In this document: positions 1 through 64,000 of the stretch, piece by piece
Layout: each line of letters starts with the position of its first letter
Numbering within the stretch: the first letter of the stretch is position 1
Assembly (NCBI RefSeq): GCF_036409155.1
Contig: NZ_JAZGLW010000002.1
Span: 620,001-684,000 of the forward strand
DNA: 64,000 nt
Direction: 5' to 3'
Source of the DNA: Mycobacterium sp. 050128
Lineage (GTDB): Bacteria; Actinomycetota; Actinomycetes; Mycobacteriales; Mycobacteriaceae
The notes under the pieces: model-generated
Databases searched by the model: none
Seen by the model: the letters and a program-made list of their open reading frames with translations, nothing else
What the model was told of the DNA's origin: nothing
Translations under genes and position numbers: made by a program

Positions 1-1223
1 GTCATGGCCAGCTGGCTGCGTACCTCGGGCCAGGCGGTGAAGGCGAGCAGCGGCAACGGAGTGTGCAGCCGCGCCAGCCGCTTCACCGTGTCGCCGGACT
101 GGGTGAAGGCAACCAGCGCCTTGGCGTCGAGCCGCTCGCCGATGTCGCGGGCGGCATAGGAGATCACCCCGCGTTTGGTGCGCGGCACGTGGGTCAACGG
201 CGGTGCGGCGGTCGAATTGTCCTCCACCGCGCAGATGATTCGCGCCATCGTCCGGACGGCTGCCAGCGGGTACTTCCCCACCGACGTCTCGCCGGACAAC
301 ATCACCGCATCGGCGCCATCGAGCACGGCGTTGGCGACATCGGAAGCCTCGGCGCGGGTCGGGCGCGAATTCTCGATCATCGATTCGAGCATCTGAGTGG
401 CCACGATGACCGGTTTCGCGTTCTCCCGGGCCATTTGGATAGCCCGCTTCTGCACCAGCGGCACCTCTTCGAGCGGCAGCTCGACACCCAGGTCGCCCCG
501 GGCCACCATGATGGCGTCGAAGGCCAGCACGATCGCTTCGAGATTGTCGACGGCTTCCGGCTTCTCCAGCTTGGCGATCACCGGCACCCGCCGACCGATC
601 CGATCCATGACCTCGTGCACCAGTTCGACGTCCGACGGCGAGCGCACGAACGACAGCGCGACCAGGTCGACACCGAGGTCCAGCGCGAAGGTGAGATCGT
701 CGATGTCCTTGTCCGACAAGGCCGGCGCTGACACGTTCATCCCGGGCAGTGACATGCCCTTGTTGTTGCTGACCGGACCACCCTCGACCACGGTGCAGAC
801 GACATCGTCGCCGTCGATGGCCTCGACGATCAGGCCTACCTTGCCGTCATCGACCAGAACCCGATCACCGACCGCAGCGTCCTTGGACAACGTCTTGTAG
901 GTGGTCGATACCCGGTCGTGAGTTCCTTCGCAGTTTTCGACGGTGATCCGGATCGTTTCGCCGTCGGCCCAGTAGGTAGAGCCGGTGGCGAAGCGCCCAA
1001 GCCTGATCTTCGGGCCCTGCAGGTCGGCCAGCACACCGACGGCTCGCCCGGTGGCATCCGAGGCGGCACGTACCCGCTCGTATGCGGCTTTGTGGTCGGC
1101 GTAGTCGCCGTGGCTGAAGTTCATTCGGGCGACGTCCATTCCGGCTTCGACCAGCGCCAGAATCAACTCATCCGATTGGGTTGCAGGGCCAAGGGTGCAG
1201 ACGATCTTCCCGCGTCTACTCAC
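1..1223 (-). CDS. pyk: Pyruvate kinase, partial (3' end outside window)
   Basis: Converts phosphoenolpyruvate and ADP to pyruvate and ATP, the last step of glycolysis, in the cytoplasm. The gene starts at a GTG (1223-1221); the protein opens V-S-R-R-G-K-I-V-C-T-L-G-P-A, the typical pyruvate kinase N-terminus. About 407 of roughly 470 codons are present; the C-terminal effector-side end runs off the left edge. Reading leftwards one sees the substrate-binding loop, the metal-binding MVARGDLG block and the MLESMI and ADVANAV segments expected of the family. Every ORF on the opposite strand here is a shadow. The order pyk - DUF2752 - TM2 - lgt matches Rv1617 to Rv1614. Identity is secure; only the missing end is unknown. 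Confidence 0.95.
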   Translation of the reverse strand, partial: MSRRGKIVCTLGPATQSDELILALVEAGMDVARMNFSHGDYADHKAAYERVRAASDATGRAVGVLADLQGPKIRLGRFATGSTYWADGETIRITVENCEGTHDRVSTTYKTLSKDAAVGDRVLVDDGKVGLIVEAIDGDDVVCTVVEGGPVSNNKGMSLPGMNVSAPALSDKDIDDLTFALDLGVDLVALSFVRSPSDVELVHEVMDRIGRRVPVIAKLEKPEAVDNLEAIVLAFDAIMVARGDLGVELPLEEVPLVQKRAIQMARENAKPVIVATQMLESMIENSRPTRAEASDVANAVLDGADAVMLSGETSVGKYPLAAVRTMARIICAVEDNSTAAPPLTHVPRTKRGVISYAARDIGERLDAKALVAFTQSGDTVKRLARLHTPLPLLAFTAWPEVRSQLAM

Positions 1224-1290
1224 GCCGATCAGCTTAGTCGTGCCGTCGGCTGTCGGGGTGACCCAAAGGTAACCGCGCTGAGCCATCGGA

Positions 1291-1320
1291 AAATCGCCAC
1301 GACGGGCGGCCCGGCGATTT
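1291..1320 (-). terminator. Possible hairpin terminator after the DUF2752 gene
   Basis: A perfect 8-bp inverted repeat (aaatcgcc at 1291-1298, ggcgattt at 1313-1320) lies just past the stop codon of the DUF2752 gene, with a 14-nt GC-rich loop. There is no clear T-tract, which is common for mycobacterial terminators. It sits between that gene and pyk, so it could separate the two transcripts. The fold is seen; the function is inferred. Confidence 0.35.
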
Positions 1321-1328
1321 GCGGTCGA

Positions 1329-1757
1329 CTACCCGCCGAGCATCGTCGGAACCAGCGGAAACCCCGGCATATTGCGCAGCACCGTCCAGACGATCGCCGC
1401 GACCGTGATGGTGATCACCGCCGTCATCGGTAGTGCGCGCCGGCCCAGCCGCCACCGCACCAGCAGCCATACGGCCAAGGCCGGGAGGCCGACGAGCAAG
1501 AAAACGTTGTCGTAGACGCTGGCCGCCAGATGGCCGTGCAGCAGGTCATGCGTCATGCGAAGCCCGCCGCAGAAGGGGCAGTTCCAGCCGGTGAGCCACT
1601 TGAACGGGCAGAGCGGGTACGCCGAATTCGCGTTGTGCGGGTCGACGGATCCGACATAGCCGAGCGCGCCGGCGAACAGGACTCCGGTACCGGCAGCGAT
1701 GTAGCGGCCGTGGCGGTGGCGCTGGTCTCCCGTGCGGGAGGCCGAATCAGGTTCCAT
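1329..1757 (-). CDS. DUF2752 family membrane protein (Rv1616-like)
   Basis: A 142-residue membrane protein of unknown function. The DUF2752 signature is clear: a CPFKWLTGWNCPFCGG block at about residues 50-65 followed by an R-M-T-H segment, with paired cysteines that could bind metal or form a disulphide. There are about three hydrophobic helices (about 18-38, 85-99 and 110-127). The start overlaps the end of the upstream TM2 gene by 11 bp, so the two are probably cotranslated. DUF2752 proteins are often found next to TM2-domain proteins, as here, but no biochemical role is established that I know of. It is the Rv1616 counterpart by position. Confidence 0.85.
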   Translation of the reverse strand: MEPDSASRTGDQRHRHGRYIAAGTGVLFAGALGYVGSVDPHNANSAYPLCPFKWLTGWNCPFCGGLRMTHDLLHGHLAASVYDNVFLLVGLPALAVWLLVRWRLGRRALPMTAVITITVAAIVWTVLRNMPGFPLVPTMLGG

Positions 1758-2148
1758 CGCGTAGTGGTCGGCCCTGCGGATCGTTGACCTTGTCGGTCAG
1801 GATCAGGACGGCGTCGACGATGCTCCAGATCAGACCGACTCCGCAGGTGAGCAGTCCGACGAGTAGTTGCGCGACACCCAGTCCGATGTCGCCGATGTAG
1901 AAGCGGCCGATGCCGCCGATGCCGACCAGGCTGAGCAGCTGCAGCAGTCCGGCGATGGTTTTCGACTTGTCCGAGTACGCCAGTCCCGTCACCGGGTGAC
2001 GGCCGTAGGGTGCCGACGGGTCGTACCCGACGGGGCCGGGATACGGCTGGTATTGCGGGTATGGCGGTGGATATCCCGACGGCTGCGGTGGTGGTGCGCC
2101 GGGGTCCGGGGCAGTGCTCCACGACGGTTCGGTCACGGTGTTCAGCAT
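1747..2148 (-). CDS. TM2 domain membrane protein (Rv1615-like)
   Basis: A 133-residue protein with a proline- and tyrosine-rich N-terminal half (about residues 14-50, PPP/YPPP runs) that is probably disordered and cytoplasmic, followed by a TM2 domain: two hydrophobic helices joined by a short loop containing G-R-F-Y-I-G-D (about 65-118). It overlaps the DUF2752 gene by 11 bp, and its start is 42 bp past the lgt stop. Pro-rich plus TM2 proteins are common in actinobacteria and their function is unknown. The ATG at 2148 could be replaced by an in-frame GTG at 2136. Confidence 0.82.
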   Translation of the reverse strand: MLNTVTEPSWSTAPDPGAPPPQPSGYPPPYPQYQPYPGPVGYDPSAPYGRHPVTGLAYSDKSKTIAGLLQLLSLVGIGGIGRFYIGDIGLGVAQLLVGLLTCGVGLIWSIVDAVLILTDKVNDPQGRPLRDGT

Positions 2149-2190
2149 GCCAGATGAACTGGGTGTACCCCAGCCTCGACGAGTCGTTTG

Positions 2191-3987
2191 CTAGCTGCCG
2201 GGACGCCGGTCGCGGCGGCGCAGCGCCCAGCGGCGCCGAGTTTGGTGGTCGTCGGCGGTGGGCGTGGTCTCCGACGCAGGCTGCTCAGCTGCGGGTTCCT
2301 CGGGCTTCACGTCGACGGCCGCGGTTGACTCCGGCTCGCCTTCTTCGGCCTCCGCGTCTTCTCCGGCAGCCGCTCCGGGTTCGCTGGCCTCCGCCTCGGG
2401 TTCGGCGTTTTCGGGATCAGCGTCCAACTTTTCCGCTTCGGGTTCTTCGGCTTCCGGTTCTTCCGCTTCGGGTTCTTCGGCTTCCGGCTCCTCGGCCTCG
2501 GGCTCTTCGGGCTCTTCGGGCTCTTCGGGCTCCGAGGCTTCAGCCTCAGCGACTTCCGGCTCTTGCGCTTCGGGCTCTTCGGGCTCTTCCGGCTCTTCGG
2601 GCTCTGCCTCGGCTACTTCCTCTTCGGTCTCTTCCGGCTCTTCGGGCTCTTCCGGCTCTGCCTCGGCTACTTCCTCTTCGACCGCCGGCTCCTCGGCCTC
2701 TGCCTCTTCGACTTCCGACTTTTGCGGCTCGGGCTCTGCCTCGGCTACTTGCTCAGCGACTTCCGGCGCCTCCGGCTGCTCTACCTCGGCCGCTTCGGGC
2801 TCTTCGACCTTCGCCTCTTCGACCTCAGCCTCTGGTTCCTCAGCCACCGCCTGAGCGACTTCGGCCTCAGCCTCTGGTTCGTCAGCAATCGCCTCTTCGA
2901 CTTCGGGCTCTTCGGCTTCGGCTTCGGGTCCGACGGTCTCGGCCGCTTCGAGCTCTTCGGGCTCTTCGGGCTTCGCCGTTTCGACTGACTCCGCCGAACC
3001 CGCCGAGCCGGCGTCATCGTCCGCACTGGCCGCAGTCGCCGCCACCGTCGAAGCCGCGGCGACACTGGCGAGTTCCTCCGTCGGCTCGACTTCGGTTTTG
3101 GATTCCGCGTCGTCCGGCTGTTCCTTGCCGCGCAAACTCTCGGGATCCTCGCGGCCCTTCGGCGCCAGAACGATGTAGACGATGGCGCTGATGAACACGA
3201 AAGTCGATGTAAACGAGTTGATCCGGATACCGGCGATGTGGGTGGCGGTGTCGTCACGCAGCAGCTCGACGCAGAAGCGCCCGACACAGTAGAGCGCGAC
3301 GTAGGCCGCAAAGAGCCGTCCGTGACCGATCGCGTAACGCCGGTCGATGTATATCAGGATGCCGAAAACCAATAGGTTCCACAACAATTCGTACAGAAAC
3401 GTCGGTTGAACCACGACCGCGAGCTGCCCCGTCGACACGCCGTCGAGTGAGTGCGGGTCGATGTATCCCGAAGGATCGCGGCGATAGAAGATTTCCAGGC
3501 CCCACGGCAGCGTGGTCTCCCGGCCGTAAAGCTCCTGATTGAAGTAGTTGCCGAGCCGACCGATGGCCTGCGCCAAGATGATTCCCGGGGCGACCGAATC
3601 GAGGAAGGCGGGCAACGGTATTCCGAGCCGCCGGCAACCGATCCATGCTCCGAACACGCCGAGGGTTACCGCACCCCAGATGCCCAGCCCGCCGTCCCAG
3701 ATGCGGAACGCCGCGCCGAACCCGGCACCGCCCGGGCCCCAATACGTCCGCCAATCGGTGGCCAGGTGATACAGCCGGCCGCCGATCAACCCGAACGGCA
3801 CCACCCACAGCGCGATGTCATAAATCACCCCGCGCTGCCCGCCGCGAGCTGCCCAGCGCCGATCGCCGATAATCAGCGCGACCACGATGCCGGTGATGAT
3901 GAACAGCGCGTACGCGCGAATCGGCAACGGACCCAAGTGCCAGACACCTTGCGGTGGGCTGGGGAAATACGTGGGCAACATCGTCAT
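2191..3987 (-). CDS. lgt: Prolipoprotein diacylglyceryl transferase with a long acidic tail
   Basis: Transfers diacylglycerol from phosphatidylglycerol to the lipobox cysteine of prelipoproteins, the first step of lipoprotein maturation, in the inner membrane. Residues 1 to about 275 form the multispanning Lgt core and carry the family signature GRLGNYFNQELYG and the GRLYHLATDW segment. The remaining 320 or so residues are a low-complexity tail of Glu/Pro/Ala repeats (EEPEA-type units) that ends in a short Arg-rich patch. At 598 residues it is far longer than E. coli Lgt (about 290) and longer than the roughly 468-residue H37Rv protein as I remember it. The start overlaps the trpA stop as ATGA, so it is the last gene of the trp operon. 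An ATG two codons downstream is an alternative start. Confidence 0.95.
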   Translation of the reverse strand: MTMLPTYFPSPPQGVWHLGPLPIRAYALFIITGIVVALIIGDRRWAARGGQRGVIYDIALWVVPFGLIGGRLYHLATDWRTYWGPGGAGFGAAFRIWDGGLGIWGAVTLGVFGAWIGCRRLGIPLPAFLDSVAPGIILAQAIGRLGNYFNQELYGRETTLPWGLEIFYRRDPSGYIDPHSLDGVSTGQLAVVVQPTFLYELLWNLLVFGILIYIDRRYAIGHGRLFAAYVALYCVGRFCVELLRDDTATHIAGIRINSFTSTFVFISAIVYIVLAPKGREDPESLRGKEQPDDAESKTEVEPTEELASVAAASTVAATAASADDDAGSAGSAESVETAKPEEPEELEAAETVGPEAEAEEPEVEEAIADEPEAEAEVAQAVAEEPEAEVEEAKVEEPEAAEVEQPEAPEVAEQVAEAEPEPQKSEVEEAEAEEPAVEEEVAEAEPEEPEEPEETEEEVAEAEPEEPEEPEEPEAQEPEVAEAEASEPEEPEEPEEPEAEEPEAEEPEAEEPEAEEPEAEKLDADPENAEPEAEASEPGAAAGEDAEAEEGEPESTAAVDVKPEEPAAEQPASETTPTADDHQTRRRWALRRRDRRPGS

Positions 3988-4790
3988 GATGTCGACACTC
4001 GCACACCTTCGGCCAATTCCTGGGTCAACGCACGCAAGCTCGGCAGACCGTCGGCGAGTGCCGATACCAAGGCCGAACCGACGATGACACCGTCGGCGTA
4101 ACCGCCGATCTGCGCGGCCTGCTCACGCGATCGCACGCCGAGGCCGACGCCAACGGGGATGTCGGACACCGCTTTGACCCTGCGGACCAATTCGGGGGCG
4201 GCGTTCGACACGGCGTCGCGCGCACCGGTCACGCCCATCGTCGAGGCCGCATAGACGAATCCGCGCGATGCCTCGACCGTGGTCACCAGCCGCTGCGGTG
4301 TCGACGAGGGCGCCACCAGGAAGATGCGATCCAGCCGATGCTCCTCGGACGCGGCCATCCACTCTTCGGCTTCGTCGGGGATCAGGTCCGGCGTGATGAG
4401 CCCATGTCCGCCCGCCGATGCGAGGTCCCGCGCGAACGCATCAACCTTGTAGCGCAGCACCGGGTTCCAATACGTCATGACCACCGCATGACCGCCGGCC
4501 ATGCTGATCGCCTCGACCGCGGCCAATGTGTCACGCACGCGCACACCCCCGCGCAACGCGGCCTCGGTGGCCCGGGCGATCGTCGGGCCGTCCATGCCGG
4601 GATCCGAATACGGCACCCCGACTTCGACGAGGTCACAACCCGATTCGACCAGGGCGGTCATCGCGTCCACCGAAGTCGCTATGTCGGGATAACCCGTGGG
4701 CAGGTAGCCGATCAGCGCGGCCCGGTTTTCGGCCCGACACGCCTCGAAAAGCGGTGCCAGCCTGCTGGCGTGGCTTTGCTCCACCGTCAT
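3984..4790 (-). CDS. trpA: Tryptophan synthase alpha chain
   Basis: Cleaves indole-3-glycerol phosphate to indole and glyceraldehyde 3-phosphate and passes indole to TrpB through the alpha2-beta2 tunnel. It is 268 residues, the usual length. The catalytic glutamate lies in VEVGVPYSDPGMDGP (about residue 50) and the catalytic aspartate in GLITPDLIPDE; the phosphate-binding glycines are in the C-terminal VGLGVRS and VIVGSA motifs. I place the start at the ATG at 4790, which shares one base with the trpB stop (TGATG), rather than the in-frame ATG at 4823 that would run back into trpB. Its stop overlaps the lgt start. Confidence 0.96.
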   Translation of the reverse strand: MTVEQSHASRLAPLFEACRAENRAALIGYLPTGYPDIATSVDAMTALVESGCDLVEVGVPYSDPGMDGPTIARATEAALRGGVRVRDTLAAVEAISMAGGHAVVMTYWNPVLRYKVDAFARDLASAGGHGLITPDLIPDEAEEWMAASEEHRLDRIFLVAPSSTPQRLVTTVEASRGFVYAASTMGVTGARDAVSNAAPELVRRVKAVSDIPVGVGLGVRSREQAAQIGGYADGVIVGSALVSALADGLPSLRALTQELAEGVRVSTS

Positions 4791-6058
4791 CACTTGTCCT
4801 GGGAGTCCATCAGGCCGAACCATTTCGCGGCCGTCTCGACATCCTTGTCACCGCGGCCCGACAGATTCACCACAATGACTGCGCCGCTGCCCAATTCATT
4901 GCCGAGCTTGACCGCACCGGCGACTGCGTGGGCGGATTCGATGGCCGGGATGATGCCCTCGGTCCGGCACAGTAGACGAAACGCGTCCATCGCCTCGGCG
5001 TCGGTGATCGGCCGGTATTCGGCGCGCCCGGTCTCCCGCAGCCACGCGTGCTCCGGGCCCACTCCCGGGTAGTCCAAACCCGCTGAGATCGAATGGGATT
5101 CGATCGTCTGGCCGTCCTCGTCCTGCAGCAGATAGGAGAACGACCCCTGAAAGGCCCCCGGTGAACCGCCGCTGAATGTCGCCGCGTGCCTGCCGGTCTC
5201 GACGCCATCGCCCGCTGCCTCGTAACCAATCAGCCGCACGCCCGGGTCGTCGATGAAGGCGTGGAAGATGCCGATGGCGTTGGACCCGCCGCCGACGCAG
5301 GCCGTGACGGCGTCGGGCAACCGGCCCGCCTGCGCCTGGATCTGCGCGCGCGCCTCCAGCCCGATGATGCGCTGGAAATCGCGGACCATCGTCGGGAAGG
5401 GGTGCGGGCCCGCCGCCGTGCCGAAGCAGTAGTAGGTGTTGTCGGCATTGGTGACCCAATCCCGGAACGCCTCGTTGATGGCGTCTTTCAACGTTTGCGA
5501 ACCCGTGTCGACCGAGACGACCTCGGCGCCCAACAGCCGCATCCGCGCCACGTTGAGCGCTTGGCGCGCGGTATCGACCGCGCCCATGTAGATCACGCAC
5601 TCCAGACCGAGCAATGCGCAGGCGGTGGCCGTCGCCACGCCGTGCTGCCCGGCGCCGGTCTCGGCGATCACCCGGTTCTTGCCCATCCTCTTGGCCAGCA
5701 ACGCCTGGCCGAGCACGTTGTTGATCTTGTGAGAACCGGTGTGGTTCAAGTCTTCTCGCTTGAGGAAGATGCGTGCCGAATTGGCGTGTTCGCTCAAGCG
5801 GGTGGCCTCGTAGAGGGGTGACGGCCGGCCCGCATAGTTGGCCTGCAAGTCGTCCAGCAGATCCAGGAAGTCCGGATTGACGCGTTCCTTCTCGTAGGCC
5901 GCGGTGACTTCTTCGATCACCGCCATCAACGCCTCGGCGACGTAGCGGCCACCGTACACACCGAAATGTCCACCCGAGTCAGGGTCGTGTCGGGTGGGTT
6001 CGGAAATGGCCGCGCTCGCAAGCGGAAGGGCGGGGCGAGTGAGATCCACCATCACCAA
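4790..6058 (-). CDS. trpB: Tryptophan synthase beta chain
   Basis: PLP enzyme that condenses indole with L-serine to give L-tryptophan. It is about 422 residues. The PLP lysine is K111 in [11 protein letters not shown]; the phosphate cup GGGSNAIG and the catalytic glutamate region ETGAGQHG are intact. The gene sits 54 bp downstream of trpC and overlaps trpA by one base, so the alpha and beta chains are probably made in step. The first codons (M-V-M-V-D) offer two ATG starts, 6058 and 6052, and the choice is not settled by sequence. Confidence 0.96.
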
Positions 6059-6112
6059 TGCTCAACGCGGGGATGGCTCATGGGGTTCAACGTTTCAACG
6101 CAGGGGCTCTGA

Positions 6113-6931
6113 CTAACGAGCCGGTTTCGGACAGGACGGATGGGTACCCGCGGTCACCAGATCGGCGACGGCGGCACGCGGGTCGCCACTTTTGACCAGA
6201 CCCTCACCGACGAGGACGGCATCAGCGCCGGCACCGGCGTACGCCAACAGGTCCGCGGTACCCCGCACACCGGATTCGGCGATCCTGATCACCTTGCTGG
6301 GCAGTCCGGGTGCGATCCGCGAAAAGCTATCCCGGTCCACCTCCAGCGTCTTGAGATCGCGGGCATTGACCCCGATCACGTTGGCGCCGGCCTTGAGTGC
6401 GCGGTCCGCCTCTTCTTCGGTGTGAACCTCGACAAGCGCTGTCATGCCGAGTGATTCGGTGCGGTCCAGCATTGCCGCCAGCGCCGACTGCTCCAAGGCG
6501 GCGACGATCAGCAGCAACATGTCGGCGCCGTGCGCACGCGCCTCGTGAATCTGATACGGCTGCACCACAAAGTCTTTGCGCAACACCGGAATCGACACCG
6601 CGGCCCGAACCGCATCCAGGTCGTCGAGCGAGCCGTTGAAACGCCGCTCCTCGGTCAAGACACTGATAATGCGGGCACCGCCGTCTTCGTAGGCCTGAGC
6701 CAGCTTCGCCGGATCGACAATGGGCGCCAACGAACCCGCCGACGGACTCGCGCGCTTCACCTCGGCGATGACGCCGATCCCCGGCTCGCGCAGGGCGGCC
6801 ATCACATCCAGAGGCGGGGGCGCTGCGGCGGCGGCCGCTTTGATCTCGGGAAGAGGAATACGCGCTTCGCGCGCGGCAACATCGGCCCGGACTCCCTCAA
6901 GGATGGAGTCAAGGACAGTCGCCGGACTCAT
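6113..6931 (-). CDS. trpC: Indole-3-glycerol phosphate synthase
   Basis: Closes the indole ring by decarboxylating 1-(2-carboxyphenylamino)-1-deoxyribulose 5-phosphate. It is a 272-residue TIM barrel with the motifs [20 protein letters not shown] (catalytic lysine) and [10 protein letters not shown] use the ATG at 6931, which has a purine-rich ribosome site (aaggga) 10 nt upstream and gives the same length I recall for M. tuberculosis TrpC; the longer in-frame ORF to 7090 covers the intergenic gap and has no family match. It is a stand-alone TrpC with no TrpF domain fused, consistent with PriA doing that step. Confidence 0.95.
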
Positions 6932-7034
6932 ACCTGTCGTTTCCCTTCTACAGCCATACAGACGGTCACCTAACCGGTTCCGAGCCGATTTCGACGACGT
7001 CAATGAAGGGTAGCGACCGTCGGCTCGCGACCCG

Positions 7035-7703
7035 TCACCGACCCTCGGTGTCAGACTCGCGGGGCCGATCAGTCGGGTCATGCCCCTCATCGAGTGCGTC
7101 CCAGATCATCCGCTCCGACATCTCTGGCGCCCCCGGCTCCTCCAGCATCGCCCCGTCGGCCCCTTCGCGTCTCGCAATTGAGCGGCGGGTCGCCGGCGCG
7201 GCGTATTTTTTCGTCCCGCCCCGGGCCGTCATCGCCGACCTCATCAACAGGACGGCGGCGATCAACGTGCACACCGCCGCACCCACCGCGAACCCGGCGC
7301 CGGCGTACCGCCGCTCGCTGCCCACCAGCGTCAGCAGCGAAATGTGGGCAAGTTCGGATCCTCGCACCGCCACATCCGGCAGCACCCACAGGCTGACGCC
7401 CAGATAGCCGATCGCCAGGCTGATCACGGCGAGCAGCCCGGCCAGCGCCCGCAGCGCCCAGCCACGCACCGCCAGCGCCGCCACCGCGGTGGCCAGCATC
7501 AGCAGCGCCGACGGCAGCAGGGCCGTCGACCAGGCCGCACCTGCCAGGATCACTTCCTTCGGCGGCCCCAGCCCGTCGAACGACCGGATCACAACCCACG
7601 GCAGTCGCGAGGCGGTCCACAGCAGGCCCGCGGCGATGACCAGCAGCAGCTGGGCAATGCCGATCGTCAGCCGGGCCCGCCGGTCCGGCGGGGCATCAGC
7701 CAT
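7035..7703 (-). CDS. Trp-operon associated membrane protein (TIGR02234 type, Rv1610-like)
   Basis: A 222-residue protein with four predicted membrane helices (about 13-33, 54-76, 83-105 and 135-155) and a charged C-terminal tail. It matches the conserved actinobacterial membrane protein found between trpE and trpC; its function is unknown. The ATG at 7703 overlaps the trpE stop by 8 bp and gives a compact protein beginning M-A-D-A-P-P; an in-frame ATG at 7751 would overlap trpE much more. Its constant place in the trp operon suggests a link to tryptophan or indole handling or transport, but that is inference only. Confidence 0.85.
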
Positions 7704-9258
7704 TGCGGGCGGCATCCGGGGCGCTGAGCGTCTGCGCCGCGGCGATGGCATTCAGCACCGCGCGCGCCTTGTTGCTCGCCTCGGTGTACTCATAAGGACC
7801 GTTGGAGTCGGCCACTACCCCGCCGCCGGCCTGCACATAGGCGGTGCCATTGCGGATCAGCGCCGTGCGAATGGCGATCGCGAAGTCCGCGTTGCCGGCG
7901 AAGTCGAGGTACCCGAGCACGCCGCCGTATACGCCGCGGCGTGTCTTCTCCACCTCTTCGATCAGCTCCATGGCCCGCACCTTGGGCGCTCCGGACAGCG
8001 TGCCGGCCGGGAAACAGGCCGTGACGGCGTCCAAGGCGGTGCGGCCCTCGCCGAGCAGGCCGGTCACCGTGGAGACCAGGTGCATGACGTGGCTGTAGCG
8101 CTCGATGTGGCTGTAATCCTCGACGCGGACCGTGCCGGGCGTGCAGACCCGGCCGAGGTCGTTGCGGCCGAGGTCGACCAGCATCAAGTGCTCGGCGCGT
8201 TCCTTGTCGTCGGACAGCAGCTCCTTTTCCAGCAGCTGATCTTCTTCCTCGTTCTGTCCGCGCCACCGGGTACCGGCGATCGGATGCGTCGTCGCGCGGC
8301 CGTCGGCGACGGTGACGAGTGCCTCGGGACTGGATCCGACGATCGAAAAGTCAGTCGCACCAGCACTATTCGGCACATGCAGCAAGTACATGTAGGGGCT
8401 GGGGTTGGTCACTCGCAGAATCCGGTAGACGTCGATCGGGTCGACGTCGGTGTCCATTTCGAAGCGCTGCGAGGGGACCACCTGGAAGGCTTCACCGGCC
8501 GCAATCTGGTCGACGAGATAGTCGACGATCTTCCCGTATTCGTCGACCGTGCGCTGCGCTCGATAGTTGGGCTCGGGCTTGCTGAAGGTGGCCACCGTCG
8601 ACGGCAGCGGCTGGCCCAGCGCCTCGGTCATCACATCCAGGCGCGCCACGGCGTCGTCGTAGGCCTCGTCGACCCGCTCGTCGGTGCCGTTCCAGTTCAC
8701 CGCGTTGGCGATCAGCGTGATCGTGCCCTCGTGATGGTCGACCGCCGCGACATCCGTGGCGAGCAGCATCAGCATGTCCGGTAGCTGCAGGTCGTCGACG
8801 GCCATTTCCGGCAGGCGTTCCAGGCGCCGCACCATGTCGTAGGCGAAGAACCCGACCAGGCCACCCGACAGCGGCGGAAGCCCCGGCTCGGACTGGCTAG
8901 AGGCCTGACTGGTTTGCCGAGTGGACAGCAGCTCCAAGGTGGCCTGCAGCGCCTCGAGGGGATCGCCACCGGTCGGCGCGTCCTGCGGAACCGCACCCAA
9001 CCACACCGCTTCGCCGTCGCGCACTGTCAGCGCTGAGGGTGCACCGGCTCCGATGAACGACCATCGCGACCACGATCGGCCGTTCTCGGCGGACTCCAGC
9101 AAGAACGTGCCGGGTCGATTGGCGGCCAGCTTGCGATATGCCGACAGCGGCGTCTCGCTGTCAGCCAAGACCTTCCGGGTCACCGGAACAAAGCGGTGCG
9201 CCGCCGCGAGCAGGCGAAATTCCTCCCGTGAGGTCGTGTCGGCGAGGTGTGGGTGCAC
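7696..9258 (-). CDS. trpE: Anthranilate synthase component I
   Basis: Converts chorismate to anthranilate, the committed step of tryptophan synthesis, using ammonia from a separate TrpG not present here. It is 520 residues. The N-terminal part carries the [15 protein letters not shown] feedback-binding type segment; the C-terminal chorismate-binding half carries [19 protein letters not shown] and [15 protein letters not shown] choose the GTG at 9258 (V-H-P-H-L), preceded by GAGGAT at a proper distance, because the in-frame extension to 9435 is a low-complexity run through the promoter shared with the divergent peroxiredoxin gene. It is the first gene of the trp cluster. Confidence 0.95.
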
Positions 9259-9297
9259 CAAACCATCCTCGCAGATCCGGGTCGGCGGCTCGCGCGA

Positions 9298-9323
9298 GCT
9301 GGGGGCACCTCCCGCTTGCGGGG
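9298..9323. repeat. GC palindrome in the trpE leader, possible mycobacterial repeat
   Basis: Between the divergent trpE and peroxiredoxin genes lies gggggcacct followed by the perfect hairpin cccgc-tt-gcggg (9311-9322). I recall this string recurring across slow-growing mycobacterial genomes, but I see only this one copy here. It falls in the trpE 5' leader, so it could affect expression; nothing resembling a Trp-rich leader peptide accompanies it. Confidence 0.35.
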
Positions 9324-9418
9324 AAACACCACGGCGACTTTCAGCCCGATTTTCCGCCGTGCGGTTACGCTCGCGGCCCGGCAACACCTGGTGGGCGATC
9401 GGGCGTAGCCTGACGCCC

Positions 9419-9883
9419 ATGAAAACTGGTGACACGGTGGCCGACTTCGAACTTCCCGATCAGACCGGAACGCCCCGCAAGCTCAGCGCCCTGCTTGCCG
9501 ACGGCCCCGTGGTGCTGTTCTTCTACCCCGCGGCAATGACTCCTGGGTGCACCAAGGAAGCCTGCCATTTCCGGGACCTGGCCGCCGAATTCGCGGCGGT
9601 CGGCGCCAACCGCGTCGGCATCAGCACCGATGCCGTGCAGAAGCAGGCCAAGTTCGCCGACAAGGAAAGCTTCGACTACCCGCTGCTGTCTGACACCGAA
9701 GGCACGGTGGCCGCGCAGTTCGGCGTCAAGCGTGGTCTGCTCGGCAAGTTGATGCCGGTCAAGCGCACGACGTTCGTGATCGACACCGATCGCAAGGTGC
9801 TCAACGTGATTTCCAGCGAGTTCAGCATGGACACCCACGCCGACCAGGCACTGCAGACCCTGCGGGCACGTTCGTCGGCGTAA
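9419..9883 (+). CDS. bcpB: Thiol peroxidase of the BCP/AhpC family (Rv1608c-like)
   Basis: A 154-residue peroxiredoxin that reduces hydroperoxides. The thioredoxin-like fold is recognisable, with the peroxidatic cysteine in [15 protein letters not shown] (about residues 34-48). The second cysteine five residues later is the resolving position of the classic BCP type. The real start is the ATG at 9419 (M-K-T-G-D), not the long upstream in-frame extension, which is the trpE antisense strand. It is transcribed divergently from trpE and convergently with the antiporter gene, so it is probably a single-gene unit. Confidence 0.93.
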
Positions 9884-9902
9884 TCGCTTGCGCTGCTTGC
9901 GG

Positions 9903-10994
9903 TTACGGGACGATCGCCAGAAACACGAACACGGCCAGCAGCACCAGATGTACCTCGCCCTGCAGCCGGGTCGCCCGGCCGGGGATCACGGTGAGCATGC
10001 TGATCACCACGGTCAATGCAAACAGCACCAACTGTGTCGAGCCCAGCCCGAGAATCAGCGGTCCTTTGATCCAGATCGACGCCAGCGCGATGCCGGGAAT
10101 GGTGAGCCCGATGCTGGCCATCGCCGAGCCGTACGCGAGGTTGAGGCTCGTCTGGATGCGGCCCGCCCGCGCCGCTCGCACAGCCGCGAGCGTCTCCGGC
10201 AGCAGCACCAGGGCCGCGATCACCACACCCACGAAGGAGTGCGGGAAGCCCGCTACGGACACCAGTTTCTCGACGGCCGGCGACTCCTGTTCGGCCAGCC
10301 CCACCACCGCGACCAACGCGGCGATCAGCAGCCCTCCGCTTCGCAGCGCCGCCGCGGTGCTGGGCGGCTCGGCGTGGCTTTCGTCGTCGAAGATGCGCTG
10401 CTGACCTCGCTGCGCAACCGGCAGAAAGAAGTCGCGGTGTCGCACGGTTTGAGTGAAGACGAACATCAGATAGAGCAGCAACGACGTGACGGCGGCGAAT
10501 TCCAGCTGCCCGGGCGAGAACTCCTGACGACCACGAGTCGTGGTGAAGCTGGGGAGCGCCAGGCTCAGCGTCGCCAGCGTGGTGAGCGTCGCCAGCGCCG
10601 CACCGCTGCCTTGCGGGTTGAACAACGTCACGCCGTAGCGATGGGAACCCAGCAGCAGCGACAACCCGGCAATGCCGTTGGTGGTGATCATCAGCGCCGC
10701 GAAGGCGGTGTCCCTGGCCAGTGTCTCCGCCTCGTTTCCGCCCGAGGCCATCAGCGTGATGATCAGGGCCAGCTCGATGACGGTTACTGCGGTGGCCAGC
10801 ACCAGCGATCCGAACGGCTCACCGACCCGGTGTGCGACCAGCTCCGCGTGGTGCACGGCGGCCAACACGGCGCCGATCAGAACGATCGCCTCGAGCGCCG
10901 CAAGCAGGGGCCCCGGCTCCGTGCCCCAGGTCAGTGCCAGCATGACGAGAGCGACCAGCGGCACCACGACATTCCACGACATCCGTTCGCGCAT
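9903..10994 (-). CDS. chaA: ChaA-type calcium/sodium-proton antiporter
   Basis: An integral membrane exchanger of the CaCA/ChaA family that expels Ca2+ or Na+ (K+ in some homologues) in exchange for protons. It is 363 residues with about eleven hydrophobic segments. The two homologous alpha repeats are visible: one with TAVTVIELALIITLM and a distal one with GVVIAALVLLPETLAAVRAA, the acidic residues within them being the likely ion ligands. It corresponds to Rv1607. It ends 20 bp from the convergent bcpB gene and starts 119 bp from the divergent kinase gene. The ATG at 10982 (M-S-W-N) is an alternative start. Confidence 0.9.
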   Translation of the reverse strand: MRERMSWNVVVPLVALVMLALTWGTEPGPLLAALEAIVLIGAVLAAVHHAELVAHRVGEPFGSLVLATAVTVIELALIITLMASGGNEAETLARDTAFAALMITTNGIAGLSLLLGSHRYGVTLFNPQGSGAALATLTTLATLSLALPSFTTTRGRQEFSPGQLEFAAVTSLLLYLMFVFTQTVRHRDFFLPVAQRGQQRIFDDESHAEPPSTAAALRSGGLLIAALVAVVGLAEQESPAVEKLVSVAGFPHSFVGVVIAALVLLPETLAAVRAARAGRIQTSLNLAYGSAMASIGLTIPGIALASIWIKGPLILGLGSTQLVLFALTVVISMLTVIPGRATRLQGEVHLVLLAVFVFLAIVP

Positions 10995-11055
10995 CGCCTG
11001 CCATTCTCATCGAAAACGTCGTCCGGTGCCGCCTCGGGGCGCGCCGCGTGAGACT

Positions 11056-11082
11056 GGCCCGCACGGCCGCGATTTGCGGGCC
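11056..11082. promoter_or_regulatory. Palindrome between chaA and the kinase gene
   Basis: A perfect 8-bp inverted repeat (ggcccgca at 11056-11063, tgcgggcc at 11075-11082) with an 11-bp spacer lies in the 119-bp gap between two divergent genes, ending 31 bp before the kinase start. Position suggests an operator or a structured leader. No known factor is assigned. Confidence 0.3.
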
Positions 11083-11113
11083 GCCGCAATCATCGCCTCA
11101 GTAGCATGCTCAC

Positions 11114-12616
11114 ATGCCGCAAAGCGATGGGTTACCCGAAGGCGCGCTGTTCGCTGGATTCAGGATCGTTCGGCGGCTGGGGGCCGGAGGGATGGGCGAA
11201 GTGTATCTGGCGCAGCATCCGCGGTTGCCGCGCCGTGACGCCCTGAAGATCTTGCCCGGTGAGCTCACCGACAACCTCGAGTTTCGGCAGCGCTTCAACC
11301 GGGAGGCCGATCTCGCCGCAAGCCTGTACAACGAGCACATCGTCGGCATCCACGACCGCGGCGAATACGAAGGGCAACTGTGGATTTCGATGGATTACGT
11401 GGAGGGCACCGACGCCGCGCAGCTGCTGCGCCAGTACCCGTCGGGGTTGCCGAAAGCCGATGTCATCGAGATCATCGCCGCCATGGCCGACGCGCTGGAT
11501 TACGCACATTCGCGCGGCCTGCTGCACCGCGACGTCAAACCCGCGAACATCCTGATCAGTGACGCCGCGCCGCGACGGCGCATTCTGCTGGCCGATTTCG
11601 GCATCGCCCGCGAGCTGGGTGAAATCAGCGGTCTGACAGCGACAAACATGATGATGGGCACGACCGCCTACTGCGCGCCCGAGCAGCTGCAGGGACTCGA
11701 CATCGACGGACGTGCCGACCAGTACGCGCTGGGATGCACCGCGTTCAACCTGTTGACCGGTACCGCCCCCTTTCAGAATTCCAATCCCGCGGTGGTCATC
11801 ACGCAGCATTTGTCGGCGCCGCCACCGCCGGTCAGCGAGCGCCGGCCCGACTTGGCAGACCTCGACGGCGCACTCGCGAAGGCCTTGGCCAAAAACCCCG
11901 CCGATCGCTTTGCAACGTGTACGGATTTCGCCGCCGCGCTCGGCAGCCAGCTCGGCACCGCGGCCGACACCGTCGGCCCGACTCAAGCGGCCCCGATTGC
12001 GGACACCGAAGCGATCGCTAGTCCCCAAACCACGTCGGCCGCAACGGCTCCCGCGCGCAGTACCCGGCGCACGGCGGTAGCGGTCGCGGTGATCGTCGGT
12101 CTGGCACTGGTCGGCCTTGGGCTACTCGTCGGCGTCCGCGTGTTCGGCGGCTCACACCAATCCGGCAACGGCGGCGCGCACTCTGTCGCGCCGTCAAGCG
12201 GCCACGCCCCGGCCTCGGCGAAACCCGGCATCAAGCTGACCCGCCAAATCACCGACCAAGCGGGTGCGCTCGGGCCAATCGAATACGACACGGTGAATCG
12301 GGCGCTCACCACGCTCTACAACACGCGCGGCACGCGGTTGTGGGTGGTGTATGTCAAAACCTTCGACGGTCAAAAGCCGTTCAAGTGGGCCGAGGATGCC
12401 ATGCGCGCCAACAACTTCACCGACAACGACGCCATCCTTGCCGTCGCCACCGAGGAGCCCGCGTACTCATTCCGGGTGCCCAACGCGGTGACCGCCGGAA
12501 AGGCGATTGACCTCGAAGTCATTCGGCGGGATCGCATCTCACCGGCCGTCTTTCGTCATGAATGGACACGCGCCGCAATCGAAGCAGCCAATAGCCTGGA
12601 TGTGGCGCCGCGCTAA
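11114..12616 (+). CDS. Receptor-like Ser/Thr protein kinase with extracellular TPM-like domain
   Basis: A 500-residue membrane kinase of the PknB/PknF (STPK) type. The cytoplasmic kinase domain spans about 16-280: glycine loop G-A-G-G-M-G (23-28), ATP lysine K45, catalytic loop [10 protein letters not shown] with D140, DFG at 161-163 and APE at 188-190, with T175 and T177 in the activation loop as likely autophosphorylation sites. After a Thr/Ala-rich linker, one helix (about 320-343) crosses the membrane. The outer part (about 372-495) begins I-T-D-Q-A-G-A-L and contains [11 protein letters not shown] and NDAILAVA, which look like a TPM (MOLO1/Psb32) domain instead of PASTA repeats. All catalytic residues are intact. 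It converges on hisI with a 4-bp stop overlap. M. tuberculosis has no kinase here. Confidence 0.92.
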
Positions 12617-12960
12617 TTCTCGGGTTCGAGCAGCGCGTCGGCATCGAAGCAGCTGTGGTCTCCGGTGTGGCACGCGCCGCCGACCTGGTCGACGGTCAGC
12701 AGCACGGTGTCACCGTCGCAGTCCAGGCGCACCGAGTGCACATACTGGGTGTGCCCCGACGTCGCGCCCTTGATCCACTGCTCGCCGCGGGATCGCGAAA
12801 AGTAGGTGGCCTCGCGGGTTTCCAGGGTGCGGGCCAGCGCCTCGTCGTCCATCCAGGCGACCATCAGCACGTCGCCGCTGCCCCGCTCCTGCACGACGGC
12901 GGTGAACAGGCCGTCGGCGTTGCGCTTGAGGCGCGCGGCGATGCCGGAATCGAGTGTCAT
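12613..12960 (-). CDS. hisI: Phosphoribosyl-AMP cyclohydrolase
   Basis: Opens the purine ring of phosphoribosyl-AMP, the third step of histidine synthesis; a zinc enzyme. It is 115 residues with no HisE fusion. The metal-binding DCDGD segment and the cysteines of [17 protein letters not shown] are present. The ATG at 12960 overlaps the hisF stop as ATGA; the long in-frame extension upstream belongs to hisF shadow. It is the last gene of the his cluster and meets the kinase gene tail to tail with a 4-bp overlap. Confidence 0.96.
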
Positions 12961-13742
12961 CGTACCGTGATCCCTTCCGCGGCCATCGCGGCCTTCACCT
13001 GCCCGATCGTCAACTCGCGGAAGTGAAAGACGCTGGCCGCCAACACCGCATCCGCACCGGCCTGGACCGCGGGTGCGAAGTGGTCGACCGTGCCGGCGCC
13101 GCCGCTGGCGATCACCGGAACCGTGACCGCGGCACGGACCGCGCGCAACATCGCCAGATCGAAACCGGCCTTGGTGCCGTCGGCGTCCATCGAATTGAGC
13201 AGGATCTCCCCCACCCCGAGGTCGGCGCCGCGGGCCGCCCACTCGACGGCGTCGATGCCGGTGCCGCGGCGCCCCCCGTGCGTGGTGACCTCCCAGCCCG
13301 ATGGCGTAGGCGCCGAACCGGACGGCACCGTGCGGGCGTCGACGGACAACACGATGCATTGCGAGCCGAATTGCCTTGACATTTCCGCCAATAGGTCCGG
13401 GCGCGCGATCGCGGCGGTATTCACCGAGACCTTGTCCGCCCCCGCCCGCAGCAGGACGTCGACGTCGGCCACGGCGCGCACACCGCCGCCGACGGTCAGC
13501 GGGATGAACACCTGCTCGGCGGTGTGGCGCACCACGTCCAGCATCGTCGCCCGGCCCGACGAGGACGCGGTCACGTCCAGAAAGGTCAGCTCGTCGGCGC
13601 CCTCGGCGTCATAGGCCGCAGCGAGCTCGACGGGGTCACCCGCGTCGCGCAGGTTCTCGAAATTGACTCCCTTGACCACGCGCCCGTCGTCGACGTCCAG
13701 GCACGGAATCACCCGCACGGCAAGGTCGGTACCCGAATGCAT
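12957..13742 (-). CDS. hisF: Imidazole glycerol phosphate synthase, cyclase subunit
   Basis: Uses ammonia delivered by HisH to turn PRFAR into imidazole glycerol phosphate and AICAR. It is a 261-residue half-barrel-repeat TIM fold with catalytic aspartates in [15 protein letters not shown] and VLSVDARTV, and phosphate sites in LTVGGGVR and IASGGAG. The start is the ATG at 13742 (M-H-S-G-T-D), one base after the impA stop; the ORF extending to 13976 reads through impA and is discarded. It overlaps hisI by 4 bp. Confidence 0.96.
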
Positions 13743-13743
13743 C

Positions 13744-14544
13744 TCAGTAGTCCTCCGGTCGGCCCGCACTGCGCAGAATCTCGAGGATCTCTGCATACGC
13801 ACCGGGGGCGGCGGCCAGCACAGAGCGAGACTCGGGGGTCCAGGGTTGACCGAGAAGATCGGTGACAGTGCCACCGGCGGCGCGAACCAGCGCGACCCCG
13901 GCGGCGTGATCCCACACCTGGCCGCCGAAATGAACCGCGCACGAGAGGATTCCGTCGGCCACATAAACAAGGTCAAGGCCGGTCGATCCGTGCATGCGCA
14001 GTCGCGAGGACACCCGGCTCAGCTTCTCCAGCACCGCGAGTCGGTAGCGCCCCGGGAATCGTCCCCGAGAGTCGGCGTTGAATGTGCCGACACCGATCAG
14101 GGTGTCAGCCAGCGGCGTGTGGTTCAACGGCGCCTGCGCGACATCGTTTCTCATCAGCGGCCCCTCGGCCAGCGCCGCATAGCGATCGTCGGTGAACGGT
14201 ATCCAGGTCAGGCCGGCCACCGGCTCGCCCTCGTGCAGCAGGCCCAGCAGTATCGCCGCCATCGGTGATCCGGCGGCGTAGTTGAAGGTGCCGTCGATCG
14301 GGTCCAGCACCCACACCCACGGTGAATCGACCGGTGTGCCACCGAATTCCTCGCCGTGCACCCCGATTCCGGTGGCCGCTTGCAGCGCCGCGACAACCTG
14401 CCGCTCGATCGCCAGATCAACCTGGGTGGCGAAGTCGTTGCCCTTCTTGCGAATCGCCGAGTCGGCGCGGTGGCCGGCCAGGAACGGCTCCACTGCCGCG
14501 TCGAGGATTGTCGACGCCTCGGCCAGCAGTGCGTGCAGATCCAT
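13744..14544 (-). CDS. impA: Inositol monophosphatase family phosphatase
   Basis: A 266-residue Mg2+-dependent phosphatase of the inositol monophosphatase/FBPase superfamily. Metal-binding motifs are V-H-G-E-E-F-G (about 64-70), [12 protein letters not shown] and the late [15 protein letters not shown]. It lies inside the his cluster, between hisA (4 bp gap) and hisF (1 bp gap). The family includes histidinol-phosphatases, so it could supply that missing step as well as act on inositol phosphate. It corresponds to Rv1604; the assigned substrate is an inference from family and context. Confidence 0.9.
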
Positions 14545-14548
14545 CGTG

Positions 14549-15295
14549 CTACTGCCGTACCGCGTCCAGTGCCTGCGGCAAGGTGAACCGCCCGGCGTAG
14601 AGCGCCTTGCCCACGATGGCTCCCTCCACGCCGCGGTCGGTCAGAGTGGCGATCGCGCGCAGATCGTCCAGGCTCGACACGCCACCGGACGCGATGACCG
14701 GGGCGTCGGTGCGCTCGGCCACCCGGGCCAGCAGGTCGAGGTTGGGGCCGCCCAGCGTGCCGTCCTTGGTGACGTCGGTGACGACGAACCGCGAACATCC
14801 CTCGGCGTCAAGGCGTTCCAGTACATCCCACAGGTCGCCACCATCGGTTTCCCAGCCCCGCCCGCGCAGTCGGTGCTCGCCTTCTGGATGGCTGGGGTCG
14901 ATCTGGACGTCCAACCCGACGGCGACCTTCTCACCGTGCTCGGTGATCGCCCGTGCGCACCACTGCGGATTCTCCAGCGCCGCGGTGCCCAGGTTGACCC
15001 TGGCGCAGCCGGTGGCCAGCGCCGCCGCCAGCGAATCGTCGTCGCGAATCCCGCCGGACAGCTCCACCAACACGTCGAGCTTGCCCACCACCTCGGCGAG
15101 CAATTCGCGGTTGGAACCGCGGCCGAACGCGGCGTCCAAGTCCACCAGATGGATCCAGTCGGCGCCGTCGCGTTGCCAGTTCAGTGCCGCGTCCAGCGCA
15201 GAGCCGTACTCGGTTTCGCTGCCGGCCTTGCCCTGCACCAGGCGTACGGCACGACCTTCGACAACGTCGACGGCGGGTAACAAAATCAATGACAT
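14549..15295 (-). CDS. hisA: PriA: bifunctional ProFAR/PRA isomerase (HisA and TrpF activities)
   Basis: Catalyses the Amadori rearrangement in histidine synthesis and, in actinobacteria, the equivalent TrpF step of tryptophan synthesis. It is a 248-residue TIM barrel with acid/base aspartates in [18 protein letters not shown] and [14 protein letters not shown]. The absence of any trpF in the nearby trp cluster supports the dual role known for mycobacterial PriA. The start codon directly abuts the hisH stop; the downstream gene impA begins 4 bp later. Confidence 0.95.
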
Positions 15296-15912
15296 CTACA
15301 GTCCCTCAACCCAGTTGCTCAATACGGCCGCACCGGCGTCCCCACTCTTCTCCGGGTGGAATTGGGTGGCGGCCAGCGGCCCGTCCTCGACCGCCGCCAG
15401 AAACGGCACCTGATGAGTGGCCCACGTCAGCACGGCCTCCGGCGAGCCTTCCCACCGCTGCGCAGCGTAGGAATGCACGAAGTAGAACCGGGCGGACGCA
15501 TCCAGACCCTTGAAAAGTCGACTGCCCGACCCGGATTGGACAACATTCCAGCCCATGTGCGGGATCACCGGGGCATCCAGTCGTGTCACGGATCCGGGCC
15601 ACTGCCCACACCCCGACGTCTCGACCCCGAATTCCACGCCGCGTGCGAACAGGATCTGCATGCCGACACAGACCCCGAGCACCGGGCGCCCGGCGGCCAC
15701 CCGTTCGGCGATGATCTGCTCCCCGGCGATCTTGCGCAGTCCGGTCATGCACGCCTCGTACGCGCCGACCCCGGGCACCACCAGCCCGTCGGCGGCCGCG
15801 GCCGCACGCGCGTCGGCGGTGACCTCCACCGTCGCACCGACGCGCTCCAGCGCACGCTGCGCAGACCGGAGATTGCCTGAACCGTAGTCCAGCACCACGA
15901 CTGATCGTGTTG

Positions 15913-15916
<4 letters not shown>
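15296..15916 (-). CDS. hisH: Imidazole glycerol phosphate synthase, glutaminase subunit
   Basis: Class I glutamine amidotransferase that feeds ammonia to HisF. It is 206 residues. The catalytic triad is visible: cysteine in [12 protein letters not shown], histidine and glutamate in [10 protein letters not shown]; the oxyanion-region PGVGA is also present. The start is a GTG at 15916 overlapping the hisB stop as GTGA. It ends immediately before hisA. Confidence 0.96.
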
Positions 15917-19078
<3,162 letters not shown>

Positions 19079-19158
19079 TGTCCCAGAGGAACTCAAATCA
19101 ATATCCGACCGGTACAGTGCCGATAATCAGCGCACCGACGTTCCACAAGGGAGCCGGC

Positions 19159-19569
19159 ATGTCCACAAAGGATCACCCGAACAACGCCCCGGGCATCCCG
19201 ATGGTGTATCCGACGTGGTTTGAGAACTTCCAGGTCAAATACGTCAACCCCGCGTTGAAGCCGATCGCGCGCTTCCTGCCCGGCACGGGCACGATCGAGC
19301 ATCGCGGTCGCACGTCGGGCAAGACGTACAAGACCATCGTGACGGCCTATCGCAACGGCAATGTGTTGGCGATTGCGCTGGGCCACGGCAAGACGGACTG
19401 GGTGAAGAACGTGCTGGCCGCCGGGCAGGCTGACCTGCACTTTGCCCGCAGCGTCGTACACATCACCAATCCCCGGATCCTGCCCGCGGGATCCGATGGC
19501 ACGGGCCTGCCCCGGCTGGTGCGTCTGCAGCTGCGCCGGATGGCGGTGCTGGTCAGCGACATCGCCTGA
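19159..19569 (+). CDS. Deazaflavin-dependent nitroreductase family protein (Rv1598c-like)
   Basis: A 136-residue member of the Ddn/F420-dependent oxidoreductase family (DUF385 split barrel). The family core G-R-T-S-G-K-T-Y-K-T (about 53-62), which contacts the F420 phosphate side, is clear, followed by the I-A-L-G-H-G-K-T-D-W segment. Start chosen at the ATG at 19159 with an aaggGAG ribosome site; the upstream in-frame extension has no family character. Members reduce quinones or nitroaromatics with F420H2 in mycobacteria; the actual substrate here is unknown. It is divergent from hisD. Confidence 0.85.
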   Translation: MSTKDHPNNAPGIPMVYPTWFENFQVKYVNPALKPIARFLPGTGTIEHRGRTSGKTYKTIVTAYRNGNVLAIALGHGKTDWVKNVLAAGQADLHFARSVVHITNPRILPAGSDGTGLPRLVRLQLRRMAVLVSDIA

Positions 19570-19593
19570 GCCGCCGCGCGCCGTACTGCCGTG

Positions 19594-19674
19594 TTGAGCG
19601 TGCGCTGGCGGCTTTGAGTGTGCGCTGGCGGCGGCCTGCGCCGGCGTGTCGCCGCCCTGGATGCACACTCGACG
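19594..19674. repeat. Interspersed palindromic element, copy A
   Basis: The gap between two convergent genes holds two tandem 20-bp units (19594-19613 and 19614-19633, two mismatches apart, each starting ttgag and containing gtgcgctggcggc), then a GC loop and a 33-bp block (19642-19674). That block matches the one at 58291-58323 with a single mismatch. Its right end is an imperfect inverted copy of the 20-bp unit, so the element can fold. A bidirectional terminator or REP-like element is possible. Confidence 0.7.
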
Positions 19675-19697
19675 CCTGACGAGCGACGCCAACCGCG

Positions 19698-20726
19698 CTA
19701 CGCCCGGGTGAAGACGGTCTTGCCGGTCATCGTCGGCCATATCGAGGGTGCTTCGGCCCAGGGCACCACCCGGTCGACGGCCGGTGACAGGTCGCATCCG
19801 CCGGCCAGCAGCTCCAGCACCCGCGGAATGGCCGACCGTGCGTTGACCCGCCCGGTGACGAACCGCACCCCGCGGGTGTACATCGGCAGCAGCGGCATCT
19901 CGACGATCGGCTGGTAGTAGATCCCGGTATCGGTGCACACGCCGTCCGGCCAGGTCGCTCGCAGCGTGGCGGCCAGCAGCGACGGATCGGCGGAGGTGTG
20001 CACCGTGACCGGATAAGGCTCCCAGGTCTTATCGGGCTTAACCCGATCGTGGACCACCGCGCCGAGCTTCTCGGCGGCCGCCAGCCGGCGCACATCGTGG
20101 TCGACGTAGTCGACGCGGGCACCCAGCGCGGCCGCGAACGCGGCGGCGTACAGCCCGATCGAGAGCTTGCCCACCACCAGCACGCGGCGGTCGGCCGGAT
20201 CGAGCGCGGCCAACTCGGCCGCATACGGCCCCACCGCCCGCCAGCCGTCGGGGATGTTGTCCGACAGCGAGGCGATGGCGTTGGGCTGCACGCCATCCGG
20301 GACGGGCAGCAGCATCGCGTCGGCGTAGGGCACCAGCACCTCGTCCGACATGAATCCGCCGCCGTTCAGACCGGCGAGCGGGCCAAGACCGTACATCGCC
20401 ATCAACGGCACCGAACCACACGAGCCGGTCACGCCGCGGCGGCAGGCCGAGCAGCTGCCGCAGCTGATCTGGAACGGCACGACGACCCAGTCGCCCGGCC
20501 GGACGGTGCCCACGGCATCGCCGACGGCCACGACCTCGGCCAGCCCCTCGTGCCCGACGGCGTAGCCGGGCGGTAGCGGCGCCTGGCCGTTGGCAACCGC
20601 GATGTCGAGGTCGCAGCAGGCCACCACCAGCGGCCTGACCACGGCTTGGTCCGGTGCGGTGATTTGCGGCTCCGGCACGTCGCGCCAGATATACCGCCCC
20701 GCGTCTTCAAAGGTCAGCTGCCGCAT
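19698..20726 (-). CDS. Zinc-dependent MDR-family alcohol dehydrogenase-like protein
   Basis: A 342-residue medium-chain dehydrogenase. The N-terminal GroES-like domain has a catalytic-type cysteine in V-V-A-C-C-D-L-D (about 37), G-H-E-G-L-A-E-V and the structural zinc cysteines of CGSCSACRRG...C. The Rossmann half has V-L-V-V-G-K-L-S-I-G rather than a canonical GxGxxG, so coenzyme binding may be unusual. It lies 11 bp past the nadC stop on the same strand and is probably cotranscribed with nadABC; it ends in a gap carrying repeat copy A. The substrate is unknown. Confidence 0.85.
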   Translation of the reverse strand: MRQLTFEDAGRYIWRDVPEPQITAPDQAVVRPLVVACCDLDIAVANGQAPLPPGYAVGHEGLAEVVAVGDAVGTVRPGDWVVVPFQISCGSCSACRRGVTGSCGSVPLMAMYGLGPLAGLNGGGFMSDEVLVPYADAMLLPVPDGVQPNAIASLSDNIPDGWRAVGPYAAELAALDPADRRVLVVGKLSIGLYAAAFAAALGARVDYVDHDVRRLAAAEKLGAVVHDRVKPDKTWEPYPVTVHTSADPSLLAATLRATWPDGVCTDTGIYYQPIVEMPLLPMYTRGVRFVTGRVNARSAIPRVLELLAGGCDLSPAVDRVVPWAEAPSIWPTMTGKTVFTRA

Positions 20727-20737
20727 CTGGGCCAGCC

Positions 20738-21592
20738 CTACATGTCCAGCCCGATATCGAGCACGCGTACCGAGTGAGTCAGCGCGCCGACGGCCAGGTA
20801 GTCCACTCCCGTGCCGGCGTATTCCGCCGCGGTCTGCAGGCTCAGCCCGCCCGACGACTCCAGCAGCACCGCGGGCGCGCGGGCGTCACGACGCTGCACG
20901 GCGATCTGGGTCTGCCACACCGGGAAATTGTCCAACAGGATCAACTCCGGCTTCTCGGGCAGTACCTCGTCGAGCTGCTCGAGCGAGTCGACTTCGACCT
21001 CGCACGGCAGATCGGGTGCCGCCTCGCGCACCGCGCGCAGCGCCTCGACGACCGATCCGGCGGCCGCGACGTGGTTGTCCTTGATCAGTGCTGCGTCGCC
21101 CAGCCCGAGGCGGTGGTTGACCCCGCCGCCGATCCGGACCGCGTACTTCTGCAGGGCACGCAGGCCGGGGAGCGTCTTGCGGGTATCGCGGACCTGCGCC
21201 TTGGTGCCGCTGACGGCGTCCACCCAGGCCGCCGTCGCGGTGGCGATCCCCGACAGGTGGCAGATCAGGTTCAGCATCGTGCGCTCGGCGGTCAACAGCC
21301 CACGGTTCTCGGCCCGCACGGTCAAGACGGGCTGGCCGGGCTGCACGCGGGCACCGTCGTCGACGCGGTCGAGCACCTGATAGCCGCCGGCACCGAGCAC
21401 CTCGTCGAGCACCAGCAGGCCGACATCTAAGCCGGCGATGACGCCCGCTTCCCGGGGCACCAGGGCCGCCGTCGCGTCGCCGGCGGGCACCGTGGCGAGC
21501 GTGGTGATGTCGGGTCCGTAGCGCAGATCCTCGTCCAGGCCACGCCGGACGGTGTCGAGAGCAACGGCCAGCTCGGCGTCGGACAACGTCAT
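20738..21592 (-). CDS. nadC: Nicotinate-nucleotide pyrophosphorylase (quinolinate PRTase)
   Basis: Condenses quinolinate with PRPP to nicotinate mononucleotide, the third step of de novo NAD synthesis. It is 284 residues with the family motifs TRKTLPGLR, GGGVNHRLGLGDAALIKDNH and L-I-L-L-D-N-F. The ATG at 21592 shares one base with the nadB stop (TGATG). Third gene of nadABC. Confidence 0.96.
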   Translation of the reverse strand: MTLSDAELAVALDTVRRGLDEDLRYGPDITTLATVPAGDATAALVPREAGVIAGLDVGLLVLDEVLGAGGYQVLDRVDDGARVQPGQPVLTVRAENRGLLTAERTMLNLICHLSGIATATAAWVDAVSGTKAQVRDTRKTLPGLRALQKYAVRIGGGVNHRLGLGDAALIKDNHVAAAGSVVEALRAVREAAPDLPCEVEVDSLEQLDEVLPEKPELILLDNFPVWQTQIAVQRRDARAPAVLLESSGGLSLQTAAEYAGTGVDYLAVGALTHSVRVLDIGLDM

Positions 21593-23168
21593 CAGGACAC
21601 CGCCGCCAGGTCTTCGGCGTACACCGTGTCGGCCGACCGGACCATGATGCTGCGGGCCTTGTTCGGCGCGGACTCCGGGTAATCGGCGCGGTGGTGGCAG
21701 CCCCGGCTTTCGCTGCGGGCCAACGCCGCGGCGGCCACCGCGCGGGCGGTCAGCGTCAACGCGACGTCCTCGAAATCGCGACGGCCCTCGATCGCGCGGA
21801 CCCGCGCCCGGGACAGCGTCTCGGACAGACGCTGCAGCCCCGACGCGTCGCGGACCACCGACGCGTCGCGAGTCATCGCCGATTGCAGTTCGCGGCGTTT
21901 CGACGCGGTGTGAGCGATCGGCTCGGGCGGGATCGCGAGCGCCCGCCCGGCCGCCAGCGCATGTGTGGAAGCGGCCTTCCCGGCGCGGCCACCCACCACC
22001 AGACCTTCCAGCAAGCTGTTGGACGCCAAGCGATTAGCCCCGTGCATGCCGGTGCGGGCTACCTCACCGGCGGCGAACAGCCCGGGCAGCTCGGTGCGGC
22101 CGTGCACGTCGGTGACCACGCCGCCGCAGCTGTAGTGGGCGCCCGGCACCACCGGGATAGGTTGGCGGACGGGGTCTACGCCGGCTGCCCGGCACGCGGC
22201 GGTGACGTTGGGGAACCGGGCCTCGAAGCCGTCGATGCCGCGCGCGTCGAGGAAGACGCATTCGTCGCCGGTGGCCCTCAGCCGTGCGTCGATGGCCCCC
22301 GCGACGACATCGCGCGGCGCCAGGTCGCCCATCGGGTGCACTCCCGCGGTGACTGAATTGCCTTGCCGGTCAACCAATACCGCACCCTCTCCGCGGATGG
22401 CCTCGGTGATCAGCGGCCGGCGATTCCCGGCCCTCGGGCCGGGACTGGCACTGTACAACATGGTGGGGTGGAACTGGATGAACTCGAGATCGCTGACCGC
22501 GACGCCGGCCCACAACGCCAAAGCGATTCCGTCGCCGGTGGATCCGTTGGGGTTGGTGGTCGCGCTGTAGAGATGCCCGAGGCCGCCGGAGGCGAGGATC
22601 ACCGAGGGCGCGCTGATGATCCCGATGCCGTCCGGATTGCCTACGGCCAGGCCGGTCACCGCCGTGCCGTCGTGCAGCACTCGCAGCGCCACGTGGCTGC
22701 TGCGGATGTCCAGCAGCCGGGCGGCGTGGTCGAGTGCCCGCTGCACCTCGGCGCCGGTGGCGTCGCCGCCGGCATGAACGATGCGCCGTCGCGAATGTCC
22801 GCCCTCGCGGGTCAGCGCCCACTGGCCGGGCATTGATTCGTCGAATCGCGCACCGTCTGAGACTAATTCGCTGACCGCGCGGTACCCGTCGGCGACGATC
22901 GAGTAGACCGCGCCGGGGTCGCACATCCCGGCACCCGCGGCTAGGGTGTCGGCGACGTGGTTCTCGACGGAGTCGTCGTTGTCCGGCAGCACGACCGCGA
23001 TCCCGCCCTGCGCGTAGTGCGTAGCGGTGACCCCGTGGGTTTCGTCGGCCTTGCTGAGAACGACGACCTTGCGGCCCGCCCGGTGCGCCGCCAGCGCGGC
23101 GGCCAATCCCCCGACACCCGTGCCGATCACGACGACGTCGGCGCTATCGGTCCAAGCCGGGCGGGTCA

Positions 23169-23172
<4 letters not shown>
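21592..23172 (-). CDS. nadB: L-aspartate oxidase
   Basis: FAD enzyme that oxidises aspartate to iminoaspartate for NadA. It is 526 residues. The dinucleotide-binding [17 protein letters not shown], the [12 protein letters not shown] substrate region, [11 protein letters not shown] and the C-terminal L-F-A-A-G-E-V...[11 protein letters not shown] block are intact. The start ATG at 23172 overlaps the nadA stop as ATGA; the larger ORF reaching 23619 is nadA antisense-frame noise. Confidence 0.96.
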
Positions 23173-24218
<1,046 letters not shown>

Positions 24219-24241
24219 GGCGGCTCCTTTCGACGTAGGAG

Positions 24242-24264
24242 GTTTTCGACTTATAATCGAAAAC
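24242..24264. promoter_or_regulatory. NrtR operator overlapping both divergent promoters
   Basis: A perfect palindrome, gttttcga (24242-24249), 7-bp centre, tcgaaaac (24257-24264), ends right against the nrtR start codon. A TATAAT -10 box for nrtR (24252-24257) lies inside it, so nrtR mRNA is probably leaderless or nearly so; on the other strand the same centre can serve nadA. NrtR proteins are known repressors of NAD synthesis genes in mycobacteria, so this is the expected autoregulatory and nadABC operator. Confidence 0.8.
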
Positions 24265-24987
24265 ATGCCCAATGGTAGCACCGCACATGAAGTGCTCGCG
24301 GTCGTGTTCCAAGTTCACCAGACGACCGAGCAGGTTAAGGGAGCCTCCCGAAAGGGAAAACCGCAGCTTAACGTGCTGTTATGGCAGCGTGCGCGCGATC
24401 CGCAGCGCGGCTCCTGGTCGCTGCCGGGCGGGCGGTTGCGCAACGACGAGGACATGACCACGTCCGTGCGGCGCCAGCTGGCCGAAAAAGTGGATTTACG
24501 CGAGCTGGCCCACCTGGAGCAGCTCGCCGTGTTCTCCGACCCGGGCCGCGTGCCGGGCGCGCGGGTGATCGCGTCGACCTTTCTGGGCCTGGTGCCCTCC
24601 CCCGCCACTCCGGAGCTGCCGCCGGACACCCGGTGGCACCCGGTGAGCGCGCTGCCGCCGATGGCGTTCGACCACGGCCCGATGGTGACGCACGCACATG
24701 CCCGGCTGATCGCCAAGATGTCCTACACCAACATCGGATTCGCCTTGGCGCCAAAGGAATTCGCACTCTCCACGCTACGCGACATCTACAGCGCAACGCT
24801 GGGCTATCAAGTGGACGCGACGAATCTGCAGCGGGTGCTGGTCCGTCGCGGCGTGATCACGCAGACCGGCACCATCGCGCAGTCGGGTCGCAGCGGCGGG
24901 CGGCCGGCGGCGTTGTACCACTTCACCGACGCCGCGCTGCGAGTCACCGACGAATTCGCCGCGCTTCGGCCGCCCGGCCAGCCTTGA
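24265..24987 (+). CDS. nrtR: NrtR, Nudix-related repressor of NAD synthesis (Rv1593c-like)
   Basis: A 240-residue transcription factor: N-terminal Nudix-like domain (about 8-140) and C-terminal winged helix (about 160-236). The Nudix box is degenerate: GGRLRNDED...VRRQLAEK replaces the catalytic REUXEE with R-Q-L-A-E-K, so ligand binding without hydrolysis is likely, as known for NrtR. The ligand is expected to be ADP-ribose or an NAD metabolite. The start is the ATG at 24265; no Shine-Dalgarno precedes it. It is divergent from nadABC across a palindromic operator. Confidence 0.9.
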
Positions 24988-25098
24988 TCCGCGTCACCCC
25001 AACCGCTCGACGAGGAATCGTTCACTTCCTGGCCATTACAGTTTGGTTACCGACTGTTCATGCGCGAAAATGCCCGATGGCCTAGAAGGGATCCTGAA

Positions 25099-26439
25099 TT
25101 GGTTGAACTCGGCAATTTGGCAGGTACCGACGGTGCGGAATGGATCGGTCGCCCGCCACACGAGGAATTGCAGCCCAGGGCGCGCCCGGTGCTGCCCTCG
25201 GACGACCCGTTTTATCAGCCGCCGTCCGGTTTCCAACACGCCGAGCCCGGCACCGTGCTGCGCTCCCGCGAGGTTGAACTGGCCTTTCTTGGCCTGATTC
25301 CGCAATCCGTTTCGGCCATCCAGCTGCTCTACCGGACCACGGACATGAACGGCGCCCCCGAGGCGTGCGTGACGACCGTCCTCATCCCGGCCGAGCGCGT
25401 CGTCGGACCGAACACCCCGCTGCTGTCCTATCAGTGCGCGATCGACGCCATGTCGGCGCGCTGCTTTCCGTCCTATGCGCTGCGCAGGAGATCGAAGGCC
25501 CTCGGTTCCATCGCCCAGTTGGAGCTCTTCCTGATGGCCGCGGCCGTCGCCGAGGGTTGGGTGGTCTCGGTGCCCGACCACGAAGGGCTGCTGGGTTTGT
25601 GGGGTGCCCCCTACGAGCCCGGCTACCGCACCCTCGACGGCATCCGGGCCGCCATGAACTCGGCCCGGATCCCGACGTCTACGTCGGCGCCGATCGGGCT
25701 GTGGGGATACTCCGGCGGCGGGCTGGCCAGCGCCTGGGCCGCCGAAATGTGCGCCGACTACGCGCCCGAGCTGGACGTTGTCGGCGCGGTGCTGGGATCG
25801 CCGGTCGGCGATCTGGGCCATACCTTCCGGCGCCTCAACGGCGGCTTCCTGGCGGGCCTACCGGCGATGGTGGTGGCCGCGCTCGCACACATTTACCCCG
25901 ATTTGAACAGGGTCATCGAAGAGCACACGAACGACGAAGGACGCGCCCTGCTGGACCGGCTGGAGTCGATGACGACGGTCGAAGCCGTGCTGCGAATGGC
26001 CGGCAAGAACATGGGCGACTATCTCGACGAGCCGCTCGAGGACATCTTGTCGACCCCCGAGGTGTCGTATGTCTTCGACAACATCAAGCTCGGCGTCGCG
26101 ACACCCGCGCCGCCGGTCTTGATCGTGCAGGCCGTCCACGACTACCTGATCGACGTGCACGACATCGACGCGCTGGCGGACGCCTATTCGGCCGGCGGCG
26201 CCAGCGTCACCTACCACCGCGACGCGTTCAACGAGCACATGCTGCTGCACCCGCTGTCGGCGCCGATGACGCTGCGCTGGCTCACCGACCGCTTCGCCCG
26301 CCGACCGATCGAGGACCACCTGATCAGGACCGTTTGGCCGACGGCGTTCAACCCCATGACCTACGCCGGCATGATGCGACTGGGCGTGATCGCGGCCAAG
26401 GTCCTCACGGGACGAAAGATTCATCGCCGTCCGCTGTGA
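25099..26439 (+). CDS. LIP-type secretory lipase family protein (Rv1592c-like)
   Basis: A 446-residue alpha/beta hydrolase of the lipase/inactive-lipase (LIP) family. The nucleophile elbow is G-Y-S-G-G-G (about 206-211 in [12 protein letters not shown]), the acid is probably in [10 protein letters not shown], and the histidine in F-N-E-H-M-L-L-H-P. No signal peptide is visible, so secretion is uncertain. I place the start at a TTG (25099) with GGGA upstream because it gives the length recalled for Rv1592c; an in-frame ATG at 25060 is the alternative. It converges on the DUF2567 gene. Confidence 0.85.
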
Positions 26440-26447
26440 GACGTCCG

Positions 26448-27113
26448 CTAGGAGACGGAGGCTTCCGGCTCCATCGGCAGCGCGTGTGACGGCGGATCGG
26501 TGAGCCCGGAGCTGCCCAGGTCGTCGTGGGCGCTTCCGGCCGCCAGCAGGGCATAGACCAGTGCCGCGATGGCGGCGGGCCACAGCAGCGTGGTGGCGAT
26601 CTGTAGCGGGCCGGGCCCGAAGAACACCGGCGGCGCCTGGATGACGTAGGACACCGCGGGGCTGCCCACCACCGGCACCTTGTCGACATCGAGCGCGCCG
26701 TAGCGCAGCAGGGCCAGCACCGCCCCCACCGCCGATGCCACACCGGCCGCACCGACCATGCCGAGCGTCAGGGCGACGACCATGCCCGGGCCCCGCAGCC
26801 GGCGCCACTGCCACGCCAGCACCGGCGCCACCACCGCCAGCACCGTCAACAGACCCAGCATCAGGCACGGCACGTCGAAGAAGTGCTCAGACTCGGTGCC
26901 CAGATAGTCATGCACCCGCTCGCCGGAGCGGGTGATCGCCACCACCAAGTGAATCGGCGGGGCCATCCACGCCCACAGGCCGCCCACCAACACGCCGGTC
27001 GCCGAAAGCCCAAGGACCGCAACGATCATCGCGCGCACCCGCGAGGGCCCGGCGGGCTCCGCAGTCATCGGTACCGCGGGCTCGGGAGCCGCGGGCACCC
27101 AGGGTTCGGTCAC
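26448..27113 (-). CDS. DUF2567 family membrane protein (Rv1591-like)
   Basis: A 221-residue protein with about four membrane helices (about 30-52, 82-102, 110-135 and 175-197) after a short Pro/Ala-rich N-terminus. Function unknown. The start is a GTG at 27113 that overlaps the bsaP stop (GTGA), which argues strongly for this site over the in-frame ATG at 27212. Third gene downstream of bioB, so it may share the biotin transcript, although no biotin role is known to me. Confidence 0.85.
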
Positions 27114-27337
27114 CGCTGAGTCTCCAGATCCACCGAGTCCACCTCGCCGTGCCGCGAACAGCGCGCGCGCCAGCCGTCGGGGCGAACCTGGACGATCATC
27201 CGGCGCCCGCACTCGGCGCAGAAGCGCGGGGGCTCAAGGCCCAACTGGGCCGCGGTGGGCACCGTCGTACCCCCCAATTCCCCGGTATAGACGTTGTAGA
27301 CGCCGGCGCTGACCGGAGCGCCCAGATCTGGAACCAC
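27110..27337 (-). CDS. bsaP: Biotin synthase auxiliary protein BsaP (Rv1590-like)
   Basis: A 75-residue protein encoded 30 bp downstream of bioB. It has four possible metal or cluster ligands: C-A-E-C (about 40-43) and C-S-R-H (about 60-63). Small proteins at this site in mycobacteria have been described as auxiliary factors that support BioB iron-sulfur chemistry; I assign the name by position, size and the CxxC/CxxH pattern. The start is a GTG at 27337. It is translationally coupled to the DUF2567 gene. Confidence 0.8.
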
Positions 27338-27367
27338 AAGACTCGAACCTAGCCGCTACAGAGTGGC

Positions 27368-28405
27368 TTACAAGCTGGCATTGAGCGCTTTGATGGGCAT
27401 CTGCAGATCCTCGAGCAGCTCCAGATCGGATTCGGCGGGGCGGCCCAGGGTGGTCAGGTAGTTCCCGACGATCACGGCGTTGATCCCGCCGAGGATGCCC
27501 TGCTTGGCGCCGAGGTCGCCCAGGGCGATCTCCCGGCCACCGGCGAAGCGCAGCATCGTGCGCGGCAACGCCAGCCGGAAGGCGGCCACCGACTTGAGGG
27601 CTTCGCTGACCGGCATCACCTCGAGGTCGCCGAACGGCGTGCCGGGCCGCGGGTTGAGGAAGTTCAGCGGCACCTCGTCGGGGCCGAGCTCGGCGAGGTC
27701 GGCGGCGAATTCCGCGCGCTGCTCCAAGGTTTCTCCCATGCCGAGGATGCCGCCGCAGCAGACCTCCATGCCGGCGTCGCGCACCATCGTCAGCGTCTGC
27801 CAGCGCTCTTCCCAGGTGTGGGTGGTGACGACATTGGTGAAGAACGACTTGGCGGTCTCCAGGTTGTGGTTGTAGCGGTGCACGCCCATCGCGGCGAGCT
27901 CGTCGACCTGCTCGGCGGTCAGCATGCCCAGCGAGCAGGCGACGTTGATCTCGACCTCGTTGCGAATCGCCTCGATACCCGCCGCGACCTGGGACATCAG
28001 CCGCTTGTCCGGACCGCGTACCGCGGCAACGATGCAGAATTCGGTGGCACCCGACTTCGCGGTTTGCTTGGCGGCTTCGACCAGGCTGGGGATGTCCAGC
28101 CAGGCGCTGCGCACCGGCGAGGCGAACAGCCCGGACTGCGAGCAGAAGTGGCAATCCTCGGGACAGCCGCCGGTCTTGAGGCTGATGATGCCCTCGACCT
28201 CGACCTCGGGGCCGCACCAGCGCATCCGCACCTCGTGGGCCAGCGCCAGCAGCTCCTCGAGCCGGTCGTCGGACAGTCGCAACACCGCAAGGACCTGGTC
28301 CCGGCTCAATCCCTCGCCGCCCTCGAGCACCTGCTGGCGGGCTACCGCCAGGATGTCAGCTTCATGGCCGGCTTCGGTGGTGGGTCGAGTTGCCGCTTGA
28401 GTCAC
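27368..28405 (-). CDS. bioB: Biotin synthase
   Basis: Radical SAM enzyme that inserts sulfur into dethiobiotin. It is 345 residues. The radical SAM cysteines are in C-P-E-D-C-H-F-C, followed by the [2Fe-2S] region with C-S-L-G-M-L and [10 protein letters not shown], and R-F-A-G-G-R near the end. The GTG at 28405 has GGGGAG seven bases upstream; the ATG at 28459 would add an acidic leader with no family counterpart. The gene is separated from bioA-F-D by the 28.6-32.4 kb cassette and the ligase-like gene. Confidence 0.95.
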
Positions 28406-28479
28406 CAAGTACTCCCCTGCATCTTTTGTCGCGTCCGCGTCAGCGGTCACATCCGCCACGACGTCGTGGCAGCCTGAAC

Positions 28480-28492
28480 GAAACGGTGTTCA
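28480..28492 (-). promoter_or_regulatory. BioQ-like operator upstream of bioB
   Basis: Read on the minus strand this is tgaac-acc-gtttc. The actinobacterial BioQ consensus, as I recall it, is TGAAC-N3-GTTAC, so 9 of 10 fixed positions match. It lies 75 bp upstream of the bioB start, a normal place for a repressor site. BioQ itself is not in the window. Confidence 0.55.
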
Positions 28493-28578
28493 ACGTAGGG
28501 TAACGGCCCGCGCGTGCAGGCCCGCGACGTGGGCGAGCCGGGCCGTGGATATGTCGACTTCAGGGGTATACGGGAACC

Positions 28579-28758
28579 ATGGCTGCTCAGCACGTCGAGT
28601 ACCTGGGACACCACATGCTTCTGTTGGCGCTGCCGGCCTTCTTGCCGGCCGTCATCGTCGTCGCCGTGATCCTCTACGCCGCGCTGAAGGACCGTCGCTC
28701 CGGACAAGCCGACGACGCCCACCAGCAAAGCGACACGCCGAGCGAAAAGCGTGATTGA
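28579..28758 (+). CDS. Small single-helix membrane protein, first gene of the cassette
   Basis: A 59-residue ORF starting at the ATG at 28579 and ending TGA at 28758. It has a His-containing N-terminus (M-A-A-Q-H-V-E-Y-L-G-H-H), one long hydrophobic helix (about 13-35, with L-L-L-A-L-P-A-F-L-P-A-V-I-V-V-A-V-I-L) and a charged, hydrophilic C-terminus, so an N-out/C-in orientation is likely. It precedes, on the same strand, the polytopic gene at 28872 by 113 bp. No family recognised. Codon use and the clean membrane pattern favour a real gene. Confidence 0.6.
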   Translation: MAAQHVEYLGHHMLLLALPAFLPAVIVVAVILYAALKDRRSGQADDAHQQSDTPSEKRD

Positions 28759-28871
28759 CACGCCCCGAATCGGGGCATTACACCTTGGATTGCGTGAACT
28801 TACCTGCGAGTAACAACTAGTCGTCGATTGGATCTCCCGGGACGTCCCGGCGCTGTGGGGAGGACATGACA

Positions 28872-30704
28872 ATGGTGCCAACTGGACTGCCGCTGCTCGC
28901 CGAGCCGTCGGCTCGCGGGGCCGGACTCAACCAGGTGATCGGCCTGTCGGTGGCCGCGATGGTCATCACGTTGGTCATGCTGTGGGTGGGCTACGCGCAC
29001 CGCACTCATCGCATCACGTGGCTGACACGCGTCGCCGACAAGCTGGGCGAGAAATTCCACCGCCCCAACTGGGTGGCGCTGCCGGTCCTGGTTTTCACGA
29101 CATCGATCATCTGCGCGCTGTTCGGCTTCATCTGGGACGTCAGCTGGCACATCGGTAACGGCCGCGATCCCGGGCCGTTGGCCAACCCGGCGCACTACTT
29201 CATCATCATCGGCCTGTTCGGGGTGTTCCTGGCCGGCATGATCGCGATCGTCATCCCGTACGACAAGCCCGGCCCGGCGGCGGTGCGCATCACCCGGACC
29301 TGGCACGCACCGGTCGGCGGCGTGCTGATGGCCGGCTGCGGGCTCTACGCGATGATCGGCTTCCCGCTCGATGACATCTGGCACCGCATCTTCGGTCAGG
29401 ATGTCACCCTTTGGGGCCCAACGCATTTGATGATGATCGGTGGTGCCTGCTTCTCGCTGTTCGCGGTGCTGATGCTGGAGCGCGAAGGCGAGGCCGCAGA
29501 GGGCGACAAGCTCACCCAAGGCGTATTCATCACCTTCCTGCGTTACCTGTCGTTCGGCGGAATGTTCATCGGTCTGTCGGTCTACCAAATCGAATACGAC
29601 TTCGGTGTCGAGCAATTCCGCCTGGTCCTGCAGCCGATGATGATCGCCTTTGCCTCGGCACTGGCGGCTGCCGCGGCCCGCATCACGATGGGCCGCGGTG
29701 CCGCGATCATCGCGGCGTTGTTCGCCATCGCGCTGCGCGGTGCGGTCGCGGTGCTGGTGGGCCCCATCCTGGGCGCACCGATCAACTGGTTCCCCCTGTA
29801 CCTGGGCCCCGCGCTGGTGGTTGAACTGGTGGCGCTGACCCCGTTGGTCAAGCGCCCCATCGCCTTTGGCGCCGTGTCTGGTCTGGGCGTGGCGACGGTG
29901 GGACTTTGGCTGGAATCGCTGTGGATCGCAGCGGTGTACCACTACCCATGGCCGGTCGGCATGTGGGGCGAGGCCCTGGCCATGGCGGTTCCGGTGGGCG
30001 TGATGTCCGGAATGTGCGGGGCGCTGTTCGGCATGGTACTGACGGGGCAGCGGCTGCCGCACCGCTGGATCGGCGTCTCGACGGTGGTGGCCACCGTCCT
30101 GGTGATCGGTGGCGCGGTGGCCAACGGCCTGCACATCGCGGTCCCCGAGCAGGGCAAGGCCGCCATCACACTGACCGAGCTGCCCAGCGCTCCGGGCCAG
30201 CGCATGGTGTCCGCCGACGTGCAACTGACGCCGCCCGATGTCGTTGGCTCGCAACCGGATTGGCTGACAATTCTGTCCTGGCAGGGCCGCATGGAAAACC
30301 AGCGCGGTCTGGTGATCGACCGGCTCGAGAAGGTCGGCCCGGGCCACTACCGGTCCACGCAGCCCGTCCCGGTCTGGGGATCGTGGAAGACGCTGCTGCG
30401 GATTCAGGACGGCTACACGATGACGGGCGTGCCGATCTACGAGCCGGCCGACGAGGCCATTCCCGCGGCCGAGGTTCCCGCGCTGTCCTCGATCGACCGG
30501 CCGTTCGTGCACGAGATCACCATCCTGCAGCGGGAGCGCGACCAGAACGCGCCCGGCTGGCTGTACAACGCCGGTTCGGTCGTCGTGCTGGTCCTGACGC
30601 TGATGGTCATCGCCGGTCTGACGTGGGGTGCGGGCCGCATCAACGATGCGCTGTCCGAACCGGAGCCGGTCGAGGTAAAACAACCACTACCGCGGGCAGC
30701 ATGA
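28872..30704 (+). CDS. Polytopic membrane protein with duplicated D-x2-W-H/P-x-H motif and FixH/YtkA-like C-terminal domain
   Basis: A 610-residue protein of unknown function. The first 400 or so residues hold about ten membrane helices. Two segments repeat the same pattern, D-x2-W-H-x3-G-x-D then P-x-H a few residues on (D-V-S-W-H...N-P-A-H and D-D-I-W-H...G-P-T-H), suggesting an internal duplication and metal ligands. Residues about 420-550 are predicted outside and resemble FixH/YtkA/CopC-type beta domains (G-H-Y-R-S-T...V-W-G-S-W-K), then a final helix near 575-595. The ATG at 28872 is favoured over 28866 because GGAGG at 28859-28863 is then 8 nt away. Four bases separate it from the cupredoxin gene. 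Confidence 0.8.
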   Translation: MVPTGLPLLAEPSARGAGLNQVIGLSVAAMVITLVMLWVGYAHRTHRITWLTRVADKLGEKFHRPNWVALPVLVFTTSIICALFGFIWDVSWHIGNGRDPGPLANPAHYFIIIGLFGVFLAGMIAIVIPYDKPGPAAVRITRTWHAPVGGVLMAGCGLYAMIGFPLDDIWHRIFGQDVTLWGPTHLMMIGGACFSLFAVLMLEREGEAAEGDKLTQGVFITFLRYLSFGGMFIGLSVYQIEYDFGVEQFRLVLQPMMIAFASALAAAAARITMGRGAAIIAALFAIALRGAVAVLVGPILGAPINWFPLYLGPALVVELVALTPLVKRPIAFGAVSGLGVATVGLWLESLWIAAVYHYPWPVGMWGEALAMAVPVGVMSGMCGALFGMVLTGQRLPHRWIGVSTVVATVLVIGGAVANGLHIAVPEQGKAAITLTELPSAPGQRMVSADVQLTPPDVVGSQPDWLTILSWQGRMENQRGLVIDRLEKVGPGHYRSTQPVPVWGSWKTLLRIQDGYTMTGVPIYEPADEAIPAAEVPALSSIDRPFVHEITILQRERDQNAPGWLYNAGSVVVLVLTLMVIAGLTWGAGRINDALSEPEPVEVKQPLPRAA

Positions 30705-30708
30705 GCCA

Positions 30709-31071
30709 ATGACGTTGCGCGGCATGGTCAATGCGGCGTGGGTGACGGTGCTGATGTGCGTCCTGATCGCCTGCGGCGGCCCTCAGGGCCAGCCCGCGCC
30801 CGGCGCCTTGGACATCGACGTGAAGATCTTCCAAAAGCAGGTGACCCCGACGAACGCGGTGCTGCAGGCGAAGGTCAAGCAGCCGATCGTCCTGCACGTC
30901 ACCAGCGACGCGACCGATGAACTGCACGTGCACTCGGTGCCCGATCACAAGTTTCAGGTCGCCGCCGAACCCAACCAGACCTTTCACTTCACCGTCGACG
31001 TCCCCGGCAACGTTGAAGTGGAACTCCACCAGCTGGACCGGACGATAGCGACGATTCAAGTCGGACCGTGA
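30709..31071 (+). CDS. Cupredoxin-like lipoprotein
   Basis: A 120-residue lipoprotein. The signal peptide ends in L-I-A-C (lipobox, cysteine at about 23). The mature part (about 35-120) is a short all-beta sequence of cupredoxin type, similar in size to EfeO cupredoxin domains, with histidines in E-L-H-V-H-S-V-P-D-H and V-E-L-H-Q. The canonical blue-copper cysteine and methionine are missing, so a type-1 copper site is unlikely; another metal mode or a structural role is possible. It overlaps the next gene by 4 bp (GTGA). Confidence 0.8.
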   Translation: MTLRGMVNAAWVTVLMCVLIACGGPQGQPAPGALDIDVKIFQKQVTPTNAVLQAKVKQPIVLHVTSDATDELHVHSVPDHKFQVAAEPNQTFHFTVDVPGNVEVELHQLDRTIATIQVGP

Positions 31072-32420
31072 CGCAGCTGCTGGCGCACGGTCTGGGCGGA
31101 TCGAGCGATCTCCCGGTCCCCTACGCGTACGCGATGGTCGGCGCCGCATGGGCGCTGACGTTCACGTTCGCCTTGGTCGCCTTCGCTTGGCGGCGCCCGC
31201 GTTTCGACCCGGAGGCGCCCGGTCATCGGCTGCCCGCATGGGTGACCACGCTGGTCGACGCCCGCGCGACGCGCTGGACGGTTGCGGGTGTGGCGCTGGC
31301 CTTCGCGGTGTGGGTGGTGCTCGCCGGGGTCTTTGGCCCACAGACACAAGCCAACGGCCTACTCGGGGCGTTCTACGTGCTGCTGTGGGTCGGGCTGGTC
31401 CCGCTGTCGCTGGCGTTCGGGCCGGTATGGCGGGTCATCTCCCCGGTGCGCACGGTGTACCTGCTGCTGCGGCGCGCCGTGCCCGAGCGGCTGAGCCGGC
31501 CGCGACTCTGCTACCCCGAGCGCTGGGGCTACCGTCCGGCCGCGGCCGGACTGTTCGCCTTCGTGTGGCTGGAGTTGGCGAGCCCGAACTCGGCGTCGCC
31601 GGCGTGGGTGCGCGGTTGGCTGCTGGTCTACGCGGTGGTGATGCTGGTCGGGTCGTGGCTGTGCGGGCAACGCTGGCTGGCCAGGGTCGACCCGTTCGGC
31701 GTGTACAGCATGGCGGTGTCGCGACTGTCTCCGTTTTGGCGCTCGAAAGCCAACGGGCAGATCGTCATCGGCAATCCGTTCGACCATCTGCCGTCGCTGC
31801 CGGTGCGGCCCGGTGTGGTCGCGATGCTGGCGGTGCTGCTCGGGTCGACGGCGTTCGACAGCTACTCGTCGTCGCCGACCTGGCGCAACTTCGCCGATCG
31901 GCTTTCGCGTCTGGCGCACGACGTGCCGCCGGCATTGATGTCGTCGGCGCTGCGGACCGTCGGGCTGGTGATCTTCGTTTCGGTTGTCGCGCTGACCTTT
32001 TCGCTTGCAGCCCGGGCAACCGGCGGGGTGGACCGCGAGCAGCGACGCGCCCTGCCCGGTCAGCTGGCACACTCGCTGATCCCGATTGTGGTCGGCTACA
32101 TCTTCGCGCACTACCTGTCCTATCTGGTGGAGCGCGGACAGCAGGCCGTGATCGCGCTGGCCGATCCGTTCGGGCACGGCTGGAACCTGTTGGGGCTGGC
32201 CCATTTACGGGTGGCCTATGTGTTGTCCCAGCATCCGCCGTTGCTGGCCGGCATCAAGGTGGCCTGCGTGGTGACCGGGCACATCGTCGCGGTGATCGCG
32301 GCGCACGACCGGGCGTTGCGGCTGTTGCCGGCCGGCCATCAGCTCACCGGGCAGCTCACCATGATGCTGGTCATGGTCGGCTATACGTTCACCGGCCTGT
32401 ACCTGCTCTTCGGCGGCTAG
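31068..32420 (+). CDS. Polytopic membrane protein (database label often fenitrothion hydrolase), function unknown
   Basis: A 450-residue protein with about eleven hydrophobic helices. The sequence contains repeated W-R-x-I-S-P-V-R, V-D-P-F-G-V-Y and G-N-P-F-D-H stretches and histidines in A-H-Y-L-S-Y-L, F-G-H-G-W and T-G-H-I-V-A-V-I-A-A-H. I recall such actinobacterial proteins being labelled fenitrothion hydrolase in databases, a transferred name I would not trust for function. The GTG at 31068 overlaps the lipoprotein stop. The gene converges on the 2'-5' ligase-like gene with a 4-bp overlap. Confidence 0.8.
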   Translation: MTQLLAHGLGGSSDLPVPYAYAMVGAAWALTFTFALVAFAWRRPRFDPEAPGHRLPAWVTTLVDARATRWTVAGVALAFAVWVVLAGVFGPQTQANGLLGAFYVLLWVGLVPLSLAFGPVWRVISPVRTVYLLLRRAVPERLSRPRLCYPERWGYRPAAAGLFAFVWLELASPNSASPAWVRGWLLVYAVVMLVGSWLCGQRWLARVDPFGVYSMAVSRLSPFWRSKANGQIVIGNPFDHLPSLPVRPGVVAMLAVLLGSTAFDSYSSSPTWRNFADRLSRLAHDVPPALMSSALRTVGLVIFVSVVALTFSLAARATGGVDREQRRALPGQLAHSLIPIVVGYIFAHYLSYLVERGQQAVIALADPFGHGWNLLGLAHLRVAYVLSQHPPLLAGIKVACVVTGHIVAVIAAHDRALRLLPAGHQLTGQLTMMLVMVGYTFTGLYLLFGG

Positions 32421-32923
32421 AGCGGGTACTCGACCCGCTTGTTGCCGTCCCAGCGGCGCACGCCCGCGAAGCTGCCCTCGATCTGCGACGGCCGGCCCGC
32501 GATGCGCAGCGCGCGCCCCAGTTGGGCGCCACCGACCCGGCGCGCCAGCGTGACGTGTGGGGTCCACTGGCCGGGCAGGCTGTTGGGCATCGGTGCGGGC
32601 GCCAGATACGGGCGGCACAGCCGGTGCACCTCGGCGTGCAACGCCAGCAGCTCGCCGCTCGGCACCAGCAGCCGGGCGAACACCGCGCTGGTGCGGCCGA
32701 ACAGCACCGGCGCGCCGATCAGCGCGCTCAGCGGAAGCCGCTCGCTCACCGGACGCAACAGCTCGTCGACGTCGGCCGAAATGCTTTCCGCGACAGCAAG
32801 TGTGACGTGCGGTCGGCCGGTCGGGGCCTGGCTGGGGATCCCGGCACCGGCCAGCTCGTCCCAGATCCGGCGGACCGCGGCCTCGGTGTCGCGGTCGAAG
32901 ACCAGCTCGATCGAATGGACCAT
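32417..32923 (-). CDS. 2'-5' RNA ligase/cyclic phosphodiesterase family protein (Rv1571-like)
   Basis: A 168-residue member of the 2H phosphoesterase superfamily. The two defining H-x-T motifs are present as H-V-T-L (about 39-42 and about 122-125), each in the right context (G-R-P-H-V-T-L and W-T-P-H-V-T-L). Members act on RNA 2'-5' bonds or cyclic nucleotide ends; the substrate here is unknown. It shares one base with the bioD stop (TGATG) and so belongs to the bioA-F-D transcript. Confidence 0.85.
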   Translation of the reverse strand: MVHSIELVFDRDTEAAVRRIWDELAGAGIPSQAPTGRPHVTLAVAESISADVDELLRPVSERLPLSALIGAPVLFGRTSAVFARLLVPSGELLALHAEVHRLCRPYLAPAPMPNSLPGQWTPHVTLARRVGGAQLGRALRIAGRPSQIEGSFAGVRRWDGNKRVEYPL

Positions 32924-33603
32924 CAGCCGGCCAGCGCGCTCACCCAGTCAGGGTCGAATGCCGCCGCACTCATCGTGGCGAAATCGTCGACGCTCAGCGC
33001 ACCGGCCCCCGCGGGCAGCGCGGCCCGCACCGGCGCCAGCCGCTCCAGGGCCGAACGGTTCGACGTCTGGACCACCGTCGGCCGCGACGGCCAGCTGCCG
33101 ATCACCACACCGGCGCATGAAAGCCCTTGTCCAGCAAGTGATTCCAGAGTAAGCGCGGTGTGGTTCAGCGTGCCCAGTTCCGCGGTGACGGTGACCAGCA
33201 CCGCGGCACCCAACTCGACGGCGAGATCACGCAGGGTGACGCCGGCGGCGGCGAGTTCGACCAGCAGCCCGCCGGCACCCTCGACCAGGGTGAGCCGGCC
33301 AGGGCGGTCCAGGCCGCGGATGAGCCCCAGCATCTGATCGCGGGTGGGCAGCGGCATCCCGGCCTGCTCGGCGGCCGCCACGGGCGCCAGAGCCTGCGGA
33401 TACCTTGCCAGGCCGGCGGTTTCGGTCACCCCGGACAGCCGAGTCACCTCGGCGAGGTCGTCGTCGCCGGAATCGGTGCCGGTCTGCGCGGGTTTACACA
33501 CCGCGACGTCGATCCCGGCCAGACGCGCGTGACAGGCCAGCGCCGCGACGGCGACCGTCTTGCCAACCCCCGTGCCGGTACCCGTAACGGCCAGGACGGT
33601 CAA
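32923..33603 (-). CDS. bioD: Dethiobiotin synthetase
   Basis: ATP-dependent carboxylation of 7,8-diaminopelargonate to dethiobiotin. It is 226 residues with the P-loop G-T-G-T-G-V-G-K-T, the C-K-P-A-Q-T-G substrate lysine region and the [10 protein letters not shown] switch. The start appears to be a TTG at 33603 (L-T-V-L-A-V), overlapping the bioF stop as TTGA. Third enzyme of the bioA-F-D set. Confidence 0.94.
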
Positions 33604-34748
33604 CGGCGCGCCACGGCAAGGACATCGGTCAGCACCCGCCGGGCGACCTCGAGTTCGGCGGCGTCGAGCGACGCGCGCGAGGTCAGCCGCAGCCGCGACG
33701 TTCCGGCAGGCACGGTGGGCGGCCGAAAGCAGCCCACCCGCACCCCGGCGTCCAGGCAGGCGGTCGCGGCGGCCACCGCCACCGCCGGGTCGCCCAGTAT
33801 CACCGACACCACCGCCGACTGCGGTTCCTCGGGCACGCCGCAGATGTCGGCCAACTCGCGCGCGTGCCGCAGCACCGCGTCGGGCCGCCAGGGCTCACTA
33901 CGCAGCACGTGCAGTGCGGCCATCGCGGCACCGACGGCAGCCGGAGCCAGGCCGGTGTCGAAGATGAACGGGCGGGCCGCATCGATCAGGTGCGCACGCA
34001 CCTCGACGGGTCCCAGCACCATGCCGCCCTGGCTGCCGAGCGCCTTGGACAGCGTCGTGGTCATCACCACGTCGGGCGCACCGGCGAGTCCCAGCTCGTG
34101 CAGCAGCCCGCGGCCGCCGCCGCGCACCCCGAGGCCGTGTGCTTCGTCGACGATCAACAGCGCGCCGTGGCGGCGGCAGACCTCGTGCAGCTCGCGCAGC
34201 GGGGCCAGCACGCCGTCGGCGCTGAAGACCGATTCGGTGATGACGACGGCGCGCTCCTCGTCGCGGGCGCCCAGGGCCGCGTCGACGGCATCCACGTCAC
34301 GGTGCGGCGTCACCACCACCCGCGCGCGCGACAGCCGGCAGGCGTCCACCAGCGACGCGTGCGATCGGGCCTCGGAGACCAACAGCGAGCCCGGGCCGGA
34401 CAGGCCGACGACGGTGCCGAGGTTGGCGGTGTATCCCGAGGAGAACAGCAGGCCGGCGGCGGCGCCCACGTAGTCGGCGAGCTCGGCCTCGAACTGCTGG
34501 TGCAGTTCGGTATCGCCGGTGACCAGGCGGGATCCGGTGGCGCCGGCACCCCAGACCCGCAGCGCCGCGACGCCGCCTTCGATCACGCCGGGGTGCTGCG
34601 ACAGGCCGAGGTAGTCGTTGGACGCCAGGTCAAGCTCGGTGGCGACCGCCGGGCGCGGCCGCAGCGACCGGCGCAGCCCGGCCTCGCGGCGCTGCCGCTC
34701 GGTCGCCTCTAGCCAGGCCAGCGGGGAAACCTCGATCGGTGCCTTCAT
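33600..34748 (-). CDS. bioF: 8-amino-7-oxononanoate synthase
   Basis: PLP enzyme that condenses pimeloyl-ACP or -CoA with alanine. It is 382 residues, with the family motifs [26 protein letters not shown] and the PLP lysine in [12 protein letters not shown]. It follows bioA with a short gap (the bioA stop begins at 34754) and overlaps bioD by 4 bp. Confidence 0.96.
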
Positions 34749-34753
34749 TTGGC

Positions 34754-36070
34754 TTAAAGACTACGAGAGCCGGTGAGCCGTGCGACCTCGACCATCGCCG
34801 AGGTGATCCGGGCGATCTCGTCGGGCCCGCAGACGTACGGCGGCATCGCGTAGATCAGGTTGCGGAACGGGCGCAGCCAGATGCCGTGATCCAGTGCCGC
34901 CGGCGTCGCGACGGCCAGATCGACCGGCTCCGCGCATTCGATGACGCCGATGGCACCGCACACCCGCACGTCGGCCACGCCGGGCAGGTCCCGGGCCGGC
35001 TCGAGTCCCGCCGCGAGCCCGGCCGCGATGTCGGCGACGCGCGACCGCCAATCCTGGCCCAGCAGCACCTCGACGCTGGCCACCGAGACCGCACAGGCCA
35101 GCGGATTCGCCATGAACGTCGGGCCGTGCATCAACGCGCCGGCCGCACCGGAGCTGATCGTGTGCGCGACGTCTATGGTGCACAACGTGGCGGCCAGGCT
35201 GAGGTATCCGCCGGTCAGCGCCTTGCCGACACACATGATGTCCGGGCTGACGCCGGCGTGGTCGGCGGCGAACAGCTCGCCGGTGCGGCCGAACCCGGTG
35301 GCGATCTCGTCGAAGATCAGCAGCACGTCGTGGCGGCTGCACATCTCGCGCAGGTCGCGCAGGTAGCGGGGGTCGTGGAAGCGCATGCCGCCGGCGCCCT
35401 GGACCACGGGTTCGACGACCACCGCCGCCAACTCGGTCGCGTGCTGGGTCAACTGCTCCTCGAACGCCACGCTGTAGGCGGCGTCGTAGTCGCGGGGCAC
35501 CTGCGGGGCGAACACCTGGTCGGCCAGGATGTCGGTCCACAGCGAGTGCATGCCACCGTCGGGGTCGCAGACGCTCATCGGCGTGAAGGTGTCGCCGTGG
35601 TAGCCGCCCCGCCAGGTCATCAGCCGGCGCTTGCGGAATCGGCCGCGGCTGCGCCAGTACTGCAGCGCCATTTTGACCGCGACCTCGACCGAGACAGACC
35701 CGGAGTCGCTGAAGAACACCGTCTCCAGACCGGCCGGGGTGATCTCCACCAGCAACTGGGCGAGCCGGGCCGCCGGTTCGTGGGTCAGCCCACCGAACAT
35801 CACATGGTTCATCGAGCTCAGCTGGGCCGTCAGCGCCGCGTCCAGCACCGGGTGACCGTGGCCGTGGATAGCGGTCCACCAGGAACTCATCGCGTCCAGC
35901 ACGTCGACCGGCTCACCGTCTCTGACCAGCGTCAACCAGGCGCCGCGGGCGCCGACGGCCACCACGGGAGGGATGGATTCCCTGCCGATGGTGCTGTACG
36001 GGTGCCATAGATGAGCGGCGTCGATCGCGCTGATTTGCTCGGGCGTCAACCCGGATCTCGCCGCAGGCAT
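34754..36070 (-). CDS. bioA: Adenosylmethionine-8-amino-7-oxononanoate aminotransferase
   Basis: PLP enzyme that transfers the amino group of SAM to KAPA, giving diaminopelargonate. It is 438 residues. Family motifs [34 protein letters not shown] and the PLP lysine in C-V-G-K-A-L-T-G-G are present. The ATG at 36070 (M-P-A-A-R-S-G) fits better than the ATG at 36124, which would leave almost no promoter before the divergent gene. First gene of the bioA-F-D transcript. Confidence 0.95.
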
Positions 36071-36132
36071 AGAGATCGAGCGTAAAGCAGCCGGCTCGCA
36101 CAAAAGCCGACCATCGGGAAGCATCTATCGGC

Positions 36133-36624
36133 ATGGCGTTGCCGTACCCGTTCGAAGATCCGCATCGCGGCGGTCGTCCCGAGTCTCAACAGCAGGCTAA
36201 CGAGGCCGGCGAGCCGGGCGATTTCCGGCCAATGACCTACGGCGACAACGACTCTGACGTTAAGCCGCGTGTCATTCGGCTTCGGGTAGCCCCCTGGGAC
36301 CTGGTCGCCACGCTCACGCTGGTGACGCTGCTCGTCGTGCTGGCCACGGCGACGACGTGGCCGACGCGGCTCTATGGCTTCCTCGGCGAAGTGTGCTCGG
36401 ACGATTCGTGTGGCCTGGTTCCTTTCCAGGTCGACGTGTATATCTACCCGGTGGTGTGGGGCGGGATCGGCGCCGCGATCGCCGCGGCGGGGATCGGCCC
36501 GTTCGTCTCCCTGCTCAAGGGCTGGTACATGTCCTTCTGGCCGGTTCTGTCGCTCGCGATCATCATGGTCAGCTCCGTGATCGGCGACGCGCTCACGGTG
36601 TTCAGCGCCCGCTATTGGCACTGA
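36133..36624 (+). CDS. Small membrane protein (Rv1567c-like)
   Basis: A 163-residue protein whose C-terminal 115 residues match the short Rv1567c-type membrane protein: helix at about 55-75, a loop with E-V-C-S-D-D-S-C-G (two cysteines, probably exported and able to pair), then helices at about 105-125 and 133-155. The first 45 residues are hydrophilic. An in-frame ATG at 36232 would give a shorter version nearer the length I recall. It is divergent from bioA with a 62-bp gap. Function unknown. Confidence 0.75.
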   Translation: MALPYPFEDPHRGGRPESQQQANEAGEPGDFRPMTYGDNDSDVKPRVIRLRVAPWDLVATLTLVTLLVVLATATTWPTRLYGFLGEVCSDDSCGLVPFQVDVYIYPVVWGGIGAAIAAAGIGPFVSLLKGWYMSFWPVLSLAIIMVSSVIGDALTVFSARYWH

Positions 36625-36968
36625 TTCTCAACTGCCCGGTCCGCTCGTAAACGTTGCGGCCGAGCACCGGTGTGAGACCGAAATCACAACTGCCGATAAA
36701 GATTTGGGATCGGCAGTCACCATCGGGTCACGGTCCAGCAGCAAATCTTTCGTGCACCTCACCAGCTATTCTCCGCGCGCAACTTCTGTTGTAAAAGTTT
36801 CTATAGTGACTGGTGTGACTCAACGGGCCAACCGACTGATTCACGTCCCCGCAAGGAGGCGGCGGCCGATCCCCAACGCGGGGGTCGTCGCGAGTCATCG
36901 AACGGCGGCCGCGGCGCCCACAGCACCGAGGCCGTAACCCGACAGAGTTCAGGAAGGCTGGAACTCCA
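36625..36968 (+). other. 344-bp non-coding leader before ripD
   Basis: This is the only gap over 300 bp. It holds a perfect 9-bp hairpin (actgccgat at 36689-36697, atcggcagt at 36709-36717), which may end the upstream transcript, then a good -10 box TATAGT (36802-36807) that would put the ripD start site near 36814. About 150 nt of GC-rich, foldable leader follow, up to the ripD start, with AGGAAGG about 10 nt before it. No ORF there is convincing. A structured 5' leader is possible, but I cannot assign a riboswitch class. Confidence 0.45.
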
Positions 36969-37775
36969 ATGAAGCGCATCTATTCGTTTGCCATCGGTCT
37001 CGCCATCTTGGCGGCCCCGATGGCCGCCGCCCCGGAGATCGCGGCCGCCGACCCGGGCGCCCGGTCGATGGACTACCAGCAGGCCACCGACGTCGTCGTG
37101 ATGCGCGGTCTGTCGCAGCGCGGCGTGCCGTTCTCGTGGGCCGGCGGCGGAATCAACGGCCCTTCCCGCGGCACCGGGACGGGCATCAACACCGTCGGCT
37201 TCGACGCCTCGGGTTTGATGCAGTACGCCTATGCCGGCGCCGGCATCAGGTTGCCGCGGTCGTCGGGCGCGATCTACCGGTTCGGCCAGAAGGTCCTGCC
37301 GCAGCAGGCCCAGAAGGGCGACATGATCTTCTACGGCCCTGAAGGCACGCAAAGCGTCGCGATGTACCTCGGCAACAACCAGATGCTCGAGGTCGGCGAC
37401 GTCGTGCAGGTCTCGCCGGTGCGTACGGCCGGCATGACGCCGTACCTGGTCCGCGTTATCGGCGTACCGCTGCAGCAACTGCCCGCGCAGCCGGCTCCGG
37501 CGCAGCAGGTCCCGGGCCAGGCCCCGCTGCAGCAGCCGCCGACCCAGCAGGCACCGCTGCAACAGGCCCCGCTGCAACAGCTGCCCACCCAGCAGGCACC
37601 GCTCCAGCAGGCCCCGCTGCAACAGCTGCCCACCCAGCAGGCACCGCTGCAGCAGGCGCCGCTGCAGCAATTGCCTGCCCAGGCGGGGCCCGTGCAACAG
37701 CCGGCGCCCGCACCGCCGGCGCTGCCGCAACTGCCGAACCTGCAGACACTTCTGCAGCCGGCTCCTGCGCGGTAG
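36969..37775 (+). CDS. ripD: RipD: catalytically inactive NlpC/P60 protein with Gln/Pro repeat tail
   Basis: A secreted cell-wall protein of 268 residues. The signal peptide covers about 1-28 (cleaved after A-A-A-D type residues). The NlpC/P60 domain (about 35-165) has lost the catalytic cysteine (G-F-D-A-S-G where D-C-S-G is expected) and the histidine (S-V-A-M-Y-L-G where H-V-x-x-Y-x-G is expected), as in M. tuberculosis RipD (Rv1566c), so it likely binds rather than cuts peptidoglycan. The tail (about 165-250) has three roughly 15-residue Q-Q-A-P-L-Q-Q repeats. It is followed by a strong terminator. Confidence 0.92.
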
Positions 37776-37795
37776 TCTCCGCGACCGTTCCCGAC

Positions 37796-37858
37796 CGCCA
37801 CCTGCTCCGCTGAGCAGCCTCGCCACCAGGCGAGCGCTGCGGAGCAGGTGGCGTTTTT
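37796..37858 (+). terminator. Strong rho-independent terminator with nested hairpin, after ripD
   Basis: A perfect 15-bp inverted repeat (37796-37810 with 37839-37853) is followed directly by five Ts (37854-37858). The loop contains a second 6-bp hairpin (ctcgcc and ggcgag around 37819-37834), giving a branched fold. It sits 20 bp after the ripD stop and just before the acyltransferase gene, so it should stop ripD transcription. This is the clearest intrinsic terminator in the window. Confidence 0.85.
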
Positions 37859-37877
37859 GGGTAAATTACTGGTGATC

Positions 37878-40043
37878 ATGCCGACCTCACCGCCCCAGAC
37901 CCCTGCCGCCACGGCGGATCCGGGCGGGTCAGAGGTGCGCGCGAAGGGGTCTGCCGGGTTTTATCGCTACGATCTCGACGGCTTGCGCGGCATCGCGATC
38001 GCGCTGGTCGCCGTGTTCCACATCTGGTTCGGCCGGGTCTCCGGCGGGGTGGACGTGTTCCTGGCGCTGTCGGGGTTCTTCTTCGGCGGCAAAATCCTGC
38101 GCGCCGCGCTCAACCCCGCCGTCTCGCTGTCGCCCGTCGCCGAAATCACCCGGCTGATCCGACGTCTGGTGCCCGCCCTGGTCGTGGTGCTGGCCGCGAG
38201 TGCGGTGCTTACCATCCTGGTACAGCCGCAAACCCGCTGGGAGACCTTCGCCGACCAGAGCCTGGCCAGTCTCGGCTACTACCAGAACTGGGAGCTGGCG
38301 AACACCGCATCGGACTACCTGCGGGCGGGCGAGGCCGTCAGCCCGTTGCAGCACATCTGGTCCATGTCGGTGCAGGGACAGTTCTACGTCGCCTTCCTGC
38401 TGCTGGTCGCGGGCTGCGCCGTGCTGTTCCGCCGCCCGCTCAAGACCCGCCTGCGCACGCTGTTCGTGGTGCTGCTGAGCGCCCTGACGATCGCCTCGTT
38501 CGGTTATGCGATCTTCGCCCACGCCGACGACCAGTCGATCGCCTATTACGACAGCTTTGCCCGCGGCTGGGAGCTGCTGCTGGGCGCGCTCGTCGGCGCG
38601 GTCGTGGCCGACATCCGGTGGCCGATGTGGCTGCGGACCGCGGCCGCCTCCGTCGCGCTGGCGGCGGTCGTGTCCTGCGGGGCCCTGATCGACGGCGTCG
38701 ACGAGTTTCCCGGCCCGTGGGCCCTGGTACCGGTCGGCGCCACGATGCTGATGATCCTGGCCGGCGCCAACCTGCCGGGCGATGCGGACACCAGCGGGCG
38801 GCTGCCGCTGCCGAATCGGCTGCTGGCCACCCGGCCCCTGGTGGAGCTGGGCGCCATTGCGTACTCGCTGTATCTATGGCACTGGCCGCTGCTCATCTTC
38901 TGGCTGTCCTACACCGGCCACAAGCACGCCAATTTCGCCGAGGGCGCGGCGGTGCTGCTGATCTCCGGCGTGCTGGCGTACCTGACCACTCAGCTCGTCG
39001 AGGACCCGCTGCGCTATCGGGCGCCCCAGGGTTCGGTCGCGGCGCCGGCACTGCCGTTGTGGTCGCGGTTGCGCAGGCCGACGATGGCGCTGGGCGCGGC
39101 GGTGGTGCTGCTGGGCGTCACGCTGACCGCGACGTCGTTCACCTGGCGCCAGCACGTCACGGTCTTGCGGGCCGCGGGCAAGGAACTGTCCGTACTCAAC
39201 CCGCAGGACTACCCCGGCGCCCGCGCCCTGACCGAACACGTGCGGGTCCCGACGCTGCCGATGCGGCCCAGCGTCCTGGAGGTCAAAAACGACCTGCCGG
39301 CCACCACCCGGGACGGCTGTATCAGTGACTTCGTCAACCCCGCGGTGGTCAACTGCGTCTACGGCGACCTCGCCGCGACCCGGACCATCGCACTGGCCGG
39401 CGGGTCGCACGCCGAACACTGGCTGCCGGCACTGGATGTACTCGGACACGCCCATCACTTCAAAGTTGTGACATATCTCAAAATGGGCTGCCCGCTGTCC
39501 ACCGAACAGGTCCCGCTGATCATGGGAAACAACGCGCCCTACCCCCAGTGCCGGGAGTGGGTGCAGGCGACGATGGACAAGCTGATCTCTGATCGCCCCG
39601 ACTACGTCTTCACCACCACGACCCGGCCGTGGAACATCAAGACCGGCGACGTGATGCCCGCGACCTACATCGGGATCTGGCAGACGTTGTCCGACAACAA
39701 CATTCCGATCCTCGGCATGCGCGACACCCCGTGGCTGGTCAAGAACGGCCAGCCGTTCGACCCCGCCGACTGCTTGGCCAAGAAGGGCGGCAACGCGACG
39801 TCGTGCGCGATCAAACGCTCCGATGTGTTGTCCGACCGCAACCAAACCCTGGATTTCGTCGAGCAATTCCCGCTACTCAAGGTGCTCGACATGTCAGATG
39901 CCATCTGCCGCGCCGATGTCTGCCGCCCGGTCGAGGGAAACGTGCTGATCTACCACGGCGCTCATCACCTGACCCCCACCTACATGCGAACCTTGGCCCA
40001 CGCGCTCGGCCTGCAGATCGCGGCTGCCACCGGCTGGTGGTAG
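37878..40043 (+). CDS. Membrane acyltransferase with C-terminal SGNH domain (Rv1565c-like)
   Basis: A 721-residue OafA/YrhL-type protein. The N-terminal acyltransferase-3 domain (about 30-400, around ten helices) has the conserved R-G-I-A-I-A...F-H-I-W motif and G-G-V-D-V-F-L-A-L-S-G-F-F. The C-terminal SGNH-like part (about 440-715) has L-A-G-G-S-H-A-E-H-W and a late H-L-T-P-T-Y block. Such proteins O-acetylate or succinylate glycans of the envelope. The ATG at 37878 lies only 20 nt after the terminator; a TAAATT -10 at 37862-37867 suggests a leaderless or nearly leaderless start there or at the GTG at 37872. Confidence 0.88.
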   Translation: MPTSPPQTPAATADPGGSEVRAKGSAGFYRYDLDGLRGIAIALVAVFHIWFGRVSGGVDVFLALSGFFFGGKILRAALNPAVSLSPVAEITRLIRRLVPALVVVLAASAVLTILVQPQTRWETFADQSLASLGYYQNWELANTASDYLRAGEAVSPLQHIWSMSVQGQFYVAFLLLVAGCAVLFRRPLKTRLRTLFVVLLSALTIASFGYAIFAHADDQSIAYYDSFARGWELLLGALVGAVVADIRWPMWLRTAAASVALAAVVSCGALIDGVDEFPGPWALVPVGATMLMILAGANLPGDADTSGRLPLPNRLLATRPLVELGAIAYSLYLWHWPLLIFWLSYTGHKHANFAEGAAVLLISGVLAYLTTQLVEDPLRYRAPQGSVAAPALPLWSRLRRPTMALGAAVVLLGVTLTATSFTWRQHVTVLRAAGKELSVLNPQDYPGARALTEHVRVPTLPMRPSVLEVKNDLPATTRDGCISDFVNPAVVNCVYGDLAATRTIALAGGSHAEHWLPALDVLGHAHHFKVVTYLKMGCPLSTEQVPLIMGNNAPYPQCREWVQATMDKLISDRPDYVFTTTTRPWNIKTGDVMPATYIGIWQTLSDNNIPILGMRDTPWLVKNGQPFDPADCLAKKGGNATSCAIKRSDVLSDRNQTLDFVEQFPLLKVLDMSDAICRADVCRPVEGNVLIYHGAHHLTPTYMRTLAHALGLQIAAATGWW

Positions 40044-40077
40044 CCCGGACAGGACCGTCCGCCGCGGATAAGGTCAA

Positions 40078-42294
40078 GTGGTGCCGTCAACCAACCCGGC
40101 TTCCCGACCGGCCGCAGCATCGGGTGCTGCGACAGCGGACGAGGCCATACCCACGCTGCCCACCGTTTGGCCCGGGGGCGCCTATCCCCTCGGGGCCACC
40201 TATGACGGGGCGGGCACTAACTTTTCGCTGTTTTCCGAGATCGCCGAACAGGTCGACCTGTGCCTGATCGACGAGCGCGGCAACGAATCGCGGATCCCGC
40301 TCGACGAGGTCGACGGATACGTCTGGCACGCCTATCTGCCGAACATCACCCCCGGTCAGCGCTACGGATTCCGGGTGCACGGACCGTTCGATCCGGCGGC
40401 CGGCCATCGGTGCGATCCGAGCAAGCTGCTGCTTGACCCATACGGGAAGTCGTTCGACGGGGATTTCACCTGGGGACAGGCGCTGTTCTCCTATGACCTC
40501 AAGGCCATCGACCCGAACGGCGACACCGCGGCCACCGGCACTCCCCCGATGATCGACTCCCTGGGCCACACGATGACCAGCGTGGTGATCAACCCGTTCT
40601 TCGACTGGGCCTTCGATCGCGCGCCGCTGACCCCCTACCACGAGACGGTGATCTACGAGGCCCACGTCAAGGGGCTGACCAAGACGCATCCCGGCATACC
40701 CGAGGGACTGCGCGGCACCTACGCCGCGCTGGCCCATCCGGTGATCATCGATCACCTCAAGTCGCTCAACGTCACCGCGCTGGAACTCATGCCGGTACAC
40801 CAGTTCATGCACGACGAGCGGCTGCTCGACCTCGGGTTGCGAAACTACTGGGGTTACAACACCTTCGGGTTCTTCGCCCCGCACTACCAGTACGCATCGA
40901 ACCGGCAGGCGGGCGGCGCGGTCGCCGAATTCAAGATGATGGTGCGCAGCCTGCACGAAGCCGGCATCGAGGTCATCCTCGACGTGGTCTACAACCACAC
41001 CGCCGAAGGCAACCACCTGGGGCCGACGATCAACTTCCGCGGCATCGACAACGGCGCCTATTACCGGCTCGTCGACGAGGACCTGCGGCTGTACAAGGAC
41101 TACACCGGCACCGGCAACAGCCTCAACCCCCGCCACCCGCACGTCCTGCAGCTGATCATGGACTCGCTGCGCTACTGGGTGATCGAGATGCACGTGGACG
41201 GGTTCCGCTTCGACCTGGCCGCCACGCTGGCCCGCGAGCTGCACGACGTGGACCGATTGAGCGCGTTCTTCGATCTGGTCCAACAGGACCCAATCGTCAG
41301 CCAGGTCAAATTGATCGCCGAGCCCTGGGATGTCGGCGAGGGCGGTTATCAGGTCGGCAACTTCCCGGGTTTGTGGACCGAGTGGAATGGGAAGTATCGC
41401 GATACTGTGCGTGACTACTGGCGGGGCGAGCCCGCAACCCTGGGCGAGTTCGCTTCCCGGCTGACCGGGTCGTCGGACCTGTATGAGGCGAGCAGCCGGC
41501 GCCCCAGCGCCAGTATCAACTTCGTCACTGCGCACGACGGGTTCACCCTCAACGACCTGGTCTCTTACAACGAGAAACACAACGAGGCCAACGGCGAGGA
41601 CAACCGCGACGGGGAAAGCCACAACCGGTCCTGGAACTGTGGGGTCGAGGGTCCCACCGACGACCCCGAGATCACCGAGCTGCGCTGCCGGCAGATGCGC
41701 AACTTCTGGGCCACGCTGATGGTCAGCCAGGGCACGCCGATGATCGCACACGGCGACGAACTCGGCCGCACTCAGCAGGGTAACAACAACGCCTACTGCC
41801 AGGACTCCGAATTGGCTTGGATGGACTGGTCTTTGGTGGACAAGAATGCCGACCTGCTGGCCTTCACCCGCAAGGTGACCAAGCTGCGCAGGAAGCATCC
41901 GGTGTTTCGTCGGCGCCGGTTCTTCGACGGCGAGCCGATTCGCAGCGGGGACGAAGTCCGCGACATCGCCTGGCTGACGGCAAGTGGCCGGGAGATGACG
42001 CACGACGACTGGAACCAGGGTTTGGACAAGTGTGTCGGGGTATTCCTCAACGGTGAGGCGATTACCGCGCCCAATTCCAGGGGGGAACGAGTTGTGGACG
42101 ATTCATTCCTGTTGTGTTTCAACGCCCACAGCCGCGACGTGGAATTCGTCACGCCGCACGACGACTATGCGCAGGAATGGACAGTAGTGCTGGATACCAA
42201 TCATCCCGCCGGCAAGGCCGATCTGGTTGTTGCCGCCGAAGAAAAGATCGCGGTGCCTGGGCGCTCGGTGTTGATCCTGCGAAAGACCGCCTAA
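40078..42294 (+). CDS. treX: Glycogen debranching enzyme
   Basis: Glycoside hydrolase family 13 isoamylase-type enzyme that cleaves alpha-1,6 branches, supplying linear maltooligosaccharides to TreY. It is 738 residues: N-terminal CBM48 (about 30-120) and GH13 barrel with D-V-V-Y-N-H, F-R-F-D-L-A nucleophile, A-E-P-W-D-V-G acid and V-T-A-H-D-G. Start taken at the GTG at 40078; the next codon is also GTG. It lies 34 bp after the acyltransferase and 3 bp before treY, so one treXYZ operon is likely. Confidence 0.95.
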   Translation: MVPSTNPASRPAAASGAATADEAIPTLPTVWPGGAYPLGATYDGAGTNFSLFSEIAEQVDLCLIDERGNESRIPLDEVDGYVWHAYLPNITPGQRYGFRVHGPFDPAAGHRCDPSKLLLDPYGKSFDGDFTWGQALFSYDLKAIDPNGDTAATGTPPMIDSLGHTMTSVVINPFFDWAFDRAPLTPYHETVIYEAHVKGLTKTHPGIPEGLRGTYAALAHPVIIDHLKSLNVTALELMPVHQFMHDERLLDLGLRNYWGYNTFGFFAPHYQYASNRQAGGAVAEFKMMVRSLHEAGIEVILDVVYNHTAEGNHLGPTINFRGIDNGAYYRLVDEDLRLYKDYTGTGNSLNPRHPHVLQLIMDSLRYWVIEMHVDGFRFDLAATLARELHDVDRLSAFFDLVQQDPIVSQVKLIAEPWDVGEGGYQVGNFPGLWTEWNGKYRDTVRDYWRGEPATLGEFASRLTGSSDLYEASSRRPSASINFVTAHDGFTLNDLVSYNEKHNEANGEDNRDGESHNRSWNCGVEGPTDDPEITELRCRQMRNFWATLMVSQGTPMIAHGDELGRTQQGNNNAYCQDSELAWMDWSLVDKNADLLAFTRKVTKLRRKHPVFRRRRFFDGEPIRSGDEVRDIAWLTASGREMTHDDWNQGLDKCVGVFLNGEAITAPNSRGERVVDDSFLLCFNAHSRDVEFVTPHDDYAQEWTVVLDTNHPAGKADLVVAAEEKIAVPGRSVLILRKTA

Positions 42295-42297
42295 CAC

Positions 42298-44598
42298 ATG
42301 GCTTTTCCGGTGCGTTCTACCTACCGGTTGCAGTTGCGCGGAGCCGAGAGTGGTAGCGCCTTTACCTTCGCCGACGCCGAAAACCTGCTGGACTACCTCG
42401 ACGATCTCGGGGTATCGCATCTGTATCTGTCCCCGATCCTGACCGCGGTCAGCGGCTCGGGTCACGGCTACGACGTGACGGATCCGACGACGGTGTCGCC
42501 GGAGCTGGGCGGCGCCGAAGGATTGGCCCGGCTGTCCGCGGCGGCGAAGTCCCGCGGCCTGGGCCTGATCGTCGACATCGTGCCCAACCACGTGGGCGTC
42601 GACCAGCCCCAGCAGAATCCGTGGTGGTGGGATGTGTTGCGGCACGGCCGATCATCGGACTACGCAACGTTTTTCGATATCGACTGGGATCTCGACTCGC
42701 ACGGCCGCATCGTGCTGCCGGTGCTGGGTTCCGACGACGACGCCGCAGACCTGACCGTCGACGGCGACCTGCTGCGGTTGGGCGATCTGGCGCTGCCGAT
42801 CGCCCCGGGCACCGGCGAGGGCACCGGCCCCGAGGTACACGAGCGTCAGCACTACCGGTTGGTGGGCTGGCGTAACGGCGTCGTCGGCTATCGGCGTTTC
42901 TTCTCGATCACCTCGCTGGCGGGCCTGCGCCAGGAGGATCGCGCGGTGTTCGACGCCAACCACGCGGAGATCGCCCGCTGGTTCCGCGAGGAACTTGTCG
43001 ACGGTGTGCGCATCGACCATCCCGACGGATTGACCGATCCCAGCGGGTATTTGGCGTGGCTGCGTGAATTGCTGGGGCCCACGGCGTGGATCGTGATCGA
43101 GAAGATCCTGGCCGTCGACGAGGCGCTGGAGCCGACATTGCCGATCCAGGGCACCACCGGCTACGACGTACTGCGGGAAGCCGGTGGCGTTTTCGTCGAC
43201 CCGGAAGGGGCCCCCGCGCTGACCCAGCTTGTCGAGTCCGCCGGTGTGGACTATCACGGCATCCCCCAGTTGCTGGCCGACCTCAAGGTGTCGGTGGCCA
43301 CCGACAGTCTCGGCAGTGAGCTGGGCAGGCTGCGGCGGGCGATCGTGGGCGCCGCCGGGACGGATCACCCGCAGCTGCCCGCGGCCGTGGCCGCGCTGCT
43401 CAGCCACATCGACGTCTACCGAAGCGACTACCTGGGCCTTAGCGCCGTCCTGCCCACCGCACTCGCCGAAACCCAAGCCGCGCAACCGGAACTGGGGCCG
43501 GCACTGCAAGTGCTCACCGCGGCGCTGGCGCACGGCGGCGAGCCGGCCGCGCGCCTGCAACAACTGTGCGGTGCGGTGACCGCCAAGGCCGTCGAGGACT
43601 GCTTGTTCTATCGCGACGCCCGGCTGGTTTCGCTCAACGAGGTGGGCGGCGAACCGCGCCGGTTCGGCGTCGGCGCCGCGGAGTTTCACCAGCGCGCCGC
43701 CACCCGGGCCCGGCTGTGGCCGCAGGCGATGACCACGTTGTCCACTCACGACACCAAACGCGGCGAGGACGTGCGCGCCCGCATCGGGGTGCTGTCCCAG
43801 GTGCCCTCGCTGTGGGCGGAGTTCGTCGCCCGTTGGGAAGTCCAGACGCCCTCCCCCGATGCCGCCACCGGACAGTTCCTGTGGCAGAACATCTTCGGCG
43901 TGTGGCCGCTTAGCGGCGAAGTCACCGCCCAGCTGCGCCACCGGTTGCACGGATACGCCGAGAAGGCCATCCGGGAGGCGGCGCTGCACACCTCGTGGAA
44001 CGAACCGGACTCCGAGTTCGAGGATGCTGTGCACGGATGGTTGGACGCCGTGCTGGACGGGCCGGTGGCCGGCCAGCTGACCGAGCTTGTCGCCCAACTC
44101 AATCCGCACGCCGCCAGCGATGCGCTGGGCCAGAAGCTACTCGCGCTGACGGTGCCCGGCATCCCCGACGTCTACCAGGGCACCGAGCTCTGGGACGACA
44201 GCCTGGTCGACCCCGACAACCGTCGACCCGTCGACTATGCCGCGCGCCGGGCCGCTCTCGGCGAGTTGGCGCACCCCAAGCTGCGCGTCGTCACCACGGC
44301 GCTGCGGGTGCGCCGTTCCCATCCGGAGACCTTCGGGCACGGTGGCTACCTTCCCGTGCTCGCCGACGGCGAGGCCAGCGATCACGTGCTGGCCTTCAGC
44401 CGCGGTGACGACATCGTGGTCGCGGTGACTCGCTGGACGGTGCGCCTGACCGAAACGGGCTGGGGCAATACTGTTTTGGCATTGCCCGACGGCACCTGGA
44501 AAGACACACTCACCGGCGCCATCGCCGACGGTCCGACGTCGGCGGCCCAGCTGTTCGCAGACCTGCCCGTCGTCTTATTGGAGCGCCACCATGGCTGA
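42298..44598 (+). CDS. treY: Maltooligosyltrehalose synthase
   Basis: Intramolecular transglucosylase that turns the reducing end of a maltooligosaccharide into a trehalose unit. It is 766 residues. GH13 motifs D-I-V-P-N-H-V-G-V-D, G-V-R-I-D-H-P-D-G-L, V-I-E-K-I-L and S-T-H-D-T-K-R-G-E-D-V-R are the TreY-specific versions. The ATG follows the treX stop by 3 bp, and the stop overlaps treZ by 8 bp. Confidence 0.96.
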   Translation: MAFPVRSTYRLQLRGAESGSAFTFADAENLLDYLDDLGVSHLYLSPILTAVSGSGHGYDVTDPTTVSPELGGAEGLARLSAAAKSRGLGLIVDIVPNHVGVDQPQQNPWWWDVLRHGRSSDYATFFDIDWDLDSHGRIVLPVLGSDDDAADLTVDGDLLRLGDLALPIAPGTGEGTGPEVHERQHYRLVGWRNGVVGYRRFFSITSLAGLRQEDRAVFDANHAEIARWFREELVDGVRIDHPDGLTDPSGYLAWLRELLGPTAWIVIEKILAVDEALEPTLPIQGTTGYDVLREAGGVFVDPEGAPALTQLVESAGVDYHGIPQLLADLKVSVATDSLGSELGRLRRAIVGAAGTDHPQLPAAVAALLSHIDVYRSDYLGLSAVLPTALAETQAAQPELGPALQVLTAALAHGGEPAARLQQLCGAVTAKAVEDCLFYRDARLVSLNEVGGEPRRFGVGAAEFHQRAATRARLWPQAMTTLSTHDTKRGEDVRARIGVLSQVPSLWAEFVARWEVQTPSPDAATGQFLWQNIFGVWPLSGEVTAQLRHRLHGYAEKAIREAALHTSWNEPDSEFEDAVHGWLDAVLDGPVAGQLTELVAQLNPHAASDALGQKLLALTVPGIPDVYQGTELWDDSLVDPDNRRPVDYAARRAALGELAHPKLRVVTTALRVRRSHPETFGHGGYLPVLADGEASDHVLAFSRGDDIVVAVTRWTVRLTETGWGNTVLALPDGTWKDTLTGAIADGPTSAAQLFADLPVVLLERHHG

Positions 44599-46312
44599 AT
44601 TCCGGGTCTGGGCTCCCAAGCCCGCACAGGTACGCCTCGACGTCGACGGCGCGGTGCACGCGATGACACGCACACAGGACGGCTGGTGGCACGCGACCGT
44701 CGACGCACCGTCGGATGCGCGCTACGGGTTCCTGCTCGACGACGACCCCAAGGTGCTGCCCGACCCGCGATCCGCACGCCAACCCGACGGCGTGCACGCC
44801 CGCTCACAATTGTGGGAACCCGGCGACACCTGGACGGACGGCGACTGGGCGGGCCGTTCGGTCGAAGGGGCGGTGATCTACGAGCTGCATATCGGCACCT
44901 TCACCGCGGCGGGTACCTTCGACGCCGCGATCGAAAAGCTGGACTATCTGGTCGATCTCGGGATCGACTTCGTCGAACTGATGCCGGTCAACTCCTTCGC
45001 CGGAACCCACGGCTGGGGATACGACGGCGTGCTGTGGTACAGCGTACACGAACCCTACGGCGGTCCGGACGGCTTGGTCCGGTTCGTCGACGCCTGCCAC
45101 GCACGAGGTTTGGGCGTGTTGATCGACGCGGTGTTCAACCACTTGGGCCCATCGGGAAATTACCTGCCGCGGTTCGGACCGTACCTGTCGTCGGGGAGCA
45201 ACCCGTGGGGCGAGGGCGTCAACATCGCCGATGCCGACTCCGACGAGGTACGCCGCTACATCATCGGTTGCGCGCTGCGGTGGATGCGCGACTTTCACGC
45301 CGACGGGCTGCGGCTGGACGCGGTGCACGCGCTAGTGGACACCACGGCCGTCCACATCCTCGAAGAGATGGCGGGCGAAACCGATTGGCTGTCACAACAA
45401 GTGGGCCGGCCGCTGTCGCTGGTCGCCGAAAGCGACATGAACGATCCGCGGCTGATCACCCCGCGTGATCACTACGGCTACGGGATCACCGCGCAGTGGG
45501 ACGACGACATCCACCACGCCATCCACACCGCGGTGTCCGGCGAACGCCAGGGCTACTACGCGGACTTCGGTTCGCTGGCCACGCTGGCCGACACGCTGCG
45601 CCGTGGCTTCTTTCACGCCGGCACCTATTCGTCGTTCCGCCGGCGCCGGCACGGCCGGCCGCTGGACACCAAAGCCATCCCGGCGAGCCGGTTGCTCGCC
45701 TATACCTGCACGCACGATCAGGTCGGCAATCGTGCGCTCGGCGACCGGCCGTCCCAGTACCTCGCCGCCGGCCAGCTGGCGATCAAAGCCGCCCTGGTGC
45801 TCGGGTCGCCCTACACCACAATGCTTTTCATGGGTGAGGAATGGGGAGCGTCGACACCGTTTCAGTTCTTCAGCTCGCATCCCGAACCGGAGCTGGCCCG
45901 AGCCACCGCCGAGGGGCGAAAGGCCGAGTTCGCCGAGCATGGCTGGGATGCCGACGATATCCCCGACCCGCAGGATCCGCAGACCTTCCTGCGCTCCAAG
46001 CTGAACTGGGGCGAGCTCGACGCCGGGGAGCATGCACGGTTGCTCGCGTTCTATCGGGATCTGATCACCCTGCGGCGCGGCGACCCCGACATGGCCAACC
46101 CCTGGCTGGAGCATCTCACCGTCGACTACGACGAGGAGCTGCGCTGGATCACGTTGTCACGCGGGCAGTTACGCATAGCGTGCAACCTCGGCGACGAACC
46201 GGTCACGGTCCCGGCCGCGGGCGATGTCGTCCTGGCGTGGGGAGAGCCGAGCGTCGGCGATGGCGGCACCGTGCTGCAAGGGCATTCGGTCGCAATCCTG
46301 CGGCACGGATAG
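44591..46312 (+). CDS. treZ: Maltooligosyltrehalose trehalohydrolase
   Basis: Releases free trehalose from maltooligosyltrehalose, completing the glycogen-to-trehalose route. It is 573 residues: N-terminal CBM48-type domain and GH13 barrel with D-A-V-F-N-H-L-G-P-S-G-N, G-L-R-L-D-A-V-H-A-L, V-A-E-S-D-M-N-D and T-H-D-Q-V-G-N-R. It overlaps treY by 8 bp, so translation is coupled. Trehalose is the core sugar of mycobacterial glycolipids. Confidence 0.96.
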   Translation: MAEFRVWAPKPAQVRLDVDGAVHAMTRTQDGWWHATVDAPSDARYGFLLDDDPKVLPDPRSARQPDGVHARSQLWEPGDTWTDGDWAGRSVEGAVIYELHIGTFTAAGTFDAAIEKLDYLVDLGIDFVELMPVNSFAGTHGWGYDGVLWYSVHEPYGGPDGLVRFVDACHARGLGVLIDAVFNHLGPSGNYLPRFGPYLSSGSNPWGEGVNIADADSDEVRRYIIGCALRWMRDFHADGLRLDAVHALVDTTAVHILEEMAGETDWLSQQVGRPLSLVAESDMNDPRLITPRDHYGYGITAQWDDDIHHAIHTAVSGERQGYYADFGSLATLADTLRRGFFHAGTYSSFRRRRHGRPLDTKAIPASRLLAYTCTHDQVGNRALGDRPSQYLAAGQLAIKAALVLGSPYTTMLFMGEEWGASTPFQFFSSHPEPELARATAEGRKAEFAEHGWDADDIPDPQDPQTFLRSKLNWGELDAGEHARLLAFYRDLITLRRGDPDMANPWLEHLTVDYDEELRWITLSRGQLRIACNLGDEPVTVPAAGDVVLAWGEPSVGDGGTVLQGHSVAILRHG

Positions 46313-46401
46313 GACTCGACCCACCGCGCCATGTGTGATCCGCGGGAAACTCGCGCTGCGCAACGCGCTGTTCCACGAAATCCTGGCAGCAGGCGGCAAG
46401 T

Positions 46402-47730
46402 CTAAACGCTGGAACGGCCCGCGCTGCGCATCGACTCGGCGATCGACTCCGCGAGCGGATCGATCTCGGCCTCGGCCAAATCGGCGATGGTGACCCGGAT
46501 TCCGGCCTGTGTAGCGATCCGGAACCGCGAACCGGGCGCGGTGGCCCATCCCGAATTGATCAGCCGGGTGATCGCGACCGTCTCGTCGGGCACCGGGATC
46601 CACACGTTGAGTCCGGACCGGCCGTGAGCGGCAATCCCACGGTCGGCCAGCGCGGCACACAGCCGGGTGCGGTTGTCGGTGTAGCGCTGCTCGGCTTGGT
46701 GAATGAGACGCTCGGCGGCGTCGTCGGACCACAACCCGACCGCGAGATCCTGCAGTAGATGGCTCACCCATCCCGGCCCCAGCCGAAGTCGCCCGTGCAC
46801 GCGCTCGACGGTCCGCTGATCTCCGGCGAGAACGGCCACCCGCAGATCGGGGCCATACGCCTTCGACGCCGACCGCACGAATGCCCAGTGACCGCTCGAC
46901 CCGGCCAGCGAATGCAGCGGCACACCGGAGATGCCGGCGCAATGGTCATCCTCGACCACGAGAACGTCACGGCCGGTCAATAGCGCGCGCAGCTCGCCGG
47001 CGCGCTGTGCGGACAGCGCCGCGCCGGTCGGGTTCTGCGCGCGCGTGGTGATGACCAGCGCGCGCACCCCGCGGCTTAGCGCCCGCCCCACATCGGCAAG
47101 CAGGGGCCCGTCGTCGTCCACCCGTACCGGCTCGACCGAAAGTCCCAGCGCGGCAATCAAATCCAGCAGGTTGGCCCAGCCCGGATCCTCGACGGCTATC
47201 CGGTCGCCGGGGCGCAGATGCGCAGTGAGCGCCCGCTCGATGCCGTCCAGCGCCCCACTGGTCACCGCGAGATGGTCGGCCGGAACGCCGTCGGCGCTCA
47301 ACGCGTCACGGGCAGCGGCGACCAGCTCCGGCGACATGGCCGGCTCGCCGTACAGCACCGGGTGTCCACGCGAATCATTAAGTGGCACAGCAGCAATAGG
47401 TAGCAGCGCGGGATCCGGGTTGCCGGTAGACAAATCACGCACGCCCGCCGGGATGTCCAGGCTGAGCAGCGACCGCGGCGTGGTCGCGGGACGGTGGCGC
47501 ACCCGGGTACCTCGCCGGCCCGAGGTTTCGACGGCCCCGCGATCGCGCAGCAGGCGGTAGGCCGCGGCAGCCGTGTTGGCGTTCACGCCGAGTCGCGCGG
47601 CCAGGTCGCGCACCGGGGGCAGCGCGTCGCCGGGCGCCAGGGCACCACTCGAGATTCCCTCTTCGATGTTGGCGGCTATGGACTCCGCACCCGTCCCGGC
47701 TATGCTGTATTGCACTGGCACAGTTAACAT
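46402..47730 (-). CDS. MocR/PdxR-type regulator (GntR HTH plus aminotransferase domain)
   Basis: A 442-residue protein with an N-terminal GntR winged helix (about 14-78; D-A-L-P-P-V-R-D-L-A-A-R-L-G-V-N-A-N-T) joined to a fold-type-I aminotransferase domain (about 100-435) with the PLP lysine in R-S-A-S-K-A-Y-G. MocR proteins of this type (PdxR) sense PLP and control vitamin B6 genes. The neighbour across the divergent promoter is a pyridoxamine-phosphate-oxidase-fold protein, which supports that role. A GTG at 47721 could be the start of a leaderless message. Confidence 0.85.
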   Translation of the reverse strand: MLTVPVQYSIAGTGAESIAANIEEGISSGALAPGDALPPVRDLAARLGVNANTAAAAYRLLRDRGAVETSGRRGTRVRHRPATTPRSLLSLDIPAGVRDLSTGNPDPALLPIAAVPLNDSRGHPVLYGEPAMSPELVAAARDALSADGVPADHLAVTSGALDGIERALTAHLRPGDRIAVEDPGWANLLDLIAALGLSVEPVRVDDDGPLLADVGRALSRGVRALVITTRAQNPTGAALSAQRAGELRALLTGRDVLVVEDDHCAGISGVPLHSLAGSSGHWAFVRSASKAYGPDLRVAVLAGDQRTVERVHGRLRLGPGWVSHLLQDLAVGLWSDDAAERLIHQAEQRYTDNRTRLCAALADRGIAAHGRSGLNVWIPVPDETVAITRLINSGWATAPGSRFRIATQAGIRVTIADLAEAEIDPLAESIAESMRSAGRSSV

Positions 47731-47735
47731 TATGT

Positions 47736-47749
47736 ACTATTACAATAGT
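47736..47749. promoter_or_regulatory. Palindromic operator candidate in the PdxR divergent promoter
   Basis: The inverted repeat actatt-ac-aatagt fills most of the 31-bp gap between the two divergent starts. It is AT-rich in a GC-rich genome. A TACAAT -10 box (47741-47746) for the plus-strand gene lies inside it. MocR/PdxR regulators act on such sites, so autoregulation and control of the neighbour are likely. Confidence 0.5.
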
Positions 47750-47761
47750 GAAGGCAATCCG

Positions 47762-48409
47762 ATGGACTATCGCCCCACGTCTCGCACGACGCCCACCCGC
47801 TACCGGGAACGCGCCCGCTACGACCGCGACACGGTCCATCGCATCCTGGACGAGGCCCTGACCTGTCACCTGGGCTACCTCAGCGCCGGCCGCCCGGTGG
47901 TGTTGCCGACCACGCACGCCCGCCTCGGCGAAACCCTCTACCTGCACGGGTCGACCGGGAGCCGGCCGATGCGCAGTGCCGGCGAGGGCCTGCCCGTGTG
48001 CGTCACCGCCACCCTGGTCGACGGGCTCGTGCTGGCCCGCTCGGCGTTCCACCATTCGCTGGTGTATCGCTCGGTGATGGTGCTCGGCGATGCCCGCCTC
48101 GTCGACGACCCGGCGGAAAAGTCGCGGGCGCTGAACGGATTTCTCGACCACATCGCGCCCGGACGGGCCGCCGACTGCCGGGCGCCGAATGCGCGCGAGC
48201 TCGCCGCGACCGCGGTGCTCGCCCTCGACCTGGTCGAGGTCTCGGCCAAGGTGCGCGACGGCGGGCCCGTCGACGAGCCGGAGGATTACCCGCTGGCCCA
48301 CTGGGCCGGCGTGGTTCCGCTGCGTCTGACGGCCGGTGCACCGATACCGGCGCACGACCTCGATGCCGCTACCCCGGTGCCGGACTATCTGACGTCGTAC
48401 TCGCGGTGA
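47762..48409 (+). CDS. FMN-binding split-barrel protein of the pyridoxamine 5'-phosphate oxidase type
   Basis: A 215-residue protein. The fold pattern (H-L-G-Y-L-S-A-G-R-P-V-V-L-P, then L-Y-L-H-G-S-T-G-S-R, then V-C-V-T-A-T-L-V-D-G-L-V-L-A-R-S) matches the Pyridox_ox_2 type of split-barrel flavoproteins. It is divergent from a PdxR-like regulator, so a B6-related substrate is likely but not shown; simple FMN or heme binding is the alternative. The ATG at 47762 has GAAGG ahead. It ends one base before the ilvA stop on the other strand. Confidence 0.8.
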   Translation: MDYRPTSRTTPTRYRERARYDRDTVHRILDEALTCHLGYLSAGRPVVLPTTHARLGETLYLHGSTGSRPMRSAGEGLPVCVTATLVDGLVLARSAFHHSLVYRSVMVLGDARLVDDPAEKSRALNGFLDHIAPGRAADCRAPNARELAATAVLALDLVEVSAKVRDGGPVDEPEDYPLAHWAGVVPLRLTAGAPIPAHDLDAATPVPDYLTSYSR

Positions 48410-49705
48410 CTAGAGCAGCAGATAGCGGTAGGCCGGCGAGCCCGGCTGCAGCGTCTCGAAGTGGATCTCGGTCTCGCGCATCCGGTCCAGCAGGTCGTCC
48501 AGGTCGGCCGACGAACCCAGCTGAATGCCGACCAGCGCCTCGCCGGTCTCGCGGTTGTTGCGCTTGACGTACTCGAACAGGGTGATGTCGTCGTGGGGCC
48601 CGAGCACGTCGTCGAGGAACCGGCGCAACGCACCGGGCTCCTGCGGGAAGTCGACCAGGAAGTAGTGCTTGAGGCCGAGGTGGACCAGTGAGCGCTCGAG
48701 CACCTCGCCGTAGCGCGACACGTCGTTGTTGCCGCCGGAGATGAGGCACACGACGGTGGACCCGGGCTCGACGTCGGCTTCCAGCAGGCCGGCCACGGAC
48801 AGGGCGCCCGCCGGCTCGGCGATGATGCCCTCGTTCTGGTAGAGGTCCAGCATCGCGGTGCACACGGCACCCTCGTCGACCGTCGTGATCGACACCATGT
48901 CGCCCGCGGCGGCCAGAGCGGCATGCGTCAACGTTCCCGCCCGCTTCACCGCGGCGCCGTCGACGAACTGGTCGACATGGTCGAGCGTCACCGGCTCGCC
49001 GGCGGCCAGCGCCGCCATCATCGCCGCGGCACCGGCCGGTTCGACGCCCAGCACCGCGGTGGTCGTCGTGCGTTCGGACAGGTAGGTCGTGATGCCCGCG
49101 ATGCAGCCACCGCCACCCACCGGGACCACCACCAGGTCGGGCTCCGCGAAACCAAGCTTGTCCAGCTGGTCCAGCACCTCGACGGCGATCGTGCCCTGGC
49201 CGGCGATCGTGCGCGGGTCGTCGTACGGCGGCACCAGCGTCGCACCGGTGCGCTTCACATCCTCGAGTGCCGCCTCGGCGGCCATGTCGTAGGTCGATCC
49301 GCCCACGATCAGCTCGATGAAGCTCTCCCCGTGGTAGCGGATCCGGTCGCGCTTCTGCTTGGGCGTTTTGGCCGGTACGTAGACCCGGCCGTGCACGCCG
49401 AGGGTCCGGCAGGCGTACGCGAAGCCCTGCGCGTGGTTGCCGGCCGAGGAGCACACCACGCCGGCGCCGATCTCCGCGTCGGACAGTTGCACCAGCAAGT
49501 TGTACGCGCCGCGCAGCTTGTAGGAACGCACAATCTGCAGGTCTTCGCGCTTGAGGTAAACCTGCGCACCGGTGATCGCCGACAGTCGATCGCTGTACTG
49601 CAGCGGGGTCGGAGTGACTACCGCGGCGATCCGCTGAGCAGCGCTGTCAATGTCGGCCGCGCACAGCGGTGACACGTTCGGGCTCTGGGTCGGTTCGGCG
49701 GACAC
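48410..49705 (-). CDS. ilvA: Threonine dehydratase (biosynthetic)
   Basis: PLP enzyme that deaminates threonine to 2-oxobutanoate, the entry to isoleucine. It is 431 residues. The PLP lysine is K63 in I-V-R-S-Y-K-L-R-G; the glycine loop V-P-V-G-G-G-G and S-A-G-N-H-A-Q-G are intact. One ACT-like C-terminal domain (about 340-430) is present, the short feedback-regulated form. The start is a GTG at 49705. Converges on the preceding split-barrel gene with no gap. Confidence 0.94.
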   Translation of the reverse strand: MSAEPTQSPNVSPLCAADIDSAAQRIAAVVTPTPLQYSDRLSAITGAQVYLKREDLQIVRSYKLRGAYNLLVQLSDAEIGAGVVCSSAGNHAQGFAYACRTLGVHGRVYVPAKTPKQKRDRIRYHGESFIELIVGGSTYDMAAEAALEDVKRTGATLVPPYDDPRTIAGQGTIAVEVLDQLDKLGFAEPDLVVVPVGGGGCIAGITTYLSERTTTTAVLGVEPAGAAAMMAALAAGEPVTLDHVDQFVDGAAVKRAGTLTHAALAAAGDMVSITTVDEGAVCTAMLDLYQNEGIIAEPAGALSVAGLLEADVEPGSTVVCLISGGNNDVSRYGEVLERSLVHLGLKHYFLVDFPQEPGALRRFLDDVLGPHDDITLFEYVKRNNRETGEALVGIQLGSSADLDDLLDRMRETEIHFETLQPGSPAYRYLLL

Positions 49706-49748
49706 CGGTTAATGGTGCCACGCACCCCCCGCCACCTGCCTAATCGGC

Positions 49749-50186
49749 TCAGCTCACCGGGGTCAGCACGAACACCGGAATCTGGCGATCGGTCTTCGTC
49801 TGGTACTCGGCGTAGTCCGGCCAGGCCGCCACGGCACGCTCCCACCACACGGCCTTCTCGTCCCCGAACACCTCGCGGGCGTCGTAGTCACGGGTGACCG
49901 ACCCGTCCTGCAGCTCGACCCGCGGGTTCTTGACGATGTTGTGGTACCAAACCGGGTTCTTCGGGGCGCCGCCGAGCGAGGCGACCACGGCGTACTCGCC
50001 GTCGTGCTCGACGCGCATCAGCGGCGTCTTGCGCAGCTTGCCGGTCTTGGCGCCGATCGTCATCAGCAGAATGATGGGCTTGCCCTTCATGTCCGCTGCG
50101 TCGGCTCCACCGGATTCGGCGTACTTGTCGGCTTGTTCGCGGGACCAATCCCAGGGGCTGGGGGCGTATTCACCTTCTAGTGGCAT
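49749..50186 (-). CDS. Deazaflavin-dependent nitroreductase family protein (Rv1558-like)
   Basis: A 145-residue Ddn-family protein, close in type to the one at 19159 but more complete at the front. The F420 motif [12 protein letters not shown] (about 45-56), [16 protein letters not shown] and P-V-W-Y-H-N-I are the family landmarks. Members use F420H2 to reduce quinones or nitro compounds; the substrate here is unknown. It lies between plsB1 and ilvA on the same strand. Confidence 0.88.
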
Positions 50187-50252
50187 GGCACCACTGTATG
50201 CCCGTATCGGTGCCGCGGGGCGGGCGCGAATTGGCGCGCAAGCGGTTTGGAG

Positions 50253-52145
50253 TTAGACCTGCGCCCGGGCGAGTTCGGCGATCGCGTTGACGCGTCGGGT
50301 CGCGGTCGCGATCTCGTCCGCGAACTCCTGGCGACGCTTGGCGAGTTGCTCGGAATCCGAACCCTCGACCAGCTCACGGTGGCGCGCCAGCCGCAGCGCG
50401 GTCTTGAACAACTCCATCGACCTCGACTCGGCGCTGGCGATTCTGCGCTGCAGCTCCCACTGCTTGCCCAACTCCAGACATTCGGCGAGGAAGGCGTTTT
50501 CGTCCAGGGACTCGTCCGCGAGGGCGGCCAGCCGGTCGGCGACGATGTGGTACGCGTCGAGGAACGGCCGCAACACCAAGTGCGCCAACAGCACATCGGC
50601 CGATGCCAGCAGCCCGCGCACGTCGGCGGCGGCCGCGGCGTGGCTGGTGTCCGCCGCCCCGATCAGGCGTACCTCGTCGGCGAGCTCCTTTTCGAACTGG
50701 GCACGGCCGGAGAACAGGAACTCGAACTTCAGCAACTCACGCAGGCTCAGCGCCTCGTCGCGCACCGTCACCGGCGACACCATGCCATCCGCCGAATTCT
50801 CGGCGTTTTCGGCAGCGGCCAGCAACGCCGTCTCGGCGATCGCGCGATCGACCAAAATGTGGATCGCGGTATTGCGGTAGAACGCCGCGACCAGGTGCTG
50901 GTCCTCGCCGATCCCCCACACCGCCTCGGTGCCGGCGTCATACACGCTGACCACACCGGAGGCGACGAGCTGGTGCAACGTCCACCGGATGGTGGAGCGA
51001 TTCGTCAGGTCCGCGGCGCCGGCGACCGACCAGTTTCGCGCCGTGATGTAGCTGGCCAGCGGTCGCACGGTGGCCAGCACCTCGCTGATCGACAACGACC
51101 GGTCCGCGCCCAGCAACGCCAGGTTCACCACCGCGGTGGGAGTGACCGGTGTCGCGCGGTTGATCCGGTGCTCGACATCGAGTGCGATGCGTTCGATTTC
51201 GGTCCCGGTCACCGCTTCCTCGCCGCGCATCTCCTCGAGGCGTTTGCGCAGCGGCAGCGGTTCGCCGAAGTCCAGGTAAGCGCGACCGAGCCGCTTGCCT
51301 TGCTGTCGCGCCAAGCCGACCAGGAAGCGAAAGTCTTCGGGCCGCTTCTTTGCCCCGTAGGCTTCGGTGGTCATCGCCTCGACCTCGTGCAGCTGGTCGT
51401 ACACGATGGAGGTCGGCACCAAAAACACTTCGGGACCGTCGATTTCGTCGACGGCGTCGGTGAGGTAGCGCAGGATGCCGAACACCGGTGGCCGCAGCTT
51501 GCCGGTCCGGGTGCGCCCTCCCTCGATCGACCAGGTGAGGTTCGTGTGGTTTTGCACCAATTGAGCGGTGTACGCGCGCAGCACGAACCGGTAGACGGGA
51601 ATGTCTTTGGTCTGGCGCCGGATGAAGATCGTCCCGGTGCGCTTGGCGAAGGCGCCCATCGGGAAGAAATTGAGATTGGCTCCGCCGAACGTAAAGGCGG
51701 GCGAGAGCCGGTTGGCCACGATCATCTCCGGCAGCAGCATGCCGTCCAGGTACGACCGGTGCGAAAAGGCAAAGGCCAACGTCGCTTTGCGATCCAGCTT
51801 GCGCAGCTGCGCGATCTGGTCCTCGTCGACCAGCACGTCGTAAGCCCGCATCAGCCAGCGGCTGAACCCGCGCCACCCCTGCACCGCCCGCTCGTCCAGG
51901 GAGGCCGCCATCTCGCGCAGGTAGACAGCCGCCTCGGCCCGCACGTCACCGGGGTCGCGGTCGAGCTCGTCGGCCAGCTTGGCCAGCCTCTCGTCGTACC
52001 ACGGCGCGCCCAGCAACTGGGCCACGGCAGCCGGATCGGTCGATAGCGGCGTCACGGATTCGTCGATAATCCCGCTGCGCTGCAACAGCTTTCGTGCTCT
52101 ACCGCGGCCGAGTTCACGCGCTGTCGCGAGCCGCCGGCCGGTCAT
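50253..52145 (-). CDS. plsB1: Glycerol-3-phosphate acyltransferase-type enzyme
   Basis: A 630-residue membrane-associated acyltransferase of the PlsB type, which forms lysophosphatidate from glycerol 3-phosphate and acyl-CoA. The catalytic H-x4-D box is H129-R-S-Y-L-D134; the downstream blocks F-G-G-A-N-L-N-F-F-P, F-I-R-R and S-I-E-G-G-R-T-R-T-G-K (substrate phosphate site) and P-T-S-I-V-Y-D are present. The C-terminal half lacks further motifs. It is the Rv1551 counterpart. Its start lies 189 bp from the divergent methyltransferase gene. Confidence 0.9.
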   Translation of the reverse strand: MTGRRLATARELGRGRARKLLQRSGIIDESVTPLSTDPAAVAQLLGAPWYDERLAKLADELDRDPGDVRAEAAVYLREMAASLDERAVQGWRGFSRWLMRAYDVLVDEDQIAQLRKLDRKATLAFAFSHRSYLDGMLLPEMIVANRLSPAFTFGGANLNFFPMGAFAKRTGTIFIRRQTKDIPVYRFVLRAYTAQLVQNHTNLTWSIEGGRTRTGKLRPPVFGILRYLTDAVDEIDGPEVFLVPTSIVYDQLHEVEAMTTEAYGAKKRPEDFRFLVGLARQQGKRLGRAYLDFGEPLPLRKRLEEMRGEEAVTGTEIERIALDVEHRINRATPVTPTAVVNLALLGADRSLSISEVLATVRPLASYITARNWSVAGAADLTNRSTIRWTLHQLVASGVVSVYDAGTEAVWGIGEDQHLVAAFYRNTAIHILVDRAIAETALLAAAENAENSADGMVSPVTVRDEALSLRELLKFEFLFSGRAQFEKELADEVRLIGAADTSHAAAAADVRGLLASADVLLAHLVLRPFLDAYHIVADRLAALADESLDENAFLAECLELGKQWELQRRIASAESRSMELFKTALRLARHRELVEGSDSEQLAKRRQEFADEIATATRRVNAIAELARAQV

Positions 52146-52334
52146 ACCGCTCGCACCGTTCTCGTCATTCGCGTTCTCCTTAAGGTGTCGCCGGGTGGCG
52201 GGACCGGCTTCTCACCATGCGCGTTCTCCACATCCCTCGGTGAGCGTACGTCCGCCGTTGGGTGGCACGGAACACATTCCGCCATTTCGCGGCCCGACCG
52301 ACCTGCCCGATCGGTGGGCGCCGAGTACGTTCGG

Positions 52335-53183
52335 ATGATGCGGCCCCAACCCCGGATCGGCGCGAGCCATCTCTCGCCGCTCGAGGAGACCGCGTTGCTC
52401 ACCCAATACGCCCGAGCGCTGGACAGCCAATGGGCGCGGCCCATTCTCGCCGACTCGCTCGCCGCGGACATCGTCGACAAGATCGACTACGACTTCGCGG
52501 GTCTCGGCATCCCGGCAAGCGTGATCTGCCAGACGGCGCTGCGCGCCAAGATGCTCGACGAGCGGGTACGCGCCTTCACCGCCGAGCACCCCGATGCCGT
52601 TGTCGTCGATCTGGGCGCCGGGCTGGACTCGGGCCCGTTTCGGGTGCAGCCGCCCGCCACCGTCGACTGGTACAGCGTCGACCTTCCGGGTGTCAGCGCG
52701 CTGCGCCGCCAGCTGTTGCCGCCCAGCAAGCGCGCCCATGTGGTGACCGCCTCGCTGGCCGACCAGAGCTGGCCCAACACCATTCCCGCCGACCGGCCGG
52801 TCATGGTGATCGCCGACGGGCTGTTCGCGTTCCTGTCCGAGCCGGTGCTGATCGCCGTCTTCCGGCGCATCACCACGTATTTCACCTCGGGCGAACTGGC
52901 CTTCAACGACTACGGCCGCATCGGCTGGTTCACCCGGCTTGCGGTGAAACTGGCCCCGCAGCGAATGTTCAGCACCGTCGGCGCCCAATGGGGTTATCCG
53001 GGGTTCGAAGACCCGCGAACGCCCGAAAAATGGAATCCGCTGCTGAAGCTCGTCGAAGAGGTCAGCCTCGCCCACGCGCCCGAGGTCGAGCTGTTTCCGG
53101 GCTGGATTCGGTTCGCCACCAAGGTTTCCGGGATGTTCGAGGTGTCGGCCCGCAAAGCGCGGATCTTGCGCTACCAGTTCTAG
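52335..53183 (+). CDS. Class I SAM-dependent methyltransferase (LCMT type)
   Basis: A 282-residue leucine-carboxyl-methyltransferase-type protein. The SAM site V-V-D-L-G-A-G-L-D-S-G-P-F-R (about 86-99) and the later V-I-A-D-G-L-F-A-F-L-S motif are clear. This large mycobacterial group includes many uncharacterised O-methyltransferases. Start taken at the first of two ATGs (52335); the ORF is open further upstream. It converges on the MerR gene with a 4-bp stop overlap. M. tuberculosis has other genes at this site. Confidence 0.82.
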   Translation: MMRPQPRIGASHLSPLEETALLTQYARALDSQWARPILADSLAADIVDKIDYDFAGLGIPASVICQTALRAKMLDERVRAFTAEHPDAVVVDLGAGLDSGPFRVQPPATVDWYSVDLPGVSALRRQLLPPSKRAHVVTASLADQSWPNTIPADRPVMVIADGLFAFLSEPVLIAVFRRITTYFTSGELAFNDYGRIGWFTRLAVKLAPQRMFSTVGAQWGYPGFEDPRTPEKWNPLLKLVEEVSLAHAPEVELFPGWIRFATKVSGMFEVSARKARILRYQF

Positions 53184-53575
53184 GCCGGATGGATGCCGCA
53201 GGTGCAGGCGTCGATCGACGGACAGGTGCAGCTCATCCCCCACTCGATGACGGCCCGCGCCCGTGCCAGCGACGCCAGCTGGTCGTCGATCTGGGCGAGT
53301 TTGGCCTCGGCCAGGGCGCGGCTGGCGGGGCGCCCCGGCGCATCGTCGGCGAACAGCAGCTGGATTTCTTCCAGCGCGAAGCCGGCGGATTTGCACAGCC
53401 GGATGACCTCGAGACGGGCCACGATCGAGTCGTCGTAGCGGCGCCGGCCCGCCAACCGCGCCGGTGACGGCAGCAACCCGATCTGCTCGTAGTAGCGCAG
53501 GGTCGTCGCGGCCACCCCGGTCGCACGCGCGACGTCGCCGATCGTGAGCGAGCGGCCGGTTGCCGCGGCAGCCAT
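53180..53575 (-). CDS. MerR family transcriptional regulator with Cys-rich C-terminus
   Basis: A 131-residue MerR protein. The winged helix (about 10-48) has L-T-I-G-D-V-A-R-A-T-G-V and T-L-R-Y-Y-E-Q-I-G-L-L; a coiled-coil dimer helix follows (about 75-110). The C-terminus ends in two C-x-C motifs (C-T-C-P-S-I-D-A-C-T-C-G-I-H), which could bind a metal or sense redox. The ATG at 53575 has GGGAGG upstream; the ORF to 53614 is less likely. It is divergent from an F420-type oxidoreductase and shares a classic MerR operator with it. Confidence 0.9.
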   Translation of the reverse strand: MAAAATGRSLTIGDVARATGVAATTLRYYEQIGLLPSPARLAGRRRYDDSIVARLEVIRLCKSAGFALEEIQLLFADDAPGRPASRALAEAKLAQIDDQLASLARARAVIEWGMSCTCPSIDACTCGIHPA

Positions 53576-53599
53576 CGAACCTCCCGGAATCCTCAGCAC

Positions 53600-53630
53600 T
53601 TGACTTCGAGTCAACTCTAAGTCGTTGACT
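53600..53630 (+). promoter_or_regulatory. MerR-type promoter and operator for the F420 oxidoreductase
   Basis: A -35 box TTGACT (53600-53605) and a -10 position TTGACT (53625-53630) flank a 19-bp spacer, the long spacing that MerR proteins unwind. The operator (53603-53622) is ACTTcGAGT-CA-ACTCtAAGT, arms identical at 8 of 9 positions when inverted. The transcription start would fall at about 53637, right at the ATG at 53638, so the mRNA is probably leaderless. Confidence 0.75.
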
Positions 53631-53637
53631 CAACACC

Positions 53638-54075
53638 ATGCACCACAACGCACTCGGCGACGCCCGCTACGCCCTGCTCCGATCTTTCCGCCGCGACGGC
53701 ATCCCCCGCGACACTCCGATCTGGTTCGCGATGGACGGCGACGCGGTGGTGTTCCGGACCAAGGTCGGCCCCAAGACCAAACGGCTGACGGCCCACCCCG
53801 ACATCGAGCTGCGGGCGTGCGACCACCGCGGCCGGGTGCGCGACGGTGCGCCGACGGTGGCCGGGCGCGCCACGCTGCTGTCGGGGGCCGAGGCGCAGCG
53901 GGCCAATCGGATCCTGCACCGGCGCTACGGCTGGCAATGGAACATCGTCCCACTGGTCAAGGTGCCGGGCGTGACCAACGTGCACCGGGATCTGGGTCTG
54001 CGGGAGAAGCTGCGCCGGGCGCGCGATCGCGGGGTCTGGGCCGACAGCGTCATCGTCCGGGTCCAGCTGTCGTAA
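53638..54075 (+). CDS. PPOX-class F420-dependent oxidoreductase family protein
   Basis: A 145-residue split-barrel protein with the group pattern R-D-T-P-I-W-F-A, F-R-T-K-V-G-P-K-T-K-R-L and W-N-I-V-P-L-V-K. Such proteins bind F420 or FMN and reduce diverse substrates. It is the sole target of the divergent MerR promoter, so it may serve detoxification of whatever inducer that regulator senses. The start ATG (M-H-H-N-A-L) has no Shine-Dalgarno and may be leaderless. Downstream lies repeat copy C. Confidence 0.83.
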   Translation: MHHNALGDARYALLRSFRRDGIPRDTPIWFAMDGDAVVFRTKVGPKTKRLTAHPDIELRACDHRGRVRDGAPTVAGRATLLSGAEAQRANRILHRRYGWQWNIVPLVKVPGVTNVHRDLGLREKLRRARDRGVWADSVIVRVQLS

Positions 54076-54151
54076 TCAGCGTGCGCCTAGGCATTCGAGT
54101 GCGCGCTGGCGGCGACGACACGCCGAGCGGTCCGGCCGTGGACGCACAGCC
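54076..54151. repeat. Interspersed palindromic element, copy C (diverged)
   Basis: The gap between the F420 oxidoreductase and convergent dnaE1 holds two degenerate 20-bp units (gtgcgc and gtgcgcgc cores 20 bp apart), a centre with gacgacacgccg (inverted relative to copies A and B) and a right arm gtggacgcacag. It is related to the elements at 19594 and 58242 but more decayed. It fills the gap from the upstream stop up to the dnaE1 stop. Confidence 0.5.
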
Positions 54152-54156
54152 GGGCG

Positions 54157-57100
54157 CTAGCTGCCCAGGCAGCCCGGGCCGAGCAGTTCCTTCAGGTCGC
54201 CCATCAGCGCCGGCGACGGCGTCACCCGCAGCGACTGATCGAGCTCCAGCGTGGTGATCCGGTCTCCACTGATCAGCCGCAGATGCACCTGGGAGGTTCC
54301 CGGATGCCGGGCCAGCACCTGCTTGAGTGCGCTCACTTTGTCGACGGTGCACTGCCGGGTGGGCAGGCTGACCGCGATCGGCCGGTTCGGCTGGGCATTG
54401 GAAAAGTCAGGCACCACAAGCTCATTGGCGATCAGCGAGATCCGGTCGTCGCGGATCGCAACCTTGGCGTTGATCAGCACCACCGCGTCGTCGACGATGT
54501 CGGCACCGTAGGCGGAGTACGCGTGCGGGAAGAACATCACCTCGATGCCACCGGTGAGGTCTTCCAATTGGGCTGACGCCCAAGGCATTCCGTTCTTGTT
54601 CACCCGCCGGTTGACCGAGGCCAGGATGCCGCCCACCCGCACCTGGGTCTCGTTGTTGACGTCGCCGTCCAGGATCGCCGGTATCTGCGTGTCCACCTGC
54701 GCGGACAACAGATGCGCCACCCCGTTGAGCGGATGTCCGGATACGTAGAGCCCCAACATTTCTCGCTCCAGGGCGAGCTTGTGCTTGTCTTCCCATTCGT
54801 CCTCGGGCACCCGGATGGTGAACACCGCGTCTCCGCCGGCATCGCCGCCGCCGAACAGGTCGTACTGGCCCATCGCCTCGGCCTTCTTGGTGCCCAGCAC
54901 CGAGTCGACGGCGTCGGTGTGCACCAGGAACAGCCCCTTGCGGGCGTGCCCCAGCGAATCGAACGCGCCGGCCTTGATCAGCGACTCGGTAACCTTCTTG
55001 TTGCACGCGGAGATGTCGATCTTGTTCAGGTAATCCGAGAAATCGGTGAATTTGCTTTTCTCGCTTCGGGTTTTGATCAGCGAGCCCACCACGTTGGCAC
55101 CGACATTGCGCACCGCGCCCAGGCCGAAGCGGATGTCCTTGCCGACCGACGCGAAGTTGACCAGAGACTCGTTGACGTCCGGCGGCAGCACCGTGATGCC
55201 GAGCTTGCGGCAGTCGGCCAGGTAGACCGCGGCTTTGTCCTTGTCGTCGCCCACCGACGTCAACAGCCCGGCCATGTACTCGGCCGGATAGTTGGCCTTC
55301 AGATACGCGGTCCAGTACGAGACCAGGCCGTAACCGGCGGCGTGCGACTTGTTGAACGCATAGCCGGCGAACGGAAGAATAGTGTCCCACAACGCTTTCA
55401 CCGCTTTTTCGGAGAAGCCGTTGGCGGTCATACCTTCGTAGAAGCCTTTGTACTCGGCCTCGAGCACCTCGAGCTTCTTCTTGCCCATCGCCTTGCGCAG
55501 CGCGTCGGCCTTACCCATCGTGTAGGAGGCGACCTTCTGGGCGATGAACATGATCTGCTCTTGATAAACGATCAAACCGTAAGTCTCGGAAAGGATTTCG
55601 CGCAGCGGTTCCTCGAGCTGCGGGTGGATCGGCTTGATCGCCTGCCGGCCGTTCTTGCGGTCGGCGTAGTCGTTGTGGGCGTTCATGCCCATCGGTCCCG
55701 GCCGGTACAGCGCCAGCACGGCGACGATGTCGTTGAATTCGGTGGGCTGCATGCGCCGCAGCAGGTCACGCATCGGCCCGCCGTCGAGCTGGAAGACACC
55801 CAGGGTGTCGCCGCGGCCCAGCAGCTCGTAGGTGGCCTTGTCGTCGAGCGGCACGGACTCCAGGTCGAGGTCAATTCCCCTGTTGGCCTTGATGTTATCC
55901 AGCGCGTCGCCGATGATCGTCAGGTTGCGCAGGCCCAGGAAATCCATCTTCAGCAGGCCGATGGCCTCACACGAGGGGTAGTCCCAGCCGGTGATGACGG
56001 CGCCGTCCTGTGGCCGCTTCCACAGCGGGATCGCCTCGGTCAGCGGCTCGCTGCTCATGATCACCGCGCAGGCGTGCACGCCGGCGTTGCGGACCAGGCC
56101 CTCCAGGCCGCGCGCCGTCTGGTAGATCGTGCGCACGTCCGGATCGGTTTCGATCAGGCTGCGAACCTCGGATGCTTCCTTGTACCGCTCGTGGTTCGGG
56201 TCGGTGATGCCGGACAACGGAATGTCCTTGGCCATGATCGGCGGTGGCAACGCCTTGGTGATCCGGTCGGCGATCGCGAACCCGGGCTGCCCGTAGTGGA
56301 TCCGTGCCGAATCCTTCAGGGCCGCTTTGGTTTTAATCGTGCCGAAGGTGATGACCTGCGCGACGCGATCGGAGCCCCACTTGTCGGCGGCGTAGCGCAC
56401 CATCTCACCGCGGCGGCGGTCGTCGAAGTCGATGTCGATATCGGGGGCCGACGGACGCTCCGGGTTGAGGAAGCGCTCGAACAGCAGACCGTGCGGAATC
56501 GGGTCGATGTTGGTGATGCCCAGCGCGTAGGCCACCAGCGAGCCCGCCGCCGAACCACGCCCCGGCCCGACCCGGATATCGATCGACTTCGCGTGGTTGA
56601 TCAGGTCGGCCACGATCAGGAAGTAGGCCGGAAAACCCTTGTCGCAGATGACCTTGATCTCGTACTCGGCCCGGTCGATGTATTCCTGGCCGACACCGGA
56701 TCCAAAGCGCCGCTGCAGGCCCGCCATCACCTCGTGGTGCAACCAGGTCGCCTGGTCGTGTCCCTCGGGCACCGGGAAGACCGGCATCCGGTCGCGCGGC
56801 GTCCACACGTCGGCGTAGGACTGCACCCGCTCGGCGATCAGCAGGGTGGAGTCGCACGCGCCGGGCACCTCGCCGTCCCAGATCTGGCGCATCTCGGCGG
56901 CCGACTTCAGGTAGTAGCCGTCGCCGTCGAACTTGAACCGGTTCGGGTCCGACAGCGTCTTGCCGGTCTGCACGCACAACAGCGCCTCGTGGTTATGGGA
57001 GGCGTCGCGGGTGACGTAGTGGCAGTCGTTGGTGGCCAGCGGCGGGATGCCCAGCTTGCGGCCGATCTCCAGCAAGCCGTCGCGGACTCGCGTCTCGATG

Positions 57101-57723
57101 GACAGCCCATGGTCCATCAGCTCGAGGAAGAAGTTGTCGGCACCGAAGATCTCGCGCCACTTGGCGGCCGACTCCAGGGCCTCGCGCTCATGCCCCAGCC
57201 GAAGACGCGTCTGCACTTCACCCGACGGGCACCCGGTGGTGGCGATGATGCCCTCGGCGTGCTCGGCGATCAGCTCGGCGTCCATGCGCGACCACTTGCC
57301 GAGCTGCCCCTCGAAGGAGGCCAACGACGACAGCTTGAACAGGTTGCGCAGGCCGGTGGCGTTTTCGGCCACCATCGTCATGTGGGTGTAGGAGCCGCTA
57401 CCCGAGACGTCGTCGGACTTCTGGCCGGGATCACCCCACAGGATCCGCTTGGTGTCGAATCGCGAGCCCGGCGCGATGTAGGCCTCGACGCCGATGATCG
57501 GCTTGATCCCGATCTTGGTCGCCGCGTTGTAGAACTCGCTGGCGCCGAACATGTTTCCGTGGTCGGTCATGCCGACCGCGGGCATTTCCAGCCGCTCCAC
57601 CTCGGCCAGCATCGGCGTGATCTTCGCGGCACCATCGAGCATCGAATACTCGGTGTGGTTGTGCAGGTGCACGAACGAGGACTCGCGGCGAACACTCGCG
57701 TGAGGAGGAATCGAACCGGTCAT
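54157..57723 (-). CDS. dnaE1: DNA polymerase III alpha subunit
   Basis: The main replicative polymerase, 1188 residues. The N-terminal PHP domain (about 15-275) retains the metal ligands, starting [12 protein letters not shown], and T-D-H-G; in mycobacteria this domain proofreads. The polymerase core has the aspartates in P-D-I-D-I-D-F-D and R-P-G-P-M-G. A beta-clamp-type Q-Y-D-L-F occurs near 975, and an OB domain lies near the end. The start M-T-G-S-I-P-P is the annotated-like ATG. Largest gene in the window. Confidence 0.96.
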
Positions 57724-57790
57724 AGGGAGGCCAGTCTATGACCGAGCACCGACGTATCCTCGGCGTGTCGCGTAGGTGTTTCTCGGGTTT

Positions 57791-58222
57791 CTATCCGTAC
57801 AACTCGACGAAGTTCTTCAGTGACTTCTCGACGTCGCCTTTGACCGCGCGCGCCGCCGCCGATCCGACCGGGCCGAACAACGCCCGACCGCCCAGCTCAA
57901 GGCGCAAACCCAGGGTCGATCCGGCACCGCTGGACCGCACGGTCAGGGTGACGCCGTATTTGGTTCCGCCCTTGCCCGAGCCCGACATCGCCACCTCATG
58001 CGGCGGGTCCCACGTGGTCACCGTCCAGGTGACGCGGTTACGCATGCCCTTGGCGCGCGCCACGCCGATGATCTGGGTGCCTTCGGCGATCTCGTCGGGC
58101 AGATCGCTGCGCCAACCTTCATGCATCGTCAGCCAGTCGCCCAGGTCCGACAGATCCGAGACGTGGTCCCACATGTCCTGCGGGGTCATCGGGACGTCGG
58201 CGGTCAGCTCCACAGCGGCCAT
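57791..58222 (-). CDS. SRPBCC family protein (Rv1546-like)
   Basis: A 143-residue START/Bet v1-like lipid-binding fold protein: [21 protein letters not shown] and a C-terminal helix near 115-140. No catalytic residues are evident; members bind hydrophobic ligands or act as polyketide cyclases. The ATG at 58222 is preferred over the TTG one codon earlier. Same strand as dnaE1 but separated by 67 bp. Confidence 0.85.
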
Positions 58223-58241
58223 CAAGCCAACCTAGCCCGGC

Positions 58242-58323
58242 TTTGAGTGCGCGCTCAGGGTTTTGACTGCGCGCGCGGGGCGGCGCGGCTCGGCGTGTCG
58301 CCGCCCTGGACGCACACTCGACG
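58242..58323. repeat. Interspersed palindromic element, copy B
   Basis: Two tandem 20-bp units (58242-58261 and 58262-58281, cores agtgcgcgc and actgcgcgc) are followed by a GC loop and the 33-bp block (58291-58323) that differs from 19642-19674 at one base. It lies between the SDR gene stop and the SRPBCC gene start on the same strand, so it may act at the 3' end of the SDR gene or in the leader of the next gene. Confidence 0.7.
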
Positions 58324-58352
58324 GGAAGGCACCCGCCGGCATCGCCGCAAGC

Positions 58353-59156
58353 TCAGTGGCTGGGGCCGCCGCGGAATCGGTTGCCGATGCGGATCGCCGG
58401 CAGCAGCAAGCTGCGCGGCGTGTACCTGCCGCCATTGCTGACGACCTTAGGCACCACGCCGGGGACGACGGTGCGCTTGCCGGACAGCATGCCGTCGATC
58501 GCCGCCTCCGCGACATCGGCCGGCGAGACTTGGGCAAGGGGCACGCTGAATCGCTTGGCGTTGGCGATCTCGGCCCACTCGGTCGGTACCGGGCCCGGGC
58601 ACAGCGCGGTGACCGACACCCCCGTGCCGTGCAGCTCTTCGTGGACGGCTTCGGAGAAGGTCTGCACGAAGGCCTTGGTCGCCGAGTACACCGCCATGAA
58701 GGGCAGCGGCTGAAACGCGGCGATCGACGCGATGTTCATCACGGCTCCGGCGCCGCGCTCGACCATGCCGGGCAGCGCCGCATGCGTGAGTTCCATCAAC
58801 ACCAGCGCATTGAGGGTGACCTCCTCGCTCTCGCGTTCGACCGGCAACTCGTGAAAGACCCCGCTGGTGCCGAAGCCGGCGCTGTTGCACAGGCCCGCGA
58901 TCGGTTCGGTGCGCAGCCGGGTCGCCAGTTTCGCCCGCGACTTGCTGTCGCTGAGGTCCAGTGGCATCACCTCGACCGCGACCGAGTGCTCCGCTCCCAC
59001 CTCGGTGGCGAGCTCGTCGAGGCGTTCGCGCCGTCGCGCGACGAGCAACAGCGGGAAGCCGCGGCGGGCCAGGCCGCGCGCGAGTTCGGCGCCGATCCCC
59101 GAGGAGGCACCGGTGATGACGACGGTCGTCTGGCTGCCGGCTTTCGGAAGGCTCAT
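58353..59156 (-). CDS. Short-chain dehydrogenase (Rv1544-like)
   Basis: A 267-residue SDR. The NAD(P) site is T-G-A-S-S-G-I-G (about 14-21) and the catalytic Y-S-A-T-K with upstream M-N-I-A-S are intact. The C-terminal V-V-P-G-V-V-P-K-V-V extension resembles the DltE/YqjQ-type SDRs. Start at the ATG at 59156, 4 bp after the Rv1543-like stop; the two form an operon. Substrate probably a hydrophobic ketone or fatty acyl derivative, unproven. Confidence 0.9.
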   Translation of the reverse strand: MSLPKAGSQTTVVITGASSGIGAELARGLARRGFPLLLVARRRERLDELATEVGAEHSVAVEVMPLDLSDSKSRAKLATRLRTEPIAGLCNSAGFGTSGVFHELPVERESEEVTLNALVLMELTHAALPGMVERGAGAVMNIASIAAFQPLPFMAVYSATKAFVQTFSEAVHEELHGTGVSVTALCPGPVPTEWAEIANAKRFSVPLAQVSPADVAEAAIDGMLSGKRTVVPGVVPKVVSNGGRYTPRSLLLPAIRIGNRFRGGPSH

Positions 59157-59160
59157 AGCG

Positions 59161-60177
59161 TCACCAGTGAATTCCGCGAGTCGCCTGCAGGAACGTCTCG
59201 CTGCGTCTGTTGAATTGTGCTGCGCTGGTGGAGTTTTCGTCACCCTTGGCGGCGGTGGAGTCGTCGAACATGGCGAACGCCCGGTTGCGCACCCGATCCA
59301 TCACGGCCGGGTTGACGGCGTCGGCGACCGCGGCGAATTGCCCGAACGGTGAGCTGGCCCGCCGCGGCCGGTGCACGATCGCGTCGGTGATCACCCCGGC
59401 CGCCTGGTCCGGCGTCAGCGCCGGGAACTTGTCGTACATCTTGGTCGGGCCGATCATCGGGGTTCGCACCAGCGCCATGTGCACCGTGGTGAATCGCACG
59501 TCGTCGTTGACGACTTCGGCTTGCAGTGCGTCGCAGAGACTGTCCAGCGCGGCCTTGCTGGCGATGTAGGCACCGAACCGCGGTGCGCGGGTCTGCACAC
59601 CGACGGACGAGACGTTGATGATGTGCCCGGAACCGCGCTCGCGCATCCCCGGGATGAACTTGAGGATGAGCTGGACGGCGCCCAGGTAGTTCAGCTGCAT
59701 CGTCCGCTGGTAGTCGTGGATCCGGTCGTAGGACAGTGCCAGCGAGCGCCGAATCGACCGGCCCGCGTTGTTGATCAGGATGTCCACTCCCCCAAGCTCA
59801 TTGAGCACTTTGTCGGCCATCGCGGCGATGGCGTCCATGTCCGAGAGATCACAGGGGTAGACGTGGGCGATGCCGCCGTCGCGTCGGATCTCAGCGGCGA
59901 CCTTCTCCAGGTTCTCCGGCGTGCGGGCCACCAGCACCACCGTCGCGCCGGCTTCGGCGATCTTCTTCGCGGCGGCCTCCCCGATGCCCGACGAACCGCC
60001 GGTGATCAGGACGGTCTTGCCGTCGACGGCTTCGCCGAGACTGTGCCCTTGCACCGCCTCGAGCAGATTCCTCAGATAGAACGGTCGATATCGCCCGGCC
60101 GAGTTCGGCGTGTTGATGATGTTGGAGACCACCGCGAATGGCTTTTCCACCAAGTTCGTCAAGTCACCAAGGTTCAT
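59161..60177 (-). CDS. SDR family fatty acyl-type reductase (Rv1543-like)
   Basis: A 338-residue SDR with an N-terminal extension (about 1-50) before the T-G-G-S-S-G-I-G site (about 59-66); the catalytic block is I-N-V-S-S...Y-I-A-S-K. The extended architecture is that of mycobacterial fatty acyl-CoA reductases in wax-ester metabolism, to which Rv1543 has been assigned. Start ATG at 60177 has AGGAGC upstream. It is divergent from glbN. Confidence 0.87.
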   Translation of the reverse strand: MNLGDLTNLVEKPFAVVSNIINTPNSAGRYRPFYLRNLLEAVQGHSLGEAVDGKTVLITGGSSGIGEAAAKKIAEAGATVVLVARTPENLEKVAAEIRRDGGIAHVYPCDLSDMDAIAAMADKVLNELGGVDILINNAGRSIRRSLALSYDRIHDYQRTMQLNYLGAVQLILKFIPGMRERGSGHIINVSSVGVQTRAPRFGAYIASKAALDSLCDALQAEVVNDDVRFTTVHMALVRTPMIGPTKMYDKFPALTPDQAAGVITDAIVHRPRRASSPFGQFAAVADAVNPAVMDRVRNRAFAMFDDSTAAKGDENSTSAAQFNRRSETFLQATRGIHW

Positions 60178-60400
60178 CGGTTGTCGCTCCTAACGGCGGA
60201 TGGTGTGACGTGGGTCATACTGCCAACCTAGGGCATGACGCGGCGGCGACGAACGGATGACCGTCACCTGAACGAGGCGAACCGTCTCACCGAGCGGCCG
60301 AAGATGCGGCTACGTGCCGGCAATCGGCTTGTTACGTCGGGCAATCCGAGCGTGATCGGGGACTAACTGAGGGGCAACGCCGCAGTGGTCCGCTGGTTAC

Positions 60401-60811
60401 ATGAAACTCTTGGCAACGTTCCACAAACCGGAGCCGACAACCATCTTCGACCGGATCGGCGGGCACGAGGCGCTCGAAGTCGTCGTCGAGGACTTCTACG
60501 TCCGGGTGCTCGCCGATGCCCAACTGGCCGGCTTCTTCACCGGAAGCAATATGAACCGCCTCAAAGGCAAGCAGATCGAGTTCTTCGCGGCCGCGCTTGG
60601 CGCACCCGATGTCTACACCGGTGCCCCGATGAAGCAAGTGCATCGGGGGCGCGGCATCACGATGCACCACTTCAACCTGGTGGCCGGGCATTTGGCCGAT
60701 GCGCTGGCCGCGGCGGGCGTCTCGCCGATGACGGTGACGGAGATTCTGAGCGTCGTCGCACCGCTCGCCCCCGAGATCGCATCGAGCGACGCCGGCACTG
60801 CCAAGCGCTGA
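60401..60811 (+). CDS. glbN: Truncated haemoglobin N
   Basis: A 136-residue group I truncated haemoglobin that detoxifies nitric oxide to nitrate. The distal Y33 (B10), Q58 (E11) and proximal H81 (F8) are in the correct positions, and the short pre-A N-terminal extension needed for fast NO dioxygenation is present. It is immediately upstream of lprI in the arrangement known for the M. tuberculosis glbN-lprI operon. The upstream 223 bp has no recognisable operator. Confidence 0.95.
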
Positions 60812-60890
60812 GCCGCACAGCGGATATGAATTCGCCGGCGCGCGGGCGTGTCGCGCCCGGCGATCGCGGCGCAGCCGGTAGTCAACACGT

Positions 60891-61514
60891 ATGAGGCCGA
60901 TCGCAGTCATCGCCGCGGCACTGATGGTGGGCGCGTGCAGCTCGCCGTCCACCCGGCCGTCCGGTTCGGGGATGCCGACCGTCACCAGCAAGCCACCGGC
61001 GTCGGTGGCGGTCGACTGCGGCAAACCCGCGAACGCCGTGCAGCAGCTGGTCTGCAGTGACCCACACCTGACCGAGCTCGACCACCGCCTGCAAACCGCC
61101 TATCAGCAAGCGCTCGCCCGCACCGGCGCCGATCCCGCCGCACTGGCGGAGGCCCAAACCGGTTGGACGACGGCCCGCGACGACTGTGCCCGCAATGTCG
61201 ATGTGCACACCTGCGTGCTGGAGGCCTATCAGACCCGGCTCGTCCAATTGGCCATCGCCGACCCCGCCACGGTGGCTCCGCCGGTCATCACCTATCACTG
61301 CCCCGCCGACGCCGGCCCGCTGACCGCCCAGTTCTACAACCAGTTCGACCCGCGCACGGCGGTGCTCAACTGGAAAGGCAACCAGGAGATTCTGTTTCTG
61401 CTGCCGTCCGGCAGCGGGGCGAGGTACGGCCGGCAGGGCTCCGAATACTGGGAGCACCAGGGCGAGGTAACAATTGACTTCAACGGCACCAAGTTCGTCT
61501 GCACCACGTCCTGA
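60891..61514 (+). CDS. lprI: LprI: lipoprotein lysozyme inhibitor
   Basis: A 207-residue lipoprotein with lipobox V-G-A-C (cysteine 16). The middle (about 40-120) is the LprI/DUF1311 type with paired cysteines at 43, 55, 99 and 108; the C-terminal part (about 135-205) resembles MliC lysozyme inhibitors (L-L-P-S-G-S-G-A-R-Y and a final cysteine). LprI of M. tuberculosis binds lysozyme. The gene follows glbN by 79 bp; the methyltransferase pair that follows is not found at this place in M. tuberculosis. Confidence 0.9.
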   Translation: MRPIAVIAAALMVGACSSPSTRPSGSGMPTVTSKPPASVAVDCGKPANAVQQLVCSDPHLTELDHRLQTAYQQALARTGADPAALAEAQTGWTTARDDCARNVDVHTCVLEAYQTRLVQLAIADPATVAPPVITYHCPADAGPLTAQFYNQFDPRTAVLNWKGNQEILFLLPSGSGARYGRQGSEYWEHQGEVTIDFNGTKFVCTTS

Positions 61515-61523
61515 TGCCCCACA

Positions 61524-62297
61524 ATGCCTAGCGTGGGCCGCACATTCGACGATCTCGTCGCAGCCGCCGATTCGGTACCCGTCGACGGCTGGGATTTCTC
61601 GTGGCTGGACGGGCGTGCCACCGAGGAACGCCCGTCCTGGGGCTACCAACAGCTGATCAGCCGTCACTTCGCAACCGTGACGGCCGCCGTGGATCTGCAG
61701 ACCGGTGGCGGCGAAGTGCTGGCCGGCGCCGGGCCGTTCCCGCCCACCATGGCGGCCGTCGAGTCCTGGCCGCCGAACATCCCGCTGGCGACCAAGCTCC
61801 TGCACCCGCGCGGCGTGGTCGTGGTGGGCACACCCGACGAGTCGGTCCTGCCGTTCGCCGATGAGGCCTTCGACCTGGTCACCAGCCGGCATCCGCACAC
61901 GCTGTTCTGGCCTGAGATCGCCCGGGTGTTACGGCCGGGCGGCACCTACCTGGCTCAACACATCGGACCCGCGACGGTGTCCGAGCTGATCGAGTACTTC
62001 ACCGGGCCACTGCCCGAAGCGTCGGATGTAAGACACCCGGACAACGAGAGCGCGGCGGCGCGGGCAGCCGGGCTGGAGATCGTCAATATGCGGCCGGAGC
62101 GCCTCCGGCAGGAGTACTTCGACATCGGCGCGGTGGTCTACGTCCTGCGCAAGGTGATCTGGTGGGTGCCGGACTTCACCGTCGAGCGCTACCGCGATCG
62201 GCTGCGCGAGCTGCACGAGCGCATCGAATCCGATGGCCCCTTCGTCGCGCATGCGACGCGGGTTCTCGTCGAGGCCCGCAAGCCGGATGTCAGCTGA
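61524..62297 (+). CDS. Class I SAM-dependent methyltransferase, copy 1 of a tandem
   Basis: A 257-residue methyltransferase. The SAM site is degenerate: V-D-L-Q-T-G-G-G-E-V-L (about 55-65) followed by L-P-F-A-D-E-A-F-D-L-V-T-S-R (about 109-122) and the V-L-R-P-G-G-T-Y motif. It begins 9 bp after lprI and overlaps the second copy by 11 bp. The two proteins are clearly paralogous along their whole length. Substrate unknown. A GTG at 61533 is an alternative start. Confidence 0.83.
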   Translation: MPSVGRTFDDLVAAADSVPVDGWDFSWLDGRATEERPSWGYQQLISRHFATVTAAVDLQTGGGEVLAGAGPFPPTMAAVESWPPNIPLATKLLHPRGVVVVGTPDESVLPFADEAFDLVTSRHPHTLFWPEIARVLRPGGTYLAQHIGPATVSELIEYFTGPLPEASDVRHPDNESAAARAAGLEIVNMRPERLRQEYFDIGAVVYVLRKVIWWVPDFTVERYRDRLRELHERIESDGPFVAHATRVLVEARKPDVS

Positions 62298-63063
62298 GCC
62301 CGGGATGCGACGGTCGTTCGACGAGCTGATGGCGGAGGCCGTCGCGGCGCCCCTCGTGGGCTGGGACTTCTCCTGGCTGGATGGCAGGGCCACCGAGGAA
62401 CGCCCGTCCTGGGGATACCAGCGGCAGATCAGCGCCCGGCTCGCCGCCGTGTCGGCCGCCCTGGACATCCACACCGGTGGCGGCGAGGTGCTCGTCGGTG
62501 TGCCGTCGTTCCCGCCCACGATGGCGGCCACCGAATCATGGCCGCCCAACGCCGCACTGGCCACCCGGCGATTAGGGCCCCGCGGCGTGGTGGTCATCCG
62601 GACCAGCGACGAGCCCCCGCTGCCGTTCGCCGCCGAGGCATTTGACCTGGTGACCAGCCGGCATCCAATTGCGGTGTGGTGGAGCGAGATTGCCCGCATG
62701 TTGCGGCCCGGTGGCACCTACTTCGCGCAGCACCCCGGCCCGGCGACGGTGTGCGAGCTGGTCGAATTCGTGATGGGGCCGCACCCCGAGTTGGGTGCCC
62801 ACCTCGAGCCGGCCGTGCAGCGCGCCGACGCACAGGCCGTCGGGTTGCAGATCGTGGACATCCGCATGGAGACGCTGCGCGCGGAGTTCTTCGACATCGG
62901 CGCGGTGATCTACTTCTTGCGCAAGCTGATTTGGACCGTGCCGGACTTCACCGTCGAGCCGTACTACGGGCGACTGCGCGCCCTGCACGACATCATCGAG
63001 GCGGACGGCCGGTTCGTCACGCACCCGACGCGGGTGCTGGTCGAGGCCCGCAAGCCCGGCTGA
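62287..63063 (+). CDS. Class I SAM-dependent methyltransferase, copy 2 of a tandem
   Basis: A 258-residue paralogue of the preceding gene, with the same order of motifs: F-S-W-L-D-G-R-A-T-E-E-R-P-S-W-G-Y near the front (identical in both), D-I-H-T-G-G-G-E-V-L, and M-L-R-P-G-G-T-Y. An ATG at 62305 is an alternative start that aligns better with the GTG alternative of copy 1. It ends next to the convergent pseudouridine synthase gene. Confidence 0.83.
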   Translation: MSAEPGMRRSFDELMAEAVAAPLVGWDFSWLDGRATEERPSWGYQRQISARLAAVSAALDIHTGGGEVLVGVPSFPPTMAATESWPPNAALATRRLGPRGVVVIRTSDEPPLPFAAEAFDLVTSRHPIAVWWSEIARMLRPGGTYFAQHPGPATVCELVEFVMGPHPELGAHLEPAVQRADAQAVGLQIVDIRMETLRAEFFDIGAVIYFLRKLIWTVPDFTVEPYYGRLRALHDIIEADGRFVTHPTRVLVEARKPG

Positions 63064-63990
63064 TCAGCCCTCGTCGCGCAGCACGCCCAACGCGTGGCGC
63101 AGGTCGGTCGGGTACGGGCTGACGAATTCCACCCACCGCCCGTCGGCCGGATGGGCGAACGCCAGCGACCGGGCATGCAGCCATTGACGTTCCAGGCCAA
63201 GCCTTTTCGCGAGTTTCGGGTCGGCGCCGTAGACGAGGTCGCCGCAGCACGGATGGTGCAACGCGGCGAAATGAACCCGAATCTGGTGGGTGCGACCGGT
63301 TTCCAGGTGCACATCAAGCAGGCTGGCGGCGGCGAACGCTTCGACGGTGTCGTAGTGGGTGACGCTGTGCCGACCGTTCTGGGTGACCGCGAACTTCCAC
63401 TCCCCGCCGCGATGCCGTCCGATCGGCGCGTCGATGGTCCCGCTGGACGGGTCCGGATGTCCTTGCACCAGAGCGTGATAGCGCTTATCGACGGTGCGTT
63501 GCTTGAACGCCCGCTTGAGCAGGGTGTAGGCCCGTTCAGAGATCGCGACCACCATCACCCCGGAGGTCCCCACGTCGAGGCGGTGCACGATGCCCTGCCG
63601 TTCGTGCACACCCGACGTGGTGATCCGGTAGCCCGCGGCGGCCAGGCCGCCGAGCACGGTCGGCCCGCTCCAGCCCACCGAGGCGTGCGCGGCCACCGCC
63701 GCCGGCTTGTCGATGACGACGATGTCGTCGTCGGAGTACAGGATGGCCATGCCCTCGATCTCGACGGGCGTGTTCTCCAGCGGCGCCGGCGCCTCGGGCA
63801 ACCGCACCTCCAGCCAGGCGCCGGGTGTCAGTCGGTCGGACTTGCCCGCCTGTACACCGTCGAGTTCGACGCCGCCGTCCTCGGCGATGGCCGCGACCGC
63901 GCTGCGGGACAGCCCCAACAGGCGCGACAGCCCGGCGTCGACACGCATGCCCGCCAATCCCTCCGGAACGGGCATCGAGCGGTTGGTCAT
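63064..63990 (-). CDS. RluD-type pseudouridine synthase (Rv1540-like)
   Basis: A 308-residue RNA pseudouridine synthase. An N-terminal S4 domain (about 13-75) precedes the catalytic core with H-R-L-D-V-G-T-S-G (aspartate nucleophile, about 140) and the R-T-H-Q-I-R-V-H motif (about 230). Members modify the large ribosomal RNA. The start ATG overlaps what is probably the lspA stop (ATGA). It is the last complete gene of the window. Confidence 0.93.
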
Positions 63991-64000
63991 TTGGTCGGGT
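63987..64000 (-). CDS. lspA: Possible last codons of lspA
   Basis: Minus-strand codons P-T-K-stop end at a TGA (63989-63987) that overlaps the RluD-type start. In M. tuberculosis lspA (signal peptidase II) is directly upstream of Rv1540. Only 14 bases are visible, so the assignment rests on gene order alone. Confidence 0.35.

Follow-up and report, generated by a model that had tools for sequence, protein, structure and literature searches.

What does a set of four genes without recognized families do beside the biotin synthase gene of a mycobacterium? The set lies within the window, the whole stretch of 64,000 nucleotides that was analyzed from the genome of Mycobacterium sp. 050128 (G000), and the first-pass annotation had described it as a four-gene membrane/cupredoxin set on one strand. 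That set is real, and its open reading frames (ORFs) were confirmed, as given here together with a short element ahead of the first gene:

28563..28571, + strand: GGGGTATAC element, just 5' of the ssp59 start
28579..28758, + strand: ssp59, an ORF of 59 aa with one hydrophobic helix (by reading), which opens the cassette
28866..30704, + strand: M612, an ORF for a polytopic membrane protein of 612 aa (start at 28866) or 610 aa (start at 28872)
30709..31071, + strand: cup120, lipoprotein-like with a LIAC lipobox (by reading) and cupredoxin-like
31068..32420, + strand: M450, a polytopic membrane protein

M612 residues are numbered from 28872 throughout. None of the four proteins was assigned a Pfam-A family at E ≤ 0.1, and M612 has no NCBIfam family either; the NCBIfam matches obtained were all weak (ssp59 to CoxB, E 0.036; cup120 to PsbQ, E 0.011). 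The cassette genes are under purifying selection as judged by dN/dS, with values of 0.41-0.56 for ssp59. Among the matches listed, from which near-identical records may have been omitted, the closest named relative of M612 is that of M. ahvazicum (93%).

Relation of M612 to PmoC/AmoC

The AF2 model of M612 (pLDDT 92.7, pTM 0.91) and the sequence comparisons described below divide the protein into the following parts:

29004..29516, + strand: residues 45-215, PmoC/AmoC-like core (hhalign, shuffles, reciprocal HMM ranking)
29136..29195, + strand: site 1, D89-x3-H93-x4-R98-D99-x6-P106-x-H108, counterpart of PmoC CuC D156/H160/H173 and R165
29370..29426, + strand: site 2, D167-x3-H171-x13-H185 (P183-x-H185), counterpart of PmoC CuD N227/H231/H245
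29496..30131, + strand: residues 209-420, six more membrane helices with a suggested PmoA-like fold
30135..30506, + strand: residues 422-545, putative FixH/YtkA-like beta domain
30555..30653, + strand: residues 562-594, last membrane helix (AF2 model), within the range of the PmoA structural match

The likeness to the PmoC ligands, which the earlier reading had not seen, was noticed before any fold search. In a published account, CuC of PmoC is formed by Asp156, His160, and His173 and CuD by Asn227, His231, and His245, with Arg165 close by (PMC12576850); these numbers fit the PmoC chain sequence at an offset of 29. In the hhalign alignment, D89, H93, and H108 of M612 fall on the CuC ligands, and both CuD histidines are kept at the same spacing, with Asp167 in place of the Asn. 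M612 shares with PmoC/AmoC (PF04896) the D-x3-H-...-H set of CuC ligands with an Arg five residues past the first His, the CuD-type (N/D)-x3-H-x13-H motif with its P-x-H, and the surrounding membrane helices, and the two sites follow each other in the same order at nearly the same spacing. It differs in the Asn-to-Asp exchange at CuD, in a site-1 loop that is two residues longer, and in its size: PmoC/AmoC has ~250 aa, whereas M612 has ~610 aa, the additional sequence forming an outer domain and another membrane half. Across 20 aligned M612 sequences, no variation is seen at D89, H93, R98, D99, P106, H108, D167, H171, D177, P183, or H185. The same is true of D167, H171, and H185 in a more diverse set of 59, in which D89, H93, R98, and H108 are each kept in at least 90%.

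To assess this likeness more quantitatively, profiles were compared by hhalign, with copper membrane monooxygenase (CuMMO) alignments of nine rows for PmoC, six for PmoA, and four for PmoB, built from the AmoC-positive records described below. The full M612 alignment against PmoC gave P 0.0013 at site 1, with 0.12-0.35 for four other pairs. Residues 45-215 plus divergent relatives gave P 5.8e-4 over 116 columns, both ligand sets being in register, compared to P of at least 0.067 for seven other pairings of the N-half or C-half with PmoC, PmoA, PmoB, or M450. When 7ev9_C was added to PmoC, the score was 30.2 (P 0.001), the confident part stopping just past H171, while no control exceeded 25.0 (300 column shuffles) or 24.2 (300 reversed-block shuffles). 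The hhalign probabilities themselves were low (18-33%).

Divergent M612 relatives (L113, L115, L116, and others) contain both motifs with small changes, and the L116 protein bridges the two families. It matches M612-profile proteins of G177, G272, G226, and G300 over residues ~4-400 (E 1.5e-18 to 7.6e-20); its motif DDAWHTDIGRDTALIPPH aligns gap-free with the actinobacterial PmoC motif DGAWHQTAVRDTALTPAH (BLASTP E 3e-5 in a single comparison), and HMMER places both of its sites in the same register as PmoC. Reciprocal ranking was then analyzed in the 2606 distinct proteins predicted in the fetched loci. The PmoC HMM ranked true PmoC at 1-9 and M612-superfamily proteins at 10-19 (E 2.9e-5 for the best of these, 0.02 to 0.9 for the rest); a protein of neither group came up for the first time at rank 20. 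Conversely, the best four non-family matches of the superfamily HMM were PmoC (E 4.5e-4 to 7.4e-3), and the remaining five of the nine PmoC ranked 133rd to 532nd. A two-site pattern, written after the fact, occurred in 112 of 127 superfamily proteins, in 9 of 10 PmoC-HMM hits (one of them the L116 protein), and in 1 of 2469 others; with P-x-H required at both sites, the counts were 109/127, 8/10, and 0/2469. Pfam AmoC (PF04896) matched 0 of 59 M612 members at E ≤ 1, no PmoC chain was among the fold matches listed for the M612 model, and Foldseek gave no match at E ≤ 0.001 in the PDB for the cassette models. We conclude that the N-terminal half of M612 is very probably homologous to PmoC and, with good though lesser confidence, that the protein binds copper, a prediction made from its sequence.

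The second half is less clear-cut. The C-half compared with PmoA gave hhalign P 0.11-0.25, near noise. The first three non-PmoA matches of the PmoA HMM were superfamily proteins, the best of which (E 0.013) falls C-terminal to that protein's PmoC-like part. A PmoA-like fold within M612 is suggested by the model, although sequence similarity to PmoA/AmoA (PF02461) is not convincing and the beta domain of M612 is inserted ahead of the last helix. In G000, Pfam searches returned no match for AmoC, which was found in 3 of 246 actinobacterial genomes (G053, G068, and G081), nor for PmoA (PF02461) or PmoB (PF04744), for which G081 and G068 were positive in the same search. M612 falls below Pfam AmoC and its genome has no PmoA or PmoB recognizable by Pfam, and by these features it is not a CuMMO member. 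As a PmoC relative with one ligand set identical and the other altered from Asn to Asp, it perhaps works like one.

The beta domain (residues 422-545) would be extracytoplasmic. Its assignment to FixH/CcoH and YtkA/CrdA (PF05751 and PF13115), proposed in the first-pass annotation, is plausible but stays below the curated cut-offs: FixH was matched in 3 and YtkA in 1 of 59 M612 members (best E 0.063 and 0.053, sub-threshold in Pfam), no family was called on the window M612, and, unlike those families, the M612 version is embedded in a large polytopic protein.

Partner genes and their linkage to hmoCAB operons

The two genes downstream of M612 also contain conserved histidines. In the alignment rows listed, cup120 has conserved DELHVH and ELH motifs, and its H-x-H is kept in full-length rows, the second His being Glu in some distant members. 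Four cup120 relatives match Cupredoxin_1 (PF13473) with E 3e-5 to 0.065 and 13.7-24.4 bits, so that none of the four passes the cut-off of 27 bits, and cup120 itself is without a family. With Cupredoxin_1 it shares the H-x-H plus a later His (mycobacterial rows listed), whereas the conserved cup120 motifs listed contain no Cys; the cupredoxin reading is plausible, although below the curated cut-off. No relation of cup120 to PmoB was found. In M450 (AF2 model with pLDDT 93.3 and pTM 0.92; no fold match in the PDB at E ≤ 0.001), all 68 sequences compared, among them those of two haloarchaea and the proteobacterium Sulfitobacter, keep H7, H348, H405, H413, and D264 without exception.

We then examined how often the four genes stay together. 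The best 80 of 173 matched stretches were kept, and 5 of these end too early downstream of M612. Among these best 80, cup120 and M450 lie directly 3' of M612 on the same strand in 73 of 75 loci, the exceptions (L085 and L093) having M612 alone, and ssp59 lies 5' of M612 in 58 and directly 3' of it in 10 of the 75 testable loci. The biotin-locus address is shared by 61 of 74 testable loci of the same best 80 (M612 identity to the query at least 71%), and there ssp59 is usually the first gene. A more distant set at ~61-69% M612 identity, which includes M. chubuense, M. moriokaense, and M. deserti, carries the cassette at another address, mostly with ssp59 between M612 and cup120; cassette neighbors at L096, L101, and L122 are pncA-like, enoyl-CoA hydratase-like, and glgX-like genes. 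Hence, the biotin locus named in the earlier description is one of at least two addresses. At L101:860-2038, a zinc-dependent alcohol dehydrogenase-like gene (by reading) lies two genes 5' of M612.

Partial sets also occur. G011 has the full cassette plus an extra ssp59-cup120-M450 set without M612 (L107); the trio is found likewise at L117, but the contig ends there. In G002, a single-contig genome without an M612 match, cup120-M450 stands alone (L109). The same 4.0-Mb genome contains C-terminal pieces of M450 at C1:3658055-3658228 (69% identity) and C1:3779798-3779935 (60%), possibly remnants or partial duplicates.

Among 41 relatives searched, M612 was present in 16 and M450 in 20; within the genus, M612 was found in 13 of 25 genomes, some of them incomplete. 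In 396 actinobacterial genomes, the numbers were 43 and 78, and the two co-occurred in 23 genomes against 8.5 expected when genomes are counted as independent and kinship is ignored. Beyond mycobacteria and their near kin, M450 lay near M612 in only 4 of 20 M612 regions (G250 among them), and the two genes are mostly unlinked there. The adjacency expected by the first-pass annotation thus holds in mycobacteria, where the four genes form one conserved traveling unit and ssp59 moves along despite its change of order, but mostly not for M612 and M450 elsewhere. In distant actinobacteria, a MerR-like regulator with a shared C-terminal domain (by reading) adjoins M612-type genes (L105:8790-9554, L207:6873-7694, and L210:6538-7407). 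The divergent relative at L115:6129-9554 lies amid a run of genes, two of them with YtkA domains (PF13115 E 2.8e-12 and 2.6e-6), and DUF305 and DUF3105 genes are found near the bridging relative (L116:7075-8465).

AmoC was found by tblastn on 10 plasmid records. Four of these are actinobacterial, and on all four the cup120-M450 pair lies near hmoCAB: ~5 kb away in NBB4, ~9 kb in Rhodococcus ZPP, and ~8 kb in WAY2, while in M. dioxanotrophicus PH-06 M450 ends ~1 kb ahead of hmoC. The partner genes on these hmo plasmids are cup120 by HMM (E 7e-23 to 7e-46). In G024, which belongs to the genus of the window, PmoC, PmoA, PmoB, cup120, and M450, each HMM-confirmed, lie within 9.1 kb (L110:12-9043), the pair being ~4.5 kb downstream of hmoCAB and PmoC being truncated where the fetched open frame ends. 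The hmoCAB loci of NBB4, Rhodococcus, and PH-06 share with the cassette a cup120-M450 pair, within ~10 kb, but have three separate CuMMO genes and no M612, which had no match on any hmo plasmid. In Mycolicibacterium chubuense NBB4, the pair sits between hmoCAB and the smo cluster (PMC8784404), which makes this case of linkage ambiguous. In ZPP, WAY2, and PH-06, the annotation read on either side of the pair includes no smo-type genes. Of the AmoC-positive genomes, G053 and G081 lack M450 and G068 has it on another contig, and the six non-actinobacterial AmoC plasmids were absent among the 20 M450 plasmid matches listed (44 further records). Since M450, with its invariant membrane histidines, recurs beside true CuMMO operons, it is a candidate copper-supply or electron-donor partner.

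The range of M450 extends far past CuMMO or M612 carriers. The gene next to it in Sulfitobacter encodes a PCu(A)C copper chaperone, in Halobaculum genes for multicopper oxidase, plastocyanin, and metal transporters are found close to it, and on the JOB5 plasmid M612 adjoins a gene annotated CopC, with M450 ~8 kb off. The first-pass suggestion that the set is copper-related is now much better supported by the two PmoC-type ligand sets of M612 with an H-x-H cupredoxin-like partner, is backed further by the link of cup120-M450 to true CuMMO operons, and gains single cases from these genes beside CopC or PCu(A)C or near plastocyanin. On the haloarchaeal plasmids L277 and L278, M450 homologues lie near DyP-type peroxidase genes, a context that we take to be reminiscent of EfeUOB.

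Proposed function and competing explanations

The reading that we favor, with modest confidence, is that M612 represents an undescribed PmoC/AmoC-related family and that the cassette is a PmoB-less, CuMMO-like, copper-dependent membrane oxidoreductase. In such an enzyme, the N-terminal core of M612 would hold two coppers at helix ends, one at D89/H93/H108 and one at D167/H171/H185, followed by the PmoA-like membrane bundle and the FixH/YtkA-like outer domain. M612, cup120, and M450 would together make up the oxidoreductase as one complex, with cup120 and M450 delivering copper or electrons and ssp59 acting as a small accessory helix. CuD is the proposed active site of PmoC-type enzymes, and site 2, as its counterpart, would be the one to react with O2 and a substrate, probably an apolar one. 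That the cassette is catalytic is predicted by analogy, and we put it slightly below an even chance. Counting against the favored reading, the neighbors of the window cassette are biotin genes and no substrate pathway. A more specific version, that M612 is a natural single-chain PmoC-PmoA-type CuMMO without PmoB, at work in ordinary mycobacteria on an apolar substrate of membrane or environment, and that the cupredoxin and M450 also serve classical hmoCAB enzymes, seems to us less likely than not. Were it true, the methane and ammonia monooxygenases would be a specialized branch of a copper membrane family that is older and much wider.

In the literature searched (titles and abstract openings, with subscription journals mostly outside), we found no M612, no M450, and no PmoC relative outside xmoCAB. 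CuMMOs control methane and ammonia oxidation, and a family that has the same two copper sites, is spread over Actinomycetota, and is present in many mycobacteria would offer an outgroup for the origin of CuMMOs and, possibly, a simpler system for what the CuC and CuD sites require. The cassette points to an overlooked copper-dependent membrane system and offers mycobacterial research a candidate function that depends on copper.

The main competing explanation is that the cassette handles copper but is not catalytic: M612, as a PmoC-related copper-binding membrane protein, would store, sense, or move the metal, cup120 would carry it, and M450 would be a metal transporter or inserter. We regard it as a serious though minority possibility. 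It would suit the wider occurrence of M450 than of M612 (78 vs. 43 of 396 genomes), the neighborhoods of M450 in Sulfitobacter and Halobaculum and of M612 on JOB5, the YtkA-domain genes around the divergent relative L115, and a window cassette with no linked substrate pathway. Yet M612 retains most of the ligands of both PmoC sites, also at the counterpart of the proposed active site, cup120-M450 recurs at real monooxygenase operons, and a PmoA-like second half would presumably be superfluous in a copper store. An improbable alternative is the maturation of respiratory oxidases, with the FixH/CcoH-like outer domain and the cupredoxin loading copper into a haem-copper oxidase: no oxidase gene was seen among the neighbor sequences read, which are mostly unannotated, the presence in 13 of the 25 genomes of the genus, not all of them complete, is patchy in a way that an essential oxidase would not be, and the PmoC ligand sets would be left unexplained. 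Convergence, under which M612 would be a metal or haem membrane protein of separate descent and its PmoC match a short-motif coincidence, is the least probable of the three, since the low hhalign probabilities, the weak alignment beyond the two sites, and the absence of PmoC chains among the fold matches listed are set against two ligand sets with Arg and P-x-H in the same order at near-equal spacing, the reciprocal ranking against 2606 proteins and the shuffle controls, the common register of both sites in the bridging protein, and partner genes linked to CuMMO operons.

Surroundings of the cassette in the window

The cassette is flanked by a divergent bioB on one side and by a convergent 2'-5' RNA ligase-type gene on the other. 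No tRNA and no Rfam family at gathering scores was found within the window. The GGGGTATAC element is exact in 8 of 15 biotin-locus rows among those listed and may be a candidate -10 region. Immediately 5' of bioB lies an inverted repeat TGAAC-N8-GTTCA (28475-28492), which among the rows listed has an exact copy in L025 and differs by one base in L026, L027, and L032; it resembles what we take to be a BioQ-type operator and so is probably a bioB element rather than one of the cassette. BsaP, the auxiliary protein of biotin synthase, is encoded directly 3' of bioB (27110-27337, - strand; NF052237 E 2.5e-24). At the other end, M450 shares its last 4 bp with the ligase-type gene in a tail-to-tail overlap (32417-32420), a junction that is interrupted by an inserted block of ~3.6-3.8 kb in L030, L034, L035, L056, L061, L072, and L091 and by inserts of other sizes in further loci.
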